The notes under the pieces were generated by a model. It searched no databases. It saw only the letters and a program-made list of their open reading frames with translations, and was not told the origin of the DNA. The position numbers were made by a program, and so were the translations under genes. DNA of 64,000 nt from an uncultured Candidatus Saccharibacteria bacterium (GTDB taxonomy: Bacteria > Patescibacteriota > Saccharimonadia > Saccharimonadales > Saccharimonadaceae): positions 1 through 64,000 of the forward strand of contig CALXTC010000009.1 of the NCBI GenBank assembly GCA_944391325.1, given 5' to 3'. Positions 1 through 64,000 of the stretch are shown here, one piece after another. Numbering within the stretch: the first letter of the stretch is position 1; every line of letters begins with the position of its first letter.

Positions 1-125
1 ACGGGAGCAACACCGTTTAGGTCAAAGTTGATGGTGAGGGCGTTGGCGGGAAGAACGCCTAGGGTTAATGCTGTGACTAGACCAGTCACAGCAATAGTTG
101 CTTTGATGAGGGGAGTGTGTTTCAT
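1..125 (-). CDS. Exported protein, N-terminal part only
   Basis: The reading frame is open from an ATG at 125 to the left edge, so only about 41 residues are present. They form a classic signal peptide: MKHTPLIK start, a hydrophobic core (IAVTGLVTALTLGVL) and a PANA cleavage-type site, followed by the mature start LTINFDLNG. No Shine-Dalgarno motif is visible before the ATG. The product is exported by Sec. Its function cannot be told because the mature protein lies outside the window. Confidence 0.6.
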   Translation of the reverse strand, partial: MKHTPLIKATIAVTGLVTALTLGVLPANALTINFDLNGVAP

Positions 126-234
126 GGAGTGTTTGTGTTTTGATTAGGTTATTAATACCGTAATGATATCACACTTCGAGAATTATAACCAAAACACTTT
201 ATCCCACTCAGGTATCGCTAACGTTATACATACG

Positions 235-429
235 TTACAACTGCTTAGTTAAATGCCAACCACCGCAAAATGAACAATGATAAACCTTCAGACGCAGCCC
301 CTGGTTGGCAAACAACAATTCCTGCTGGTCGGCTACCTCTCTAGCCTCACGTTCAGAATTATAGCGATTTTTACCGCAGGAACGTCGTGTTGGTGCTGGT
401 ATAAACGGCTTCGTCTTGTGCCTAGCCAT
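235..429 (-). CDS. Small zinc-ribbon-like protein (64 aa)
   Basis: A small basic protein with an N-terminal CGKNRYNSEREA segment and a C-terminal CSFCGGWHL segment. The CxxC plus a nearby His and the upstream Cys could form one zinc site. Its ATG overlaps the trxB stop by one base (TAATG), so it is probably translated by coupling to trxB. The function is unknown. The overlap and the conserved-looking Cys/His pattern make a real gene likely despite its length. Confidence 0.6.
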   Translation of the reverse strand: MARHKTKPFIPAPTRRSCGKNRYNSEREAREVADQQELLFANQGLRLKVYHCSFCGGWHLTKQL

Positions 430-1358
430 TATTTAATGCCTCGTAGGTACTTGCCAATTTGAATTGCCGCCATCGCTCCGTCACCAGCCGCACTAACAAT
501 CTGCTTTACTGCACCAGATCGCACATCCCCCGCCGCCCATACGCCAGCCATAGTGGTCATCAAATTATCATCAACCTTGATTAGACCAGTTTCAGTCAGC
601 TCGATTGACGTGGCCTGCAGAAAGCCCGTATTAGGTGTCGACCCAGCAAATACAAATATCCCATCGCAATCTATTCGACGTTCATTATTATCATCAGTTA
701 TTCGAACGCCAATAACCTGGTCGTTCGTGCCAATAATCTCGATCGGTCGCCACCCCTCCATGAGGGTTATTTTGCCGTCATTGATAGCCTGCTGCAACTG
801 GTCTTTTAAAATTTGGTCAGCCTTAATCCAACTGCGCACCAGCATCGTAATATGCCTAGCAAATCTAGTTAGGAATAATGCCTCTTGGACAGCCGAGTTA
901 GCCCCACCGACCGTCACTAATTCTTTATCACGATATAACGCCCCATCGCATGTTGCGCAATAATGCACACCACGACCATAATATTCTGCCTCGCCCGGAA
1001 TGTTTAAGTGACGATAGCTCGACCCAGTTGCAATTAAAACTGCCCTGGCCACCATCTGGCCACTATCGGTCGTTACAACAATATCATCATCAGCCCTAGC
1101 TAAACCAGTTGCCTCAGCAAATTTAATTACAGCCCCAAACCGACGAGCCTGCGACTCGAAATCCTGGGCCAACGTCATTCCCTCGACCCCATCGGCAAAA
1201 CCTGGATAATTATCTATGCGGTCAATAGTTGCCACCTGTCCGCCAATTAGTTGCTTTTCTAGCACTAACGTCTTTAAACCCTCCCGACCAGCATAAACAG
1301 CCGCCGTCAGGGCGCTAGGGCCAGCCCCAATAATCACCAAATCCCAGACATCGTTCAT
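429..1358 (-). CDS. trxB: Thioredoxin reductase (NADPH)
   Basis: A 309-residue protein of normal family length. The FAD-binding GAGPSALTAA is at residues 11-20, the redox pair CATC at 134-137, the NADP-binding GGANSAVQEA loop follows, and a C-terminal FAD motif (AAGDVRSG) is present. It transfers electrons from NADPH through FAD and the CxxC pair to thioredoxin in the cytoplasm. The start ATG lies six bases after a TATAAT box with no Shine-Dalgarno site, so the mRNA is predicted to be leaderless. A 64-residue zinc-ribbon gene follows with a one-base overlap. Confidence 0.95.
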   Translation of the reverse strand: MNDVWDLVIIGAGPSALTAAVYAGREGLKTLVLEKQLIGGQVATIDRIDNYPGFADGVEGMTLAQDFESQARRFGAVIKFAEATGLARADDDIVVTTDSGQMVARAVLIATGSSYRHLNIPGEAEYYGRGVHYCATCDGALYRDKELVTVGGANSAVQEALFLTRFARHITMLVRSWIKADQILKDQLQQAINDGKITLMEGWRPIEIIGTNDQVIGVRITDDNNERRIDCDGIFVFAGSTPNTGFLQATSIELTETGLIKVDDNLMTTMAGVWAAGDVRSGAVKQIVSAAGDGAMAAIQIGKYLRGIK

Positions 1359-1364
1359 AATGAC

Positions 1365-1370
1365 ATTATA
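1365..1370 (-). promoter_or_regulatory. -10 box of trxB, leaderless type
   Basis: TATAAT on the minus strand, then six bases (GTCATT), then the trxB ATG. With usual spacing, transcription would begin at the A of the start codon. A weak ATGACC lies 18 bases further upstream. Confidence 0.6.
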
Positions 1371-1376
1371 CCAACC

Positions 1377-3113
1377 CTATTGACGCTTGGTCATAATCAA
1401 CACAAGGTGTGGCGGTAAAGTAATCTGCATGCCAGCATTTACATACGGCAACTCTAATTCCGAAAAATCTGATGAGTAACCTTTCCACGATGAATTGAAC
1501 TTCACCACCCAATCACCATATGGCAACGGCAACGTATAGTTCTTCCACTTGTAATTGCTAAAATTAATCAGCACAATTACGGGTTGGTCATTTTCATCGC
1601 CTCGCTGATACATCAGAACTCGGCAGTTTTCATCCTGCATTAGCACCCGAATATCGCCCGACATTAAACCGCCCGTGTCGCCATACTCATTTTTACGCAA
1701 GGCAATTAAATGACGATGAGCGTCGACAATACCGTGAAACTTATTGGCATTATCCCAGTCCAACGAGTTCCACTCATTAAAGTCTTCGCCCTGCAGAAAT
1801 TCAGATCCTGCCAGCAACATTGGAATACCAGGAGTGGTTAGCGCAATAGCCGAACACAATATAGCAATACGCCTAGCACCAACACTATGCGTGTCTGGCA
1901 CAGCCATAGCCACAATGCGTTCGTTGCCGTTTGCTGCCGTATCATGACTATCCGAAAAGACGATTCGCTGATGCCAATCGCCATTAAAACTCTGCCCCTG
2001 GACATTGATCAGGTTTTGTAAACCAACAGGCTCGTTACCAACTCTCAATGCACCACGGATAACGTGCGGCAAGCCCAAATCCCACTGGCTATCAAAACCA
2101 GCTCCACCATAAATTTGAGCGTTAGTAATTTGACTATTACCAGCACAATCCTCGGCAATCACTAAGGCATCGGGCTTAATTTTGTGTGCCCGATTATTAA
2201 TATCCATCATTAAGCGCCAAGCATCAGGGATATCATGGGCAGGGTCATTATTGTGGCCAGCAGTATTACGCATATAAATCGTACTATCCAGTCGAAACCC
2301 ATCAACATGATATTCATTTAGCCACATCGACACGTTGTCTAAAATAAAATCACGCACCTCAGGCCGACCATAGTCTGGCCTAGCACCCCACGGTGTATCG
2401 CCCCGATCGTCATTGTAAAAATATATGCCACCACGGTCATTCTCGTACCAACCATCAAATTGCCATAACGTCGCCTTGGGACCAAAGTGGTTATAGACGA
2501 CATCCAGGATCACCGCCAGACCACGACGATGTGCCTCGCGGACAAATTTCTTTAATCCATAGCCACCGCCGTAACTATTTTCAACAGAATACAAGGCACT
2601 TGGTGCGTAGCCCCAACCATAACTAGTCGCCATCGAGGTTATTGGCATTAACTCAATAGTCGTCACCCCCAAATCACGCAGGTAATCTAGCTTACCAATG
2701 GCTGTATGGAAATTGCCCGACGTTGCTGGATCAGGACGAACAAAAGTCCCAATATGTATCTCGTATAGCACCTGTTTATCGAGTGGCACCATGTCCACCT
2801 TTTCTAGACCCTCCCAATCAAAGTGGCCATCCGAGATAATACCTGCTCCATCGTCGCTATCAGTTAGCGCCCTAGCCCGTGGATCATTTAGATACCTGAC
2901 AACACCGTCATAACCCTTAATCTGATACTTGTAGCCATGTCCCGCCTCAACATCATCCACCTTGACTTCCCAGATGCCAGTTTCGTTATCTTTCGCCATG
3001 GCAATTGGTTGCCACTTGGAAAAATCACCAATAACCGACACTTCCTGAGCAAATGGTGCCCATACACGAAAGATGGCATAGCTTTCAAATAATTCCACCC
3101 CTAGCTTGCTCAT
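1377..3113 (-). CDS. GH13 alpha-glucan enzyme, branching enzyme / trehalohydrolase-like
   Basis: A 578-residue protein. An N-terminal CBM48/E-set domain (about 1-95, with VWAPFAQEVSVIGDFSKW) precedes a GH13 TIM barrel. The catalytic set is intact: nucleophile Asp276 in DGFRLDS, acid/base Glu321 in IAEDCAG and Asp391 in SDSHD. VILDVVYNHFG is the conserved region I. A C-terminal beta domain closes the protein. The layout fits GlgB or maltooligosyl-trehalose trehalohydrolase, and sequence alone does not decide between them. It is cytoplasmic, acting on alpha-1,4-glucan. The start ATG lies ten bases after a TAAAAT box and no Shine-Dalgarno site is seen. Confidence 0.85.
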   Translation of the reverse strand: MSKLGVELFESYAIFRVWAPFAQEVSVIGDFSKWQPIAMAKDNETGIWEVKVDDVEAGHGYKYQIKGYDGVVRYLNDPRARALTDSDDGAGIISDGHFDWEGLEKVDMVPLDKQVLYEIHIGTFVRPDPATSGNFHTAIGKLDYLRDLGVTTIELMPITSMATSYGWGYAPSALYSVENSYGGGYGLKKFVREAHRRGLAVILDVVYNHFGPKATLWQFDGWYENDRGGIYFYNDDRGDTPWGARPDYGRPEVRDFILDNVSMWLNEYHVDGFRLDSTIYMRNTAGHNNDPAHDIPDAWRLMMDINNRAHKIKPDALVIAEDCAGNSQITNAQIYGGAGFDSQWDLGLPHVIRGALRVGNEPVGLQNLINVQGQSFNGDWHQRIVFSDSHDTAANGNERIVAMAVPDTHSVGARRIAILCSAIALTTPGIPMLLAGSEFLQGEDFNEWNSLDWDNANKFHGIVDAHRHLIALRKNEYGDTGGLMSGDIRVLMQDENCRVLMYQRGDENDQPVIVLINFSNYKWKNYTLPLPYGDWVVKFNSSWKGYSSDFSELELPYVNAGMQITLPPHLVLIMTKRQ

Positions 3114-3143
3114 GTTGTTTTCTATTTTACCATAAGCAATTTA

Positions 3144-4052
3144 TTAGATGTCTTCGCACCACTCCGAGCCGTTACACCAATTATCACCCGAATCAATGTA
3201 GTGAGTATCATCGTGAACTAGAATGGTTTCCCGGGATCTATCCAGATAAAGTTGTCGACTACCCCTGCTGCCCTTAGTCAGTTTGATTATCGGATCACTC
3301 TTGTCAATTACAATGGTGCCAACCCTAGTGGTTCCACGATGTTCCATATACGTGCCATCACCCTCGCCACACTCTTCGCCAAATCCAACATCAATACGAC
3401 GTACAGTAGACGAAACGACATGGGGCGGAAACTCGCCTCCAGTACATTCAGCATACGCCGGCTGACTTAGATAATATGTATACACATAGGCCGTTGGAGT
3501 TTCCTGGATTGTCGACAGCAATTGTTCGGTGTCATTCCCCCTGTTACCAACATTGGCATAATTAGAATAATGCATCAGGTAGTCCAGCATCTGCTTTAGC
3601 CAGTACCCACTTCGTATATTGCTGATTTCATACTCGCAATAGCGCTCTTCTTCGTTACAATTCTGCCCACCACCGGGAATTACTTGATCATGAATGACCT
3701 CGTCAACATTATCACCAGTTAGCGGCGCATAAGTCGCCTCGGCAATAGTCAATCTATCATCATCAGTTAGGCAACGTATATCTGGATCGTAGGCGGATTT
3801 TAACGATTCGTCACTGGCTATATTCTCCGCAGTGCAAACTTGATACATAGTCAAGCCACGTGGAGCCAGTTTCTCTAACTTGGCACGTCTAGATAAGTTT
3901 ACACTAACAATTACCGCGGCAACTATCACCGCTGCCAAAACAACTGCCGCCACGCTCAGCTTTATGATGAAAGATTTTTGGTTGGCCAGTCCACCTTTAG
4001 TGGCGACAACATTCTTAGCTCCCTGATTATTTGTTAATCTGCCCATCGTCAT
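3144..4052 (-). CDS. Membrane-anchored cysteine-containing surface protein, paralog A
   Basis: A 302-residue protein with a short cytoplasmic N-terminus, one membrane helix (about residues 28-52, rich in Ala and Val) and a long outside domain with several Cys. It shares with the preceding gene product a run of motifs: VRCL/IRCL-x-DDD near the N-terminus, YTYYLSQP, a Gly-Tyr/Met-x-E-x-RG-x-T-x-VG segment, a lysine-rich strand and LVHDxxH near the C-terminus. It overlaps that gene by 26 bases, so the two are one operon and arose by duplication. The family is not recognised. ATG at 4052 or 4046 could be used. Confidence 0.75.
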   Translation of the reverse strand: MTMGRLTNNQGAKNVVATKGGLANQKSFIIKLSVAAVVLAAVIVAAVIVSVNLSRRAKLEKLAPRGLTMYQVCTAENIASDESLKSAYDPDIRCLTDDDRLTIAEATYAPLTGDNVDEVIHDQVIPGGGQNCNEEERYCEYEISNIRSGYWLKQMLDYLMHYSNYANVGNRGNDTEQLLSTIQETPTAYVYTYYLSQPAYAECTGGEFPPHVVSSTVRRIDVGFGEECGEGDGTYMEHRGTTRVGTIVIDKSDPIIKLTKGSRGSRQLYLDRSRETILVHDDTHYIDSGDNWCNGSEWCEDI

Positions 4053-4878
4053 AGCCCAGATAGTCTAAATTATGGTCAGCATCATGCACTAATGTCGCAA
4101 CATAATTATCGTCAACATCTAGGTTTGTGCCTGCCTTATTTAGCTTTACTTCCATATCATCTTTATTAATCTTCAACTCGCCAACTATCGTAAGGCCACG
4201 CGATTCCCTATAGACGCCACCCTCGGGCTGATCGCATTGGCCACCAACCTCAACCTCGTATGATGGCTGAACAATGCAGTTCAGCCCCTTAGGGCAACTA
4301 TAATAACAAGCCGCACTTATCGGCTGATTAACATAGAATGTATAGATATAATCAGAACCGTCATCTGTTATAGTCGACGCCAACTGAGTAGCTACCGGAT
4401 ACGAACTCATCACGCTACTATTAGTGCTCAAACTATGGTCCAGAAAGCGCTTTAAATCTCTGGCGTTGTTGACATCAATATGCCCACCACCATGTTCATC
4501 TTTGACTAATTTGCCATCAGCCTCGTCATTTGTCATTGGGTCATAGTTCGCCTCTCGAATAATTGCGATATCATCATCGTTTAGGCAACGAACGTTATCC
4601 GTTGCGCCACCTGTACCCTCGTTTACATTACCATCATCACAAACAGCATATTCCTTTAACTCGTAATAACTAACACGCCAATCATCCGCCGTTTTGCCAC
4701 GTTCGGATTCTAGGTTTAGACGAACACAAACAACTATTGTTGTAATGATAAGCGTCGCCAACAATAATCCAAAGATTAATTTGAATGGCCAAGACAGGCC
4801 ACAACGGCATGCAGTGTTTCTACTATCTGTTTTCTGCAATCGCTTCTTGTCTTTATCCTGTTGTTTGTTCTGTTTCAT
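4027..4878 (-). CDS. Membrane-anchored cysteine-containing surface protein, paralog B
   Basis: A 283-residue protein: about 35 basic cytoplasmic residues, one membrane helix (LIFGLLLATLIITTIVVCV) and an outside domain with several Cys. I chose the ATG at 4878 because AGGAG stands seven bases before it. The longer open frame upstream runs through the tRNA-Gln gene and is not real. An extended -10 (TGCTATAAT, box at 4906-4911) lies upstream. It is the sister of the next gene (3144-4052), and both probably face the cell surface with disulfides. No known domain was recognised. Confidence 0.75.
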   Translation of the reverse strand: MKQNKQQDKDKKRLQKTDSRNTACRCGLSWPFKLIFGLLLATLIITTIVVCVRLNLESERGKTADDWRVSYYELKEYAVCDDGNVNEGTGGATDNVRCLNDDDIAIIREANYDPMTNDEADGKLVKDEHGGGHIDVNNARDLKRFLDHSLSTNSSVMSSYPVATQLASTITDDGSDYIYTFYVNQPISAACYYSCPKGLNCIVQPSYEVEVGGQCDQPEGGVYRESRGLTIVGELKINKDDMEVKLNKAGTNLDVDDNYVATLVHDADHNLDYLGYDDGQINK

Positions 4879-4932
4879 GCCCACTCCTAGCTTAGATATA
4901 AACGTATTATAGCAAACTTTCAGGTTAAATTG

Positions 4933-4961
4933 TTGACAATAATCCACTAGGGTCATATAAT
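4933..4961 (+). promoter_or_regulatory. Promoter of tRNA-Gln
   Basis: A consensus promoter: TTGACA (4933-4938), 17-base spacer, TATAAT (4956-4961). The tRNA starts 12 bases downstream. Confidence 0.85.
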
Positions 4962-4972
4962 GATAATCGTCT

Positions 4973-5046
4973 TGGGGATTGGCCAAGCGGTAAGGCAACG
5001 GGTTCTGGTCCCGTGATCGGGGGTTCGAATCCCTCATCCCCAGCCA
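4973..5046 (+). tRNA. tRNA-Gln (CTG), CCA encoded
   Basis: The cloverleaf closes fully: acceptor TGGGGAT pairs with ATCCCCA, the anticodon stem is ACGGG/CCCGT around loop TTCTGGT (anticodon CTG at 5005-5007), and the T-arm carries TTCGAAT. Discriminator G and CCA are in the DNA. The gene marks the left edge of the AT-rich defence island. Confidence 0.97.
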
Positions 5047-5129
5047 AGAAATATAGGTCTGATTTTTGCTTCAATTCTCCCTGTAAATCGTTGTTAAGTC
5101 CCTAGTCGATAATTGGGACTCATTTTTGA

Positions 5130-5274
5130 CAGTTCTCTAATTTAGAAGTAAGTCGAGATACAGTATTGACTTGGATAGATAATAAATCTGCTTGCCACAA
5201 AAATGGGCAGACTTTGGAAATTTGATATCAGTGAAGTTGATGCCCGCTTAGGCAAAATCAGACGGTGCTGCTGA
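5130..5274 (+). pseudogene. Broken excisionase-like HTH DNA-binding gene
   Basis: Two adjacent frames together spell the common small HTH protein of the excisionase/MerR-like type. Frame one (5130-5206) reads LEVSRDTVLTWIDNKS and frame two (from ATG 5203, stop at 5272) reads KMGRLWKFDISEVDARL. The join is at a run of five A (5199-5203); one A fewer would restore a continuous HKMGRLWKF. The N-terminus before LEVSRDTV is missing and the frame begins after a TGA at 5127. Such HTH proteins usually sit at the head of defence or restriction operons, which fits the DUF2075 gene just downstream. Confidence 0.65.
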
Positions 5275-5296
5275 TAAATAAATGAGGGAGATTACT

Positions 5297-7273
5297 ATGC
5301 GTAATTTAAAAACATATTATTCTGCAAGTGTTAAGGAATTTTTAAATCATTCAGACAACTACATACTAGGTGTTATCCACTCAAATGACATTTCCGCCGA
5401 AACTACTATTCAGCAAAATAACACCTGGAGTCAGGAAATCCAAATTTTAAAAGAACAGCTCAAAAGTTTTGCCGAAGGACGTATATTGTTTGAATATACA
5501 ATACCTAGAATGGGTAAAAGAGTTGATGCAGTATTACTATATAAAAATATTGTTTTTTTGTTTGAGTTTAAGTGTGGGGATGGCGAATATCGCAGTTCTA
5601 CATACGACCAAGTATACGATTATGCTCTTGATTTACGTAATTTTCAAAAAGAAAGTCATAATAAATTACTTGTTCCAATTATGATTTCAACTGCTGCACC
5701 TAAGGTTGAAAATAATATTGTTGAAAATGAAAGAATCATTAAGCCTCTTCGTTGTAACGCTGCAAATATCGCAGAAACAATACGCAAAGTTGCCACGGAA
5801 TTCTGCGAGCCGCAATTTGACTATTTAAAATGGGAAAACTCTGAATATCTGCCGACGCCAACCATTGTTGAAGCTGCGCAGGCTTTGTATAGGGGGCACA
5901 ATGTTCACGATATTACAAGAAACGACGCAGGGGCTGAAAATTTAACGATTACCACAAATGAAATTAACAAGATAATCGAATACAGTAAGCAAAATCACAA
6001 AAAGTCAATTTGTTTTGTAACCGGTGTACCGGGTGCTGGAAAAACTTTAGTTGGTCTCAACATTGCGATCGAACGTTCAAATGCACAAAAAGGTGAGCAC
6101 GCTGTTTTTCTCTCTGGCAATTATCCTCTTGTTACCGTCTTACAAGAAGCCCTAGCAAGAGATAAGATTGAGCAAGAAAAACTACGTGGTAATATATTGT
6201 CAAAAAAAGATGCTTTGCGTAACACATCTGCATTTATTCAAATTATACATAAGTACAGAGATTCATTTGTTGGCAACACTACTATTCCTCCAGAACGAGT
6301 TGCTATTTTCGATGAATCGCAGCGCGCTTGGACTCATGAAATGATCTCAAAATTTATGTCCACTAAAAAGGGGGTTCCTAATTTTGAATATAGCGAGCCG
6401 GAATTTTTAATTAGCACAATGGATCGCCATAAGGATTGGGCCGTCATTATTTGCCTTGTCGGCGGAGGGCAAGAAATTAATACAGGTGAAGCTGGCTTGC
6501 CTGAATGGTTTGATTCTTTACGACGTGCATTTCCTGAATGGGATGTATATGTCGCACCCGAGCTGAATGATAATGAGTATCTCCGTGGACGTAGTTGGTC
6601 TGATATGATTTCTAATCTACACACCCACCAACGCAACAACTTACATCTTTCTACATCGATACGTTCATTTAGGACTCCTGATTTGGCGGCCTTTGTCAAA
6701 GCAATATTAGATGTTAACATTACTGATTCAATAACTTTGTTCAATTCTATCAAGGATAAATATCCAATTGTTCTTACACGAGATTTAACTGCCGCAAAAA
6801 AATGGGTAAGAAATCACTGTCAAGGAACTACTCGATACGGATTACTCGCAAGTAGCGGCGGGTTACGATTAAAGCCAGAAGGCATTTTCGTAAAAAACGA
6901 AATATCTGTTGAAAATTGGTTTTTAAACGGCAAGGACGATGTCCGTTCAAGTTATGCTTTAGAGGATGTGGTAACAGAATTTGATATTCAAGGCCTTGAA
7001 CTTGATTACTCTATAGTTGCGTGGGATGCTGATTTTCGTTTTAATGGACAAAATTGGACGTATAACAGTTTTGTTGGAAACAAATGGAATACAATTCGCT
7101 CTGATGAAAAACGTTTATACCTAAAAAACGCTTATCGTGTATTGTTAACACGAGCACGTCAAGGAATGGCTATTTTTATTCCTCGAGGTGACGACAAAGA
7201 CGCCACAAGAAAATGTGAATATTATGATAAAACATATACATATTTAAAAAGCTTTGGTATTAGTGAAATTTAA
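5297..7273 (+). CDS. DUF2075 / Schlafen-3-like P-loop protein with PD-(D/E)XK-like N-terminus
   Basis: A 658-residue protein. The start at 5297 is chosen because GAGGGAG stands seven bases before it; an ATG at 5282 has no such site. The N-terminal region has a nuclease-like pattern, Asp77 then Glu90-Phe-Lys92 (RVDAVLLYKNIVFLFEFK). The helicase-like core has Walker A GVPGAGKT (243-250), Walker B FDESQ (Asp339-Glu340) and a late RVLLTRARQGM segment typical of UvrD/Schlafen helicase motif VI. Such proteins are associated with defence islands. The gene is AT-rich compared with its neighbours, lies beside a tRNA and follows a broken HTH gene. Nuclease activity is inferred from motifs only. Confidence 0.8.
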   Translation: MRNLKTYYSASVKEFLNHSDNYILGVIHSNDISAETTIQQNNTWSQEIQILKEQLKSFAEGRILFEYTIPRMGKRVDAVLLYKNIVFLFEFKCGDGEYRSSTYDQVYDYALDLRNFQKESHNKLLVPIMISTAAPKVENNIVENERIIKPLRCNAANIAETIRKVATEFCEPQFDYLKWENSEYLPTPTIVEAAQALYRGHNVHDITRNDAGAENLTITTNEINKIIEYSKQNHKKSICFVTGVPGAGKTLVGLNIAIERSNAQKGEHAVFLSGNYPLVTVLQEALARDKIEQEKLRGNILSKKDALRNTSAFIQIIHKYRDSFVGNTTIPPERVAIFDESQRAWTHEMISKFMSTKKGVPNFEYSEPEFLISTMDRHKDWAVIICLVGGGQEINTGEAGLPEWFDSLRRAFPEWDVYVAPELNDNEYLRGRSWSDMISNLHTHQRNNLHLSTSIRSFRTPDLAAFVKAILDVNITDSITLFNSIKDKYPIVLTRDLTAAKKWVRNHCQGTTRYGLLASSGGLRLKPEGIFVKNEISVENWFLNGKDDVRSSYALEDVVTEFDIQGLELDYSIVAWDADFRFNGQNWTYNSFVGNKWNTIRSDEKRLYLKNAYRVLLTRARQGMAIFIPRGDDKDATRKCEYYDKTYTYLKSFGISEI

Positions 7274-7405
7274 CTAGCCGCAGGCCTAGCTTTATTGTTA
7301 CACTAAAACTAAGAACGTTCGGCAGGCATTTAAAACATACAGGCAAAACTAGCGTTGAATAAAAACGACGGCTCAATCATTAAAAGGGCGCCAGCAAGCC
7401 TGTTA

Positions 7406-7411
7406 TATAAT
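7406..7411 (+). promoter_or_regulatory. -10 box of darTG, leaderless type
   Basis: TATAAT, then six bases, then the darT ATG at 7418. This supports ATG 7418 rather than the upstream TTG at 7355, which would place the -10 box inside the coding region. Confidence 0.55.
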
Positions 7412-7417
7412 AGGCGT

Positions 7418-8032
7418 ATGGAAATAGATCGTTACGTCTATCATATGACTAGGGTTGAAAACCTAGATAGCATCCTGCGACTAGGACTACTATCACATAA
7501 TTTAAAAACCAAAAAGGGACTAAAAGATGTCGAGATAAGTAATCAAGACGTCTTAAAACATGACAAAATTATTTTTGGCAAGCACATTCACGACTATGTT
7601 CGCTTTTATCTCAACCCAAAGAACCCAATGTTGTTTTGGAATAAGTCAGAGCAGAAAAAGATCGCTATTATCAAGGTTGATATTATAGAATTAGCCAAGC
7701 AATATGGGCCAGACTGCCTCGTTATATCGGATGGTAACGCAGTCTCAAAGTCAACCAAATTTAAACTCATCAAAGACTTGAAGCCTGGTTTTCTCGACAT
7801 AGAGTGCATATATAACAAAAAAGGTCATTGGAATAACTACAATGAACAAGACGACACAGGGAAGCGAAAACGAAACGCCGAGCTGCTGCTAGACCAAGCA
7901 TTATTCCCTATCCAGAACGCCAGCGCGATAATCGTCATGACTGACGAATTAAAAGTACGGGTCGATGACATTGTCAGCAAGAACCGCACTCTCATAACTG
8001 TTGATGTTGATCCAAATAAGTACTTTCTATGA
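7418..8032 (+). CDS. darT: DarT-type DNA ADP-ribosyltransferase toxin (DUF4433)
   Basis: A 204-residue protein. The N-terminal YVYHMTRVENLDSILRLGLL is the NAD-binding HxT signature of DarT (His9, Thr11), and RNAELLL with Glu155 matches the catalytic glutamate region. Known DarT enzymes attach ADP-ribose from NAD to thymine or guanine in single-stranded DNA and stop replication. Its stop overlaps the start of the macrodomain gene as ATGA, the usual darTG layout. I chose ATG 7418 because a TATAAT box lies six bases before it. Both catalytic regions look intact, so the toxin is probably active. Confidence 0.88.
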   Translation: MEIDRYVYHMTRVENLDSILRLGLLSHNLKTKKGLKDVEISNQDVLKHDKIIFGKHIHDYVRFYLNPKNPMLFWNKSEQKKIAIIKVDIIELAKQYGPDCLVISDGNAVSKSTKFKLIKDLKPGFLDIECIYNKKGHWNNYNEQDDTGKRKRNAELLLDQALFPIQNASAIIVMTDELKVRVDDIVSKNRTLITVDVDPNKYFL

Positions 8033-8859
8033 TTACTGAACGAACCGGCAATATATTCAATACATCGTGTCAAACAATAGTCAACACTATCAACACAGTT
8101 GGCTTTATGGGTAAAGGTATTGCACTGGAAATGCAGTTGCGCTATCCAGAGATGTGCGACATCTACAAAATACTTTGCAAAGTCGAGGAGAGATGTTTTA
8201 CTTCATCGCAATTGACGCCCGCGGGAACAAACCACGATGACTTTTCTAAGAAAGTTTATTTAAAGTTAAAGCAAAAATATGGCGACTTACCACGAATTGA
8301 GGTCGGCAAGCTTTGGCTATACACCAACACGCCCGACAAATGGATTCTTAACTTCCCTACCAAGATAAGATGGCAAGATCCGTCTAAAATAGAATATCTC
8401 GAAAAAGGCTTAATTAAATTCGTTGAAACATACCAACAAAAGGGCATCACTTCGATCGCCTTTCCAATATTAGGTGGCGCGCTAGGTGGCATACCAACCG
8501 AGCAATCAATCTTTGTCATGAAAAAATATCTAAAAAAGTGCAACGATATCAAAATCGAGATTTGGCATTATGACAAAACAGCAACCGATGATTTATACGC
8601 TAACTTCAAGAGCACCTTGCTAGAGATTAACCCAAACATATTATTAATGCAGATGCGTCAAGCAGGCTATCCGCGTATACCAGTAGCCAAGATTTACCGC
8701 GCCATAAACAACCCCAATATCTATACTATTTCACAAATGATGGCCGAACCAGGCATTGGTTACCAAACCACCAAAAAAGTTTTTGAATTTGTAAGAAGGT
8801 CAAGCAATAGAGATAGCCAAACCGAAGAAACAAATCGTCAAATGTCTTTCGACATATAA
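8029..8859 (+). CDS. darG: DarG-type macrodomain antitoxin
   Basis: A 276-residue protein. Residues 1 to about 165 form a macrodomain: TGNIFNTSCQTIVNTINT and VGFMGKGIALEMQ at the N-terminus and FPILGGALGG later are the ADP-ribose-binding loops. The C-terminal part (about 180-276) is a helical region that in DarG proteins helps to bind and neutralise DarT. The enzyme removes the ADP-ribose mark from DNA. It is translationally coupled to darT by an ATGA overlap. The C-terminal GIGYQTTKKVFEFVRR is helix-turn-helix-like and might also bind DNA, which is an inference. Confidence 0.88.
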   Translation: MITERTGNIFNTSCQTIVNTINTVGFMGKGIALEMQLRYPEMCDIYKILCKVEERCFTSSQLTPAGTNHDDFSKKVYLKLKQKYGDLPRIEVGKLWLYTNTPDKWILNFPTKIRWQDPSKIEYLEKGLIKFVETYQQKGITSIAFPILGGALGGIPTEQSIFVMKKYLKKCNDIKIEIWHYDKTATDDLYANFKSTLLEINPNILLMQMRQAGYPRIPVAKIYRAINNPNIYTISQMMAEPGIGYQTTKKVFEFVRRSSNRDSQTEETNRQMSFDI

Positions 8860-9054
8860 AAACGACAGCGACAAGTTCGTCTTTGATTGCTTAATAAGGA
8901 TAGGGCTGTATATCAGTTCACCTACCTATGCAACATTATAGACAAACACACAACAGGTCTCTAAGATAACAAAATTACACATTCTTAAGAGCGTAAAGAT
9001 ACCAGAATTGCCACATCACACCAGACAGCAACAAATAAATTGGGCTCGCCGACT

Positions 9055-10413
9055 CTATAAAGTAATCGCCATATCCCCACAGCCAAGGCTCTCGGCAAAT
9101 CTCTCATTGTGTGTCACTAACAGAATTGCTCCAGGGTATTTAGACAGAGCATTTTCAATGTTTTCTTGAGCCCTAATATCTAGATGATTAGTTATCTCGT
9201 CTAAAATCAATAAGTCGGATGGACATAGAATTATTTTTAAAATTGCCAATTTAGTTATTTGGCCACGAGATAACTGACCAACTGGTCTACGCATATCGGA
9301 TGGAGAAAAATCCATAGTTGAGGCAGCCTTATAGACTTCCGCCAAATCACAAACACCTATCTGTTCAAGAAAGCAACGACTCATATCTAAATTAGGTTGA
9401 TCTTGTGAAATATAGCCAATTTGTACATTGGGTGAGACTTTAACGATGCCCTGGGTTGCCTTTATTTCATCTAGTATTATGCGGCACAACGTACTTTTGC
9501 CACTACCATTACCCCCAGCAATACGCCACCTTTGCCCAGTCCAAATATCAAAGGTTATATTATTAAAAAACACTTTATCGCCGTAGGACATAGATAAATC
9601 GACCACTTGTACTAACCTGCGATTGCGTAGAAACGTAGCGGTGACATGGGCAACATACTGTTTGCGTTCATGAGGCTTTTCAATATTATCCAGCCGGCGT
9701 AATCGAGCGCCAATACTCTTGATTGCTCTGCCAGTCGCAGCCTGAACATGACCTCTTTTGCTTTGCCACGCCATACGATCCTCATCACGGTGTTTGTCGT
9801 AGTGGCGATGACTAACCGATCTCGTCTCGCTGCGCAATTGATTAACTCGTTTAGTTAGCCGCCTTCGCTCAGTCAATGCGTTATTGTAGGCCAACCACTT
9901 CTCATCATTAATCAACCGTTGACTATGCAGATAATCACTATAATTACCATTATAAATATTAGCCCGTCCGTCATGTATTTCAATTAGTTTGTTTGCAACC
10001 TGATCAATAAAGCTCCGATCATGACTCGCCATCAACACCAACCCGTTAAACATCATTAATTCATTAACTAACCATTGCTTAGCCTTTGAATCCAGATTGT
10101 TGGTCGGCTCATCTAGCAATAAAATATCTGGATGCTTATTTAAAGCGCAACGTAAACAAATTTGCGTACGCTCGCCACCTGATTTGTTTATTAGATTGTC
10201 ATTAGTCTGATGCAGGTAGCCAATTCGACCATCAGCGATTATTGCGCCATCATCAGGTGCCAACTCACCCGCAATCAGGTCCAGAAGAGTCGTCTTGCCA
10301 CTGCCGTTATCTCCTATAATAGCGACAATTTGTCGCCCCGATAGCGTTAGATTAACGTGATCTAATAATGTTTGTTCAGTGTAAGAAAATGATAAATTAG
10401 AAATCTTTAGCAT
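9055..10413 (-). CDS. ABC-F ATPase, short form (ribosome-protection type)
   Basis: A 453-residue cytoplasmic protein with two ABC domains and no membrane segments. Domain one has Walker A GDNGSGKTT and LLLDEPTNNLD; domain two has GGNGSGKST and LLILDEITNHLD, where Pro is replaced by Ile. SGGERTQ and SRGQITK are the signature motifs. The linker is arginine-rich. The size resembles the antibiotic-resistance ABC-F group that ejects drugs from the ribosome, but substrate cannot be told. ATG 10413 is preferred over upstream starts because GGAGG lies six bases before it. Confidence 0.85.
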   Translation of the reverse strand: MLKISNLSFSYTEQTLLDHVNLTLSGRQIVAIIGDNGSGKTTLLDLIAGELAPDDGAIIADGRIGYLHQTNDNLINKSGGERTQICLRCALNKHPDILLLDEPTNNLDSKAKQWLVNELMMFNGLVLMASHDRSFIDQVANKLIEIHDGRANIYNGNYSDYLHSQRLINDEKWLAYNNALTERRRLTKRVNQLRSETRSVSHRHYDKHRDEDRMAWQSKRGHVQAATGRAIKSIGARLRRLDNIEKPHERKQYVAHVTATFLRNRRLVQVVDLSMSYGDKVFFNNITFDIWTGQRWRIAGGNGSGKSTLCRIILDEIKATQGIVKVSPNVQIGYISQDQPNLDMSRCFLEQIGVCDLAEVYKAASTMDFSPSDMRRPVGQLSRGQITKLAILKIILCPSDLLILDEITNHLDIRAQENIENALSKYPGAILLVTHNERFAESLGCGDMAITL

Positions 10414-10495
10414 AAACATCCTCCAAAAATTAGTTCTCAACAAGATAATTGGATGAATGTTTAGCAACTCATATTTACATTATAGCATACCTAGT

Positions 10496-10531
10496 TATAA
10501 AAACAGGGGCGTCGACTGGAATCGACGCCCC
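10496..10531 (-). terminator. Rho-independent terminator
   Basis: A perfect 10-bp stem (GGGGCGTCGA with its complement, 10506-10515 and 10522-10531), a 6-base loop and TGTTTTTATA on the minus strand. It closes the 10560-11420 gene. Confidence 0.9.
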
Positions 10532-10559
10532 GCAAATCATTGGCGTATCGCTACTATTA

Positions 10560-11420
10560 CTACGGCAACGCGGTGATGCGAATGCACTCACAATCAGCCT
10601 CGCCCAGCAACGGTGTGGCTACGTAGGCATGACCATCGTGCACTAAAACGCAACTACTCTGACCACTACTATAATCAGTGAGATACTTCTGCCAAAATCC
10701 GTCGGCCGTAATCTCAAACATCACAAATTGACGCTTTGCAGTATCTCCAACACCACGGCGTTCGTTGCACTCACCTTGAGCCCGAACCAGCAGTCTGCGA
10801 TACCAGGTATTGGCATCATCTGGATGCATAATACGCAAATCCCAGCCCTTACGGCTAACGTCAAATGCGGCGTCTAATCCCAACCAACAGCCGAATGTCA
10901 CAACGACAATCGCCACAATAACGACGCAAATTGGATCACCTGAAATCATAGTGTAATACACCAGCGGCACAAACAGCGATACAATCACGAAAGGATACCA
11001 CAGGTATCCACAAATATCGTGGGTCATCTTACTGGCAGAATTCGCCGTAGCCCCAGGCGTTACGTTGTAAATAGGAGCGTCGTAGATCTTTCGCATCAAC
11101 CACAACAGGACAAATGCCATAGCCAGCGACAATATTGCTCCATTGCTACTCCACCACACTAGAAACTCATCAGATGACGGTGCGATGCGGCCAGCACCAT
11201 ATACCAAGGCGATCATCGTCAGACACAGAATAACCTCGCCCGGAAAAAATGATAGTGACTGCCCATGGAACAACGACACAACCCTGCCCTCGAAGAACCA
11301 GGCAGCCAGGCACGTCATAACAAACGGCCCAGTAGCAATAAGCAACGACGCACCGAATGCTGGGTTGTCGATCATCCAGGTTAAGAGGTCGCTAACTACT
11401 CCCAATCCAGCAAAGTCCAT
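10560..11420 (-). CDS. Polytopic membrane protein of unknown function
   Basis: A 286-residue protein. The first two thirds contain about six hydrophobic segments (for example SLLIATGPFVMTCLAAWF and VVIVAIVVVTFGCWLGL). The last hundred residues are soluble and mixed in charge. Start ATG 11420 has AAAGGAG five bases upstream; the longer frame has no such site. It lies 46 bases after the small 11467-11655 gene and has its own strong terminator. No family was recognised. Confidence 0.7.
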   Translation of the reverse strand: MDFAGLGVVSDLLTWMIDNPAFGASLLIATGPFVMTCLAAWFFEGRVVSLFHGQSLSFFPGEVILCLTMIALVYGAGRIAPSSDEFLVWWSSNGAILSLAMAFVLLWLMRKIYDAPIYNVTPGATANSASKMTHDICGYLWYPFVIVSLFVPLVYYTMISGDPICVVIVAIVVVTFGCWLGLDAAFDVSRKGWDLRIMHPDDANTWYRRLLVRAQGECNERRGVGDTAKRQFVMFEITADGFWQKYLTDYSSGQSSCVLVHDGHAYVATPLLGEADCECIRITALP

Positions 11421-11466
11421 CTCAACTCCTTTGGTTAGTGGCTCGGAACTTACGCTATCGCCAAGA

Positions 11467-11655
11467 CTAGACGTCGCTCTCACAGCGTTTAGCTAGCTCA
11501 TCATTAATCTTCCTTATAGCATACTCGGCCAACTCAATCTGAACGCCACTCCAGTCGCGACGAGCCTTCAGCTCCTCGGTGGTAGCCCCTTTGATGAAGC
11601 GGTCAATATCTTCCTTACCCTTCTGAAGATCGGCATTGCTAGGTTTACCTCTCAT
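11467..11655 (-). CDS. Small charged helical protein (62 aa)
   Basis: A 62-residue charged, probably all-helical protein (LQKGKEDIDRFIKGATTEEL, then a second helix ending ELAKRCESDV). The start at 11655 follows an AAAGG about eleven bases upstream, and the longer frame contains an unlikely hydrophobic leader that overlaps the promoter region. An extended -10 (TGTTATAAT) and a distant TTGACA lie near 11730-11765 on the minus strand. It is probably cotranscribed with the membrane protein that follows. Function unknown. Confidence 0.5.
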   Translation of the reverse strand: MRGKPSNADLQKGKEDIDRFIKGATTEELKARRDWSGVQIELAEYAIRKINDELAKRCESDV

Positions 11656-11776
11656 CGTTATCACTACCTTTCGTTTTAGTAACGATACAAGCCAAAATGT
11701 TCGCCCACAGCAAAAACTCACACTATAGGTAAAATAATTATAACACAATCAATTGTCCATAAATGTCAATCCAAAA

Positions 11777-12913
11777 TCAGCGACGTCGCAATGCTTGACG
11801 AATAGAACTAGCCGTTTCGGCGATAGATGAGCGAATAAAAAGTTTTAGAGTATCAACTATAGCCTGTCGCACAGCCGGGTCGCCGTCGCGAATATTTTTA
11901 ACAACCTCTGAAAAATGCGTAGCCAAATAGTGTTTTAAACCGGGCACAGTAGTTTGTCGAGTTTTAGCTATCGCCCGATAAAGCCCCTCTACGAACTCCC
12001 GACGCTGTTCCATGCTTAGATTCATTAACCATCGACGAATTGTCCGGATAGTTAACTTTGACGATAAGGAAATATCTTTGGCAAGCTTTAGGTTGCCTGC
12101 CTCATCAATTAACCACGTTAGGGGATCGTGTTGGAAAATCGACCGACCATCGCTTTGCACTATCAATCGGCGATACGAGTCACCATCTAGCAATAATCCG
12201 AAAAAAGCATTCTCGGGAATAACCTTAATAACTTTGCCAGCTACACCAACTTTTTCCAGAGCCGAGAATGTCCCCGGCAAGAACCCTGGGCCGTCATAAT
12301 CATAGACATGTATTATTCGTTTTTTAGCCCAACGCGAGCACTTCATAGCCGCATAGACCGCCAGATTGCCACCTTTGCTGTGCCCCGTGACAACTAGTTT
12401 ATTATCCGACAAACTAGCAACCTCCTCTAGATATTTAACAGCTAACCGCTGGGCTGGTAGGTGACGCTCAAACATCATATTAAAATCCTCCTTCCAGCCA
12501 GTCAGCGTGTCGTCCGTTCCCTGAAAGGTCACCACGTCAACACGGCCAATATCGGTGTTTACAGCATAGGTTATTGCGGTAAATTGCTGCTGCCTGGCTT
12601 CGTCGAGACTGTGACGATAATGGTGCATTAGAATGTTACCAAAGCGCCTGCTATCGGCTACAACCGATAATAGCTGTTCACCTCGCACCTTGTTCCACAT
12701 TAGCCGACTAATGTCGCCAGCATTAACCAACTGACCCAATTCACTAATTGTACAGTTAAAGTTATCTATCTTTCCAAATGGCGTTAACTCTAGGTCAGCA
12801 TAACACAGTGACGACAATACTAGACCATCCACTACGCCAAATGGCAATCGCCAAAAATCACTGTCAGCATATCTTTCTACATATTGGACAACATTATCGC
12901 CACGGCGTCGCAT
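11777..12913 (-). CDS. Mbeg1-like alpha/beta hydrolase (DUF2974)
   Basis: A 378-residue protein. The N-terminal VDGLVLSSLCYADLEL and the nucleophile elbow GHSKGGN, with AVYAAM after it, match the Mbeg1-like / DUF2974 lipase fold. FQGTDDTLTGWKEDF resembles the oxyanion region and a late His is available (FQHDP). It probably hydrolyses an ester in the cytoplasm; no signal peptide is seen. The C-terminal 110 residues are basic and helical. A TATAAT box (12924-12929) ends ten bases before the ATG and there is no Shine-Dalgarno motif. Confidence 0.8.
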   Translation of the reverse strand: MRRRGDNVVQYVERYADSDFWRLPFGVVDGLVLSSLCYADLELTPFGKIDNFNCTISELGQLVNAGDISRLMWNKVRGEQLLSVVADSRRFGNILMHHYRHSLDEARQQQFTAITYAVNTDIGRVDVVTFQGTDDTLTGWKEDFNMMFERHLPAQRLAVKYLEEVASLSDNKLVVTGHSKGGNLAVYAAMKCSRWAKKRIIHVYDYDGPGFLPGTFSALEKVGVAGKVIKVIPENAFFGLLLDGDSYRRLIVQSDGRSIFQHDPLTWLIDEAGNLKLAKDISLSSKLTIRTIRRWLMNLSMEQRREFVEGLYRAIAKTRQTTVPGLKHYLATHFSEVVKNIRDGDPAVRQAIVDTLKLFIRSSIAETASSIRQALRRR

Positions 12914-12974
12914 ATTAATACGTATTATATAACGTCAGCGCTCTTACTTTAGTAATTAATATCGTAAATTACTT

Positions 12975-14621
12975 TTATTCACTAAACGGTTTAATTTCGA
13001 CCACTTCGCCACCTAATTTGCGACGGAAGTAGTTGTCGTGGGAGATATAAATCATTGCCCCGTGATAGTTAGATAGAGCACGCTCCAGCTCCTCAATGCT
13101 GGGCAAATCCAAATGTGAGGTTGGCTCGTCTAGGATAATTAAATTCGGGTCGTCCGCCAACATATTAATTATCTGCAATCGCGCCTTTTGCCCACCAGAC
13201 AAATCGTGGACTAATATATTACGATCACTATCAGTAAATAAATAATTACTCATTAACGCTCGCACTTTGGTATCACTAATATCTAGTTTCCTATCTAGAT
13301 AGATTCGTTCAATTGCTTCGCCTAGTGGCATATTCAGATATTTATCACCTATCTCCTGTTCGTAAATACCCAACCTAACCGTAGTATCCAATCCCGTTTT
13401 ACCCTCAATAATTTCCGGACCCGACTGGCCCAGCATAGCCCTAATTAGCGTCGATTTACCCACGCCGTTACGACCATGCAGTTCCAATCGATCACCGCTC
13501 CGTACCTGAAAGTTAACACCACAAAACAGTGGCTCGCCATCATAGCCGACCGCCAGGTTATCGGCATAGGCTAATACTCGTTCGCTACGACTTTTGGTTG
13601 ACTTAGTATTGATTTTAATATTCTTTGCCTTGTATTTAGCATAGCGATCGGCATCCTTATAGCCAACGCTCTTTATTGACTCCTCATCAATCCAAAAGCT
13701 AGGTCGACCAATCTTTTCTAACTCTGCCAACTCTACTCGTGCCTTATTCTCTAATCGCTTAAATGATTGGATTGTCCCCGGATTACGCGCCCTCTCTTTT
13801 AATCGTTGGTAGTCCAGAATTTTTTGTTTTAGATTCTTCATCCGCGCCTCAGTCAGTTCGTAATCCTTCATTGAGGCGGCGGTACTATGCAGGTTTTGCC
13901 GAATATAGTCGTCATAACTACCGCAATATTCCACCGCGCCACCATCCTTGATTTCAATGATTCGACCAACATTTTGCAACACGTCGCGGTCATGCGTAAT
14001 GACCACAATGGCTTCCCCAGTCTTTTTCATCCAATCGATGAACTGGTTCTTGGCCACATAGTCCATATAGTTAGTTGGCTCATCAATTAGGGCTAACTGG
14101 GCGTTGCTATGCATGATTTTCACCACCTCAGACAGGCGCTTCTGACCACCCGATAGGCTAGCAAATGGACTGTCGGCATACTTTTCTAGCTGAAACTTTT
14201 TTAATTCTTCCTTAACCTGACCTTCAACGTTGTAGTATCCCCGATCGCCAAATTCGGTTAGCGCCTCACTGTAAACATTCAACTGGTGCTTGGTTGGATT
14301 TTCAAGCAGTGGAAATTCACGCAATATTTTAGCCAATTTAGCATAATTTGGCAGGCCGGATAGGATATATTCCACGACAGTTTTATCGCCGGCGTCGTGA
14401 TACTCTTGCGATGTTCCAACAACCGTTGCTCCACGTCGAACAATGATACGACCAGCAAAGTCTTTGTCCCGCCCCTCGATAATGCCAAACAGGGTCGATT
14501 TACCAATGCCGTTACGACCAATAATCCCCACTTTTCCATGATCGTCAACATCAAATTTCAAGTGGGTAAATAATTCCTTAGTTCCGAATGATTTCTCGCT
14601 AATCTCAACCTGTAGCAACAT
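12975..14621 (-). CDS. ABC-F ATPase, long form
   Basis: A 548-residue protein with tandem ABC domains. Walker A motifs are GRNGIGKST and GRNGVGKST, the signatures LSGGQKRLSE and LSGGQKARLQ, and the Walker B regions LALIDEPTNYMD and LIILDEPTSHLD. The central linker is long, helical and basic, as in ABC-F factors that bind the ribosomal E site. There are no membrane segments. A TAAAAT box (14629-14634) ends seven bases before the ATG, without a Shine-Dalgarno site. It differs from the other ABC-F protein in this window by its intact second DEPT motif and longer linker. Confidence 0.88.
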   Translation of the reverse strand: MLLQVEISEKSFGTKELFTHLKFDVDDHGKVGIIGRNGIGKSTLFGIIEGRDKDFAGRIIVRRGATVVGTSQEYHDAGDKTVVEYILSGLPNYAKLAKILREFPLLENPTKHQLNVYSEALTEFGDRGYYNVEGQVKEELKKFQLEKYADSPFASLSGGQKRLSEVVKIMHSNAQLALIDEPTNYMDYVAKNQFIDWMKKTGEAIVVITHDRDVLQNVGRIIEIKDGGAVEYCGSYDDYIRQNLHSTAASMKDYELTEARMKNLKQKILDYQRLKERARNPGTIQSFKRLENKARVELAELEKIGRPSFWIDEESIKSVGYKDADRYAKYKAKNIKINTKSTKSRSERVLAYADNLAVGYDGEPLFCGVNFQVRSGDRLELHGRNGVGKSTLIRAMLGQSGPEIIEGKTGLDTTVRLGIYEQEIGDKYLNMPLGEAIERIYLDRKLDISDTKVRALMSNYLFTDSDRNILVHDLSGGQKARLQIINMLADDPNLIILDEPTSHLDLPSIEELERALSNYHGAMIYISHDNYFRRKLGGEVVEIKPFSE

Positions 14622-14634
14622 CAGTAGTATTTTA

Positions 14635-14678
14635 TCAGAAAAGACGCAGGGGTCGCACCGCCGAAACGATACGACCCC
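14635..14678 (-). terminator. Terminator of the 14700-15545 gene
   Basis: GGGGTCG (14649-14655) pairs with CGACCCC (14672-14678), followed on the minus strand by TGCGTCTTTTCTG. The tail is shared, over 17 bases, with the terminator next to radC. Confidence 0.75.
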
Positions 14679-14699
14679 AGTTGAAGGTGCGGGATGTGG

Positions 14700-15545
14700 T
14701 TAGAACAGTGGCAGACCCGTCGCCCAGTACAGGGCAACCACGATGGCGACCACGATCACAACGCCGACGAAACGGCACAGCAGGCCACCATCCCAGAACT
14801 CGTCATCCTCATCCCGAGTCAGCGCCGGATGAATCTTGGCGTAATCGATGGGGTGAAAACGACCAGCAATGCCGATGACGAGCAGCGCCACCAAACCGCC
14901 AGCGATCACAATCGTCGCCGACCAGTCCGCGACACTCAGCGTCAGTAAGCTGTGAATCGAATAAGCAATCCACGTCACGCCCGACAGCCCCCAGAGAACG
15001 CCCTGCACCATAAAGTCATGGTAGCGTTTGGTCGGCGTAGCGTCGGACGAGCCTTTACTGACATCATAATTGTGACTGTCAATACGACGAGACGCCCACA
15101 TCAGCAGCGCCGACGTAGCAAAAGCCACCAACAGCCAGCCGTCAGCTACCACCAGTCCAGCACGGTTCAAGCCGTAGATTCCAGCACCAGTCATGATCGC
15201 CAGGAACAGGTTGCTAAACCGATAGCCCAACGACGAGCCTTTGCCAGTGAAACGCTCCCTGGGATCGTCACAGTCCTCATACGCCGTGGCCAAGCCGCTC
15301 ATCGCTGTTCTCGTCAAAATCGCATAGTCGACGATGACGGCTACGACAATCGGAAGGGCAATTCCAAGCACCGAGCCGCCAACTATCTCCAACACAACCT
15401 GCAACAAATTCAAAATCCCCAGGTAAAGCGTTGCGGACATCAGCGACGCACAGAGTGTGCTGGGCTGATAGCATGGGTTAATGCTCCGAATCCGGTTGTA
15501 AATGAGCAGAATTACGATGATGACAATCATTACCGTCAGAATCAT
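14700..15545 (-). CDS. Polytopic membrane protein of unknown function
   Basis: A 281-residue protein with an N-terminal hydrophobic anchor and about seven further membrane segments (for example ILNLLQVVLEIVGGSVLGIA and LLVAFATSALLMWAS), ending in VVIVVAIVVALYWATGLPLF. Codons are visibly more GC-rich than in the flanking genes. ATG 15545 follows AAAGGA by about ten bases; a GTG at 15554 is too close to that site. A TTGACA-17-TAGAAT promoter and a hairpin terminator make it a stand-alone unit. Family not recognised. Confidence 0.7.
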   Translation of the reverse strand: MILTVMIVIIVILLIYNRIRSINPCYQPSTLCASLMSATLYLGILNLLQVVLEIVGGSVLGIALPIVVAVIVDYAILTRTAMSGLATAYEDCDDPRERFTGKGSSLGYRFSNLFLAIMTGAGIYGLNRAGLVVADGWLLVAFATSALLMWASRRIDSHNYDVSKGSSDATPTKRYHDFMVQGVLWGLSGVTWIAYSIHSLLTLSVADWSATIVIAGGLVALLVIGIAGRFHPIDYAKIHPALTRDEDDEFWDGGLLCRFVGVVIVVAIVVALYWATGLPLF

Positions 15546-15596
15546 GTAAATCACATCCTTTATCGAAAGGTTCTTCCAGTCTCACTGAACACCGTT

Positions 15597-15625
15597 ATTC
15601 TACCATTTTTGGACTATTTTGTCAA
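15597..15625 (-). promoter_or_regulatory. Promoter of the 14700-15545 gene
   Basis: TTGACA (15620-15625), 17-base spacer and TAGAAT (15597-15602) on the minus strand. Confidence 0.75.
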
Positions 15626-15775
15626 TTTAGAATATACTAATTTTAATACCAATCACACTTCGGTCACTGTGCGGTTTCATAGAATAAATCCTTTAATGGT
15701 CCGAGCGGACGAACAGGCGCCCAGACACTTGGATAAAAGCAAGTCAACTGTTCCTTAAACTAAAGGAATTATTTT

Positions 15776-16048
15776 ATGAACCCTATTATTGAAATCAACC
15801 GATCCGTCAACGTTCTCGCCTCGTTCAAATTAGTTAACAATCAGGTCAAGGTCATGCCCATCTGTATGCATTATCGTGGGCGAGACATTCGCTTTAGCAC
15901 ATTAGGTTTATGTCATCCAGTGCGACACGGTAGCCGATTGCACTATATTTTCGACGTCAGCGACGGAGTCAATGATTATTCACTAGATTTTAATACCACC
16001 ACGTTAACTTGGACATTATCAACTATCATTGACGGGAGTAGCCTATGA
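15776..16048 (+). CDS. Small protein coupled to a Y-family polymerase (90 aa)
   Basis: A 90-residue beta-rich protein with no recognised domain. AAAGGA lies eight bases before the ATG. Its TGA stop overlaps the start of the Y-family polymerase gene (ATGA), so the two proteins are made together and probably act together, for example as an accessory or clamp-binding factor. That role is an inference from context only. Residues such as VMPICMHYRGRDIRFSTLGL suggest a compact folded domain. Confidence 0.65.
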   Translation: MNPIIEINRSVNVLASFKLVNNQVKVMPICMHYRGRDIRFSTLGLCHPVRHGSRLHYIFDVSDGVNDYSLDFNTTTLTWTLSTIIDGSSL

Positions 16049-17292
16049 CTAATTGGAACATCAACCCTGCCCTACCCCAAATTATGTGGGTTGATCTAAA
16101 TAGCGCCTTCGCCACAGCCGAGCAACAGGCTCACCCCAGCCTACGGCATCGCCCCGTCGGCATTACTAATCGTATTAGCCGCGAGTGTTGTATTATTACG
16201 GCCAGCTACGAAGCCAAGGCGATGGGCGTTAAAACCGGTAGCCGACGTAGCGAGGCAATGCGACTATGTCCCGAGCTAATCCTTTTGGAGTCAGACCCAC
16301 CTAAATATACCGCCATCTATGACAAGCTATTTACCATTATGCGTAGTTATTCCGATAACTGTGGCATGAAGTCGATTGACGAGGGATATATAAACCTGCA
16401 GAACACTCAGTACAACTCCGTCGACAAGTTAGTCAATCTTGGTTATGAAATAAAGCAACGTGTCAAACAAGAAATTGGCGACTACATGACTATCAACGTG
16501 GGCATGGGCAGTAATCGTTTTTTGGCTAAATTAGCCGCTGGATTACACAAGCCAGATGGCATGGATGTGATAACTGACCGAAATCTAACTGACATTTATG
16601 GCCAACTAAACCTAGAAGATTTGACTGGCATTGCTAAACATTACGCAATGCGGCTACGCCAAAATGGCATTAATACACCAATGCAATTTCTGTCCGCCTC
16701 TGAGTCGTTTCTACGCAAATCGGTTTTTCACAGCATCAACGGCACCTATTGGTACCAACGGCTACGTGGGTACGAAGTCGACGACTATCACACCAATCTT
16801 AGTGTCATAGGCCGACAATGGGTTGTCGATCAAAACGGTGATGACGACAACTACTTGTCGTCGTGCCTACACTATTTAGTCGAAAATGTCGGCCTAAAAA
16901 TGCGCTTCCGTCAGGTTGCAGCCCGAGGCGTTTGCGTCTGGGCTCATTTACAAAACGGCGACCGATTTCACAAAAAGCAATTAGTTCAGACACCATTCAC
17001 CTCCAATCGCGCCATCTGGCAATTAGCCGAGCCGCTACTAAACAAACGCCCAGCCGGACGGGTCACCTGCCTGGGAATTTATGTTTATAACTTTGTCAGT
17101 CCGAATAGCGATCAGTTAGCCTTAGTCAACACACTTAGTCGCGACAATCGGCTGACCAACGCCATTGACAAAATTAACAGCATGTACGGAGCCACTACCA
17201 TTCATTCAGCCCACTCTACCGACGGAGCTAATAGAATCAAGCAAAAGGTTCCTTTTGGCAGCACCAGCTATCTAGGGCTTCTTATTGACTAA
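16045..17292 (+). CDS. Y-family DNA polymerase (DinB/UmuC-type)
   Basis: A 415-residue translesion polymerase. The metal-binding palm motifs are MWVDLNSAFATAEQ near the N-terminus and SIDEGYINL in the middle. The finger region SYEAKAMGVKTGS and the helix-hairpin-helix region LTGIAKHYAMRLRQNGI follow. The C-terminal little-finger domain is present. It copies past damaged bases in the cytoplasm. Conserved DinB motifs are slightly changed (SIDEGY instead of SIDEAY). No clear LexA box was found upstream of the operon. The gene overlaps its 90-residue partner by four bases. Confidence 0.9.
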   Translation: MTNWNINPALPQIMWVDLNSAFATAEQQAHPSLRHRPVGITNRISRECCIITASYEAKAMGVKTGSRRSEAMRLCPELILLESDPPKYTAIYDKLFTIMRSYSDNCGMKSIDEGYINLQNTQYNSVDKLVNLGYEIKQRVKQEIGDYMTINVGMGSNRFLAKLAAGLHKPDGMDVITDRNLTDIYGQLNLEDLTGIAKHYAMRLRQNGINTPMQFLSASESFLRKSVFHSINGTYWYQRLRGYEVDDYHTNLSVIGRQWVVDQNGDDDNYLSSCLHYLVENVGLKMRFRQVAARGVCVWAHLQNGDRFHKKQLVQTPFTSNRAIWQLAEPLLNKRPAGRVTCLGIYVYNFVSPNSDQLALVNTLSRDNRLTNAIDKINSMYGATTIHSAHSTDGANRIKQKVPFGSTSYLGLLID

Positions 17293-17357
17293 CACCTGCA
17301 AAAGCTTTACCATTTTGTAGTATAGAACATATGGCTTGATTAACTTGGGAGGAACAA

Positions 17358-18014
17358 ATGATTGCCAACATTCGCCAAATCGCCAAACAACTCTGGTCTA
17401 CAGCCGTTATAGGTGGTGCTATTAGCATCATCTTCGGTTTAATAGCTATGCTGTGGCCACACTTCACTCTGTCCTTTTTCATATATCTATTTAGCATTTT
17501 TGTCCTATTGCTGTCCGTGGTTGTTTTGGGACAAGCTTTTGTTAATATTCGCATCGATCGACTATGGTGGCTGTCGATGTTGTTTGCCATATGTGGCATT
17601 AGTATCGGAGTATTCATCCTGGTTAACCCAGGTGTCGCCCAGGCCTTTCTAGCCGTTTTAATGGCTGTGTACATCTTTAGCCAATCAGTATTAGATCTAG
17701 CGATTGCTTCCTATTCCGACGACAAGCAGACTAAAACACCCGTTGTCATAATGGGTATCCTAGGCATTATCTTTGGCTTCATGGTTTTGCTATACCCAAA
17801 GCTTGCCACTGAGGCTTTGGTCTGGGTTATCGGTCTGTATGTTGTCGCCCACGGCGTCATTATTGAATACTATGCCATCAAGGTTCGCCGACAGGCTAAG
17901 GCATTAGGTGACGCCATCGAACAAATAGCCGACACTGATAACGACAACACATCTGGCAAGAAGACAACCAAAAAGACCAAAACTCGCAAATCGTCTAAGA
18001 AATCTACTAAATAA
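17358..18014 (+). CDS. HdeD/DUF308-family membrane protein with lysine-rich tail
   Basis: A 218-residue protein with six hydrophobic helices in two repeats of three, each with a GxxxIxxGxxxLxxP pattern (GGAISIIFGLIAMLWP, ICGISIGVFILVNPG, ILGIIFGFMVLLYP), as in the HdeD/DUF308 family of acid-stress membrane proteins. The tail (TSGKKTTKKTKTRKSSKKS) is very lysine-rich and cytoplasmic. The start follows GGGAGG by about six bases. The physiological role in this lineage is unknown. Confidence 0.85.
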   Translation: MIANIRQIAKQLWSTAVIGGAISIIFGLIAMLWPHFTLSFFIYLFSIFVLLLSVVVLGQAFVNIRIDRLWWLSMLFAICGISIGVFILVNPGVAQAFLAVLMAVYIFSQSVLDLAIASYSDDKQTKTPVVIMGILGIIFGFMVLLYPKLATEALVWVIGLYVVAHGVIIEYYAIKVRRQAKALGDAIEQIADTDNDNTSGKKTTKKTKTRKSSKKSTK

Positions 18015-18052
18015 TTCCACTACATTAGACAGTTAATTAAAGTGCAATGCTT

Positions 18053-18081
18053 TTGCCCGTTTATCACAAATAATCTATAAT
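18053..18081 (+). promoter_or_regulatory. Promoter of the CPx-type ATPase, leaderless type
   Basis: TTGCCC (18053-18058), 17-base spacer and TATAAT (18076-18081), then six bases and the ATG at 18088. Confidence 0.65.
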
Positions 18082-18087
18082 AAGCAT

Positions 18088-20211
18088 ATGCATAATGTAA
18101 TGAGGTCTGGTAGTGTTCGCTTGTGGCAGCGACGGCTAATTTTATCCATATTTGTCACCATTCCAGTTATATATTTCGCCCTAGTCAGCCTATTCGGCGA
18201 ACAGATAATTTTTGCCAAAGAGTTAACGCCTTGGTCGATCTTGATTTTATTCGTAGCAGCCACGATCGCTATGATTTACCTAGGTGGCAGTTTCTTTCGT
18301 AGTACCCTGCGCGGTCTACGTGAACGCATGTTTAATGTCGATAGTCTAGTGACAATCGGCACAACAACTGCCTACGTCTATAGTTGGATTTCCTACATCG
18401 TCTACATTATTCAAAATCACACGGTTTTGATGACCGATCAGTTCATCGCTCCAAGGCTTTATTTTGAAACCGTCATCCTATTGTTTGCATTCGTCACATT
18501 AGGTAAATGGATTGAAAATCGAGCCGCCGATCGAACCGAACAATCCGTTCGTCAGCTGGTAAAACTACGACCACGACGAGCGCATTTAATTAATGGTGGC
18601 AACATCGTCGACATTCCAGCCGACGAAATCCAACTTGGTGATCGGTTAATGGTTCGACCAGAGGAAGTAATTCCAATTGACGGACGAGTTGTTGGTGGCG
18701 AATCAGCCGTTAATGAGTCAATGATTACCGGCGAGAGCTCGACGATTGACAAGCATATCGGTAGTCGCGTCATCGCTGGAACTGTCAACGGTCATGGACA
18801 GCTAGAGATCGTTGCCGAACGAACCAAGTCTAATACGATGTTAAGCCAAATCATTCGGCTAATTAATGGGGCTAAAAGCAGTCGAACACCTATTGAGGGC
18901 ATCGCCGATCGCATCTCTAGCGTTTTTGTGCCATTTGTAATTGTTATCGCCTTAATCACCTTTGCTATTTGGTATTTTTACGTGGGCATCAACGCCTCAT
19001 CCGCCATGGTGATGTTTATCTCAGTTATCATGGTGGCTTGTCCGTATGCCTTTGGTTTGGCTGCCCCGACAGCCATGACCGTTGGTATTGGCCTAGGCTC
19101 GCGCAACGGCATCCTAGTTCGCGATAGCGGTGCCATGCAACGACTTAGTGGCATTGACACAGTCGTATTCGATAAGACTGGCACTCTAACCGATGGTAAG
19201 TTATCAGTCACTGACGTAATTGCCATCGATGGCAATGCCAAACAGGTTATGACCATAGCCTCTAGCATCGAGCGACTCAGTGAACATTCCCTGGCCAAGG
19301 CCATTATCAAGAGGGCTAATAGCCAACATCTAGAGACACTGCCAGTCAAACACTTTACGGCAATTCCTGGCCGAGGCGTTTCGGGCATAATTAATTCGAC
19401 AACATACTTTTTGGGCAACGAGGCGCTAGTTCGTGAATATATTCACCATGATTTACCCGATGTTTCAAAATTAGCCAAGGCCAGTAAAACTATCAATTAT
19501 CTGTTTACCACCCACAAGGTTCTTGGCGTTATTGCGGTCGCCGATAAGCCCAAGGTTAATGCTGCTAAGACTATTCGCGAATTACACAAAATGAAGATCA
19601 ATACTTACCTGCTGTCTGGCGATAACGAGGCTGTAACTCGCAATATTGCCCGTCGACTAGGGATTAAGCATATCATTGCCGACGTCATGCCCGATGACAA
19701 GGCTAATGAAATTATTAGTCTGCGTAAAAAAGGCTACACAGTTGCCATGGTTGGCGATGGCATTAACGATGCCCCAGCCATAGCCAGTGCTAATGTCGGC
19801 ATTGCTATCGGTACGGGGACTGATGCCGCCATTGAGACCGGCGACATTGTCCTAGTTAATGGCGATCCCCTATCTATCTGCAATGCAATTCGCCTGGCCA
19901 AGGCAACCGTCAGCAAGGTTCATCAGAATCTGTTTTTTGCCGTTTTCTACAATATCGTTAGTCTGCCGGTTGCCGCTGGGGCTTTGGGTGCCCTAGGAAT
20001 CGTCTTTCGACCAGAATTAGCCGCCCTGATAATGGCTCTGTCGTCGACAGCTATTATTGTTAATTCGCTCACGCTGAAAATTATTGATATCACTAAGCAA
20101 CGCGAGGTCATTCGTCTAATCGCCCCGTTAGTGCTATTTCTATTATTTACCGTTATTTATATTGAGTTCGTGTATGGCAGCAGCCTACACGCCTGGATAT
20201 ACAAAATATAG
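18088..20211 (+). CDS. Heavy-metal P1B-type ATPase with CPY membrane motif
   Basis: A 707-residue pump without an N-terminal heavy-metal domain. It has eight predicted membrane helices, the actuator motif TGESS, phosphorylation Asp362 in DKTGTLTDG, and the hinge GDGINDAPA. The metal-binding motif in the sixth helix is Cys318-Pro-Tyr (ACPYAFGLA) where copper pumps have CPC and CopB-type pumps CPH. The nucleotide-domain HP pair is His400-Ser (SEHSLAKAI) instead of His-Pro. It is probably a copper or other metal exporter, but specificity is uncertain. A TATAAT box six bases before the ATG predicts a leaderless mRNA. Confidence 0.85.
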   Translation: MHNVMRSGSVRLWQRRLILSIFVTIPVIYFALVSLFGEQIIFAKELTPWSILILFVAATIAMIYLGGSFFRSTLRGLRERMFNVDSLVTIGTTTAYVYSWISYIVYIIQNHTVLMTDQFIAPRLYFETVILLFAFVTLGKWIENRAADRTEQSVRQLVKLRPRRAHLINGGNIVDIPADEIQLGDRLMVRPEEVIPIDGRVVGGESAVNESMITGESSTIDKHIGSRVIAGTVNGHGQLEIVAERTKSNTMLSQIIRLINGAKSSRTPIEGIADRISSVFVPFVIVIALITFAIWYFYVGINASSAMVMFISVIMVACPYAFGLAAPTAMTVGIGLGSRNGILVRDSGAMQRLSGIDTVVFDKTGTLTDGKLSVTDVIAIDGNAKQVMTIASSIERLSEHSLAKAIIKRANSQHLETLPVKHFTAIPGRGVSGIINSTTYFLGNEALVREYIHHDLPDVSKLAKASKTINYLFTTHKVLGVIAVADKPKVNAAKTIRELHKMKINTYLLSGDNEAVTRNIARRLGIKHIIADVMPDDKANEIISLRKKGYTVAMVGDGINDAPAIASANVGIAIGTGTDAAIETGDIVLVNGDPLSICNAIRLAKATVSKVHQNLFFAVFYNIVSLPVAAGALGALGIVFRPELAALIMALSSTAIIVNSLTLKIIDITKQREVIRLIAPLVLFLLFTVIYIEFVYGSSLHAWIYKI

Positions 20212-20265
20212 CGATATAGAGAGCTAAGATAAAGTTAACCACCTCAATACAAGGGCTAGAACGTG

Positions 20266-21180
20266 TTAAACCCGAGCCACAATCACCTCGAAAGGCTGTA
20301 GTTCATTATCTGTTAAGTCTACCCGCCCCTCGTAACTACTGATTAGCAGGTTGCCTACTAGTGGCACATGGGGGCGCACGGTTTTGTTAGATATATTTGC
20401 CACAACCATTATGCCCTCCTCGCCATAGGCACGCAAAAAACCAAATACATGACGACGATCCTCGATTACTTGCGTTTCACCATCCTGCAGTATTAGACTG
20501 CTCTTTCGCAGAGCGACTACTCGACGATAGTAATTTAAAATTGACGTTTCGTCAGAGTCCTGTGAGGCCACGGATATTGCATAGATATCCGAATCGACGT
20601 CATAGCCCCATGGAAGCGGTGCGTAATCTAGCATTCCTAACTCTTGGCCCTGACAAAGGTATGGCGTCCCCGGCAATGTCATCTGCAGTGTAGCAAACAT
20701 TTTGGCAATTTCCATATGATTTCGTAGACTACCGTAACCCGATGTTAAACGAGGCTGCCCCATATAGTCAAAAATGATTGGCCCATCATTATTTTTGTAA
20801 CAATAATAGATGAGTAGTTCACGTAGTCCATGCGAGGATGCGCCTGCCCCAGCTAAGTATTTACCAATCTGGTCAATAGCCTGGAAATCAGGGCGAAGAG
20901 TCAAATTACGTTGACTAGCAGCCTTTAATAACTGACAAACGTAATTCTCTCCATGACATCCATCATCATCGTCAGATGGCTTTTTCTGACGATCAAATGG
21001 AAAGTTGGCTATACCCGAAAAGCCAATTTCATCTACGCCAAGATCAGCGATGTAGTCCAGGTGGTCAATCAGGCCATGTAAATCACCAATGCCATCACTG
21101 TCAGAGTCGGCAAACAACGAAACATCCAAATAGTAGGATATAATATGACGCTTTTCAGTCGTTTTTGTTTGCCCATCCAT
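20266..21180 (-). CDS. Degenerate GH13 alpha-glucosidase-like protein, catalytic core deleted
   Basis: A 304-residue protein, where relatives have about 550. The N-terminus matches oligo-1,6-glucosidase types (LFADSDSDGIGDLHGLIDHL, DYIADLGVDEIGFS), and the C-terminal half has LPGTPYLCQGQELGM and the beta domain. The middle of the barrel, with the Asp nucleophile and Glu acid, is missing, and the NHDQPR motif has become YMGQPR. It cannot hydrolyse glucans by the GH13 mechanism. The frame is intact and a TATAAT box sits six bases before the ATG, so it is probably still expressed, perhaps as a binding protein. Confidence 0.75.
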   Translation of the reverse strand: MDGQTKTTEKRHIISYYLDVSLFADSDSDGIGDLHGLIDHLDYIADLGVDEIGFSGIANFPFDRQKKPSDDDDGCHGENYVCQLLKAASQRNLTLRPDFQAIDQIGKYLAGAGASSHGLRELLIYYCYKNNDGPIIFDYMGQPRLTSGYGSLRNHMEIAKMFATLQMTLPGTPYLCQGQELGMLDYAPLPWGYDVDSDIYAISVASQDSDETSILNYYRRVVALRKSSLILQDGETQVIEDRRHVFGFLRAYGEEGIMVVANISNKTVRPHVPLVGNLLISSYEGRVDLTDNELQPFEVIVARV

Positions 21181-21186
21181 AGCACA

Positions 21187-21192
21187 ATTATA
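21187..21192 (-). promoter_or_regulatory. -10 box of the degenerate GH13 gene, leaderless type
   Basis: TATAAT on the minus strand, six bases (TGTGCT), then the ATG at 21180. Confidence 0.6.
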
Positions 21193-21228
21193 TCATAAGC
21201 ATGTTGTTGTAAAATATGTCTATTTGGG

Positions 21229-21258
21229 TTGCAAAAACTTAATCGTTTATGCTAATAT
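21229..21258 (+). promoter_or_regulatory. Promoter of candidate small RNA
   Basis: TTGCAA (21229-21234), 18-base spacer and an extended -10 TGC-TAATAT (-10 at 21253-21258). The core CGTTTATGCTAATATAAG is matched at 16 of 18 bases by the promoter at 25414-25431. No start codon in a usable frame follows. Confidence 0.65.
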
Positions 21259-21264
21259 AAGTGC

Positions 21265-21378
21265 AAGCAAAGATTCAAACAAAAACATTACAAAAAATAG
21301 TAATCGTTATTTGCGAATTTTTGCTTTTGTCTCCACCACACACCTCTTTTATAGGCCGGCCTCTGCCGGCCTTTCTTG
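21265..21378 (+). ncRNA. Candidate small RNA with CU-rich region and terminator
   Basis: The predicted start (seven bases after the -10) coincides with the first base of a 12-bp stem: AAGCAAAGATTC (21265-21276) with GAATTTTTGCTT (21315-21326). Inside it is a small hairpin ATTAC/GTAAT (21287-21291, 21300-21304). An unpaired stretch with CTCCACC and CACCTC follows, and then a 7-bp GC stem GGCCGGC/GCCGGCC (21354-21360, 21365-21371) with TTTCTT. No protein frame fits. The CU-rich stretch could pair with Shine-Dalgarno sites. No known RNA family was recognised. Confidence 0.6.
21354..21378 (+). terminator. Terminator of the candidate small RNA
   Basis: A 7-bp GC stem with CTCT loop followed by TTTCTTG on the plus strand. 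On the minus strand no T run follows, so it does not serve trmD. Confidence 0.65.
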
Positions 21379-21390
21379 ATAAAGCAAACA

Positions 21391-22041
21391 CTATTTAGTT
21401 TTATGTTCTTGGCGCCACTTGGCAATTAAGGCATGATTGCCAGATAACAAAACCTCTGGCACACGTTGTCCACGAAAAACTTCTGGGCGCGTGTATTGAG
21501 GGTACTCGATATCGTCACCATCCGAGTAACTCTCAATCTCGGTTGCTTCTTCACCACCACCCAAAACGCCTGGCAATAACCGAACGACCGAATCAATAAT
21601 TGACATTGCCGGCAATTCACCGCCGGTTAATACATAGCGGCCAATTGATATTTTCTGGTCAACTAAGGCCTCTACCCTAGCATCAAAGCCCTCGTATCGT
21701 CCACAAACAATAATATAGTTATCTTGGCTATTGGCGAACTCCGTAGCCATAGATTGGTTCCAAATAGTTTCCGATGGCGACATTAGCAGAACCTTAGCAC
21801 CTGGTAGAATCTGCTTAGCCCTCTCGATGGCCATAGTTAATGGTTCAATCATCAGCAGCATACCCGCCCCACCACCAAACGGCTTATCGTCAACCTGACG
21901 ACGAGGCCCTAGACCAAAATCGCGCAAATTCAGTAGTTGGAAGTCTACAACTCCATCCTTCTGCGCCTTCCACATCATCGACGCATTTAATACGCCAGTA
22001 AACATTTCTGGAAACAATGTTATAACTAGGAATTTTTTCAT
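21391..22041 (-). CDS. trmD: tRNA (guanine-N1-)-methyltransferase
   Basis: A 216-residue SPOUT enzyme, slightly shorter than the usual 230-250. Signature segments are LITLFPEMF near the start, PFGGGAGMLLMIEP, CGRYEGFDARV and IGRYVLTGGELPAM, which form the knotted S-adenosylmethionine site. It methylates G37 of tRNAs to prevent frameshifting. It lies in the order rpsP, KH protein, trmD, the common 30S-maturation cluster without rimM. A TATAAT box (22049-22054) ends seven bases before the ATG, so it has its own promoter and little or no leader. Confidence 0.95.
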   Translation of the reverse strand: MKKFLVITLFPEMFTGVLNASMMWKAQKDGVVDFQLLNLRDFGLGPRRQVDDKPFGGGAGMLLMIEPLTMAIERAKQILPGAKVLLMSPSETIWNQSMATEFANSQDNYIIVCGRYEGFDARVEALVDQKISIGRYVLTGGELPAMSIIDSVVRLLPGVLGGGEEATEIESYSDGDDIEYPQYTRPEVFRGQRVPEVLLSGNHALIAKWRQEHKTK

Positions 22042-22097
22042 TGGTAAAATTATACACCACTAATTAAGGTTGGGTCATTTAATTAATTATTAACCAC

Positions 22098-22123
22098 TGA
22101 AAAACCACCCACAAAGGGGTGGC
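22098..22123 (-). terminator. Terminator after the KH-domain gene
   Basis: On the minus strand CCACCC-CTTTGT-GGGTGG followed by TTTTTC (stem at 22105-22110 and 22117-22122). Confidence 0.85.
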
Positions 22124-22189
22124 TTTACAGCACAAATAAATCTCGCATTTTATTATATTTAGTTCGCGCACACTTTCGAACTGGCAATA

Positions 22190-22582
22190 TTATATATCAA
22201 GATCGTCCAATTCGGCAAGGTCTTCACGTAACTTTTCGGCTCGACTCAGCGTGTTTTCCACACTATCACCGTCGCGATTTTCCACAGTGTCGACAATTTC
22301 GTCATTATCTGTCATTGCATTATCGTCGGCTGCTTCATTTTTATCGGTGTCAACAATCTTTAGATTGTATCTCGAGCCATTTTTAACACCCAAGGCTCGC
22401 AATAATGTGCGCAAACTTTGAGCCGTAGCACCGTGACGACCAATCACCCGCCCTAGATCCTCGGGGGCAACAGTCAATTCCAATAGAACACCCCGACTAT
22501 CCTCTGTCCTAGTGATACTGACCTGATCCGGATTGTCCACCAGCTCCTTCACGACATATTCAACAAATTGCTGCTCGATCAT
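22190..22582 (-). CDS. khpA: KH-domain RNA-binding protein (KhpA/YlqC-like) with acidic tail
   Basis: A 130-residue protein. Residues 1 to about 75 are the KhpA fold with the RNA-binding GxxG loop in DLGRVIGRHGATAQSLRTLL. The last 55 residues are an acidic extension (KNEAADDNAMTDNDEIVDTV and on) not found in the roughly 80-residue family standard. It binds RNA and is usually paired with KhpB. The ATG follows a strong AGGAGG site. It has a terminator on both sides, so it may be transcribed from its own extended -10 promoter (TGCTAAAAT) near 22610. Confidence 0.88.
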   Translation of the reverse strand: MIEQQFVEYVVKELVDNPDQVSITRTEDSRGVLLELTVAPEDLGRVIGRHGATAQSLRTLLRALGVKNGSRYNLKIVDTDKNEAADDNAMTDNDEIVDTVENRDGDSVENTLSRAEKLREDLAELDDLDI

Positions 22583-22617
22583 CTCCTTGCCTCCTAATTT
22601 TATTGCCTATAATTTTA

Positions 22618-22652
22618 GCAAAAATACAACCCCTGCGCAATTTTACAGGGGT
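22618..22652 (-). terminator. Terminator after rpsP
   Basis: On the minus strand ACCCCTG (22646-22652) and CAGGGGT (22629-22635) with a 10-base loop, then TGTATTTTTGC. Confidence 0.8.
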
Positions 22653-22684
22653 GGTTGCAGAAACGTTATTTAATGTAGCTACGG

Positions 22685-23062
22685 CTAGGCCTCAGCTGGA
22701 GCCTCAACCTCTTTGGTTTCCTCGGTCTCTTCGGCTGGCTCTTCCTTTGGCTGGTTCTTGCGCAACTTTTCTGGATTACGAATTGCGCGCTTACGCTCAG
22801 TGTTGCCAGTCTTGACCCATTTAGGTAGCTCGATGCCCTCGCCAGCTAGAATCTTAGCCACACGTTCGGTCGGTTGAGCACCGTTAGTCAAATACTTAGT
22901 GGCGGACTCTTTGTCTAGCTGAACTTCCTTAGTGTGAGGATTATATGATCCAACATAGGCAACAACCTTGCCACTAGATGGATGTTGTCGAACATCCTGA
23001 ACAACTACACGATAGGTAGCATAGTGGGTCTTACCCATACGTTGTAAACGAATTGTAAGCAT
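22685..23062 (-). CDS. rpsP: 30S ribosomal protein S16
   Basis: A 125-residue protein. The first 80 residues are canonical S16 (MLTIRLQRMGKTHYATYRVV, then VAYVGSYNPHTKEVQLD and NGAQPTERVAKIL). The C-terminal 45 residues are a basic then Glu-rich extension (KEEPAEETEETKEVEAPAEA) not seen in most bacteria. S16 is needed for assembly of the 30S subunit. The gene heads the cluster with khpA and trmD and has its own terminator. Confidence 0.96.
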   Translation of the reverse strand: MLTIRLQRMGKTHYATYRVVVQDVRQHPSSGKVVAYVGSYNPHTKEVQLDKESATKYLTNGAQPTERVAKILAGEGIELPKWVKTGNTERKRAIRNPEKLRKNQPKEEPAEETEETKEVEAPAEA

Positions 23063-23146
23063 TAGTCTCCTTATATCTTAAGATTTATTCTATGACGGAT
23101 TGAGCATATTCTACTAGAAATACCAGATAAAATCAAGCTGTGACGG

Positions 23147-23953
23147 CTAGCTATTGCCCAACATTTGTTTGTATTTTTCAATCGCCTCACGCGCCGCAGC
23201 CTGTTGAGCGTGCTGCTTACTGCCACCCACACCTTGCCCCATTTTGCGACCAGCCACATAGACAGCCACGATAAAGGTTTTGTCATGGTCAGGACCGCTC
23301 TCGTCAATCAGACGATAATCCGGGGTTTCATTGTCTTCACGTTGCGATATTTCCTGTAGATACGACTTGGCGTCACGCCAACTGCCGGCCTCTAGAATGT
23401 CGTCGATATTAACCAGGATATGTTTAGTGATAAACTGTTGAGCTACTGCATAGCCTTTATCCAGATAGATAGCACCAATTAGCGCCTCAAAGCAGTTCGC
23501 CACAATATGCAATTTGGCCTGCTCAGATCCACTGCGTTCACCCTTGGACATTCGAACCAGCGGAGCATAACCTAACGCCTCACCAGCATCGCGAATCGAC
23601 TCGGTTCGCACTAACGCCGCTCGCCATGATGTCATTATTCCCTCTGGGGCATCAAAATTACGGAACAAAAAATCAGTTGTCGCCAATTCTAGAACTGCGT
23701 CGCCTAAAAATTCCAATCGTTCATTATGCGCCTTGGCTGTACGTCGATGCTCGTTAACATAGCTGCGGTGCGTCAATGCAGTCACTAGTAACGACGGGTT
23801 ATCAAAGGTAAAGCCTAATTGCTCATTAGCCCACTCCTGGTACGGAGTAAAATCGACGCCTTCAACCAGTGGTACTAACGGGGCATCTTGTTGATGTCGG
23901 CAATTATCTAAATTATGACGATTATTTTGTTTGCGCTTTTTATTCTCGGTCAC
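23147..23953 (-). CDS. rnc: Ribonuclease III
   Basis: A 268-residue enzyme. After a 40-residue charged extension, the RNase III domain has the signature ERLEFLGDAVLELATTD with its catalytic Glu and Asp, and later EALIGAIYLD. The C-terminal double-stranded RNA-binding domain ends in GGSKQHAQQAAAREAI. It cuts double-stranded RNA, including rRNA precursors. Its start overlaps the end of the Nudix gene by 14 bases, so Nudix and rnc are translationally linked. The N-terminal extension is longer than in most bacterial enzymes. Confidence 0.95.
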   Translation of the reverse strand: MTENKKRKQNNRHNLDNCRHQQDAPLVPLVEGVDFTPYQEWANEQLGFTFDNPSLLVTALTHRSYVNEHRRTAKAHNERLEFLGDAVLELATTDFLFRNFDAPEGIMTSWRAALVRTESIRDAGEALGYAPLVRMSKGERSGSEQAKLHIVANCFEALIGAIYLDKGYAVAQQFITKHILVNIDDILEAGSWRDAKSYLQEISQREDNETPDYRLIDESGPDHDKTFIVAVYVAGRKMGQGVGGSKQHAQQAAAREAIEKYKQMLGNS

Positions 23954-24683
23954 GACTTTCTATCTCTCCTCTCTGTTCTAATCGGCGTCGCCCTAGTTTT
24001 ATTAATTTAGCAATGTCCTTGTAGGCAATAATATCAACAGCCTGATCATAGCTAAACCATTTAATGCCGTTCATCCAATCTTCCTTTTGAATATCGTCTG
24101 TGTCGCCAAGGGCCTTGAATAAGTATATTTGAGTACTCATTAGCACTAAAATATTCTCGCGTCGATAACGAAAATGAATCTTACCTAACCAGCAGATTGG
24201 CTCCAGCTGATGTACGCCAGCCTCCTCACCAATCTCCCGAATAGCTGTCTCTTGGGCTGTTTCACCCTCTTCGATATGGCCCTTGGGAATAGTCCATCGG
24301 TCAAAATGATCGGCCACTAACAGGATTTCTAATTCACCTTGGTTATTGATGCGATATATCACACCGCCAGCAGTTGCCTCGCGAGATATCTCGGATATTG
24401 TCGAACGGCCAGCAGATTTCGTTAAGACCCGTTGTAGGTGTCCCCTGACCAACGGCTTGGACGCCACACTGGTATTGGCTAGCGATTTACTAGCCTCGCG
24501 CCTTTTGTCGGCCTTAGTAGTCTTTCGCTTGATCCAGTCCTCGCGTCGCCGTCGATTAGACGTCTGACCACGGCCCCGATGCGTCCGGGGTGTCCTACTG
24601 GGCTGGTGCGACTGGTTCTTGGTCTGCGCCTTGTTCTGGCGTTGTCGCTGGCGAATCTTGCTTTGATTGCTTGCTTTGCTCAT
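23940..24683 (-). CDS. Nudix hydrolase with long basic N-terminal tail
   Basis: About 247 residues. The first 110 are very rich in Arg, Lys, Gln and Ser and look disordered and RNA-binding. The Nudix domain follows, with the box GHIEEGETAQETAIREIGEEAG. Nudix enzymes split nucleoside diphosphates linked to another group; the substrate is not predictable. The start is set at the ATG 24683 behind GAGGGGAG, though ATG 24695 is possible. The 5' end lies inside nusB by about 89 bases in another frame, and the 3' end overlaps rnc, which suggests a role in RNA turnover. Confidence 0.82.
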   Translation of the reverse strand: MSKASNQSKIRQRQRQNKAQTKNQSHQPSRTPRTHRGRGQTSNRRRREDWIKRKTTKADKRREASKSLANTSVASKPLVRGHLQRVLTKSAGRSTISEISREATAGGVIYRINNQGELEILLVADHFDRWTIPKGHIEEGETAQETAIREIGEEAGVHQLEPICWLGKIHFRYRRENILVLMSTQIYLFKALGDTDDIQKEDWMNGIKWFSYDQAVDIIAYKDIAKLIKLGRRRLEQRGEIESRDRE

Positions 24684-25119
24684 CGCTCCCCTCATTCATC
24701 TGGCGCCAAATCGTGCCTAGGACGCCATTAATAAAGCGAGAGGAATTCTCTGAACCAAACGACTTAGCTAATTCAACAGCCTCGTTAATCGCAACTTTGG
24801 GCGGCACAGCCCCTGCGAACTCTGTTAATTCAAACAGAGCCATTCGCAAAATATCACGATCAATAATGGAAATCTGGTTCAATGGCCAGTCCGGCGCGAC
24901 CGGAGCGATTACTGCATCTAACTGACGACCAGCCCGATTAACACCGATGGCCAACTTTTGAACAAAGTCCTTGTCGTCAATTTTATTTTCATAACGCTCT
25001 AAGTTGCGATCTAGGATCTCATCAAGATCAATAGTGTCGTCGCCTAGGCGCTCACGAAAATCATATTCGTATAACGATTGCAGTGCGATAATCCTACCTA
25101 AATGCCGATTACTTGCCAT
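24595..25119 (-). CDS. nusB: Transcription antitermination factor NusB
   Basis: A 174-residue protein. The NusB fold covers residues 1 to about 140 (RHLGRIIALQSLYEYDF, then LRMALFELTEF, PPKVAINEAVELAKSFG and FINGVLGTI). The last 35 residues form a low-complexity Ser/Gln/Pro tail, encoded by the region that overlaps the Nudix gene. NusB with S10 binds boxA RNA and supports rRNA antitermination. The ATG at 25119 follows GGCGGGGG; the TTG five codons earlier is not needed. Confidence 0.93.
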   Translation of the reverse strand: MASNRHLGRIIALQSLYEYDFRERLGDDTIDLDEILDRNLERYENKIDDKDFVQKLAIGVNRAGRQLDAVIAPVAPDWPLNQISIIDRDILRMALFELTEFAGAVPPKVAINEAVELAKSFGSENSSRFINGVLGTIWRQMNEGSDEQSKQSKQDSPATTPEQGADQEPVAPAQ

Positions 25120-25150
25120 TTTCCCCCGCCTCAAATGTTAAAATACTAAA

Positions 25151-25303
25151 CTATTTCTGCAATGCAGCCTTGCCAGTGTCGTTTTTAGTCGTCACAACCT
25201 TAACTGGTGATTTGGCATTAACCTTGCGAGCTAATTTCAGAATCAAATGGCTACGACGATTGCCAGTTCGACGTGGACTGGTCTGTTTCTTTGGTTTACC
25301 CAT
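25151..25303 (-). CDS. rpmF: 50S ribosomal protein L32
   Basis: A 50-residue protein starting MGKPKKQTSPRRTGNRRSHL, the conserved L32 N-terminus. The four zinc-binding cysteines found in many L32 proteins are absent, so this is the zinc-independent form. AAGGAG lies seven bases before the ATG and a TTGAAA-17-TAGAAT promoter lies upstream at 25339-25367. It precedes nusB by about 30 bases and is probably the first gene of the nusB-Nudix-rnc transcript. Confidence 0.88.
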   Translation of the reverse strand: MGKPKKQTSPRRTGNRRSHLILKLARKVNAKSPVKVVTTKNDTGKAALQK

Positions 25304-25338
25304 TTATATTCTCCTTACTTCTTACACAGATTGGCTAT

Positions 25339-25367
25339 ATTCTACCAGTAGTAAGTAATTATTTCAA
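25339..25367 (-). promoter_or_regulatory. Promoter of the rpmF-nusB-Nudix-rnc genes
   Basis: TTGAAA (25362-25367), 17-base spacer, TAGAAT (25339-25344), minus strand. Confidence 0.7.
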
Positions 25368-25399
25368 GTTGTCAAAACTTACACCATATGTTTTTAGCA

Positions 25400-25428
25400 T
25401 TGACTTTTCATTACGTTTATGCTAACAT
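25400..25428 (+). promoter_or_regulatory. Promoter of the LysM-like gene
   Basis: TTGACT (25400-25405), 17-base spacer with TGC before TAACAT (25423-25428). The ATG lies ten bases further. The core closely resembles the promoter of the small RNA at 21.25 kb. Confidence 0.7.
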
Positions 25429-25438
25429 TAGTAGCGTT

Positions 25439-25972
25439 ATGGAAAGAAAACCAAGATATATGGAACCAGTCAAATTAGTCAAAAGGGAAGATAGCCTGGC
25501 CTACGCCCGTCGCCACGATGGCAATGGTGATGGCATTTTGCAAAGTACCGAGCAGCCAAATCAATGGCAGACTGCAAATCGTGGTCAGTGGGGTAATGAT
25601 GACGATAGTTATCATATACCCAATGATGTCGATGCGTTTAAAAATGACTTTGATAGGGAGCGAGACGAGGAAAAGAAACGCCGTAGCAAAATTGCGGTCG
25701 CTGTCGGCATCTTTGCCACTTTTGCCCTTGGCGCAACTCTGGCCGTTAGTGGTCATGTGGCCGACAGTGAATCTGCCCCGCCGGTTGGCAAGACAGAGAT
25801 TGCGCAGCAGAATGATACATACTGGGGCTATGGTGGCGAGATTCAGACGGAACAAGAGAATGCCCCTAAGGATCGCCGGGAGATAGTCTATGATATCGAG
25901 CAGTTGAACCCTGATTTAGATCAGCCCCTACAGATCGGTGATGAAGTTAAGTTACCAGATTATGACCAGTAA
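25439..25972 (+). CDS. Membrane-anchored protein with LysM-like C-terminus
   Basis: A 177-residue protein. A charged cytoplasmic N-terminus of about 80 residues is followed by one membrane helix (IAVAVGIFATFALGATLAV). The outside C-terminus (DTYWGYGGEIQ, then YDIEQLNPDL and LQIGDEVKLPDY) follows the pattern of a LysM glycan-binding domain, though it is divergent. It may bind peptidoglycan. The N-terminus has an EF-hand-like segment (RHDGNGDGILQSTEQ). No Shine-Dalgarno site; the -10 box ends ten bases before the ATG. Confidence 0.7.
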   Translation: MERKPRYMEPVKLVKREDSLAYARRHDGNGDGILQSTEQPNQWQTANRGQWGNDDDSYHIPNDVDAFKNDFDRERDEEKKRRSKIAVAVGIFATFALGATLAVSGHVADSESAPPVGKTEIAQQNDTYWGYGGEIQTEQENAPKDRREIVYDIEQLNPDLDQPLQIGDEVKLPDYDQ

Positions 25973-26010
25973 CGATTAGCCCTTGATTGCCAACTATTCC
26001 TATTCATAAT

Positions 26011-26039
26011 AAATTAGCCCCGAGGTCTGGGGCTAATTT
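26011..26039. terminator. Bidirectional terminator between converging genes
   Basis: An 11-bp perfect stem (AAATTAGCCCC and its complement) with a 7-base loop; A and T runs on both sides let it work for the LysM-like gene and for leuS. Confidence 0.9.
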
Positions 26040-26062
26040 AATTTATTGTCGATGATCAGTGG

Positions 26063-28519
26063 CTACTTTACAACAATATTTAGAATTTTACCCGGCACAT
26101 AGATCTTCTTAACAATCTGCTTGCCATCGGTAAAGCGAGCCACATTTGGCTGGTCTAGGGCAAGTTGTTCAACATCATTTTGCTCAGCATCTTTAGCTAC
26201 CTCGATATCGCCACGCAACTTACCATTAACCTGGATAGCAATTTTAATAGTATCCGTTGTTAAATATTTTTCATCATATTTTGGCCACTCGATATTGTCC
26301 AATCGACTGTCTTCGCCATTCATTTCGGCGTACATTTCATTGGCGATATGTGGGGCAAATGGCGCTAATAACTGGCACAGATCGCCCAACGCCTGACGCC
26401 ACATTTTATCGTCAAAACCATGCTCCTTTAACTTAGATAGGCCATTTAAATACTCCATCAAGGCGGACACAGCCGTATTAAATTGCGCGTTATACAGGTC
26501 ATTAGTCACCTTTTTAATGGCGATATGTTGCACCTTTAACAACTCTAGTTGTGTGTCACTATCCAGTTTAGCCCGTCGTTGGTCATCTAGGAATTCTTGG
26601 ACCAAGTTCCAGCACCGATTTAGGAACCGATAAACACCCGCTATGCCACCGGTACTCCAGGCCGCATCAAGTTCATATGGACCAATAAACATCTCGTAGG
26701 TACGCAATGTGTCAGCCCCATAACCACTATCAATAACATCTAGTGGGTCAATGACATTACCCTTGCTTTTGCTCATTTTATGACCATCAGGAGCATTAAT
26801 ATAGCCGTTATATAACAATCTTTTAACTGGCTCAGTAAAGTTCAGATAGCCATGCTCAGCGAAGAATTTAGCCCAAAAGCGCACGTACAGCAAATGAGCC
26901 ACAGCGTGATCGCCACCCACATAAAAATCCAGTGGTGCCCAGTAATTAACCTTGGCTGGATCCCAAGCCTGCTTGTCGTCGTGAGCATCAGTATAGCGCC
27001 ACAGATACCACGACGAACAGGCGTAACCATCCATCGTATCTGTTTCGCGCTTAGCTGGTCGACCACATTGTGGACAGGTGGTGTTAACCCATGATTCAAC
27101 CTTAGCCAGTGGCGATTGTCCATCACCTGATGGTAGGTAATCGTCAATGTCTGGCAACATAACTGGTAAATCCTCCTCGGGGACAGCCACATTGCCGCAG
27201 TGAGGACAATGGATGATGGGAATTGGTGCGCCCCAATAGCGTTGACGCGAGATTAACCAGTCGCGCATCTTGTAGGTCACCTTGCTATGCCCGATGCCCT
27301 GCTCCTCCAACCAGGCCACAATTTGCTCACGCGCATCGCTAGTGGGGGTGCCATCAAAATCACCGCTGTTGATCAACTTACCCTCACCCGAATAGAAGTC
27401 AATTACATCGTCATCGTTCACATCGTCGGTTGGGTCAATTACCTTGATAATAGGTAGATCATACTTCTTGGCAAAGTCATAGTCGCGCTGATCATGGGCT
27501 GGCACCGCCATAATCGCTCCCTCACCATAACCAGCTAAAACGTAGTCGGCCACCCAGATCGGCATTCTAGCACCAGTGGCTGGATTAATTACGAAACTAC
27601 CCGTAAATACACCAGTTTTTTCATGATCACCCTGACGCTCAATTTCAGATTTTTTAATGGCCGTTCGACAATATTCCTGAACCGATTGTCGTTGTTCATC
27701 AGTAGTCAATTCGTTAACCAATCGATGTTCAGGTGCTAGCACTAGGAAAGTCGCCCCAAACAAAGTATCTGGCCGAGTTGTAAAGACCTTAATTATCTGG
27801 CCATCGCCATCGACCTTAAACTCAATTTCAGCCCCTTGACTGCGACCAATCCAGTTACGTTGCATAGTCTTGATTTTAGTTGGCCAATCAATATCATCTA
27901 ACCCCTCTAACAATTGGTCGGCGTAGTCAGTGATTTTAAAGAACCACTGTTTCATCTTTTTCTTTTCAACTTCACTGCCACAGCGCCAGCACTTGCCACC
28001 CTCAACCTGCTCGTTAGCCAGAACCGTTTTATCAACTGGACACCACCACTGATAGCTTTCCTTTTGATAGGCCAACCCAGTCTTAAACAATTGCTCGAAA
28101 CACCACTGTGTCCAGTGGTAGTATTCTGGATCAGACGTATTAATTTCTCGGCTCCAGTCAACAGCCATGCCCAGTCGTTGGTATTGCGTTTTAAAATTGG
28201 CTATATTCTGAGCAGTAGTCTTTTTTGGTGACTCGCCAGTCTTTATAGCATAGTTCTCGGCTGGTAAACCAAAGGTATCCCAGCCAATTGGTCGCAGAAC
28301 ATTATACCCCTGCTGACGATAAAAACGTGCCACTACGTCAACAATCGTAAAGTTGCGAACATGACCAACGTGAAGCCCTGCCCCAGATGGATAGGGGAAC
28401 ATCTCGGCAACATACAGCTTGGGGCGACTATTATCGCCATCGACAGCAGCATAAGTTTGTTCATTACGCCAAATCTCCTGCCACTTGTTTTCAATTGTTA
28501 GTGGTTCGTATCGTTTCAT
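26063..28519 (-). CDS. leuS: Leucyl-tRNA synthetase
   Basis: An 818-residue class I synthetase of normal length. The HIGH motif is HVGH in YPSGAGLHVGHVRNFT; KMSKS appears exactly in DGHKMSKSKGNVIDP. The editing domain is present (TTRPDTLFGATFLVLAPEH). It charges tRNA-Leu, and two tRNA-Leu genes lie in this window. The ATG at 28519 follows a TATACT box by seven bases; the earlier frame opening overlaps the promoter. A zinc-type CxxC pair (PVDK to CWRC) is visible in the insertion near residue 170. Confidence 0.96.
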   Translation of the reverse strand: MKRYEPLTIENKWQEIWRNEQTYAAVDGDNSRPKLYVAEMFPYPSGAGLHVGHVRNFTIVDVVARFYRQQGYNVLRPIGWDTFGLPAENYAIKTGESPKKTTAQNIANFKTQYQRLGMAVDWSREINTSDPEYYHWTQWCFEQLFKTGLAYQKESYQWWCPVDKTVLANEQVEGGKCWRCGSEVEKKKMKQWFFKITDYADQLLEGLDDIDWPTKIKTMQRNWIGRSQGAEIEFKVDGDGQIIKVFTTRPDTLFGATFLVLAPEHRLVNELTTDEQRQSVQEYCRTAIKKSEIERQGDHEKTGVFTGSFVINPATGARMPIWVADYVLAGYGEGAIMAVPAHDQRDYDFAKKYDLPIIKVIDPTDDVNDDDVIDFYSGEGKLINSGDFDGTPTSDAREQIVAWLEEQGIGHSKVTYKMRDWLISRQRYWGAPIPIIHCPHCGNVAVPEEDLPVMLPDIDDYLPSGDGQSPLAKVESWVNTTCPQCGRPAKRETDTMDGYACSSWYLWRYTDAHDDKQAWDPAKVNYWAPLDFYVGGDHAVAHLLYVRFWAKFFAEHGYLNFTEPVKRLLYNGYINAPDGHKMSKSKGNVIDPLDVIDSGYGADTLRTYEMFIGPYELDAAWSTGGIAGVYRFLNRCWNLVQEFLDDQRRAKLDSDTQLELLKVQHIAIKKVTNDLYNAQFNTAVSALMEYLNGLSKLKEHGFDDKMWRQALGDLCQLLAPFAPHIANEMYAEMNGEDSRLDNIEWPKYDEKYLTTDTIKIAIQVNGKLRGDIEVAKDAEQNDVEQLALDQPNVARFTDGKQIVKKIYVPGKILNIVVK

Positions 28520-28552
28520 GTTATCTAGTATAACACCTGATAACAACCCGTT

Positions 28553-29869
28553 TTATTCGTTTTCTAAATCGTCGCTATTCTGATTATGCAGTTCAGCATA
28601 CCAGTCCTGTTTACGACTAAGCCAAAAGTCATTTTGCCTAACTAGACGGTCCTTGTCGTTCATATCTCTTAATAGCACCTTAGTGGCCTCCTCGGCATAC
28701 ACTTTGTCTTGCGAGCCCTTTATCAAAACTGCCGCCCCATCCTTTAACACCTGGTTAGCAAATGTTCCGGCCGCTATTGGATCGCTAAAAGTTCGAACTT
28801 GGCAACCCATCTTTTGAGCCATAGGTGCCAGGAACTGATTAGCTGGGTCGCCAATAGTTAGCACCCAATCCAGCAGCATTGGGTCACAATACTGCCCTAC
28901 CTGTTGATGGGCAGCGGCACTATAACTACCCAACTCATTCATCGTCCCTAAAATGGCAATCCGTTGCGGAGCCTCAATTTGATATAAAGTTTGCAGAGCA
29001 GCAATTGCCGCTATTGGCGACGAGTTATAGGTGTCATCAATCAGAACCGATCCCTTGCGTCCCGGCAGTGGATTCATTCGACCATCCACTGGAGTAATCT
29101 GACTTAATTTTTCCATCAGTTCGTTTACTGGCACGCCCATACGAATACCGACAGCAAAGGCAGCACAGGCGGACTTAAGCATATGATTGCCCAATAAATG
29201 CAACGTCGTCGAAGCAGGTTGTTGTAGCTCTGGTGCATAGAAATTAACCTGATAGCCAGTTAGTGGCGCGCCGCCAACCACCTCAACTCGATACTCACCA
29301 CCATCAATTCCATAATCAGTCAAGTTTGAGGTATTGGCATATTGGGCGAAGCTGCCGTCCACGTCATCATGATTTACCACCGTTAAGCCCGAATAGGCAG
29401 CAATCGACAGTTCCTCCTTAGCAACGTCAGCTAGCCCACCGGGGAAATTTTCCATGTGTTCGGGCGAGACCGACGTCACCACGGCAATATCCGGCTTAAG
29501 GTATCGCTCAAAAGTAGCCAAATCGCCCGGATGATCTGTGCCAAGTTCCTGAATGATTACATCAACACCCTGTGGAGCCTTAACGCGTTGCTTCATCGCT
29601 TTGAACACTTGTCGCCAAGTACTGATACTATGGACTAACTCCATCGGTGGATACTTTACCCCCATGATTGCTAGCGGTACGGATAATGGCGTGTTATGAT
29701 TACTCTCCTCTAGCTGCACCCGATAACGCCCAGTTAAGACAGTCCCGATAGCAGTTTTGGTGGTTGTTTTACCAACCGAGCCTACAACGGCAATTAAGGT
29801 TGGATGATGTTTTTTAAAATATTTCTTTATATATCGCTCTAATCGCCATTGCACATATTTTCTAAACAT
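28553..29869 (-). CDS. murF: UDP-MurNAc-tripeptide ligase, MurF-type
   Basis: A 438-residue Mur ligase. The ATP-binding P-loop is AVVGSVGKTTTKTAI near the N-terminus, followed by the ligase motifs LGTDHPGDLATF, TSVSPEHMENF, GNHMLKSACAAFAVG and DDTYNSSPIAAIAAL. The N-terminal UDP-binding domain is short, as in the MurF-like proteins of reduced bacteria. It adds D-Ala-D-Ala to the peptidoglycan precursor in the cytoplasm. A TATAAT box ends six bases before the ATG (leaderless type). Confidence 0.9.
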   Translation of the reverse strand: MFRKYVQWRLERYIKKYFKKHHPTLIAVVGSVGKTTTKTAIGTVLTGRYRVQLEESNHNTPLSVPLAIMGVKYPPMELVHSISTWRQVFKAMKQRVKAPQGVDVIIQELGTDHPGDLATFERYLKPDIAVVTSVSPEHMENFPGGLADVAKEELSIAAYSGLTVVNHDDVDGSFAQYANTSNLTDYGIDGGEYRVEVVGGAPLTGYQVNFYAPELQQPASTTLHLLGNHMLKSACAAFAVGIRMGVPVNELMEKLSQITPVDGRMNPLPGRKGSVLIDDTYNSSPIAAIAALQTLYQIEAPQRIAILGTMNELGSYSAAAHQQVGQYCDPMLLDWVLTIGDPANQFLAPMAQKMGCQVRTFSDPIAAGTFANQVLKDGAAVLIKGSQDKVYAEEATKVLLRDMNDKDRLVRQNDFWLSRKQDWYAELHNQNSDDLENE

Positions 29870-29875
29870 AAGGCT

Positions 29876-29881
29876 ATTATA
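29876..29881 (-). promoter_or_regulatory. -10 box of murF, leaderless type
   Basis: TATAAT on the minus strand, six bases (AGCCTT), then ATG 29869. Confidence 0.6.
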
Positions 29882-29891
29882 TCATCACAAC

Positions 29892-32219
29892 CTATTCAGC
29901 ACGGCGAATAACATTGTTAATGACAATCTGCTGCAGGCCACCAATTAAAACAACGGCTATAGCCACGACAATTAACGCGATCGCCAGAGTGTTAAACTGG
30001 AATTCGAAACTAAATAGATTTGCTAGTGGCGGCCATAACACGCAGGCCATAAAGGCAAACTCACATGCCAGTACTAGCAATAGCTTCCATCCCCTAACAG
30101 GCTTAGACAATCTAATTAGGACCAGGATACCGATTAACATTACAACAATCGACACGCCCGTGCCAGCCACGGCGACACTGGACCCAGCTGAACTAACCAG
30201 CCAGTAATAACAGGCAATCATCGCTATCGCCATAACAGCACCCGTTGGTATTGAAAAACTCAGCACCCTGGACATAAAACCTGGACGATACACCCGACTA
30301 TTCGGCGCCAATGCCAAAAAGAATGCTGGTATGCCAATGCTTAGCGCCCCGATCACCGTCATTTGTGCCGGCAAGAACGGGTATGTTAATCCTAGGACAG
30401 TCGTGGCTAAGGCTAAAATAGTCGTGTAGACATTTTTAATAATAAACAGATTAGCCACTCGCTCGATATTAGCCACTACCCTGCGTCCTTCCGCCAAGAC
30501 TGCTGGTAAATGCGAAAACTTATTGTCCAACAGAACCACCTCAGCCACCGATCGCGTAGCTGCACTACCGGTCGACATGGCGATACCTAAATCCGCCTTT
30601 TTTAAGGCCAAGGCATCGTTCACTCCATCGCCCGTCATTGCCACTACATCACCATCACCCTGCAGGGCAGCCGCTATTTGGCGTTTCTGCTCTGGCCTAA
30701 CCCTACCAAATACATTATTTTCACGAACAATTCGCAAAAAATCCTTCGGCTGAGTAGTTGCGTCCGGTAGATCGCGTGCATCATAAGGAGTGGCCACTAT
30801 TCCTACTCGCTGGGCCACTACAGCCACCGTCATAGGTGAATCGCCAGATATAATTTTTACGGCTACCCCCTGCTTAGCAAAGAATCGTAGAGTCTTTTTT
30901 GCGTCAGAACGAATCCGTTCAGACAAAGCAATTATTGCCAATCCTTTCCTGGTACCAGTTATCTTATCTCCATTCGGCCATTCATCGGACTGCGCTATTG
31001 CTAGCACCCGATAGCCTTGGCTAGCTAGTTTGTTAACCTGAGCCAGGATCTCGTCATCGTTGCTTAGTACTATTTCTGGCGCTCCCATAATAAACATCCC
31101 TTCGCCACAACTAATAGCGCTCCACTTTCGACGACTATTAAACGGCACCTCCTGAGTAATCGACAGCCTCTTAACACCGCCCACCGCCTCGCGCAAGGCA
31201 TTGTTAGTTGGCGAGCTACCACGACTAGCCAGAGTTGCAATGACCGATTTCACTAAACGTTTATCAGCACCGTCACTAAACAGCATCTCGTCAACTGTCA
31301 TTTTGCCCTCAGTGAGCGTGCCAGTTTTATCCAGCAATAAAGTGTTCACTCGCGCCAGCGTCTCGACAGCTGGCAATTGTTGAACCAATACTTTTTGCCG
31401 AGCTAATTTTAATACAGCCAGCAGAAAAGCCATACTAGTCAGCAGTACTAGCCCCTCTGGAATCATGCCCACGATAGCAGCGACCGTATGAACCACCGTC
31501 TCGCGCCAGTTATCATTAATTCGCAACTGACCAATTACCAACACTGGCACCACCACCAATAGAATTCTGGCAATCCATTTCATTATTTTGTTAGTTGCAT
31601 CAATTAGTTCCGATGATACACGCTTAAATTCCTTAGCCTCCGTAGCCAGCTTGGCCGAATAAGCCTGTTCACCCACCTTAGTAACACGCATTACCCCATT
31701 ACCTGACGTCACAAATGAGCCAGACAGGACGGTATCGTCGGTCGCCTTGGCTATTGGGTCAGATTCACCCGTTAGCAAGCTTTCATCAATTTCTAGACCG
31801 CTAGACCATAAGATAACACCGTCAGCCACAACCTGATCGCCCAACCCTAGAACTATATAGTCGTCTATAACAACATCGCTACTCGCTATCGTCTGATTTT
31901 TACCGTCACGAAGAACCTTAACAGTTGGCTTTACCATAATCGCCAATCTGTCTAGAACTACCTTAGCCTTAACCTCCTGAGCAATCCCAACGACAATATT
32001 TAGCAACATGGCTATAAAAAAGAGTGAGTTAATTGGGCTGCCATTCGCCAAAAGCGTTGCTATCGCCAACACCGTAATAATACCGTTAAATGGCGTCAAA
32101 ATATTGGAACGCAGGATATTAGCCCAGCTGCGCGATGTTTGATTTTCCAGTCGATTTACCAGACCTTCGGCCTGTCGTTTGGCAACTTCCTGACTGGTTA
32201 AACCGGTTAGTTTAGACAT
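29892..32219 (-). CDS. Cation-transporting P-type ATPase
   Basis: A 775-residue pump. Motifs: actuator TGESDP, PEGL in the fourth membrane helix (MIPEGLVLLTSMAFLLAV), phosphorylation site LLDKTGTLTEGKM and hinge GDGVNDALALKKADLGIAM. About ten membrane helices are predicted, six of them in the C-terminal part. The PEGL motif differs from the Ca pump PEGLP/A form and specificity (Ca, Mg or another cation) is unknown. The start MSKLTGL at 32219 is chosen because the longer frame would enter tRNA-Ala. murF follows after a short gap. Confidence 0.9.
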   Translation of the reverse strand: MSKLTGLTSQEVAKRQAEGLVNRLENQTSRSWANILRSNILTPFNGIITVLAIATLLANGSPINSLFFIAMLLNIVVGIAQEVKAKVVLDRLAIMVKPTVKVLRDGKNQTIASSDVVIDDYIVLGLGDQVVADGVILWSSGLEIDESLLTGESDPIAKATDDTVLSGSFVTSGNGVMRVTKVGEQAYSAKLATEAKEFKRVSSELIDATNKIMKWIARILLVVVPVLVIGQLRINDNWRETVVHTVAAIVGMIPEGLVLLTSMAFLLAVLKLARQKVLVQQLPAVETLARVNTLLLDKTGTLTEGKMTVDEMLFSDGADKRLVKSVIATLASRGSSPTNNALREAVGGVKRLSITQEVPFNSRRKWSAISCGEGMFIMGAPEIVLSNDDEILAQVNKLASQGYRVLAIAQSDEWPNGDKITGTRKGLAIIALSERIRSDAKKTLRFFAKQGVAVKIISGDSPMTVAVVAQRVGIVATPYDARDLPDATTQPKDFLRIVRENNVFGRVRPEQKRQIAAALQGDGDVVAMTGDGVNDALALKKADLGIAMSTGSAATRSVAEVVLLDNKFSHLPAVLAEGRRVVANIERVANLFIIKNVYTTILALATTVLGLTYPFLPAQMTVIGALSIGIPAFFLALAPNSRVYRPGFMSRVLSFSIPTGAVMAIAMIACYYWLVSSAGSSVAVAGTGVSIVVMLIGILVLIRLSKPVRGWKLLLVLACEFAFMACVLWPPLANLFSFEFQFNTLAIALIVVAIAVVLIGGLQQIVINNVIRRAE

Positions 32220-32243
32220 AATTATGTATTTTAAATAATTTCG

Positions 32244-32319
32244 TGGTGGAGTAGATCGGACTCGAACCGACCACCTCAGCAATGCGAATGCTGCGCTCTA
32301 CCAGATGAGCTACTACCCC
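32244..32319 (-). tRNA. tRNA-Ala (CGC), CCA encoded
   Basis: Acceptor GGGGTAG pairs with CTACTCC (one G-T), anticodon stem CAGCA/TGCTG with loop TTCGCAT (anticodon CGC at 32284-32286), T-loop TTCGAGT. A TATAAT box lies at 32329-32334. Confidence 0.97.
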
Positions 32320-32359
32320 GCACTTTCTATTATAACTAAAATGATCGCCATGAGCCAGT

Positions 32360-32503
32360 ATTCCATAAAACAACAAAATCTCGCCGGAGAAGCCCACGAG
32401 GTCAGTTGCTTTTACTTTTTGACTGCTGTGCGCCCACCCAGGGGCATCACGTTTTTGTTTTATCTGTGTCAGACGGTTGCCCCGTCTGCACACCAGCCAT
32501 ATT
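32360..32503 (-). ncRNA. Candidate structured RNA upstream of tRNA-Ala
   Basis: A minus-strand extended -10 (TGTGCTAATAT, about 32505-32515) precedes a 140-base non-coding stretch. GCTG(G)TGTGC (32497-32488) pairs with GCGCACAGC (32433-32425), a nine-pair stem with one bulge. Inside, CAGACGG/CCGTCTG makes a hairpin whose loop (GGGGCA when partly opened) can pair with TGCCCC at 32446-32441, a possible pseudoknot. It ends with a weak CTCG/CGAG stem (32400-32397, 32383-32380) and ATTTTGTTGTTTTA. It does not match the SRP, 6S, RNase P or tmRNA patterns I know. Confidence 0.5.
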
Positions 32504-32537
32504 TATATTAGCACAAGCATAACTAAATGCAAAACTT

Positions 32538-34586
<2,049 letters not shown>

Positions 34587-34607
34587 CTAATTTTACCACC
34601 GATATAC

Positions 34608-36218
34608 TTACATCTGCAGTTCGCGATAGGCAGCCTGTAAAATTGACAGCATTGCTTGGTAATCTTTGGCGCTGGTCTCACTTAGCGGGGCGTAGAAGTA
34701 GATAGCATTGTCTATCACCTCGATGTTGATGCTAAATGGCGCATCGACCAATTCCTGCATCATAGTCGGATTTAATAGTTCGAACGCAGCAACCTGATCT
34801 GGCGAGGTCGCAAAAACTTGGAATTTATCATTAAATTCGCCCCATTCCATTTCTATTTGTCGCAGGCCACGAACTTTACCCCGTCGACGTTTTTTGTCAG
34901 TTCTAAGTAGTAGAATATTACCGTAGTTTTTAGGTACAAACAACTGACCAACCAAATAGACAATTCGACTGGTATCATACGGAGTAGCTGAGTAGGTATA
35001 AATCTGGTAGATTACATCATCACTATAAATTCGACCAGTAGATTGCATCCGGCCAATTACGTGATTATTGACATCAGCAATCTTGTAAACGCCATCGTCA
35101 AAAATTTGCCCTCGCTCAGGCAAAAGCATTCTGCCCCAGTCCAACGAATAATAAGCCCCATTAGTCTCGGCGAAGTGCTGGATGCTCCCAGCCCTGGTGT
35201 TCTCGGCGGCAGTTGATGGGTTAATTCCGTCTAACCGCCAACTATCGCCATCCCGATTAAACACCCAATCCTCAGACAGCTCGAAGTCCGAGCTACTCAT
35301 CATCCGATTATTATCAGAGGTTTGCACCAGCTGATCGGTAATATACGCCTTGATATGCGCCGTAAATCGATCCTTAGTGCCATCATCAGCATCTGTAAAA
35401 TCGGTAATTTCAATAGAACTAATCCGGTGTACGACCGTGTTATTGAGTCGACCAGATTCGCGAAAAGCAGTTAGCATTAGATCAACGTGATTGTAATATC
35501 GATCTGTTAAATACGCCCTCGTCCCAGCAATGTTCAGATTAGACCAGTCGCGCTGATAGGCTAGAAAGACACTTTGTACGCCATTTTGCAGATAATCAAT
35601 ATCCCAAACCGGGTCGGAATCAGCAGACTTAGACAAGCGCCCTAACAGTTGTCGCTGGCGAATACGCTCTGTTAGCTTGTCGCTATAGACGCTGCCACCC
35701 AAGAGCATACCCAGCATAACACCCAGGGCATTACCAATCATCGACATAGCCGCACCAACAATATAGTCATAGGAACGCGGCCCCACGTCCAATAATTCTT
35801 CTGGCTCCTCAGACCGAATTATTCGCAAGGCATTTTCCAAATCAAGCGATTGGTTGTACTCCCTACGCTCCTCGACTCGCATTTCCACATAAATATTCGT
35901 CCAAAAAATCGAGGTTAATAATGCAACTATCACACCAATAATACATGCGATCTTCTTGCCCCGTTTGACCAGGCTCTTATCACATCGATCATAGGCCTTT
36001 TTGGAATAAATAAAATTCACAAACGCCGATACCACTGCCGCTGGCAGAACAGCAAAAAATACAATGGCCATAAATGATGGCATATTATCGCCACTGCCGC
36101 CAGCCGACGAACCGCCACTGCTACTGCTGCCGCCTCCACCACCGCCTCCGCCTGAGCTAGACCCACCGCCACCAGCAGACGCAACAAGACTGATTAGACC
36201 GGTTAACAAATCAAACAT
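34608..36218 (-). CDS. Gly/Ser-rich membrane protein with Tim44-like domain, copy A
   Basis: A 536-residue protein. A short hydrophobic N-terminus leads into a Gly/Ser-only stretch (residues about 16-43), then two or three membrane helices and a soluble domain of Tim44-like type (VWDIDYLQNGVQSVFLAYQR, DLQ-like helix, LTDRYYNHV, then WVFNRDGDSWRLDGI). The C-terminal 180 residues are shared with the next gene and unique to this pair. Tim44-like proteins are often neighbours of LemA and HtpX, as here. Function unknown; probably membrane protein quality control. No Shine-Dalgarno site, TAAAAT nine bases before the ATG. Confidence 0.8.
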   Translation of the reverse strand: MFDLLTGLISLVASAGGGGSSSGGGGGGGGSSSSGGSSAGGSGDNMPSFMAIVFFAVLPAAVVSAFVNFIYSKKAYDRCDKSLVKRGKKIACIIGVIVALLTSIFWTNIYVEMRVEERREYNQSLDLENALRIIRSEEPEELLDVGPRSYDYIVGAAMSMIGNALGVMLGMLLGGSVYSDKLTERIRQRQLLGRLSKSADSDPVWDIDYLQNGVQSVFLAYQRDWSNLNIAGTRAYLTDRYYNHVDLMLTAFRESGRLNNTVVHRISSIEITDFTDADDGTKDRFTAHIKAYITDQLVQTSDNNRMMSSSDFELSEDWVFNRDGDSWRLDGINPSTAAENTRAGSIQHFAETNGAYYSLDWGRMLLPERGQIFDDGVYKIADVNNHVIGRMQSTGRIYSDDVIYQIYTYSATPYDTSRIVYLVGQLFVPKNYGNILLLRTDKKRRRGKVRGLRQIEMEWGEFNDKFQVFATSPDQVAAFELLNPTMMQELVDAPFSINIEVIDNAIYFYAPLSETSAKDYQAMLSILQAAYRELQM

Positions 36219-36245
36219 CCTAGGCTAATTTTAGCACAAGCAAGT

Positions 36246-37646
36246 TTACATTTTCAGCTCACGATAAGCCGCCTGCAGGATGGACAACATTGTGGCATAG
36301 TTTTCGGCGGAGATATTGCCAAGCTGTGAATAGAAATAAATCGAATTGCCAATTACTTCCAAATTCACCTCAAATGGCGCAGCTTCCAGCCACTGCATCA
36401 TCTGTGGGTTTAGCAGCTCAAAACTAGTTACCTGCTCCGGCGAGGTCGCAAAAACTTGGAATTTTTTATTAAAGTCTGCCCATTCAGTTGTCATCTCCCT
36501 TAGACCCCTAACGCCAAACTGGAGCAGCCCCTTGCGACGTCGAATCAAAATATCGCCATAATATTTGGGAACAGTAATTTGGCCAACTAAATAGACTTTG
36601 CCACCTTCATTTGCTGGTCGCTCGGAATATGTATAGATCTGGTAAATGATGCCATCCGACACAGCTCGACCAGTATCAACCAAACGACCAATGACGTGAT
36701 TATTAATATCACTAACCTGCATACTACCATCACTAAACAATTGGCCACTCTGTGGCATTAATAATCGCCCCCAATCCAACGAATAGTAGGCGCCATTTTG
36801 CTGGGCAAACCTTTGTATCTCAACTTCGTGGGTCGATAGCTCGGTAGTATACGGCGTAATACCGTCCAATCGCCAACTCTGCCCATCACGCACGAATTGC
36901 CAGTATTCATGGTTTTCATAACTACTTTGCCATATTAGCTTATTGCTGCGTATATCAATTAGCTGGTCGGTTAACATGGCACTAATGCCAGCCACAAACC
37001 TATCCTGATTATCATCAGCCGAATCCCGCATGTTGGTAATTTCCAACGTAGAAATAGTATTAACTGTCGACACATTGCGACGACCCATCGCATGCATTTC
37101 GCTCATCATCAAATAGACATGATTATAATAATTTGGTGTCATGTATGTTTGCATCCTAGCTAGGTTGAAGTTTGACCAGTCCTGTTGGTATTTATTATAA
37201 ATATTGGTCGCACCAGTCTTTAGGAAATTTTCATCCCAAACTTTATCGTTGGTAGCCGACTTCGCCAAGCCCGCCTTAATCTTTTTATTCGGCTTAATTT
37301 TATCCAACCAACCATACAGACCAGAGCCAGCACCAATAATTAGACCAGCAACAAATGGTACAACAAAATACGCAAAGCCAAGCGCCGGGAGCATTGACCC
37401 TAAGGATATTGCCACTAGGCTTAAGCCACCCGCCACAAACCAAGTAACTTTCTGCCCACTATTAAAGGCCTCGCGGTCATTATCCTGACGCAACTTTTTG
37501 CGATATTTCGATCCAATGGGTGTAGTAATCGCAGCGCCAGCCAATAATAGCAGTCCCAGAATACCACCGCCGCCATCGCCACTTGAACTAGAGCCACCGC
37601 CGCCAGCGGCGGCAAATAACTGCACAAAACTAAGCAGATCGATCAC
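36246..37646 (-). CDS. Gly/Ser-rich membrane protein with Tim44-like domain, copy B
   Basis: About 466 residues, the paralog of the 34608-36218 product, similar along the whole soluble part (VWDENFLKTGATNIYNKYQQ; WSNFNLARMQTYMTPNYYNH; WQFVRDGQSWRLDGI; YSLDWGRLLMPQ). The Gly/Ser stretch is shorter and two membrane helices follow. GTG at 37646 is preferred because GGAGG lies eight bases before it; a GTG five codons earlier is also open. It overlaps the upstream membrane protein gene by 17 bases, so both belong to one operon. Confidence 0.8.
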   Translation of the reverse strand: MIDLLSFVQLFAAAGGGGSSSSGDGGGGILGLLLLAGAAITTPIGSKYRKKLRQDNDREAFNSGQKVTWFVAGGLSLVAISLGSMLPALGFAYFVVPFVAGLIIGAGSGLYGWLDKIKPNKKIKAGLAKSATNDKVWDENFLKTGATNIYNKYQQDWSNFNLARMQTYMTPNYYNHVYLMMSEMHAMGRRNVSTVNTISTLEITNMRDSADDNQDRFVAGISAMLTDQLIDIRSNKLIWQSSYENHEYWQFVRDGQSWRLDGITPYTTELSTHEVEIQRFAQQNGAYYSLDWGRLLMPQSGQLFSDGSMQVSDINNHVIGRLVDTGRAVSDGIIYQIYTYSERPANEGGKVYLVGQITVPKYYGDILIRRRKGLLQFGVRGLREMTTEWADFNKKFQVFATSPEQVTSFELLNPQMMQWLEAAPFEVNLEVIGNSIYFYSQLGNISAENYATMLSILQAAYRELKM

Positions 37647-39120
37647 CAATTGCACCTCCACCCTTTTTGTCTGTCAGCTTCTTTGTTGTTGGATTAGTAT
37701 CATTCTTTGACTTGGTCGGCGTGTCGTCCTTTTTAGCATTCTTCTCGTTGTCAACTCGCCTGGCAATTTCTGCCTGTCGACTCTTGCGCTGCCACGGCCA
37801 AATAAAACGACCATTAGGCGTACCAGCTGGTTGTTCTGGACTATCCAACAACCGTCGATACAGCATATACAGATACACCGAAATCCAGATAAATGAGGCC
37901 GCCACCAATGTCGTAGTAATCAGCTGAACAAATGGGAAATTATCAAATTTAATTACTGCGTCTAGCGACACCGTCGGTATCAGAACCGCCAGCCACAGCA
38001 GTATTAACGGCACAAACATCATCAATACCCGCAACAAAATTTTGACGCGACGACCAGATACTAATACACTGGTTTCAAAATAAGCCCTAAGTGGATAAAT
38101 GCCCGGGATTGTTACTGTAATCATAGTCAGCAAACTAGTCACCATCCAGTAAACAGTTAGAATTGTGATAACTGCAATAACACACCAAGTCGCCATATTT
38201 TCGATTTCAATCCCCTCGTTAATATAACCAGCACCAGTCACGGCTGAATATGAAATCAGAGCAAACGCTAGTGGCAGTAACTGCACAAAGACAAAGGCAA
38301 TAATCGTCAATAAAGATACAAATGGACCAGCCGAATTATAGATCGCATCACGCAACTTCATCTTAGTTCGCCCACCGTAGATATGTCGAACAATATAAAT
38401 CAAGGCCATCCACGCCACCAACGCCAACAGCAAAGCATACGACTGGTTGTTGACATTCGTTACCGTCAAACTGGTAATGACAGCCTGCGTTATTAAGCCA
38501 ACGACTTGAAAAGCCCCATTCAGTCCCGCCTCTTGCAAAGCTTCACGAACGTTAACATAGTTGTCCTTTACGCCAAAGCCAATCACAGTCAGTAGGGCAA
38601 TTGTCAATACGATTAGCGCCTTTAGATATAACCGCTTATTATCCCAAATTAATCGTCCAACCTCATGGGTAAACCGTAGATAGCCGGAGATGTTAATCTG
38701 TCGCACAGCCTGTGCATGAGTCGTTAAATAAAAACTACGATGTGGCGTCACTTGGCGATGATGCTCAACTCGGCCAGTAATCTTACCCCACAACTTTTTA
38801 AAAGCACGACCTATAGCATAGAACGGCGTCAACAAGCGATACAATAACGGCGACAAATGATAAACAACCGAGCGCTCCTGGCGATCCAACCTTTGCTCTT
38901 GGCGTGCCCGAGTTGCATTAATTTTACGTGTTAACCGAGCTTTCCGTCGCTCACTATTATCATGCAACCGTTTTTCATCGTGGACGGTATCCTCGTCCAC
39001 CGTTAGCAGTCGCTCGCGTAGTCGCTGCTCACGACGACTAATCTGCACCAATTCACTCTTTCTGGCTGTTTTGGTAGTTTTGTCGACAACCTTTCGATTA
39101 CTATCACGTTTATCCGCCAT
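37630..39120 (-). CDS. Large polytopic membrane protein with basic N-terminus
   Basis: A 496-residue protein. The first 130 residues are highly charged and Arg-rich, probably a coiled coil or nucleic-acid-facing region. About seven membrane helices follow (for example LYLKALIVLTIALLTVIGFGV and GPFVSLLTIIAFVFVQLLPL). The tail is Lys- and Asn-rich. It is coupled to htpX upstream (the stop of htpX and this start touch at 39120) and to the Tim44-like gene downstream. It belongs to the lemA-htpX-Tim44 operon. No known family was recognised. Confidence 0.75.
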   Translation of the reverse strand: MADKRDSNRKVVDKTTKTARKSELVQISRREQRLRERLLTVDEDTVHDEKRLHDNSERRKARLTRKINATRARQEQRLDRQERSVVYHLSPLLYRLLTPFYAIGRAFKKLWGKITGRVEHHRQVTPHRSFYLTTHAQAVRQINISGYLRFTHEVGRLIWDNKRLYLKALIVLTIALLTVIGFGVKDNYVNVREALQEAGLNGAFQVVGLITQAVITSLTVTNVNNQSYALLLALVAWMALIYIVRHIYGGRTKMKLRDAIYNSAGPFVSLLTIIAFVFVQLLPLAFALISYSAVTGAGYINEGIEIENMATWCVIAVITILTVYWMVTSLLTMITVTIPGIYPLRAYFETSVLVSGRRVKILLRVLMMFVPLILLWLAVLIPTVSLDAVIKFDNFPFVQLITTTLVAASFIWISVYLYMLYRRLLDSPEQPAGTPNGRFIWPWQRKSRQAEIARRVDNEKNAKKDDTPTKSKNDTNPTTKKLTDKKGGGAIGDRSA

Positions 39121-39998
39121 TACATCTCCCCTCCTATTTTCTGCAGTCTAGCAATTCGATCCTCAATGGGAGGATGAGTACTAAAAATCCGGCTAAAGAA
39201 ACCTGACCGCAATGGATTATTAATATACAGATGAGCCATAGCAGTATTCTGCCGTCGCATTGGACGACTATTCGCCTGCAATTTTCGTAGAGCCATTGCT
39301 AAACCCTCTGGATCGCGCGTTAACAATGCTGCCGATGAGTCAGCCAGATATTCACGCTGACGTGAGACAGCTAGTTGGACTAACCCGGCTACTATTGGGG
39401 CTAAGATGGCCGCCACCAAGCCAAATATCAACATAGCCGAGCCATTATCGTCGTCATCGCTATCGCCACCAAACCAAGCCATGCGCATAAAGAGGTCTGA
39501 AATAAAGGCAACTGCACTAACCAATCCAAACACAATCATGCTGACGCGAATATCATAATTTTTAACATGCGACATCTCGTGTGCCATCACACCAGTTAGT
39601 TCACGTTTATCCATGAGTTGCAACAAGCCAGTTGTCGCCGCTACATACGAGTGCCGTGGATTACGCCCAGTTGCAAAGGCATTTGGCGACGGGTCGTCAA
39701 TAATAAACACCCTAGGCATCGGCTGACCATTGGCAATCGCCAAATTCTCAACCACGTTCCACAGGGTTGGATTGTCCTGTTTTTTAATTTCGCGACCACC
39801 AGCCATGGATATAGCCATTCGGCTAGCCGCAAAATACTCAATCAGGGCATAAATAATTGCAATAAATAGAACTATCCCTGTAATGAAGTAGTCATCATAC
39901 AGATAGCCAGCTAACGCCCCCAGGCCACCAATCAACAGCAGAAACACCATCATGATGATGACGGTGTTTCGCTTGTTAGCCCGGATGGCGCTATACAT
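39120..39998 (-). CDS. htpX: HtpX-type membrane zinc metalloprotease
   Basis: A 292-residue protein: two N-terminal membrane helices (about 12-32 and 40-56), the zinc site HEMSH at 140-144, two more membrane helices (about 155-175 and 195-215) and REYLADSSAAL, which brings the third zinc ligand. HtpX degrades misfolded membrane proteins. It follows lemA by 21 bases, a very common pair, and is directly joined to the next gene. Confidence 0.95.
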   Translation of the reverse strand: MYSAIRANKRNTVIIMMVFLLLIGGLGALAGYLYDDYFITGIVLFIAIIYALIEYFAASRMAISMAGGREIKKQDNPTLWNVVENLAIANGQPMPRVFIIDDPSPNAFATGRNPRHSYVAATTGLLQLMDKRELTGVMAHEMSHVKNYDIRVSMIVFGLVSAVAFISDLFMRMAWFGGDSDDDDNGSAMLIFGLVAAILAPIVAGLVQLAVSRQREYLADSSAALLTRDPEGLAMALRKLQANSRPMRRQNTAMAHLYINNPLRSGFFSRIFSTHPPIEDRIARLQKIGGEM

Positions 39999-40019
39999 TC
40001 AGTCGCTGACCTCGACTAA

Positions 40020-40586
40020 TTAAAACTTAACCTCTGGAGCCTTTTCGACTTCCTCGCGATTCTCGACCTCAAAGAACTCACGCTCCTTAAAGCCAAACAT
40101 GCCGGCAAAAATATTGCTGGGGAAAGTTTGAATCTTGGTGTTTAGATCGCGAACGCCACCGTTGTAGAAACGGCGAGAAGCCTGAATCTTGTCCTCAGTA
40201 TCGGTAATTTCAGCCTGTAACTGTTGGAAGTTAGCTGAAGCCTGCAATTGTGGATAAGCCTCAGATACAGCAAACAATGACTTTAGGGTTCGCTCAAACT
40301 CGCCCTCAGCCTTAGCGGTGGCAGCTGGGCCTTGCTCGGCAGCCGACATAACATCAGCACGAGCCTTGGTAACAGCCTCAAAAACCTTTGATTCATGTGC
40401 AGCATAGCCCTTTACGGCATTGACCAAATTTGGAATCAAATCTGATCGACGCTTTAGCTGAACGGTAATATCGCTCCAGGCCTCGTCAACGCGCATGCGC
40501 AGCCTAACCAGACTGTTATAAATTGCAATCATTGCAATTATTAGGATGACTACAACTGCAATAATCACCCATCCCCATATCGGCAT
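40020..40586 (-). CDS. lemA: LemA family protein
   Basis: A 188-residue protein with one N-terminal membrane helix (WVIIAVVVILIIAMIAIY) and a long helical domain with the LemA signature RVDEAWSDITVQLKRRSDLIPNLV. LemA proteins are inner-membrane anchored and commonly occur with HtpX and Tim44-like proteins. The ATG follows AAGGAGG by about nine bases, so this operon starts with a classical ribosome-binding site. It is the first gene of the five-gene operon that runs to 34608. Confidence 0.95.
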   Translation of the reverse strand: MPIWGWVIIAVVVILIIAMIAIYNSLVRLRMRVDEAWSDITVQLKRRSDLIPNLVNAVKGYAAHESKVFEAVTKARADVMSAAEQGPAATAKAEGEFERTLKSLFAVSEAYPQLQASANFQQLQAEITDTEDKIQASRRFYNGGVRDLNTKIQTFPSNIFAGMFGFKEREFFEVENREEVEKAPEVKF

Positions 40587-40664
40587 AATTTAGTTTCCTC
40601 CTTAATTAGATAACACTACCAGTTTACCTATCGACAGTAAGTTTTTCAAGAGATAACCTTGATA

Positions 40665-40701
40665 GAAACGCAAAAGGGCGGACTCCAGTATGAGTCCGCC
40701 C
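40665..40701 (-). terminator. Terminator of the first S41 protease gene
   Basis: A perfect 10-bp stem (GGGCGGACTC with its complement, 40676-40685 and 40692-40701), 6-base loop and TTTTGCGTTTC on the minus strand. Confidence 0.88.
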
Positions 40702-40718
40702 CATCATGCTAAAAGTGG

Positions 40719-41948
40719 TTATGAGCACAAATAGGATAATGCCGCATCCATTTGCGGATCACGGCCAGCCATAGCATCCGCCACGGTTCGCCTAACAAAC
40801 AAATCAGGGTGGAAGTACCAAATCTGCGGCAAATCAGCTGGCGTCTGAAAATCTGCCCTAAATGTCTCCTTAGTCCAGGCTTGATTGCGCAACTTACCTG
40901 GCTGAGCCACCATCAACTTAGTGCTGAGTCGAACGACAATACCATATTCAGGAAAATCCTTCGTAACGACATTGCCGAACGCACACGGAGAATCGCCGAT
41001 GTCCGTTCCAATCGTATAGGCACCAACATCGCGCAAGGCTAGTGCCGTCGACATGCCACTAGAATAGACCCACTCGTTAACTAGTGACACCAACATATCA
41101 AATCGCCCACGCAGCCAATCACACAGCACATAGCTTGGCCCATCACTACCACCCAGATTATTTCTAATATCAACGATACATTTGGTTATGTTACGGTCGC
41201 TAACCACTTGCTCAACCTGGGTAATAAACTGGTTCATTCGGTCTACGTCACCACACCTGTTGTAGTGCAGGACAATGTAATCATCGCCCAGCTCGTATGT
41301 GTAATTGTTGGTAAACCAGTTTGACAAACACCGTAGTTGTTGACTAAATACCGCCTGCTCACCACCGTGAATCGTCTCTGTCCGCCCACCATGACTAACA
41401 ACATAATCTACTTGCACTGTTGATCCAGTAAAACTTGGTAGCATCCGTAGCCGACTCGATCGTAAAAACAGGCTCTGGGTATGATGAAGCCCACCGTCAG
41501 TAGCATAGCGAGTTATCTGCGAGACTTCCTCTAACAACTTCGCCGTTGGCACACCGTTGATTGATACTATCTTCCAGCCCAAGTATCGTTTCAATTCCCT
41601 GGGGCAGGCAATTATATAGGCACAGTCGCCCTCAATCCACAAATCGCCGAACAACGTCATCTTGAGGTCCAGTGGCGTAACGTTAGTATGTGAATCATGT
41701 GGGCCCAGCAAAAACTTCAGCACCGCCAACAGTTCGCGACACAGTGAATACTCATCATAACTACTATCGGTCAGGTTATTTTCGATTAACTCTGCCACTT
41801 CATCACGCGAATGAAAGAAGTAAAAGGCTGGATGGCCAGTATAGACAACCTTGTCCCCAGATTGGCGTGTTTTCTCGACTTTGCCGCAATCCATCCAATC
41901 CATGATGCGGCCGATAGCCTCGGCGACTTCGCCCCTAGTAAAATGCAT
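40719..41948 (-). CDS. S41-family peptidase-like protein, copy A
   Basis: A 409-residue protein. The central part has the tail-specific protease fold: YIVLHYNRCGDV, CIVDIRNNLGGSDGPSYVL and WVYSSGMSTALAL, where the second Ser is the likely nucleophile, followed by GAYTIGTDIGD. No signal peptide is seen, so it may be cytoplasmic. AGGAGG stands five bases before the ATG, a TTGACA-type promoter lies at 42013-42040, and a strong hairpin closes the gene. It is a paralog of the 49331-50569 product. Confidence 0.75.
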   Translation of the reverse strand: MHFTRGEVAEAIGRIMDWMDCGKVEKTRQSGDKVVYTGHPAFYFFHSRDEVAELIENNLTDSSYDEYSLCRELLAVLKFLLGPHDSHTNVTPLDLKMTLFGDLWIEGDCAYIIACPRELKRYLGWKIVSINGVPTAKLLEEVSQITRYATDGGLHHTQSLFLRSSRLRMLPSFTGSTVQVDYVVSHGGRTETIHGGEQAVFSQQLRCLSNWFTNNYTYELGDDYIVLHYNRCGDVDRMNQFITQVEQVVSDRNITKCIVDIRNNLGGSDGPSYVLCDWLRGRFDMLVSLVNEWVYSSGMSTALALRDVGAYTIGTDIGDSPCAFGNVVTKDFPEYGIVVRLSTKLMVAQPGKLRNQAWTKETFRADFQTPADLPQIWYFHPDLFVRRTVADAMAGRDPQMDAALSYLCS

Positions 41949-42012
41949 AGCATCCTCCTATTCTCACTCTTTACCAAAAAGTGCACAGCAAAGAGATTTT
42001 ACCGTCTTACTT

Positions 42013-42040
42013 ACCATATCATTTTTCATAAATTTGTCAA
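42013..42040 (-). promoter_or_regulatory. Promoter of the first S41 protease gene
   Basis: TTGACA (42035-42040), 16-base spacer, TATGGT (42013-42018) on the minus strand. Confidence 0.6.
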
Positions 42041-42216
42041 CTGATCAACTCCTATCTGGACTAACAACCGTCGCTCGACATCGTCAGCCTGATTCCAGCG
42101 CCTATCTAATAACAACCTTTATATCCACTGGTGAATACTTATATATCAGCTCACGACCTCCATCGAGCCAGCCCTTAATCAATTTGCGAACTATCCTAGT
42201 GCCTCACGTTAATGTA

Positions 42217-42393
42217 TTAATCCGCCTCAGTTTTAATAGGCAGATATTCATAGGCTTGTTTTTGCAGTTGCTCGATAAAGGCTAACTCTAGCGATGCCTC
42301 ACTCTGATAAGCCACTGATTTCTCAGCCACGCTGGAATACTCGGCTACCACCGTCGCTTCCGGCGTCTCCATAATGAGGTTGTATTTAGTCAT
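42217..42393 (-). pseudogene. hsdR: Remnant of type I restriction subunit HsdR
   Basis: A 58-codon frame, starting MTKYNLIMETPEATVVAEY and ending AFIEQLQKQAYEYLPIKTEAD, matches the N-terminus of HsdR, where the family continues LIxNLRxQLExLN. Here a TAA follows TEAD, and the next bases (TACATTAACGTGAGG) still resemble that continuation only with frame changes. The rest of the roughly 1000-residue gene and the hsdM and hsdS genes are missing. The following 180 bases to the S41 promoter hold only short frames that I do not recognise. Confidence 0.65.
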
Positions 42394-42400
42394 ACTGGTA

Positions 42401-42721
42401 TTACTTTATCACTGCCAAGGCGAAGGTATTCATTGTGTCGCCCGTATCAATCTTCGCAAATGACATATTCCCAGCTTCTTTGTCTACTACCCGGCCGTCA
42501 ACCGGCTCAACAATTACAATTTTAGCAACATTTAGTGTTTGCTTGATAGCATTCACAACCTCATCATCGTTGTACATATAATCAGCTCGACATAACGCAT
42601 AACGCTCACCGTCAGCTTGAATGTCGTATAGCATAAAGTCTGGCAGCACCTTATGAGTGTCACCAAGAATAAGCTCTCCATTCACACCAAAGTGGTTCAT
42701 TGCCCGTTCAATTAGACCCAT
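42401..42721 (-). CDS. Small hypothetical protein (106 aa)
   Basis: A 106-residue mixed alpha/beta protein (MGLIERAMNHFGVNGELILG, then YALCRADYMYNDDEVVNAIK). No domain was recognised. It stops eight bases before the hsdR remnant start. GGGAG is present before the ATG. The gene lies in the variable region between the S41 gene and mcrBC, together with three other orphan genes. Confidence 0.55.
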   Translation of the reverse strand: MGLIERAMNHFGVNGELILGDTHKVLPDFMLYDIQADGERYALCRADYMYNDDEVVNAIKQTLNVAKIVIVEPVDGRVVDKEAGNMSFAKIDTGDTMNTFALAVIK

Positions 42722-42770
42722 AACTCCCTTTCATGGCCAGTTTCACAACTTGGCCAGGTCGATAGTTGTG

Positions 42771-43031
42771 TTAGATGTTGACCTGTGAATCATGACTGTA
42801 ATCAATCAGGGTTTCTCCACCCTCATTAGCCAGCTCCCGCCAGTATTGGATTTGGTCATTAATGGCGGTTACATGCCCGTGGCCATCGCCATCAGGCTTA
42901 TCTGCTCCGCCATAATAGATGCCAGTACGCCCTCCGTTATCGCTAACTTTAACCTTAGCTTCCCGACCATCGAACTCGCCGCCAATATACCGTCCAGCAG
43001 TCCCATGATAAATCACATCCAATCGGTACAA
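42771..43031 (-). CDS. Small hypothetical protein (86 aa)
   Basis: An 86-residue, Gly- and Asp-rich protein (TAGRYIGGEFDGREAKVKV, then YYGGADKPDGDGHGHVTAIN). It is probably beta-rich. No signal peptide and no known domain. Orphan gene in the variable region. Confidence 0.5.
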   Translation of the reverse strand: MYRLDVIYHGTAGRYIGGEFDGREAKVKVSDNGGRTGIYYGGADKPDGDGHGHVTAINDQIQYWRELANEGGETLIDYSHDSQVNI

Positions 43032-43107
43032 CGAGACCTATTCCCCGTTAGTTGCATTATACCACTGTAATTAAGGGCAAGCCATCAGTTAGGCTGGAGT
43101 CATGAAG

Positions 43108-43434
43108 TTAATCATTCTTTTGCCGACGTGAAACAGTAAACGCCATATACCTAACCAAAGCACCAATTTGCCTTTGATAATAATCGTCGCCGCATTTCAC
43201 GTAAGCGTCAGCGGACGCAATCCCGTCATTTGAACTATTCATTATTTCATCGCGGTTCGATAGCAACAGATCGCTGCCCACAATTTGCCCTTTTTCCGCC
43301 GCAAATACATACTTTGACCACTCCGCATCCGGAATATCCTTCATAATCTCAATCAACAGCTGACGCTCATCGTCATCCGCCTGCGACCACCTATCGTCTA
43401 CAATTTTCTCTAATTTCGGCAAATAGTCCATCAT
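43108..43434 (-). CDS. Small hypothetical protein (108 aa)
   Basis: A 108-residue, acidic, probably helical protein (MMDYLPKLEKIVDDRWSQAD). AGAGGG lies just before two consecutive ATG codons. No domain recognised. Orphan gene in the variable region. Confidence 0.5.
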   Translation of the reverse strand: MMDYLPKLEKIVDDRWSQADDDERQLLIEIMKDIPDAEWSKYVFAAEKGQIVGSDLLLSNRDEIMNSSNDGIASADAYVKCGDDYYQRQIGALVRYMAFTVSRRQKND

Positions 43435-43590
43435 ATTCCCTCTACCGATAGCATATCACTTGATGCAAAAGATTTGGGCTGCCCGCCAAATAGTCCTGCG
43501 CAGCTCCGCACGTTCATTAGTCCCCGCCATAGTTGAGTATGATTATAGCATCATCGAAATACCACAATAATATAGCCGAGCTGTTCAATG

Positions 43591-44226
43591 TTATGAATGC
43601 TGTCGCCCTAGCCGTATCATATACCTAGCCAACAGGGTGTTAATTATGCAGATTGCACCACCCACTAGTCCAACAACGATACGACGAATCAAAACACTAG
43701 CATGATATTGCACTACGGCTGCCGATGCTAGCGACAAAATTGCCAACATAGCCAGTGTCAGATTGAGGCATTTGCTAGAAATTACCACTGGACTATCAGT
43801 TGCACCATGCCTCAGCACCCGACTGGCCGCCAAGGCAACTACGACTATGTCATAGATAGCAGTAATATGAATGGTAATCCCCGGATAATGTACCTGTCGT
43901 CCCAAAATAATGGCTAAAATAACAATAATAATTAGGGCGAAATTAAGCGCCAACACTGCTACACCTATCTGTCGCATACGTACATACTCTAGTTTGGTTC
44001 GACGATGGCGACGGTATGCCAGATTTTTAGTAATCGACGCCTCCATATACCACAACAACAGATAATAGACAGCCAGCGAAACATACCACCATGACCGTAA
44101 AACAATGCCGACCACTAGGCTAACAATGCCATATGCCAACAGTGTCAATACGAAAATAATTTGACTCCATTTGTTTAGCCATTTTTGTCGACGTTGCCAA
44201 TCACGTTTGTTCCCCAGCCTATCCAT
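43591..44226 (-). CDS. Six-helix membrane protein of unknown function
   Basis: About 211 residues with six hydrophobic helices (for example WSQIIFVLTLLAYGIVSLVVG and VGVAVLALNFALIIIVILAI-like stretches) and basic loops. ATG 44226 is preferred to 44235 because a TATTAT box ends seven bases before it. It lies directly after the radC remnant. No family was recognised; the size would fit an immunity-type or small transporter-type membrane protein, but there is no evidence for either. Confidence 0.6.
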   Translation of the reverse strand: MDRLGNKRDWQRRQKWLNKWSQIIFVLTLLAYGIVSLVVGIVLRSWWYVSLAVYYLLLWYMEASITKNLAYRRHRRTKLEYVRMRQIGVAVLALNFALIIIVILAIILGRQVHYPGITIHITAIYDIVVVALAASRVLRHGATDSPVVISSKCLNLTLAMLAILSLASAAVVQYHASVLIRRIVVGLVGGAICIINTLLARYMIRLGRQHS

Positions 44227-44247
44227 TACTACCATAATATCATTGCG

Positions 44248-44343
44248 CTACGACGAATTATTAGCCATATACCACTCAGCGCTGGATAAAATTGACCGAT
44301 AGTCATCAGCTGTTACGATTAGGTGATGCAACAACCTCACTCC
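44248..44343 (-). pseudogene. 3' remnant of a second radC gene
   Basis: In frame this reads GVRLLHHLIVTADDYRSILS and continues SAEWYMANNSS to a TAG at 44248. It is the C-terminus of RadC. The part 44258-44325 is identical to intact radC (48018-48085) at 67 of 68 bases, while the sequence upstream diverges and has lost the gene body. It flanks mcrBC on the side opposite to intact radC. Confidence 0.8.
44258..44325 (-). repeat. Direct repeat, left copy (radC 3' end)
   Basis: 68 bases, one mismatch (44284 G against 48044 A) to the right copy at 48018-48085, in the same orientation, 3760 bases apart. The pair brackets mcrBC. Confidence 0.95.
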
Positions 44344-44400
44344 GCCAACCGCTGTCAAACAGGAGAGCCCACCTACCAGCAATATAGCCGACTAATCAAA

Positions 44401-45456
44401 TTAGGTAAGACTTGGGCTTGCAACCATCACAGCAATATCATCCAACTGCTTTCTGATCTTTGCAAAATCACAGTTCAAATCTAGCGTACGAACCATTATC
44501 TTATTACCATCCATACTATAACTACCGCTCGGCGGAGTGTCCTCGTCCGTTTTTGCATACAGTAGCATACCCGACACGTCACCAGTTCTACCCTTGTCAT
44601 AGTTTTTGACATAGGAATAAATCTGATACAAATGCGCCGAACGAATCGTGCTTGAGTCGTATCGCGATTGTGTAGATGTTTTGTAATATTTTGCGTCAAT
44701 AATTAGTGTTTTGTCGTTGCCGTTCAACATAATGTCACTCTGCATAATTGGCAACATATCATTTTTGTCGTCGTCCAGATTCCATGGTATTTGCGACGAC
44801 GAAGCGTGGAGCTCTTTATGCTCATTCTTGTAATATTCAAGAATAAACTTTTCATACAACCGACTCATGCTCTGCTTATTCAAAAAAGTTGCCAACCGAT
44901 ACTCCCCAGAGTCTGTTGTTAAAAGCATCCCATCAAAAATAAGCCGACACAAACCGATAAGCATGCGATAAGTGCTATTATTTTGCTGAAACCGAATATT
45001 AGCCCAACGAATCATTAGGGGGTCTATAGTATCTACATTTGAGAAAAACAACATTTCTTTTTTTAATTCGTTTTTATATTCTACATTCACTTTCGCGTGT
45101 CGGAGGAGTAGAACAGCGGCAGTTTTTAAGACTTGGTTCATCAGGTTGTTCTCTGATAGCTCATCATACTCACAATTCAACAAACGCTTTCTAGCAAGCT
45201 TGTTGCGAATAGTCCCAGACATATTAATCTTTCCGCGGGCAACCACAACATCTTCCTTGCGATTGAGATACTCACGGTACAACCCCTGTTTTAATTGCCT
45301 ATTAATACCTTTCGACAAAATTGCAGCAAAAAGGTTGTGTATATTCTCAAAATCTTCGGTCGCAACCTCTTCGTAATCACCTTGACCCAGGACCGTAAAG
45401 GCGTATGAGAGCATATAATATACGTTCTTTATAAGAATGCTTTTGTGCCTAATCAT
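44401..45456 (-). CDS. mcrC: McrC, nuclease subunit of modified-DNA restriction system
   Basis: A 351-residue protein. The N-terminal part (IRHKSILIKNVYYMLSYAF) matches McrC, and the C-terminal PD-(D/E)XK nuclease has Asp in MQSDIMLNG and DAK in LIIDAKYYK. It is cut-active only together with McrB. The ATG overlaps the mcrB stop (ATGA), the usual mcrBC coupling; a longer frame has no support. The pair restricts DNA carrying modified cytosine. Confidence 0.92.
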   Translation of the reverse strand: MIRHKSILIKNVYYMLSYAFTVLGQGDYEEVATEDFENIHNLFAAILSKGINRQLKQGLYREYLNRKEDVVVARGKINMSGTIRNKLARKRLLNCEYDELSENNLMNQVLKTAAVLLLRHAKVNVEYKNELKKEMLFFSNVDTIDPLMIRWANIRFQQNNSTYRMLIGLCRLIFDGMLLTTDSGEYRLATFLNKQSMSRLYEKFILEYYKNEHKELHASSSQIPWNLDDDKNDMLPIMQSDIMLNGNDKTLIIDAKYYKTSTQSRYDSSTIRSAHLYQIYSYVKNYDKGRTGDVSGMLLYAKTDEDTPPSGSYSMDGNKIMVRTLDLNCDFAKIRKQLDDIAVMVASPSLT

Positions 45457-47849
45457 TGAAACACACCCTGAAGGATATTCTCCCAACGTTGAAGTTTATC
45501 AACGTCGTCAAACCAATATTCCCTGAGCATAGGAAGAATATCGTAATCAACAACGGAATGTAGCCATTCGTCTGTACAAACGTCTCTGCCGCAGAAATAA
45601 CTATGGCCAATGCAGAATCCCCTGCCCAAAGACTTGTCTCGTACAATTTCCTCATTCAGGTCTTTGATCTTAGAAATGAGTTCATTCAAGGTATCGTTAT
45701 TTAAGCTATTTTGATACTGAATAAAGCCTTCAGAATCAAATCCGGGCGCCATTTCAAAGAAGCTGAATCGGCGACGAAGCGCATAGTCAATCATGGCAAG
45801 ACTACGGTCTGCTGTATTCATCATTCCTATAATATATAGATTCTTTGGAACGGCGAACGAAAGCCCATTATACGCCAGAGTTGTTTTCACTCCTCTATAG
45901 TCCCTTTCAATCAACATTAGTAATTCCCCAAAAATCTTACTCATGTTACCACGATTAATTTCGTCAATGATGAAGAAGAAATCTTTATCTGGCTGATTAG
46001 CAGCCTTTTGGCAGAAGCGATAGAAAATCCCCGTTTTTAGTTCAAACCCGTCTTCTACCGGCTTATACCCCATCATAAAATCTTCATAAGAATAATTTTG
46101 GTGGAACTGCACAAATTCAATACGACTATCATCTTTTTCACCCAACATAGACCAGGCCAAACGCCTTGCGGCAAACGTCTTACCAACACCTGGCGCTCCT
46201 TGTAAAATAATATTCTTTTTATTGCGAAGAACACCTACAAGCTCATCATAACGCGCTTCGGTCATATATACTTCATCGAGAAAGTCATCTTTTGTGTATG
46301 AGTTAATAGGCACCTCCGGTTTTATCGGATTGTCTTCACGTACCATATCAAGAATAAAATCATATTCACCCTTGGTTAGTTTGAACAAGCTACCCTGTGG
46401 ATTCTGGAAGTACTCCATGCGTTCCAGCTCTGGACATTCTTTCAATGTCGCATAGTCAATAGGTGATGTTAACCCTTCAACCTTTTCAAAGAATAGTTTC
46501 TCGCCATCTTGCTCTGCACTGATACGGCATATAGCAACCACCTGCTTTACAGGGTTGGATTCATAGCCGACAACCATATCGCCAGCTTTCGCATCCAGAA
46601 AGTTTTGAAAAATACGACGTTTATTACCGTTTTCGCTATATAGCGTATAAGACTGAACGTCACCGATAGCAATATCAGAGAAACTCCAAATTTTAGGATT
46701 AGCGTTGAGCCACCAATAGCCACGACCAGCTTCCTCTGAATCTGACGGGGCATACAGCTCAATTTCGCTCAAATCCGTCTTATCGAGCGCCATAGAGAGC
46801 TCATCTCTTAATTTCCATATAAAAGAACCTTCTTCGTCACTACTCGCGTTACGACCTAAATAAAGTACAGCCCACCATCGCACAGATCCATCTTCACGTG
46901 AATCCGGAGTAATACTTGTCGCCTCGCAAATCCTTTTTGCTAGCGCCGAAGAACCGGAATTGTAAAAATTTTTTGTCTCGCCATACTTAACCGCTAGTTG
47001 CGTACAGGACGCCATTCCACCATAATCTTTTAGGCGTTTCATAATCTCAAGAGAACTCGTTGTAAATACCGTCTTGTCTTTAAGTAGCCTACACCAGTCG
47101 TCAACAGAAAAGCCGGGATTATAGTTGGTGCCTTGCCAACCTTCCGTATTATTGGACGCTCTGTCATCTTGCGAGTAGTGTCTGCTGATATAAAATCCAA
47201 CATCGATAGTCAAGGTCTTTAATTCAGGGTCCGGATAACAGTCGTCAGTCAACTGTGACCGGAAGAGATTCACCAGTTCACTATTTGCCTTTAAAGCTTC
47301 GCTAATCCCATTGTATAACTTTAAAAAGTTGCGTATATTGTCGGCATAGGCTCCTTTTTTGAAAGGAAGATCTGAATTAAGCTTGTTGGCAACAATTTTT
47401 ACCTCACCAAATTTATAGATATAGTATTTGTTCGGATAACGAAGCCATAGATAGGTACTAATTGCATTTTCATGTTGGTAGTGTTGGGCAGCGCCATTGC
47501 CATATTTCTCTAAAAGTACAGAGGATTGTTGCTTAAAAGTACTGATTCGCTCGTACACATCCTGATTCTCGTCAAACAGGTTTATAAACATAGCACGCAC
47601 TTCTTCTGGAGCCGCTTTGGCAAAGCCAACAATCATACCTTTAGGAAAATTATTAGCAGAAGTCAACAAGTTATTAGTCTTTCCTAGCGAACAGTTTAAC
47701 ATCTCAGCGAAGTCTGCGGCATCAATATCCCAGTTATCCTGGAACCACTTTATTGCCTCCCATTTGTATTTTTCACTACCCCACTGAGTGGATACAAAAT
47801 TCTGTTTGTACTTAGTTAAAACTTTCCCTAATTGAGATTCATCGAACAT
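45453..47849 (-). CDS. mcrB: McrB-type AAA+ GTPase with EVE-like reader domain
   Basis: A 798-residue protein. The first 350 residues are not assigned. From about 375 to 510 there is an EVE-like domain (YWWLNANPKIW, GDMVVGYESNPVKQVVAI), a fold that reads modified bases. The AAA+ motor follows with Walker A GAPGVGKT (about 550), Walker B FIIDEINRGNMSKI and the McrB signature MNTADRS (about 678). It recognises modified DNA and translocates to trigger McrC. TAGGAG lies before the ATG, a classical ribosome-binding site, and a TATAAT box lies near 47878. The repeats of radC sequence surround it. Confidence 0.93.
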   Translation of the reverse strand: MFDESQLGKVLTKYKQNFVSTQWGSEKYKWEAIKWFQDNWDIDAADFAEMLNCSLGKTNNLLTSANNFPKGMIVGFAKAAPEEVRAMFINLFDENQDVYERISTFKQQSSVLLEKYGNGAAQHYQHENAISTYLWLRYPNKYYIYKFGEVKIVANKLNSDLPFKKGAYADNIRNFLKLYNGISEALKANSELVNLFRSQLTDDCYPDPELKTLTIDVGFYISRHYSQDDRASNNTEGWQGTNYNPGFSVDDWCRLLKDKTVFTTSSLEIMKRLKDYGGMASCTQLAVKYGETKNFYNSGSSALAKRICEATSITPDSREDGSVRWWAVLYLGRNASSDEEGSFIWKLRDELSMALDKTDLSEIELYAPSDSEEAGRGYWWLNANPKIWSFSDIAIGDVQSYTLYSENGNKRRIFQNFLDAKAGDMVVGYESNPVKQVVAICRISAEQDGEKLFFEKVEGLTSPIDYATLKECPELERMEYFQNPQGSLFKLTKGEYDFILDMVREDNPIKPEVPINSYTKDDFLDEVYMTEARYDELVGVLRNKKNIILQGAPGVGKTFAARRLAWSMLGEKDDSRIEFVQFHQNYSYEDFMMGYKPVEDGFELKTGIFYRFCQKAANQPDKDFFFIIDEINRGNMSKIFGELLMLIERDYRGVKTTLAYNGLSFAVPKNLYIIGMMNTADRSLAMIDYALRRRFSFFEMAPGFDSEGFIQYQNSLNNDTLNELISKIKDLNEEIVRDKSLGRGFCIGHSYFCGRDVCTDEWLHSVVDYDILPMLREYWFDDVDKLQRWENILQGVFQ

Positions 47850-48010
47850 GTAACTACTCCTATACTCATGTTGACTTAATTATATCACTGGCAGATTGCA
47901 CATGTTTTGCATTGCCCTATGACTATCTCTAGTAGAAGAAAAAATAATCCTACCGGTTAAAAGCTATGTTTACACCTGCCCCCCTTAGCCAAAGAGAGGC
48001 TTAAGTAGGT

Positions 48011-48691
48011 TTAAGCGTTATTAGCCATATACCACTCAGCGCTAGATAAAATTGACCGATAGTCATCAGCTGTTACGATTAGGTGGTCATAGAAACCAAT
48101 ACCCAACAATTCGGCCACCTCTTTGAGCCGTTTGGTTGTCTGAATGTCCTCTGGGCTAGGCGTTGTTGTTCCGCTAGGATGGTTATGGGCTACTATAATG
48201 CCAGCGGCACGATCGGTTATCACATCGGCAAAAACTTCCCGTGGATGGACTAGGCTAGCATTTAAAATACCAACACTAACAATACGACGCTGAATTAACC
48301 GATTCGCCCCATCCAGCGTCATACACACAAAATGTTCCTGCTTTTTACCGCGAACATCTGCCAATTGCACCACTGCGTCAGCCATGCTATCAATGACGGG
48401 TCGATCAGACACTTCGAATCGACGTCGCCACAGCTCATAACTAGCCATTAGTTGAGCCGCCTTAGCTGGCCCAAGAGCCTTGATCTGAATTAAATCATCA
48501 TATTTCAGGTCACTGCCACGATGCTTAACAACTCTTAGAACTTCACGAGATATCTGCGTTACGTCCGCAGAGGCATTACCACTGCCTATGATTGCCATAA
48601 TTAATTCGTAATCGCTTAGACTGCCCGCCCCACGAGCTTGCAACTTTTCACGAGGGCGTAAATCCTTGGGTCGATCAGACATTTTACTCAC
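48011..48691 (-). CDS. radC: RadC/JAB-family DNA repair-associated protein
   Basis: About 226 residues. An N-terminal UPF0758 helix-hairpin-helix domain (LGPAKAAQLMASYEL) precedes the JAB metalloprotease-like domain with the HxHP...D motif AHNHPSGTTTPSPED. RadC biochemistry is unsettled. A TATAAT box covers the first in-frame ATG (48700), so the start is more likely GTG 48691, seven bases after the box. The 3' end is duplicated at 44.26 kb, so the gene was the target of a rearrangement with mcrBC. Confidence 0.9.
   Translation of the reverse strand: MSKMSDRPKDLRPREKLQARGAGSLSDYELIMAIIGSGNASADVTQISREVLRVVKHRGSDLKYDDLIQIKALGPAKAAQLMASYELWRRRFEVSDRPVIDSMADAVVQLADVRGKKQEHFVCMTLDGANRLIQRRIVSVGILNASLVHPREVFADVITDRAAGIIVAHNHPSGTTTPSPEDIQTTKRLKEVAELLGIGFYDHLIVTADDYRSILSSAEWYMANNA
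48018..48085 (-). repeat. Direct repeat, right copy (inside radC 3' end)
   Basis: Matches 44258-44325 at 67 of 68 bases, same orientation. Confidence 0.95.
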
Positions 48692-48732
48692 AATGGCCAT
48701 TATAGCAAAATGCTTAAGCTTGACTGATTTTT

Positions 48733-48769
48733 ATCAGAAAAGACGGGTCGAATCCGTAGACTCGACCCG
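48733..48769 (-). terminator. Terminator of the 48809-49252 gene
   Basis: An 8-bp stem CGGGTCGA/TCGACCCG (48744-48751 and 48762-48769) followed on the minus strand by GTCTTTTCTGATAAAA, the same tail as the terminator at 14.64 kb. Confidence 0.85.
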
Positions 48770-48808
48770 CCCCAATCGGTTGCTAGGGGTGTGCAGGTTG
48801 CGTCTCCA

Positions 48809-49252
48809 TTATCTAGACGTACGCAAATAAATGTGCAGACTAATAAGCGCCAAAATGAGATGCACCACAAAGAACGCCCCGTAAAACTGAGCTGGCGTAT
48901 AGCCAATAATCAGCTTGGCGTCGATGTCCACAAACGTCAGCGACATAAATAGCACTGCGTCAAAACAGACTGTGGCAATTGCCGACAACAGAGCAGTCCA
49001 GCCGTGGTGCTTACACAAGACGACACCGAAGGCGATCACCCCGATCAGCACTCCGATACACCAGACGCACAATGACAGTGGAAAGTCTGACGACATAATC
49101 AGTGCGACCGTCGGTCCAATCGTATCTCCAAACCAATCGTAAGACCCAAAGCTAGCCAGATCAAAAATCGCCAATAGATCCATTACCAACGCTACACAAG
49201 CGACGGCATATTGCGCCATTTCCCACCGATAAATAGTCTTGCTGCTACCCAT
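48809..49252 (-). CDS. Four-helix membrane protein of unknown function
   Basis: A 147-residue protein with four hydrophobic helices (for example YAVACVALVMDLLAIFDLA and FFVVHLILALISLHIYL). ATG 49252 has GGAGG five bases upstream; the longer frame lacks support. Codons are rather GC-rich and a strong hairpin closes the gene. No family recognised. It lies between radC and the second S41 gene. Confidence 0.65.
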   Translation of the reverse strand: MGSSKTIYRWEMAQYAVACVALVMDLLAIFDLASFGSYDWFGDTIGPTVALIMSSDFPLSLCVWCIGVLIGVIAFGVVLCKHHGWTALLSAIATVCFDAVLFMSLTFVDIDAKLIIGYTPAQFYGAFFVVHLILALISLHIYLRTSR

Positions 49253-49330
49253 AGCAACCTCCAAAAGAACATGGTGATAAACCAACGGTAGCTATTATAT
49301 CCTAAATCAGGCTATTACAGTAGTGGCAAC

Positions 49331-50569
49331 CTAGTGCTTAGCCAGGTAGGCGATCGCTGCGTCTAGCTGTGGATCTCGCCCATTGATCAAATCATCGACA
49401 GTTCGAACAACATATTTATCTGGGTGGAAGAAATGTAATTCTGGTAAATTATCCCGATTATATTTATCGTTAAACTCCTCATCAGTCAGGTGGATAAATT
49501 CATGGTTTTTATCATCCCACTGGTTATAGCCATTGGCGCTACGTATAACACTCAGCCCAACATCATCCATGGCGATTTTCTGTGTACAGCAGAAACTATC
49601 CAGTGACATGCCAATATCTGTACCAATTGTGTATGAGCCAATTTTCCTAAGCGAAACGCAAGCCATTGCCCCACATGAATAGATGCTGCCATTGGTCAAC
49701 GTTACTAGTTTAGCTCCAGCTAGAAAGTCCAGTAGCTGATCAGTTAGGCACGGATTGCCACCACTGTTATGGCGTAAATCAATAATAAATTTACCAATAC
49801 CATGTTTTTTAGCATCACGCCCCGCATCATCAATTAGTCGCTTCATGCGATATTTATCGCGACACATTGAGTATTGAATAACAATCACGTCGTCAATAAT
49901 GCGGTACGAGTAGTTCTTGCTACGACCATGACCCGCCTGAAAGCCGGTGATGGTGTAATCATTTGGAATGCTGGTGCATATCTCGTCCTTGGCGTCGCCT
50001 TTAGCTACACCATAACGAATCATACCTAGCCCACCCTTGAAATGCGGCAGTGACGCCAGCATTGGGCTAACCAAGGTTGTTTCCTGTTTGTAATTTAGCC
50101 ATTCTGGGGTGGCATAAGACGTAATCTGTTCGATATCAGCCAACAGATCTGCCACCGGCGCACGATTAACCGTTGTAATTTCCCAACCCAGAAAACGCTT
50201 TAAATCACTGGAAACGTCAACTATGTATGGTTTGCCATCCTGAATTTTAATTCCGGCCGGCATAGTCATATCCCTGGGCATTAGCTTAACAGTCGTTTTG
50301 GTATCGTATTCGCCTAACAGGTATTTCAGTAATTTCCTGGCGATATAACAAATATCGTAGCGGTTATACTCGGACTTGGTTAGGCTACTGTCTAATTCAG
50401 CCTGAGCCTCCTCGTGCGTATGAAGTAGATATAGACAGGGATGCCCGTGACAAATTTCACCATCGGCCGTTTTAATCTCGCCATGGTCAATAAAGTCTAG
50501 TATTTGATTTAAAATTACCTTAGCCTGTGTGCGATCGTATTGACCGCCCATGCCAACTGCTTTGATCAT
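49331..50569 (-). CDS. S41-family peptidase-like protein, copy B, Cys at nucleophile position
   Basis: A 412-residue paralog of the 40719-41948 product with the same order: N-terminal LYLLHTHEEAQAEL, middle VIVIQYSMCRDKYRMKRLI, KFIIDLRHNSGGNPCLTDQ, then IYSCGAMACVSLRKIGSYTIGTD-type segment. Where copy A has Ser-Ser-Gly, copy B has Ser-Cys-Gly, so the nucleophile is either the first Ser or the Cys, or activity is lost. No signal peptide is seen. The exact start is uncertain (ATG 50569 or 50551). Confidence 0.72.
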   Translation of the reverse strand: MIKAVGMGGQYDRTQAKVILNQILDFIDHGEIKTADGEICHGHPCLYLLHTHEEAQAELDSSLTKSEYNRYDICYIARKLLKYLLGEYDTKTTVKLMPRDMTMPAGIKIQDGKPYIVDVSSDLKRFLGWEITTVNRAPVADLLADIEQITSYATPEWLNYKQETTLVSPMLASLPHFKGGLGMIRYGVAKGDAKDEICTSIPNDYTITGFQAGHGRSKNYSYRIIDDVIVIQYSMCRDKYRMKRLIDDAGRDAKKHGIGKFIIDLRHNSGGNPCLTDQLLDFLAGAKLVTLTNGSIYSCGAMACVSLRKIGSYTIGTDIGMSLDSFCCTQKIAMDDVGLSVIRSANGYNQWDDKNHEFIHLTDEEFNDKYNRDNLPELHFFHPDKYVVRTVDDLINGRDPQLDAAIAYLAKH

Positions 50570-50637
50570 CCCTGTTTACCGCCTAACCCCAGCTTAAAAA
50601 CATATCTAGCCGATTGCCGGGACCACCGGCATTAATG

Positions 50638-50724
50638 TGGTGGGCGAGGAGGGACTTGAACCCTCACGAGCGAATGCTCACAAGATTTTGAGTCTAGCGC
50701 GTCTACCAATTCCGCCACTCGCCC
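50638..50724 (-). tRNA. tRNA-Leu (CAA), CCA encoded
   Basis: A class II tRNA of 87 bases: acceptor GGGCGAG/CTCGCCC, a long variable arm, anticodon loop CTCAAAA (anticodon CAA at 50688-50690), T-loop TTCAAGT. Confidence 0.97.
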
Positions 50725-50740
50725 ATACCTGATTGTAATG

Positions 50741-50814
50741 TGGAGGCACCTGTGGGAGTTGCACCCACCTACGCGGTTTTGCAGACCGCTGCGTAACTGC
50801 TCCGCCAAGGCGCC
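50741..50814 (-). tRNA. tRNA-Cys (GCA), CCA encoded
   Basis: Acceptor GGCGCCT/AGGTGCC with one G-T pair, anticodon GCA in loop CTGCAAA, discriminator T. An extended -10 TGGTATAAT lies upstream (box at 50831-50836). It is 16 bases from tRNA-Leu and probably cotranscribed. Confidence 0.97.
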
Positions 50815-50872
50815 ATAACAACCTACACTGATTATACCATATAAACTGACAATTACCTGCATCTGGCCATGC

Positions 50873-50989
50873 TATAATTACTACTGTTTCGTACCTTATG
50901 ATTTAAATCAGTTCTAGTAGACGGGAGCTAGTAATGGAATAGCCAATAACGATGCGCATTTTTATTACTTACCGCAGAAAGGATTCATC
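50873..50989 (+). promoter_or_regulatory. thyA promoter and leader with three tiny upstream frames
   Basis: An extended -10 TGCTATAAT (box 50873-50878) predicts a leader of about 105 bases. It holds three tiny frames: ATG-ATT-TAA, ATG-GAA-TAG preceded by GGGAG at six bases, and a 13-codon frame (50952-50993, MRIFITYRRKDSS) whose TGA overlaps the thyA GTG start as GTGA. This differs from the leaderless genes around it. Confidence 0.5.
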
Positions 50990-51838
50990 GTGAGCAAAGC
51001 CGATCAGTTGTTTATAAGCATGTGCCAAGACATTATCAAAAATGGCACCGACACGCAGGGGCAGGAGGTTCGCCCCCACTGGCCAGATGGAACGCCGGCC
51101 TACACTATCAAGAGATTCGGGGTCTGCAATCGCTATGATTTGCGCGAGGAGTTCCCCGCCCTAACACTACGTCGCACTGCCCTGAAGTCGTGCATGGACG
51201 AGATTCTGTGGATCTATCAGCGCAAGTCAAGTAATATCCACGATCTAAAGCCTCACATTTGGGACGAATGGGCTGATGAGACTGGCTCTATTGGCAAGGC
51301 CTATGGCTACCAAATCGGTGTTAAGAGCCAGTATCCCGAGGGTGAGTTTGACCAGATGGATCGCGTTCTTTACGATTTAGCGAACCATCCATATTCACGG
51401 CGTATCATGACCAATCTGTACAATTTCCACGATCTGCACGAGATGCATCTATACCCATGTGCCTTTAACGCCATCTACAACGTGACCCAGGAGCCAGGCG
51501 AAAATCGGCCAACCCTTAACATGGTGCTAGTGCAACGCAGCCAGGACGTATTAGCTGCCAACAACTGGAATGTTTGTCAGTACGCTATCCTGCTAATGAT
51601 GGTGGCTCAGGTGTCGAACATGAATGCTGGCGAGCTATTGCACGTCATCGCCGATGCTCACATCTACGACCGCCATGTCGGCATTGTCGAGGCGTTGATC
51701 GCACGTCCATGCTACCCAGCGCCCACCGTCCGACTCAACCCCGATGTCACAGACTTTTATCAGTTCACTACCGACGACTTAGTTGTCGAAGGCTATCAAC
51801 ACGGACCTCAGATCAAGGATATCCCAATCGCTATCTAG
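50990..51838 (+). CDS. thyA: Thymidylate synthase (ThyA type)
   Basis: A 282-residue protein with a GTG start behind AAAGGA. The nucleophile region is LYPCAFNAIYNVT, the phosphate-binding Arg is in VQRSQDV, and NVCQYAILLMMVAQV, HVIADAHIYDRH and a late NPDVTDFYQF fit the ThyA fold. The Cys motif PCAFN differs from the common PCHxxxQ. It makes dTMP from dUMP with methylene-tetrahydrofolate. The gene has its own promoter and a hairpin terminator, and it is more GC-rich than average here. Confidence 0.88.
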   Translation: MSKADQLFISMCQDIIKNGTDTQGQEVRPHWPDGTPAYTIKRFGVCNRYDLREEFPALTLRRTALKSCMDEILWIYQRKSSNIHDLKPHIWDEWADETGSIGKAYGYQIGVKSQYPEGEFDQMDRVLYDLANHPYSRRIMTNLYNFHDLHEMHLYPCAFNAIYNVTQEPGENRPTLNMVLVQRSQDVLAANNWNVCQYAILLMMVAQVSNMNAGELLHVIADAHIYDRHVGIVEALIARPCYPAPTVRLNPDVTDFYQFTTDDLVVEGYQHGPQIKDIPIAI

Positions 51839-51851
51839 AACCATGACAGAT

Positions 51852-51886
51852 GGTCGCCTCCCGCAAGTTGAGAGGCGGCCTCTTTT
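51852..51886 (+). terminator. Terminator of thyA
   Basis: GGTCGCCTC (51852-51860) pairs with GAGGCGGCC (51872-51880), followed by TCTTTT. Confidence 0.88.
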
Positions 51887-51890
51887 ACAT

Positions 51891-51919
51891 TTGCAAAATA
51901 ATCCCTTTTTCCTTATAAT
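51891..51919 (+). promoter_or_regulatory. Promoter of tRNA-Phe
   Basis: TTGCAA (51891-51896), 17-base spacer, TATAAT (51914-51919). Confidence 0.8.
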
Positions 51920-51939
51920 AATGCCTGTTTACGGAATGT

Positions 51940-52015
51940 GGCTCTTTAGCTCAGTTGGTAGAGCAGAGGCCTGAAGAGCCTTGTGTCCCCAGTTCAAGTC
52001 TGGGAGGAGCCACCA
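51940..52015 (+). tRNA. tRNA-Phe (GAA), CCA encoded
   Basis: Acceptor GGCTCTT/AGGAGCC, anticodon loop CTGAAGA (GAA at 51973-51975), T-loop TTCAAGT, discriminator A and CCA. Confidence 0.97.
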
Positions 52016-52055
52016 TTTTGATAAACACTGTTGGTTTTCATTTCTTTCCAAAAGT

Positions 52056-52080
52056 AGCACCCCTTGCGGGTGTTATTTTT
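52056..52080 (+). terminator. Terminator of tRNA-Phe
   Basis: Stem CACCC/GGGTG (52058-52062, 52068-52072) followed by TTATTTTT. Confidence 0.8.
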
Positions 52081-52088
52081 GTTGCAGT

Positions 52089-52124
52089 CGTAAATTTAGG
52101 GGTCTCCACCATAATGGAGACCCC
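52089..52124 (-). terminator. Terminator of the 52137-52589 gene
   Basis: A perfect 10-bp stem (GGGGTCTCCA with its complement, 52099-52108 and 52115-52124) with a 6-base loop; a short T-containing tail on the minus strand. Confidence 0.75.
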
Positions 52125-52136
52125 AGTATAGAAACA

Positions 52137-52589
52137 TTACAGGTAAACATCAGCCAGTTGTCCAGCCAGCACCTCATCGGTACGAATAATCTGCACCTGG
52201 CTAATCAGGTTTTCCTGCATCAGCTGTATCTGTCGCAACTCCAACTGGCAAATACGCCGTGGACGGCCCGGCAGATCTGGCTCGTTGACAATTACGCCCA
52301 GCGAATCAAGAAATGCAATAATCCCCCGGATATTACCCCAGTCGCCTGCCTCGCACAATTTTTGCCGATACAGCCGGACTAGCAATCGTTGCATATTTCG
52401 ACCCAGCGGTGGCAACGGCGGAACTTCCGCATGTAGTAGCTCATGCACCGAGCGTGGCAGCACTATTTTTAGATTTGGGTCATTCCTCAATATGCGACAG
52501 TCATCGCTTTTCCATATGTAACCGTCAAAACAAACATGATGAACGTCCATGCCTCTATTAGCACTACGCCTTTTACCCACGCTAATCAC
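52137..52589 (-). CDS. Hypothetical protein (150 aa)
   Basis: A 150-residue protein, GTG start, with an N-terminal HHVCFDGYIW and HELLHAE segment that resembles the His-rich core of HNH-type or DNA-binding domains only loosely. The C-terminal half is helical and Arg/Leu-rich. It has TTGACA and TAAAAT boxes about 15 bases apart upstream and a strong hairpin terminator. No family recognised. An alternative GTG lies three codons later. Confidence 0.55.
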   Translation of the reverse strand: MISVGKRRSANRGMDVHHVCFDGYIWKSDDCRILRNDPNLKIVLPRSVHELLHAEVPPLPPLGRNMQRLLVRLYRQKLCEAGDWGNIRGIIAFLDSLGVIVNEPDLPGRPRRICQLELRQIQLMQENLISQVQIIRTDEVLAGQLADVYL

Positions 52590-52710
52590 CCCATTTTAGA
52601 TGTACGACAACTCTGTCAAAGACCATTATATGTGGCAATTTTTCAGTCGGTCAACCCGTTGACAGATTCGGCTGAGGTTTGTTAATATAATAACTGCTAA
52701 TTAACAATAT

Positions 52711-52787
52711 GCGGGTGTAGCTCAGTCGTTTAGAGCGCTTCCTTGCCAAGGAAGAGGTCGAGAGTTAGAGTCTCTTCACCCGCACCA
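52711..52787 (+). tRNA. tRNA-Gly (GCC) with altered elbow
   Basis: Acceptor GCGGGTG/CACCCGC, anticodon stem CTTCC/GGAAG, loop TTGCCAA (GCC at 52745-52747), CCA encoded. The T-loop is TTAGAGT (A at position 56) and the D-loop AGTCGTTTA has T at position 19, so the usual G19-C56 tertiary pair would be U19-A56. Promoter: TTGACA (about 52668) with TAATAT. Confidence 0.93.
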
Positions 52788-52798
52788 GTAATAATTTT

Positions 52799-52827
52799 AA
52801 CGAGAGGTTCGCTCTCGTTTTTATTTT
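52799..52827 (+). terminator. Terminator of tRNA-Gly
   Basis: Stem CGAGAG/CTCTCG (52801-52806, 52812-52817), loop GTTCG, tail TTTTTATTTT. Confidence 0.9.
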
Positions 52828-52843
52828 GCCTGCAACTATCTGC

Positions 52844-52882
52844 GCGCTACAAATTGTGCCGTGACGTACAATTTATTAGCGC
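52844..52882. repeat. Imperfect inverted repeat
   Basis: GCGCTA plus AAATTGT on the left pair with ACAATTT plus TAGCGC on the right: 13 pairs around a 10-base loop, with a small internal loop. No T run follows on either strand, so it is not an ordinary terminator. It lies between the tRNA-Gly terminator and the slipin terminator. Confidence 0.6.
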
Positions 52883-52900
52883 CGACGCAATCTCTCAACA

Positions 52901-52934
52901 TGAGCCTCCCTAACCACTTCGTCAGGGAGGCTCA
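52901..52934 (-). terminator. Terminator of the slipin gene
   Basis: A stem of 11 bp (GAGCCTCCCT with its complement, 52902-52911 and 52924-52933) around a 12-base loop; weak T tail. Confidence 0.7.
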
Positions 52935-52962
52935 AATCGTATCGTAGCCAAGCCAAGCAGCA

Positions 52963-53700
52963 CTATCGTCGGTTCAGCGCATCCAATAGGTCGGTCGGGA
53001 ATAGTACCACCGTCTTTTGTGATGGTTCAGTAGAAATCCGTTCAAGTGTATTCAAGGTTCGCAGATTAACTGCACCAGCCGAGTTGGCTAAGATCTGAGC
53101 AGCCTCAGCCAAGGTCTGTGATGCCTGTTTCTCACCGTCAGCACTAATTATATTGGCTCGCCGTTCACGCTCCGCCTCAGCCTCGCGTGCCATTGCTCGT
53201 TTCATATCATGTGGCAACTCAATATTTTGCAGTTTAACCATTTCAACATCGATACCCCATGGGTCAGTTTGCTTGTCAACAATCGACTTGATCTGATTGG
53301 AAATTTCATCACGCTTGCTCAACAAGTCGTCTAGATTGACGTTACCTGACACGTCACGCAAAGCCGCCTGGGCGAATTGCGAAGTGGCAGCCACATAATT
53401 AGTCGTTTCCAGCACGGCTCGCTCAGGATTGATTACCCTGAAATACACAACAGCATCAATATTAACAGTTACGTTATCTTTGGTGATAACCTCTTGTTTT
53501 GGTACATCGATTGGCGTTGAGCGAACATCTACTCGAGCCATCTTCTGAATTCCTGGCCAGACAATTCTCAGACCCGGTTGTTTGACGCCGCTATATTTCC
53601 CCAGTGTCAGCACAATTCCCCGCTCGTATTGGTTGACCACTTTCATGCCACACAGGGCATAAATAATGACAAGAAACACCAAAATTGCAACGAATGTCAT
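52963..53700 (-). CDS. SPFH/Band 7 slipin (stomatin-like) membrane protein
   Basis: A 245-residue protein. One N-terminal membrane helix (FVAILVFLVIIYALCGMKVV) is followed by the Band 7 domain (GIVLTLGKYSGVKQPGLRI, then VDVRSTPIDVPKQEV and VDAVVYFRVINPERAV) and a helical stalk (AMAREAEAERERRANIISAD). Stomatin-like slipins form membrane microdomain scaffolds. The usual NfeD partner is not next to it. GGAGGG stands about eleven bases before the ATG. Confidence 0.92.
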   Translation of the reverse strand: MTFVAILVFLVIIYALCGMKVVNQYERGIVLTLGKYSGVKQPGLRIVWPGIQKMARVDVRSTPIDVPKQEVITKDNVTVNIDAVVYFRVINPERAVLETTNYVAATSQFAQAALRDVSGNVNLDDLLSKRDEISNQIKSIVDKQTDPWGIDVEMVKLQNIELPHDMKRAMAREAEAERERRANIISADGEKQASQTLAEAAQILANSAGAVNLRTLNTLERISTEPSQKTVVLFPTDLLDALNRR

Positions 53701-53773
53701 AGTCCCTAAACCCTCCTATATTAATAATCTAATTATAGAATACCACAGTCTGGGAGTGCCGCTGTAAACACGC

Positions 53774-53779
53774 TATAAT
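53774..53779 (+). promoter_or_regulatory. -10 box of rarA, leaderless type
   Basis: TATAAT, six bases (ATTGGC), then ATG 53786. Confidence 0.6.
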
Positions 53780-53785
53780 ATTGGC

Positions 53786-55045
53786 ATGAAAAGCGAAGTG
53801 AGTCGCCCCATGCAACCGCTGGCCGAGCGCATGCGACCAAAGACTCTTGACGAAGTGGTTGGTCAGACCAAGGCAATGGCCATCTTGCGCCCCATTGTTG
53901 AGAAAGGCGAGCCTGTTTCGCTAATCTTCTGGGGGCCACCCGGCACTGGTAAAACAACCCTGGCTAGGATTATTGCCAGCGAGGTTAAGGCAGATTTTAT
54001 CGAAGTATCAGCTGTATCCGCCAAAAAGGCTGACGTCGAAAAGGTAATTGAGCGAGCACGACAAAATTGGAATCTACACATTCGCACTATCCTATTTGTC
54101 GACGAAATCCACCGTTTCAACAAGGCCCAGCAGGACGCCTTTTTGCCCCACGTCGAAAGTGGTCTAATATCACTAATTGGCGCCACGACTGAAAACCCTT
54201 CGTTCGAGGTTATTTCGCCACTAATATCTCGTTCGCGCGTCATCGTCTTAGAACAGTTATCGCCAGATGACATTAAAACCATATTGCGTCGAGCCATTGC
54301 CACCGAGAAACTCGAGGGGCGAGTTACCGAAGAGGCAATTGATGATTTGGCCAATCTGGCTCACGGAGATGCTCGCTATGCCCTGGGCGCATTAGAAATG
54401 GCCGAGGACTTAGTCGACGACAAGCAACAAATCACCCCCGCCACCATTGAACAGGCGATCGGACAAAAGCTACCTCGCTACGACAAGAAAGGCGACGGTC
54501 ATTACGATATTATCAGCGCCTTTATCAAATCGATGCGTGGTAGCGACGAACGGGCGGCACTGTATTATCTCGCTCGAATGATTCAAGCTGGCGAAGATCC
54601 CAAATTCATCGCTAGACGAATGGTGATTTTTGCTAGCGAAGATATTGGGCTAGCCGGTAATGGAGCCCTGGGATTAGCATTGAACGCCTTTATGGCCATT
54701 GAACGAGTTGGCCTACCCGAGGGTGGTATCATTCTATCTCATGTCACCGTCGCCCTATGTCGATCTAAAAAATCTCGCGAATCCTATGATGAGTGGATGA
54801 CCGCTAGTCGTCTAGCTGAACAATTTCCCGACAGTCCTATTCCCCTATCCATTCGTAATGGCGTAACCACGTTAATGAAAAATCTGGGCTATGGCAAGGG
54901 CTATAAATGGCAGGCAGGCTACCACCAACCCGGCAGTTATTTACCCGACGAAGTGCAAAATTTTTTAGATAATGGCGGTAAGCCAAAGGAAGGCCCAGTC
55001 AATGAGCATGGTCATCAGAATTCAGGTCAAACCTGGTGGAAGTAA
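53786..55045 (+). CDS. rarA: Replication-associated recombination protein A
   Basis: A 419-residue AAA+ ATPase of normal length. Walker A is [12 protein letters not shown], Walker [15 protein letters not shown], and the MgsA/RarA C-terminal tetramer domain ends with [15 protein letters not shown]. It acts at stalled replication forks. A TATAAT box ends six bases before the ATG, so the mRNA is predicted to be leaderless. A DUF167 gene starts inside its 3' end in another frame. Confidence 0.95.
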
Positions 55046-55229
55046 AAACGAAGTCTTAAAGTTAGACAGCAACAACTATTTAGTTAGGACCTCCGCCAAG
55101 CCAATTGATGGACAAGCCAACTCAGCTGTCATCAAGTTGTTAGCCAAGTATTTCAACGTTCCCAAATCAGCTATCGTCATTAAAAATGGCGCCACGTCAC
55201 GCTATAAGACCATCGTAATCAACAACTAG
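55002..55229 (+). CDS. DUF167/YggU family protein
   Basis: About 75 residues: [15 protein letters not shown] at the start, then [20 protein letters not shown], the YggU/DUF167 core, and a GATSRYKTI end. Function unknown. The start (ATG 55002, or 55008) lies inside the rarA 3' end, so translation is coupled to rarA. It converges with the CDP-alcohol transferase gene, their ends overlapping by four bases. Confidence 0.88.
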
Positions 55230-55939
55230 TCAGACGATCCAGGTTGATCATTGCGTCTAGATGTGATCAAGTCCCGAATATAGCCACCGGCTGCCACCGA
55301 GCCTATTGCACATGATGCAACAGTCGCAATACGACTAGCCCTTTTAGCTATTACACCAACAGCCTCTTGCCCATGGTCAATCAGCATACTAGATGCCACG
55401 GCCAACCCTGGCGCCACCCAGCGAGCCACTTCAGCCACTCGACCAACCTGGCTAGTTTTAGGATTATTTTTAACTATAAATCTAGAAATACCATTAGCTG
55501 CCCAGCCAACAACCTTAGGACCATAGTTCATCGCCAATTCTTGGCCTGAATACACACCGCTACTATATAGCGTGCCAGCCAACATGATTGCCTTAGCCCC
55601 ATCAGCCCCAATGTCTAGGTATCGCCCCACCTGATAATTTGCCGTTCTAGTCTGGCGTGCAACAAAGCCGTCCAGAGCATCACAACAGGCACCAACCGCC
55701 ATTATGCCAAGACCCAAGGCATGGTTACCCTGCGCAAATTGATAGCACCCAGCCGCCTCAAGCCCAAGACCCAATAGGGTTATAGCATTAGCCGGCGTAA
55801 CGACACCATTAGTTCGTTCAGCCGTTTGTTGCAGTTTCGTCAACTGGCGACCAGCTACTGCGTCCAGCTGCGGCATAGGAATTAGGGCTGGGTCTTCGTT
55901 GCTATTATTTGGTGTTTGGTTTAGATTTTTTAGTTTCAT
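55226..55939 (-). CDS. CDP-alcohol phosphatidyltransferase family protein
   Basis: About 237 residues. The CDP-OH-P signature DxxDGxxARx9GxxxDxxxD is intact ([12 protein letters not shown] at the first part, GRYLDIGAD at the second). Four or five hydrophobic segments surround it. The family transfers a phosphatidyl or similar group from CDP-activated lipids to an alcohol, as in phosphatidylglycerol-phosphate or inositol-phosphate synthesis. The acceptor is not predictable. It overlaps the preceding gene by 35 bases. ATG 55939 is preferred over GTG 55954. Confidence 0.85.
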
Positions 55940-57662
55940 CTTTGGCTTTGTCACCCTTTATTCGCTTATTCTCGTCACTCACTAAACTTAGTTGGTTAGC
56001 CCGAATCAGTTCAGCCTCATCTAGCTTCTTAACTTCCGCAGCCCTGTCTGTTAGTTTGGTGCACAGGGTCTTTTGTAAATACTTAGTACCACCCAGAATA
56101 TTCGGCATATCCAAGTTTTGAATTTGCTTAGCCAGACTATTCAGGCAAAGCGGATTGTAGATACTGGCAATCCAGTCTAGGTTGACCATGATATAACGTA
56201 GTGTATCCAGGGTTAGTCCATAGGTTTTAGACACTTGGAACTGCATCCAGGGGAAGCCATCACTAGGGTTAGCAATCGCCCACCCAGCCGCCAGCATATA
56301 TTTGGTTACGTGCATATGGAATAGCTCGTATTCAGCCACATCTAGACCATCTGTTTCATCATCACCACTAACAGTGCGCAGCACCCGTGAGGCCGTAACT
56401 GTTTTATCGCAGTCAGCAAACAGTTTTCGTAACCGTGGCGAGCGTGACACACGACAATATTCAGCTAATCTAGCAATATATTCATCAGCCAAGTCAATTA
56501 AATAGACTTCATCCAGGTCATACACCAGCGTTTTACCGCGCACTTCCTCGGTGCGCACCGCCGCATCAAATTGTTGTCGCGTAAAATCACTAGTCCGTGG
56601 CTTTAAGTCATCTATCTTCTGCACTAGAATTGGATAAGTCTTGTCATCTAATGGCGCACCCAAGAAACCTGCCAATCTAAGATCACTGACGAGCGTTTGG
56701 ATAGTCGCAGTGTCTAAATCCGTCAGTGTAGTAGCAATACGATATGACGCCCTGCCAACTAATAGAAAAATCTGCATGAGATCTACGGCAGAAATTGCTT
56801 CATCCCGAGATTGAGACTGACTCATCTTGTCGGCAACCTTTTTAATTTCGCCAAATTTAGCAATCGTTAAATCGTCTAATGATGAATGCTGAGTTTTATC
56901 CTGTTCATTTGACTGCCGAGCGTTATCAGCGGCAGTCTTGCTAGCATCATCTTTGCCACAGTTGTGATTATCCCCGGCACTGTTATCGTGCTTGTCCTTG
57001 GCCTGTTTTGATAATTCGACAATTTTGACCTCAGCATTGCGTTCCTGGCCAACCTCTTTTGCATCAGCTTGCCCTGTAGTTGCCGACCGTTTCTTTTGAC
57101 TGGCTTCTTTTTGCTCAACCAAGCGCTTTGCCACTGCCAGTACTCTACCATCATGGCAATCAATACGATATTTATCTAAATATGTTAGACAATCATCTAC
57201 ACTAGCTAGCGCGACAGATTTATTTAAAAATATCTGGACACTATTTACCTTGGCCATCCGGAAAATTGAACTATCTGACAATAGCTGGCTGGCTGATTTA
57301 ATGTAGCCATCTTCCTCACCTGGAAAGACTGACTTGGTATAGATAAACAATGCTCCACCATCATTGACGAACAATTTAACGTCATCAGTGCGACCGCCTT
57401 GACCAACTATCTCGCCATAAACAATCTGCCGTGATTCAATCGGTAGCGTCACACCGCTGTTATCGGCATCCACAGACTTACGTCGGTTGCGTCGTCGTGA
57501 CGACCGACTAGTTTTAGATTTATTGGCGTCATCGGACCGTTCAGCAGAGGCAGCCATTTCCTGTCGCATTCGCATTATTTCCCGTAGACCAGCCAAGCCA
57601 CCCACTACATCGCCAGTGGTCTGGTCAACTATTGGTTGGTTTGAACTACTTGCCTCACTCAT
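55905..57662 (-). CDS. Large charged protein of unknown function (585 aa)
   Basis: The N-terminal 70 residues contain an Arg/Ser-rich stretch (SKTSRSSRRRNRRKSVDADN), the next 110 form a compact globular region (IVYGEIVGQGGRTDDVKLFV), then comes a charged low-complexity linker (about 185-265) and a long helical C-terminus. No membrane helix and no known domain was recognised. ATG 57662 lies ten bases after a TATAAT box (57673-57678) and diverges from plsC. It runs into the CDP-alcohol transferase gene and is probably cotranscribed. Confidence 0.75.
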   Translation of the reverse strand: MSEASSSNQPIVDQTTGDVVGGLAGLREIMRMRQEMAASAERSDDANKSKTSRSSRRRNRRKSVDADNSGVTLPIESRQIVYGEIVGQGGRTDDVKLFVNDGGALFIYTKSVFPGEEDGYIKSASQLLSDSSIFRMAKVNSVQIFLNKSVALASVDDCLTYLDKYRIDCHDGRVLAVAKRLVEQKEASQKKRSATTGQADAKEVGQERNAEVKIVELSKQAKDKHDNSAGDNHNCGKDDASKTAADNARQSNEQDKTQHSSLDDLTIAKFGEIKKVADKMSQSQSRDEAISAVDLMQIFLLVGRASYRIATTLTDLDTATIQTLVSDLRLAGFLGAPLDDKTYPILVQKIDDLKPRTSDFTRQQFDAAVRTEEVRGKTLVYDLDEVYLIDLADEYIARLAEYCRVSRSPRLRKLFADCDKTVTASRVLRTVSGDDETDGLDVAEYELFHMHVTKYMLAAGWAIANPSDGFPWMQFQVSKTYGLTLDTLRYIMVNLDWIASIYNPLCLNSLAKQIQNLDMPNILGGTKYLQKTLCTKLTDRAAEVKKLDEAELIRANQLSLVSDENKRIKGDKAKDETKKSKPNTK

Positions 57663-57672
57663 AATCTCTATT

Positions 57673-57715
57673 ATTATAGCATATATTTGCCATAACTTCA
57701 ATAAAAACGTATAAT
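57673..57715. promoter_or_regulatory. Divergent back-to-back promoters of plsC and the 585-aa gene
   Basis: Plus: TTGCCA (57687-57692), 17-base spacer, TATAAT (57710-57715), six bases, ATG 57722. Minus: TTGAAG (57696-57701), 17-base spacer, TATAAT (57673-57678), ten bases, ATG 57662. The two -35 regions interleave in a 59-base gap, so the promoters probably exclude each other. Confidence 0.75.
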
Positions 57716-57721
57716 ATGCTT

Positions 57722-58393
57722 ATGTCTGATCATCATGGCGACTTGCTAATGACTTGCTTGCGCCCGTTGGCTCATTCAATCTATCGCCTAATCTTCCCTG
57801 CTAAAACCGTTGGACTAGATAATTATCGTCGATTACCAGCCGATCAGCCACTTATTGTCGTGGCAAATCACCCCGGGCATCACGACCCCATCCTTTTGAT
57901 TTCCCGAATCAACCGTAATCTGCATTTTTTAGCTAAAACCGAACTGCTGGACGGCCACTTTGGCTGGTTTTTCAGTCGACTAGGCTTGGTTAGGGTTAAT
58001 CGCGACAAACACGGTTCAGGACTAGAACAGGCCAAGCGGTACTTGATGGACGGTCACATCATTGCTCTGTTTCCCGAGGGGACAATCAAGTTTAAAACAG
58101 TCAACCAGCTATTGCCGTTTAAGCACGGGGCAGTCAAGTTAGCCAATGCCACTGGTGCGCCAATTTTGCCAGTAGCCATCATTGGTCGGCCCCGTCCGTT
58201 TTGGTTTCGTCGTTGCAAAATATGTTTTGGGCAAGCCTATCATCCAAACGAGCAACTAGATATCGACCAAGAAACCACTCGGTTGCAGGAAAAAATTTTA
58301 GAGTTAATGAAAGCCAACGGCGTTGGTAACGTCGAGATTATACCAGGCAAGCCAGCCCAGAATCCTGGCAAGGAGCCACCAAAACAGGTATAA
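57722..58393 (+). CDS. plsC: 1-acyl-glycerol-3-phosphate acyltransferase (PlsC)
   Basis: A 223-residue enzyme. The acyltransferase motif NHxxxxD is NHPGHHD, and the FPEGT motif is LFPEGTIKF. One hydrophobic anchor near the N-terminus. It adds a second acyl chain to make phosphatidic acid at the membrane. ATG 57722 is chosen over 57716 because a TATAAT box ends exactly six bases before it. It precedes the acyl-CoA ligase gene, so the pair could activate and attach scavenged fatty acids. Confidence 0.93.
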   Translation: MSDHHGDLLMTCLRPLAHSIYRLIFPAKTVGLDNYRRLPADQPLIVVANHPGHHDPILLISRINRNLHFLAKTELLDGHFGWFFSRLGLVRVNRDKHGSGLEQAKRYLMDGHIIALFPEGTIKFKTVNQLLPFKHGAVKLANATGAPILPVAIIGRPRPFWFRRCKICFGQAYHPNEQLDIDQETTRLQEKILELMKANGVGNVEIIPGKPAQNPGKEPPKQV

Positions 58394-58404
58394 TACCCCA
58401 TATT

Positions 58405-60111
58405 ATGGCTAAACGACTTAAGGCGCCCTGGCTAAAATCTTATGGTCACCGCAAAAAATCCCTACATTACCCCAACGTTTCTATGTATGATTTGGTTGAA
58501 CGCAACGCCAACCAGCACCCTCTTGATATCGCCATTGATTATTTTGGCAACCAAATTAGCTATGAAGAGTTAATGCGCCAAACCGATATGGCCGCCCGTG
58601 GCTTCAAGGCTCTGGGCATCCAGCGTGGCGACGTTGTCTCTATCTGTAGCGCTAACATTCCCGAGGCTATTTACGCTATTTACGCCGCTAACAAAATTGG
58701 TGCGGTCGCTAATATTTTTCACCCCCTATCAGCCTCGGCTGAGATAGCCCATGCCGTTAATCTAGCCAACAGCAAGTACCTAGTCGCTATTGACGTGGCT
58801 TGGCCGGCTATCAAACCAATCATTGATGAAACTAGTCTAGAAAAAGTCATCGTCATTTCGCCAACCGCATCGCTACCGTTTGTATCTCGCACAGGCATGA
58901 AAATCGCCTCATTTATTCCATTGCTTCACAAAAAGCAGGAACGACCCCACGGTGACAAGGTCATGTTATGGCCAGAGCTATTGGCGGCTGGTGCTCGCTT
59001 CTATGGCGACGTCAATGTCCACACTAAAAGCAAGGATATCGCCGCCATTATCTATAGCGGTGGCACGACCGGGACACCCAAGGGCGTTGCCCTAAGCAAC
59101 CTAGCTTTTAACTCTATGGCTCTCCAGGTGCTGGCCATGTTCCCTGATTTCGCCATCCCCGGCAATAGCATCTTGGGGATTATGCCCATCTTTCACGGAT
59201 TTGGCCTGGGCGTCGGCATTCACGCCATGTTCGTCAACGATATGCAGGTTAAAATGTACCCTAAATTTGATGCTAAACGCTTCGATCGCATCCTGCGTCA
59301 GGCACAACCCAATCTGTTGGTGGGCGTGCCAACACTGTTCGAGGCAATGTTGCGTAATCGCCACATCAAAAAGCTTGACCTATCGTGCGTCAAACTAGCC
59401 ATTTCCGGTGGTGACTTATTAAACGACTCTTTGCATACCGAAATCGAAGATTTATTGCGCCACACCGGCAGCCAAGCCAATCTAATCCAAGGCTATGGAT
59501 TAGCTGAATGCTTATCCGTTTCCTGTGTAACGCCCCACGACATGTATCGACCCAACACCGTCGGCATTCCAGTGCCGGACGCCTTTTATAAAATCGTTGA
59601 ACCAGACACTGATATTGAAAAGCCAACAGGCGAGTTGGGCGAGATTGTTATCACCGGCCCAAATCTAATGACCGGTTATATCAACAATCAAGAGGAAACC
59701 AACAAGGCGCTAAAGTTGCATAATGATGGTCACATCTGGCTGCACACTGGCGACATTGGCTATATGGATAAGGACGGCTTCGTCTACTTTAAGCAACGGC
59801 TAAAGCGAATCATTATCAGCAGTGGCTATAATATTTATCCGTCGCAGGTTGAACACGTTATCTGTGAAGTCCCTGAAGTGCTGATTGCCACGGTCGTGGG
59901 CATACCCGACAAATATCGGGGGCATATCGCCAAGGCCTTTGTCGTCCTAAAGGACGGCGTCAAACCCAGTGGCGAAATACGCGATAAAATTATGAAACAC
60001 TGTCGGGCTAAGTTGGCTAAGTTTGAGCTACCCCGACAACTGGAATTTCGTAAATCTTTACCCAAAACAAAAGTAGGCAAAATTGCCTACACCGAGCTAA
60101 TGGATGAATAA
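58405..60111 (+). CDS. Long-chain fatty-acid-CoA ligase (AMP-binding enzyme)
   Basis: A 568-residue ANL enzyme. The phosphate-binding loop is YSGGTTGTPKGVA, and later motifs are QGYGLAECLS, the HTGDIGYMDKDGF hinge and the catalytic lysine in SLPKTKVGKIAY. It activates a fatty acid to an acyl-adenylate and thioester. A TATAAT box (58389-58394) ends ten bases before the ATG, so it has its own promoter in addition to plsC read-through. The neighbour plsC suggests use in phospholipid synthesis from host-derived fatty acids (inference). Confidence 0.92.
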   Translation: MAKRLKAPWLKSYGHRKKSLHYPNVSMYDLVERNANQHPLDIAIDYFGNQISYEELMRQTDMAARGFKALGIQRGDVVSICSANIPEAIYAIYAANKIGAVANIFHPLSASAEIAHAVNLANSKYLVAIDVAWPAIKPIIDETSLEKVIVISPTASLPFVSRTGMKIASFIPLLHKKQERPHGDKVMLWPELLAAGARFYGDVNVHTKSKDIAAIIYSGGTTGTPKGVALSNLAFNSMALQVLAMFPDFAIPGNSILGIMPIFHGFGLGVGIHAMFVNDMQVKMYPKFDAKRFDRILRQAQPNLLVGVPTLFEAMLRNRHIKKLDLSCVKLAISGGDLLNDSLHTEIEDLLRHTGSQANLIQGYGLAECLSVSCVTPHDMYRPNTVGIPVPDAFYKIVEPDTDIEKPTGELGEIVITGPNLMTGYINNQEETNKALKLHNDGHIWLHTGDIGYMDKDGFVYFKQRLKRIIISSGYNIYPSQVEHVICEVPEVLIATVVGIPDKYRGHIAKAFVVLKDGVKPSGEIRDKIMKHCRAKLAKFELPRQLEFRKSLPKTKVGKIAYTELMDE

Positions 60112-60131
60112 CAAATAGAATCAATAAGTCC

Positions 60132-60218
60132 TGGTGCGCCCGAGAAGACTTGAACTTCCACGTCGCAAGCGACACATGCACCTCAAGCATGCCTGTCTAC
60201 CAATTCCAGCACGAGCGC
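60132..60218 (-). tRNA. tRNA-Leu (GAG), CCA encoded
   Basis: Class II tRNA of 87 bases: acceptor GCGCTCG/CGGGCGC, anticodon stem CATGC/GCATG, loop TTGAGGT (GAG at 60182-60184), long variable arm GTCGCTTGCGAC, T-loop TTCAAGT. Confidence 0.97.
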
Positions 60219-60254
60219 ATAGATTAATTTTAACACAACGGGTTAAACACAAAA

Positions 60255-61223
60255 CTATTTCATTTTTATGGTAAAGGTTGCCCCGGGGGCGTACTTACCG
60301 CTATTGTTCGCAGCTGACACCTTACCACCGAGTTGCTCTGCCATTCGACTAGCCAGGCTTAGACCCAGTCCAAAGCCCTCCGAATTTCGCGATTCATCAG
60401 CCCGATAAAATCGGTTGAAAATGTTTGGTAAATCCTTAAGTGCAATACCTGGACCATGATCTCGCACAGAGATACTATTTTTATCGTTGCTAAAAATCTC
60501 TATCGTACTAGATGATGGCGAATATTTAACTGCATTGTCCAGATAAATATAGATAATTTCCGATAAGGCATCTTCGTTAGTCGTCAATATAAAATGCCCC
60601 ACCTGGTTATTTATAGTAATACTCTTAGCCTCGGCTGTATGGCTAATCCGATTAATAGCCGTGTGAACAGCATTGCTGACATCGACAGGCTCCTTCTCCA
60701 GCTCGTTTGAACCACTAAGCTTTAATAGCGTATCAGTTAAATGACGCAACTTATCTATCTCCTCTAGGTTACTCTGTAATTGTTCACGATAATCATCTTT
60801 TTTCGCGTCCTTATCTCGCAATAGAATTTCATTCTCCATTCGCATTGTCGCTAGCGGCGTTCTCAGCTCGTGGCTAGCGTCTGATACAAATCGCGTTTCG
60901 TCGTCCATCGCCCTCTCAATCGGCTTTAACGTCCATCTAGCCAACAGATAGGACAAGGCTAGTCCAATAATCAACATATTAACATTGACCAAAATTAAAC
61001 TTGTCCAGACCTTGGACTCAACATCATTCGCCCGACTTTTGTAAACCTTAGTAAAATTCTCGTCGACACGAAGCTCCCGGAAGATACTGGGGACTTCGTA
61101 GGGACGTTTTATCTCGCCAACCGTCACTGCCCCTAGGCACACCGAGAATGAGATAGAGATCACCATAATGACAATCGTGTAGATTGCCGTTAGCTTCAGG
61201 GTAGCCTTATCGAATATTTTCAA
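60255..61223 (-). CDS. Sensor histidine kinase
   Basis: A 322-residue membrane sensor. Two membrane helices (about 10-34 and 73-93) flank a short outside loop. The H box is SDASHELRTPLATM, the N box YIYLDNAVKYS, the G boxes VRDHGPGIA and EGFGLGLSLA. It phosphorylates the response regulator encoded just upstream. The start codon is TTG at 61223 behind AGGAG, 13 bases after the regulator stop. The signal is unknown; the small outside loop of about 38 residues suggests a simple or membrane-related cue. Confidence 0.93.
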   Translation of the reverse strand: MKIFDKATLKLTAIYTIVIMVISISFSVCLGAVTVGEIKRPYEVPSIFRELRVDENFTKVYKSRANDVESKVWTSLILVNVNMLIIGLALSYLLARWTLKPIERAMDDETRFVSDASHELRTPLATMRMENEILLRDKDAKKDDYREQLQSNLEEIDKLRHLTDTLLKLSGSNELEKEPVDVSNAVHTAINRISHTAEAKSITINNQVGHFILTTNEDALSEIIYIYLDNAVKYSPSSSTIEIFSNDKNSISVRDHGPGIALKDLPNIFNRFYRADESRNSEGFGLGLSLASRMAEQLGGKVSAANNSGKYAPGATFTIKMK

Positions 61224-61236
61224 TACTACAGAACTC

Positions 61237-61914
61237 CTATTGTTCTAACTCTAATCTGTATCCAAAACCGCGCAAAGTATGGATTAAATCTGGGCCAGCA
61301 AACGGCTTGTCAATCTTGCGCCTAAGTGATCCAATATACGCCTCGACAGTGTTGGGTAAAATATCAGCATCAAAGTCCCAAACGTGACCAATAATCTTGT
61401 CCTTACTAAGAGTGCGCCCCTCGTTACGCATTAAGTATTCCAACAATGCATATTCGGTCGAGGTAAGCTTAATGCGCTTTTTGCCTCGACGAACCTCTAG
61501 TCGCTCGGTATCAAGAGTTAGATCACCCACCTTTAGAATGTTGTCGACTGATTCAGTTGGTCGACGGAACAATGCCCGCATTCGGGCCAATAGCTCCTCA
61601 AAACTAAACGGTTTAACCATATAATCATCAGCACCGGCATCTAGACCCTCAATCCGATTGCGAACCTGACCTTTGGCCGTCAAAATAATGATCGGCGTTT
61701 TGATCCCTTTACTGCGAACTTCTCGGACGATCTCGACGCCTTCCTTACCCGGCAACATTCGATCAATAATCATCAGATCGTATTCACCGTGCAGTGCAGC
61801 CGACAGACCTTCGTTGCCGTCGTTGCAGATTTCAACGGCGTAATTTTCCTGCTTTAACCCTCGACCCAAGGCGTTAGCTAGTTTTAATTCATCCTCAATA
61901 ACTAGTATCTTCAT
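61237..61914 (-). CDS. OmpR-family response regulator
   Basis: A 225-residue protein. The receiver domain has the acidic pocket at EDE near the N-terminus, phospho-Asp in LMIIDRMLPGKEG and Lys in YMVKPFSF. The winged-helix DNA-binding domain follows (LTSTEYALLEYLMRNEG, then LRRKIDKPF and TLRGFGYRLE). It forms an operon with the kinase. GGGGGAG stands directly before the ATG; a long leader without obvious structure lies upstream. Confidence 0.95.
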   Translation of the reverse strand: MKILVIEDELKLANALGRGLKQENYAVEICNDGNEGLSAALHGEYDLMIIDRMLPGKEGVEIVREVRSKGIKTPIIILTAKGQVRNRIEGLDAGADDYMVKPFSFEELLARMRALFRRPTESVDNILKVGDLTLDTERLEVRRGKKRIKLTSTEYALLEYLMRNEGRTLSKDKIIGHVWDFDADILPNTVEAYIGSLRRKIDKPFAGPDLIHTLRGFGYRLELEQ

Positions 61915-61989
61915 ACTCCCCCTTGTCTTACGTATACCTATACCAATATTATATGCATACTTCCTGAAAAATAGCCAACAAAAAACACA

Positions 61990-62027
61990 AAATAAAAGAC
62001 GAGGGGTGGCCCGGTTTGGACCACCCC
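61990..62027 (-). terminator. Terminator of the 62082-62552 gene
   Basis: Stem GGGGTGG/CCACCCC (62003-62009, 62021-62027), extended by CC/GG with a bulge, followed on the minus strand by CGTCTTTTATTTT. Confidence 0.85.
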
Positions 62028-62067
62028 TATTAACCCTTTAGGTATAGCGACAGATGTCGCAAGGTAC

Positions 62068-62085
62068 GTAGCGCCTAGGCGCTAC
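62068..62085. repeat. Perfect 18-bp palindrome
   Basis: GTAGCGCCTAGGCGCTAC, identical on both strands, overlapping the stop codon of the 62082-62552 gene. It could be a binding site for a dimeric protein or an RNA hairpin with a very small loop. Confidence 0.9.
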
Positions 62086-62552
62086 AAGCGTCGGAACAGT
62101 TGACGCAGACGCCGGGCATGACGACTGTTGACCCGATAGGTTTCCACCTGGTCGGTCGGCATTGCTGCATCCAAGACCAAGGCAGACAACTGACCACGCA
62201 AATCGTCACCAACATTGCGCAACCAGTCTACGACGTCGCAATTCTTGCCCAGTCGCGACAGGCAGTAGTCCTGCCAACCTCCATGCAGGACGGCCAGCTG
62301 GCACGTCCCAGCATCAAGATCACACAGAGCAAACAGCTCGTTGAGTCCATTGGGATGATTGGACAGATCGTCAAAAGCCTGCTTAGCGTTAAGCAACAAC
62401 TGATCATCGCGACGAACACGAGCGACAGCCTCAGTACGCCGACGGAAAGCTTTCGACATCGACCCCAGCCGCAACAGCACCAGATTCTTACTGGGCCGAT
62501 CGCCCTTACTCGACAGCGCCTGAGTCGGCTGTTCCATTGTCAAGGTGCTCAT
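62082..62552 (-). CDS. Hypothetical protein (156 aa), GC-rich gene
   Basis: A 156-residue, probably helical soluble protein (RRRTEAVARVRRDDQLLLNA; later VETYRVNSRHARRLRQLFRR). AAGGAG lies seven bases before the ATG, a TTGACA-18-TACAAT promoter lies at 62598-62627, and a hairpin closes the gene. Codons are visibly more GC-rich than in the native genes. No domain recognised. The basic ends suggest nucleic-acid contact, but this is only a guess. Confidence 0.6.
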   Translation of the reverse strand: MSTLTMEQPTQALSSKGDRPSKNLVLLRLGSMSKAFRRRTEAVARVRRDDQLLLNAKQAFDDLSNHPNGLNELFALCDLDAGTCQLAVLHGGWQDYCLSRLGKNCDVVDWLRNVGDDLRGQLSALVLDAAMPTDQVETYRVNSRHARRLRQLFRRL

Positions 62553-62597
62553 AATCGCACTCCTTAAAACAGGTGGCCCGTATTGACCACGTATCTC

Positions 62598-62627
62598 ATT
62601 GTATCACATCTTTTCAATTTTTGTCAA
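62598..62627 (-). promoter_or_regulatory. Promoter of the 62082-62552 gene
   Basis: TTGACA (62622-62627), 18-base spacer, TACAAT (62598-62603), minus strand. Confidence 0.7.
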
Positions 62628-62643
62628 TGCTCAAATACGCAGT

Positions 62644-62673
62644 ATGGGGGATGGTCTGACGACCATCCCCCAT
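62644..62673 (-). terminator. Hairpin terminator of the 62696-63388 gene
   Basis: A perfect 13-bp stem ATGGGGGATGGTC with its complement (62644-62656 and 62661-62673) around TGAC; the T tail on the minus strand is weak. Confidence 0.75.
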
Positions 62674-62695
62674 AAAGTCCCGGTAGTTACGTTGG

Positions 62696-63388
62696 CTAGC
62701 AGATCTGATAGGTATCCCGGAAGGCCTCGGCCTCGATGCGGTAACCCGCACCGGTCGCCTCGTCCTCGACAATCAGGACGTCACCAGCGACCGCGAAGCA
62801 GTCGCTACCCCACGGCTCGTGGACGTTCAGCTGCTTGCCGTCGGACAAACCGGCGTCGATCAGACGCTGATCGTTCAGCAGCTGATCGGTCACCAGAACC
62901 GCTCGACGGTGATCCGGCTTCGACCAGCACGCCCGATAGGACAGTCCAGCCTCAGACAGGTCGTCCAGCAGCGGACGAATCCGCTGGTAGGCGTCGGGGT
63001 CGCGATCGACCAGGTAGTTGCGCAGGTCGCCCGCAAGAGGCTCACCCAGCATACCCTCGAGCTTGTCCTCGGCGACGCAATAGGCGTCGACGTAGACACC
63101 CTTCGTCGTCGGTGCGATCAGCGGCCTGACGATCAGATGCCACGACACCTTGTAGGTATCGCCGTCCGGGTGCTCCTGCGTCCGAACCCTGTACACACCA
63201 TCCTCGACGAAGACGGTCGAGCCCAGACCAGTGCTGGGCAGGTCGCACAGCGGCCCCATGTCGACCATCAGTACCTCGATCTTCTTGACCGGCACGATCG
63301 GGCCGACCCTGAACGCCAACATGTTGTCCTGCATGACGTCGTTAGCGGTCGGACCGTCAACCTCGTACGCATAGTCCAGCTCTGCCAT
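62696..63388 (-). CDS. Hypothetical protein (230 aa), strongly GC-rich gene
   Basis: A 230-residue soluble, acidic protein (MAELDYAYEVDGPTANDVMQ; GVYVDAYCVAEDKLEGML). The gene is the most GC-rich in the window, with G or C at most third codon positions, unlike the CorA-like gene beside it. AAAGGTGG stands six bases before the ATG and a TTGACA-16-TACAAT promoter lies at 63449-63476. No domain was recognised. Open frames on the opposite strand here are shadows created by the GC bias. A recent arrival by transfer is likely. Confidence 0.65.
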   Translation of the reverse strand: MAELDYAYEVDGPTANDVMQDNMLAFRVGPIVPVKKIEVLMVDMGPLCDLPSTGLGSTVFVEDGVYRVRTQEHPDGDTYKVSWHLIVRPLIAPTTKGVYVDAYCVAEDKLEGMLGEPLAGDLRNYLVDRDPDAYQRIRPLLDDLSEAGLSYRACWSKPDHRRAVLVTDQLLNDQRLIDAGLSDGKQLNVHEPWGSDCFAVAGDVLIVEDEATGAGYRIEAEAFRDTYQIC

Positions 63389-63448
63389 GTAAAACCACCT
63401 TTCGGTTCGACGTCGCCAGCCCCTATGGCTAGCGATCGCATGAGTAAT

Positions 63449-63476
63449 ATTGTATCATATATTACGCATATGTCAA
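63449..63476 (-). promoter_or_regulatory. Promoter of the 62696-63388 gene
   Basis: TTGACA (63471-63476), 16-base spacer, TACAAT (63449-63454), minus strand. Confidence 0.65.
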
Positions 63477-63503
63477 TACATACATACTTATTTACATTAA
63501 GCG

Positions 63504-64000
63504 TCAACGACGCCTCATAAAGTAGATAGCCACCACTAATGCTGCAATGCTAGTTAAGCCAATAATCCACCAAAAATCAGCCACTGTGCCGCCCCCGGGT
63601 AGGTCAACATTCATGCCAAATATACCAGCTACCACAGTCGGAATGGTCATCACCACTGTGATAACCGTCAATAGACGCATTGTCGCATTCAACTGACTAT
63701 CCATCATTGCACGATACGAATCTCGCAAATTAGTAATTGTTCTAAGCTGTGACTTACACCTTGCAACCAACTGCTCCAGGTCAATTGATAAGCCCTCTAC
63801 CATATCAGCATCGTTATCAAATAGTTTTAGTGCCTTGCTGTTAAGCAGTTTTTCCAACGCCGTATTCATAGGCACTAACGCATCTAAATAATCGTTTACT
63901 TTACGCTCGTTTTCGGTAAAAATTGCCACATCACCAACCCGAATATTGGATACGTCCAGCATAATTGCCCGCATACGTCGGTTAATAATTGCCAACTGTC
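63504..64000 (-). CDS. corA: CorA-like divalent cation transporter, C-terminal part
   Basis: The frame is open to the right edge, so the N-terminus is missing; about 165 residues are present. A long stalk helix precedes two membrane helices. The signature GMN is in GIFGMNVDLPGGG, and the second helix (WWIIGLTSIAALVVAIYFMRR) ends in a basic tail. CorA-type pores carry Mg2+ or Co2+ through pentamers. The TTG at 63995 is not a credible start, since the frame continues without stop. Confidence 0.88.
   Translation of the reverse strand, partial: QLAIINRRMRAIMLDVSNIRVGDVAIFTENERKVNDYLDALVPMNTALEKLLNSKALKLFDNDADMVEGLSIDLEQLVARCKSQLRTITNLRDSYRAMMDSQLNATMRLLTVITVVMTIPTVVAGIFGMNVDLPGGGTVADFWWIIGLTSIAALVVAIYFMRRR

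Follow-up and report, generated by a model that had tools for sequence, protein, structure and literature searches.

Foreign mcrBC genes at the 3' end of radC in a Saccharibacteria genome: a probable insertion by recombination through the gene tail

Saccharibacteria, whose genomes are very small, depend for their way of life on other bacteria, on which they live, and the way in which they gain or change their immunity is poorly known. This question is raised by a stretch of 64,000 nucleotides from an uncultured Candidatus Saccharibacteria bacterium (contig CALXTC010000009.1 of assembly GCA_944391325.1, the whole stretch being called here the window): how did a pair of restriction genes come to lie between two copies of the end of radC, while radC itself is intact? 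The genome is a draft of 0.62 Mb in 27 contigs and is 77.8% complete. A 16S primer site specific for TM7/Saccharibacteria was found in 20 of the 41 genomes searched, a genome of the same genus included and the draft of the window not included.

The two copies of the direct repeat are situated at 44258-44325 and 48018-48085, in the same orientation and 3760 bp apart, with 67 of 68 bases identical, so that the original prediction proved exact in all coordinates. The sole mismatch, at position 27 of 68, is synonymous (TCC/TCT) and separates exact runs of 26 and 41 bp, the latter being the longest. A chance origin is excluded because the next best direct repeats between 40 and 52 kb reach just 20-30 bp at 70-81% identity. 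In the draft genome (77.8% complete) the 68 bp occur at just these two sites. As had been predicted, both copies encode the RadC C-terminus (HLIVTADDYRSILSSAEWYMANN); the right one then continues with a single alanine codon and a stop (ending MANNA), the left one with two serine codons and a stop (ending MANNSS). The repeat starts at the H of DHLIVT, within the zone of the joins observed in relatives.

The right copy (48018-48085, reverse strand) is the end of a full-length radC of 229 aa (48011-48700, reverse strand). The gene product carries both the JAB domain and the N-terminal UPF0758 domain that characterise the RadC family (PF04002, E 3.5e-38; PF20582), and it scores above the cut-off of NF000642/TIGR00608. 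On the most plausible reading of the sequence the left copy (44258-44325, reverse strand) is the old 3' end of radC, now displaced, and the right copy is the gene end that came in with mcrBC. The stop of the displaced end (44248-44250) lies 12 bp from the next gene, which encodes a membrane protein of unknown family (43591-44235, reverse strand) and among 101 genomes is found in its own only; owing to this short distance it is the probable former downstream neighbour of radC. The present radC stop, on the other hand, is placed 161 bp before mcrB (spacer 47850-48010, reverse strand). When one 3760-bp unit was removed in silico, radC stayed open with 230 aa, ending in MANNSS and a stop 12 bp before the next gene; radC is thus intact both with and without the unit. 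The reading GVRLLHH, which the original prediction had pointed out upstream of the left copy as divergent and radC-like, is indeed present, but it bears only a weak resemblance to RadC. For the six of its residues that fall outside the repeat (GVRLLH, 44326-44343, reverse strand), the similarity to the motif G[IV]xLLD of RadC has a frame-locked p of about 3e-4, and over twelve residues p is 0.01. They may be the remnant of a diverged radC, and they are too short for choosing between simple insertion and allele replacement.

Between the repeat copies mcrC and mcrB are both intact and no integrase was found in the interval, in agreement with what had been expected. The mcrB-type gene (45453-47849, reverse strand, 798 aa) joins an AAA_5 ATPase to an EVE domain, a predicted reader of modified bases (PF01878, 30.5 bits against a cut-off of 23); model NF008457 is matched over the AAA part, with a score below the model cut-off. 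The gene mcrC (44401-45486, reverse strand, 361 aa) encodes the McrBC nuclease subunit (PF10117, E 1.9e-39; NF007277 above cut-off). The McrB AAA+ motor adjoins McrC as in type IV systems, and the two genes overlap by 34 bp. The closest relatives of this McrB, up to 83% identical in aa over full length, are found in gut Clostridia, while 100 relatives gave short weak McrB matches at most and McrC was met in just two other genomes of 380 in the phylum, at 33% identity or less. The similarity of DNA to the Clostridia loci is confined to about 44430-47865 and ends at the mcrBC gene ends, being absent from the spacer beyond about 47865, and the G+C content of mcrBC is 0.405 against 0.454 in the window. 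On these sequence comparisons mcrBC is foreign to this genome. A donor-type locus with radC alongside mcrBC was also considered and was rejected, as none was present among the Clostridia loci.

The unit forms part of a variable region of 10 kb (40587-50637) between lemA and the tRNA-Leu(caa)/tRNA-Cys pair, which contains S41-like genes, small genes, mcrBC and radC. In the only genome of the same genus that was compared (G001) lemA lies about 0.7 kb from the tRNA pair, and radC is absent together with nearly the whole variable region. No repeat indicating duplication of a tRNA end was found at the borders of the 10-kb region. Near its two borders are two diverged S41-like peptidase genes (40719-41948 and 49331-50569) with 33% aa identity. 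A second defence-type block of the window (5282-8859) adjoins tRNA-Gln (4973-5046) and comprises a Schlafen group 3 type helicase, DarT and a macro-domain protein, the last two resembling a DarTG-like toxin-antitoxin.

The radC loci of the order were binned by aa identity to the RadC of the window into those with at least 49% (window type), 40-48% and below 40%, a locus being evaluable when at least 1.5 kb was readable downstream. Within 9 kb downstream of radC, genes for restriction or methylation were present on the same strand in 34 of the 42 other window-type loci, a count from which the window, L301 and L302 are omitted, the last two being short RadC-like genes (raw tally 35/45), and in none of the 13 loci of the 40-48% type or the 29 below 40% (together 0/42). 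As the query proteins came partly from the same loci, the tally expresses the recurrence of the query families and not all defence genes. The window itself fits the pattern, with its restriction genes downstream of radC on the same strand. The window type is described as an identity group, since it is only weakly supported as a clade on the tree of radC bodies. According to Pfam on representatives, the cargo includes type I R-M sets, a C5-methylase with a MutH-type nuclease, and an N6/N4-methylase with a helicase and a ResIII nuclease. Other restriction cargo than mcrBC is found behind related radC genes, and two full radC genes flanking mcrBC, the arrangement that would have spoken against the original prediction, were not seen. 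The upstream neighbours of window-type radC vary by locus. Window-type loci lacking restriction or methylation genes are L059, L062, L066, L195, L203, L205, L215 and L273, two of which precede dnaJ. Over 11-20 kb downstream of radC, none of the 19 further radC-headed loci that were read showed a second copy of its own radC tail, so the repeat of the window is so far unique.

No radC relatives were found in viral contigs. A 26-bp promoter-like repeat behind radC in genome G051 was dismissed as an attachment site, having the appearance of a duplicated promoter. Behind RadC proteins of the 40-48% type, at L212 (2927-3853) and 11 similar loci, a conserved protein of some 300 aa is encoded; the single one scanned had no Pfam match. 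Small stand-alone CdiA_C-domain proteins lie within the radC-headed loci L057 (11337-11723) and L062 (5017-5430), and a 919-aa protein behind radC in L062 (5700-8456), which is without a Pfam match, is a candidate undescribed defence gene. Three exact copies of GCGGTCGGTCGAAACCTTAGGC occur near the radC-restriction locus L055 (13917-13938, 16907-16928 and 16954-16975), and the folds around them are unremarkable save one (z -2.5).

Evidence of a link between the end of radC and its cargo comes from a separate comparison of nucleotide identity in the radC body (to HNHPSG) and in the tail (the last 41 codons approximately). In window-type pairs the mean tail identity was 0.54, 0.57 and 0.66 at body identities of 0.65-0.75, 0.75-0.80 and above 0.86 respectively, the last bin combining same-cargo and different-cargo pairs. 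In the other two radC types the tail tracks the body (mean drop -0.06 to 0.07), no pair in those sets exceeding 0.80. Close pairs with different cargo have bodies and tails of 93 and 54% (L192/L193), 91 and 60% (L060/L202), 90 and 54% (L207/L208) and 88 and 51% (L274/L279), whereas in the same-cargo pair L274/L275 the body is 97% and the tail 98% identical. Third-position identity of the body in the four different-cargo pairs is 0.83, 0.78, 0.79 and 0.73 in the same order, and since tails of 51-60% fall below these values, the tails have diverged further than neutral change alone would explain; for this reason relaxed constraint was rejected as an account of the tail. The opposite combination is seen in L063/L202, where the tail is 98% and the next 70 nt are 99% identical but the body reaches just 0.65 at third positions; L063 stops there at a contig edge. 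Counted from the radC end, shared segments break off at about -130, -124, -118, -67, -52, -46 and -23, several of them beginning close to the radC start as well, so that in these few pairs the joins scatter from -130 to -23 and do not share one fixed crossover site. The close pairs are few, related and not independent. L192, L193 and L056 belong to three different genera, yet their body identity of 85-93% clearly exceeds the 72% found for rarA inside the genus of the window, which indicates horizontal transfer. It appears from these alignments that radC tail and cargo are exchanged together with scattered breakpoints, and they suggest that the tail is the site where whole defence systems are swapped.

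It is therefore considered rather likely that foreign mcrBC entered precisely at the 3' end of radC by recombination through the tail, as one recent case of a wider habit of Saccharibacteria. The incoming 3.76-kb unit would have brought its own near-identical radC 3' end (NNA and a stop), which would now complete the resident radC, and the original end (NNSS and a stop) would have been pushed beyond the cargo, to within 12 bp of its probable former downstream gene. The wider habit would consist in window-type radC heading defence loci, with the tail and the downstream restriction cargo exchanged as a unit and the body kept. The entry route would be the radC tail carried by the cargo, presumably by RecA-type recombination after DNA uptake, whether by a single crossover, the donor being circular or concatemeric, or by a double exchange that was imperfect; the unit might be excised again. 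Natural transformation, in which DNA was taken up and recombined, has been shown in a cultured Saccharibacterium (PMC10633639). The 68-bp repeat is read as the footprint of one tail-cargo insertion. The interpretation in the original prediction held in part: there is good support for a cassette that was inserted at the 3' end of radC and duplicated or restored that end, namely the foreign mcrBC, the radC which is intact with and without the unit, the other restriction cargo behind related radC genes and their cargo-linked tails, and the recombination between two radC alleles that it offered instead may be the same event viewed from the other side. The homologous model leaves the join of the far end of the cargo to the chromosome unaccounted for.

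The same arrangement could arise by site-specific insertion, if a tyrosine recombinase acting in trans, or since lost, had used the radC 3' end as attB and the 68 bp were the identity block of attL and attR. The unit does possess a feature of integrative elements, for the 3' end of a gene is directly repeated at its two borders and the gene is restored; the identity block reaches the gene end and the sequences differ on both sides of it. The genome also contains one Xer-type recombinase and a decayed tyrosine integrase, and a putative large serine recombinase was read from the sequence just upstream of the radC-headed locus L056. Nevertheless, no recombinase was seen in the unit or the surrounding region, the tyrosine recombinases of the genome being on other contigs only (fragments of the decayed integrase at L232, contig C15) and a resolvase search of the genome giving none. 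Moreover, the dyad symmetry typical of an integrase core was not above shuffles in the 68 bp, the breakpoints in relatives spread over about 100 bp, and an attR-like second tail is absent from the 19 other loci. The scattered breakpoints, the missing core dyad and the lack of an integrase in the vicinity speak for homologous recombination rather than for a dedicated attachment site, and site-specific insertion is regarded as unlikely. Allele replacement, by which an incoming radC-mcrBC would have taken the place of an older, diverged radC except for its 3' stub (GVRLLHH and the 68 bp), still present behind mcrC, gains something from the RadC-like reading there and from the existence of alleles with the same tail and diverged bodies (L063/L202). 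It is nonetheless improbable, for the upstream similarity extends over six residues only, and the two alleles would have to agree in the 68-bp tail yet differ in their last residues and flanks. That the radC end was first duplicated locally in the ordinary way and mcrBC was later inserted between the copies in an unrelated event, although compatible with the direct repeat alone, is very improbable, as it requires two independent events at one point and leaves the restriction cargo behind related radC genes and the mosaic tails unexplained. An assembly artefact, conceivable in a draft of 27 contigs and 77.8% completeness, is scarcely credible because the longest exact repeat, at 41 bp, does not reach the usual length of reads or of assembly words, the copies differ by one base, and the contig runs on into conserved chromosomal genes on both sides.

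Beyond the insertion through the tail in this one genome, it is tentatively proposed, at somewhat less than even chances, that radC of Saccharibacteria is a recombination dock for immunity, in which the body anchors incoming DNA and each system brings its own last radC codons. If this is true, defence systems are swapped without breaking radC, and the window shows one insertion with both ends visible. The cargo-linked tail would give a concrete route from DNA uptake through recombination in radC to a new restriction system with the gene intact, and would explain the position of radC beside defence genes independently of the disputed function of RadC. RadC-like proteins have been located in mobile elements and beside antirestriction genes (PMC5512222; PMC12458937), and a type I R-M genomic island was reported in a patescibacterium (PMC12455944). 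No account of radC as a joint for the exchange of defence systems was found in the open-access papers searched.

Some integrative elements use the 3' end of a protein gene as their target and restore that gene on insertion. The unit of the window is similar to them in the direct repeat of the gene end, the intact target gene and the cargo between the copies, but differs in having no integrase, no mobility genes and two cargo genes only, and in the scattered breakpoints of its relatives. In integrative defence islands, RadC/ArdB antirestriction modules have been described at one end (PMC12458937). RadC is likewise found here near defence cargo which changes between genomes, whereas in the window radC stands first before the cargo, the join falls in its last codons and the unit carries no integrase. 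With type IV (modification-dependent) McrBC this predicted restriction system shares a McrB-type AAA motor with a predicted reader domain and the adjoining McrC; in contrast, its reader is an EVE domain, its McrB stays below the NCBIfam cut-off and the genes stand behind radC. Polymorphic toxins of the CdiA/Rhs type have a conserved front and an exchangeable tail. In both cases the 5' part is conserved and the variable 3' part is exchanged along with downstream genes; radC, however, is no toxin, its tail is short, and the genes exchanged with it are separate restriction genes.
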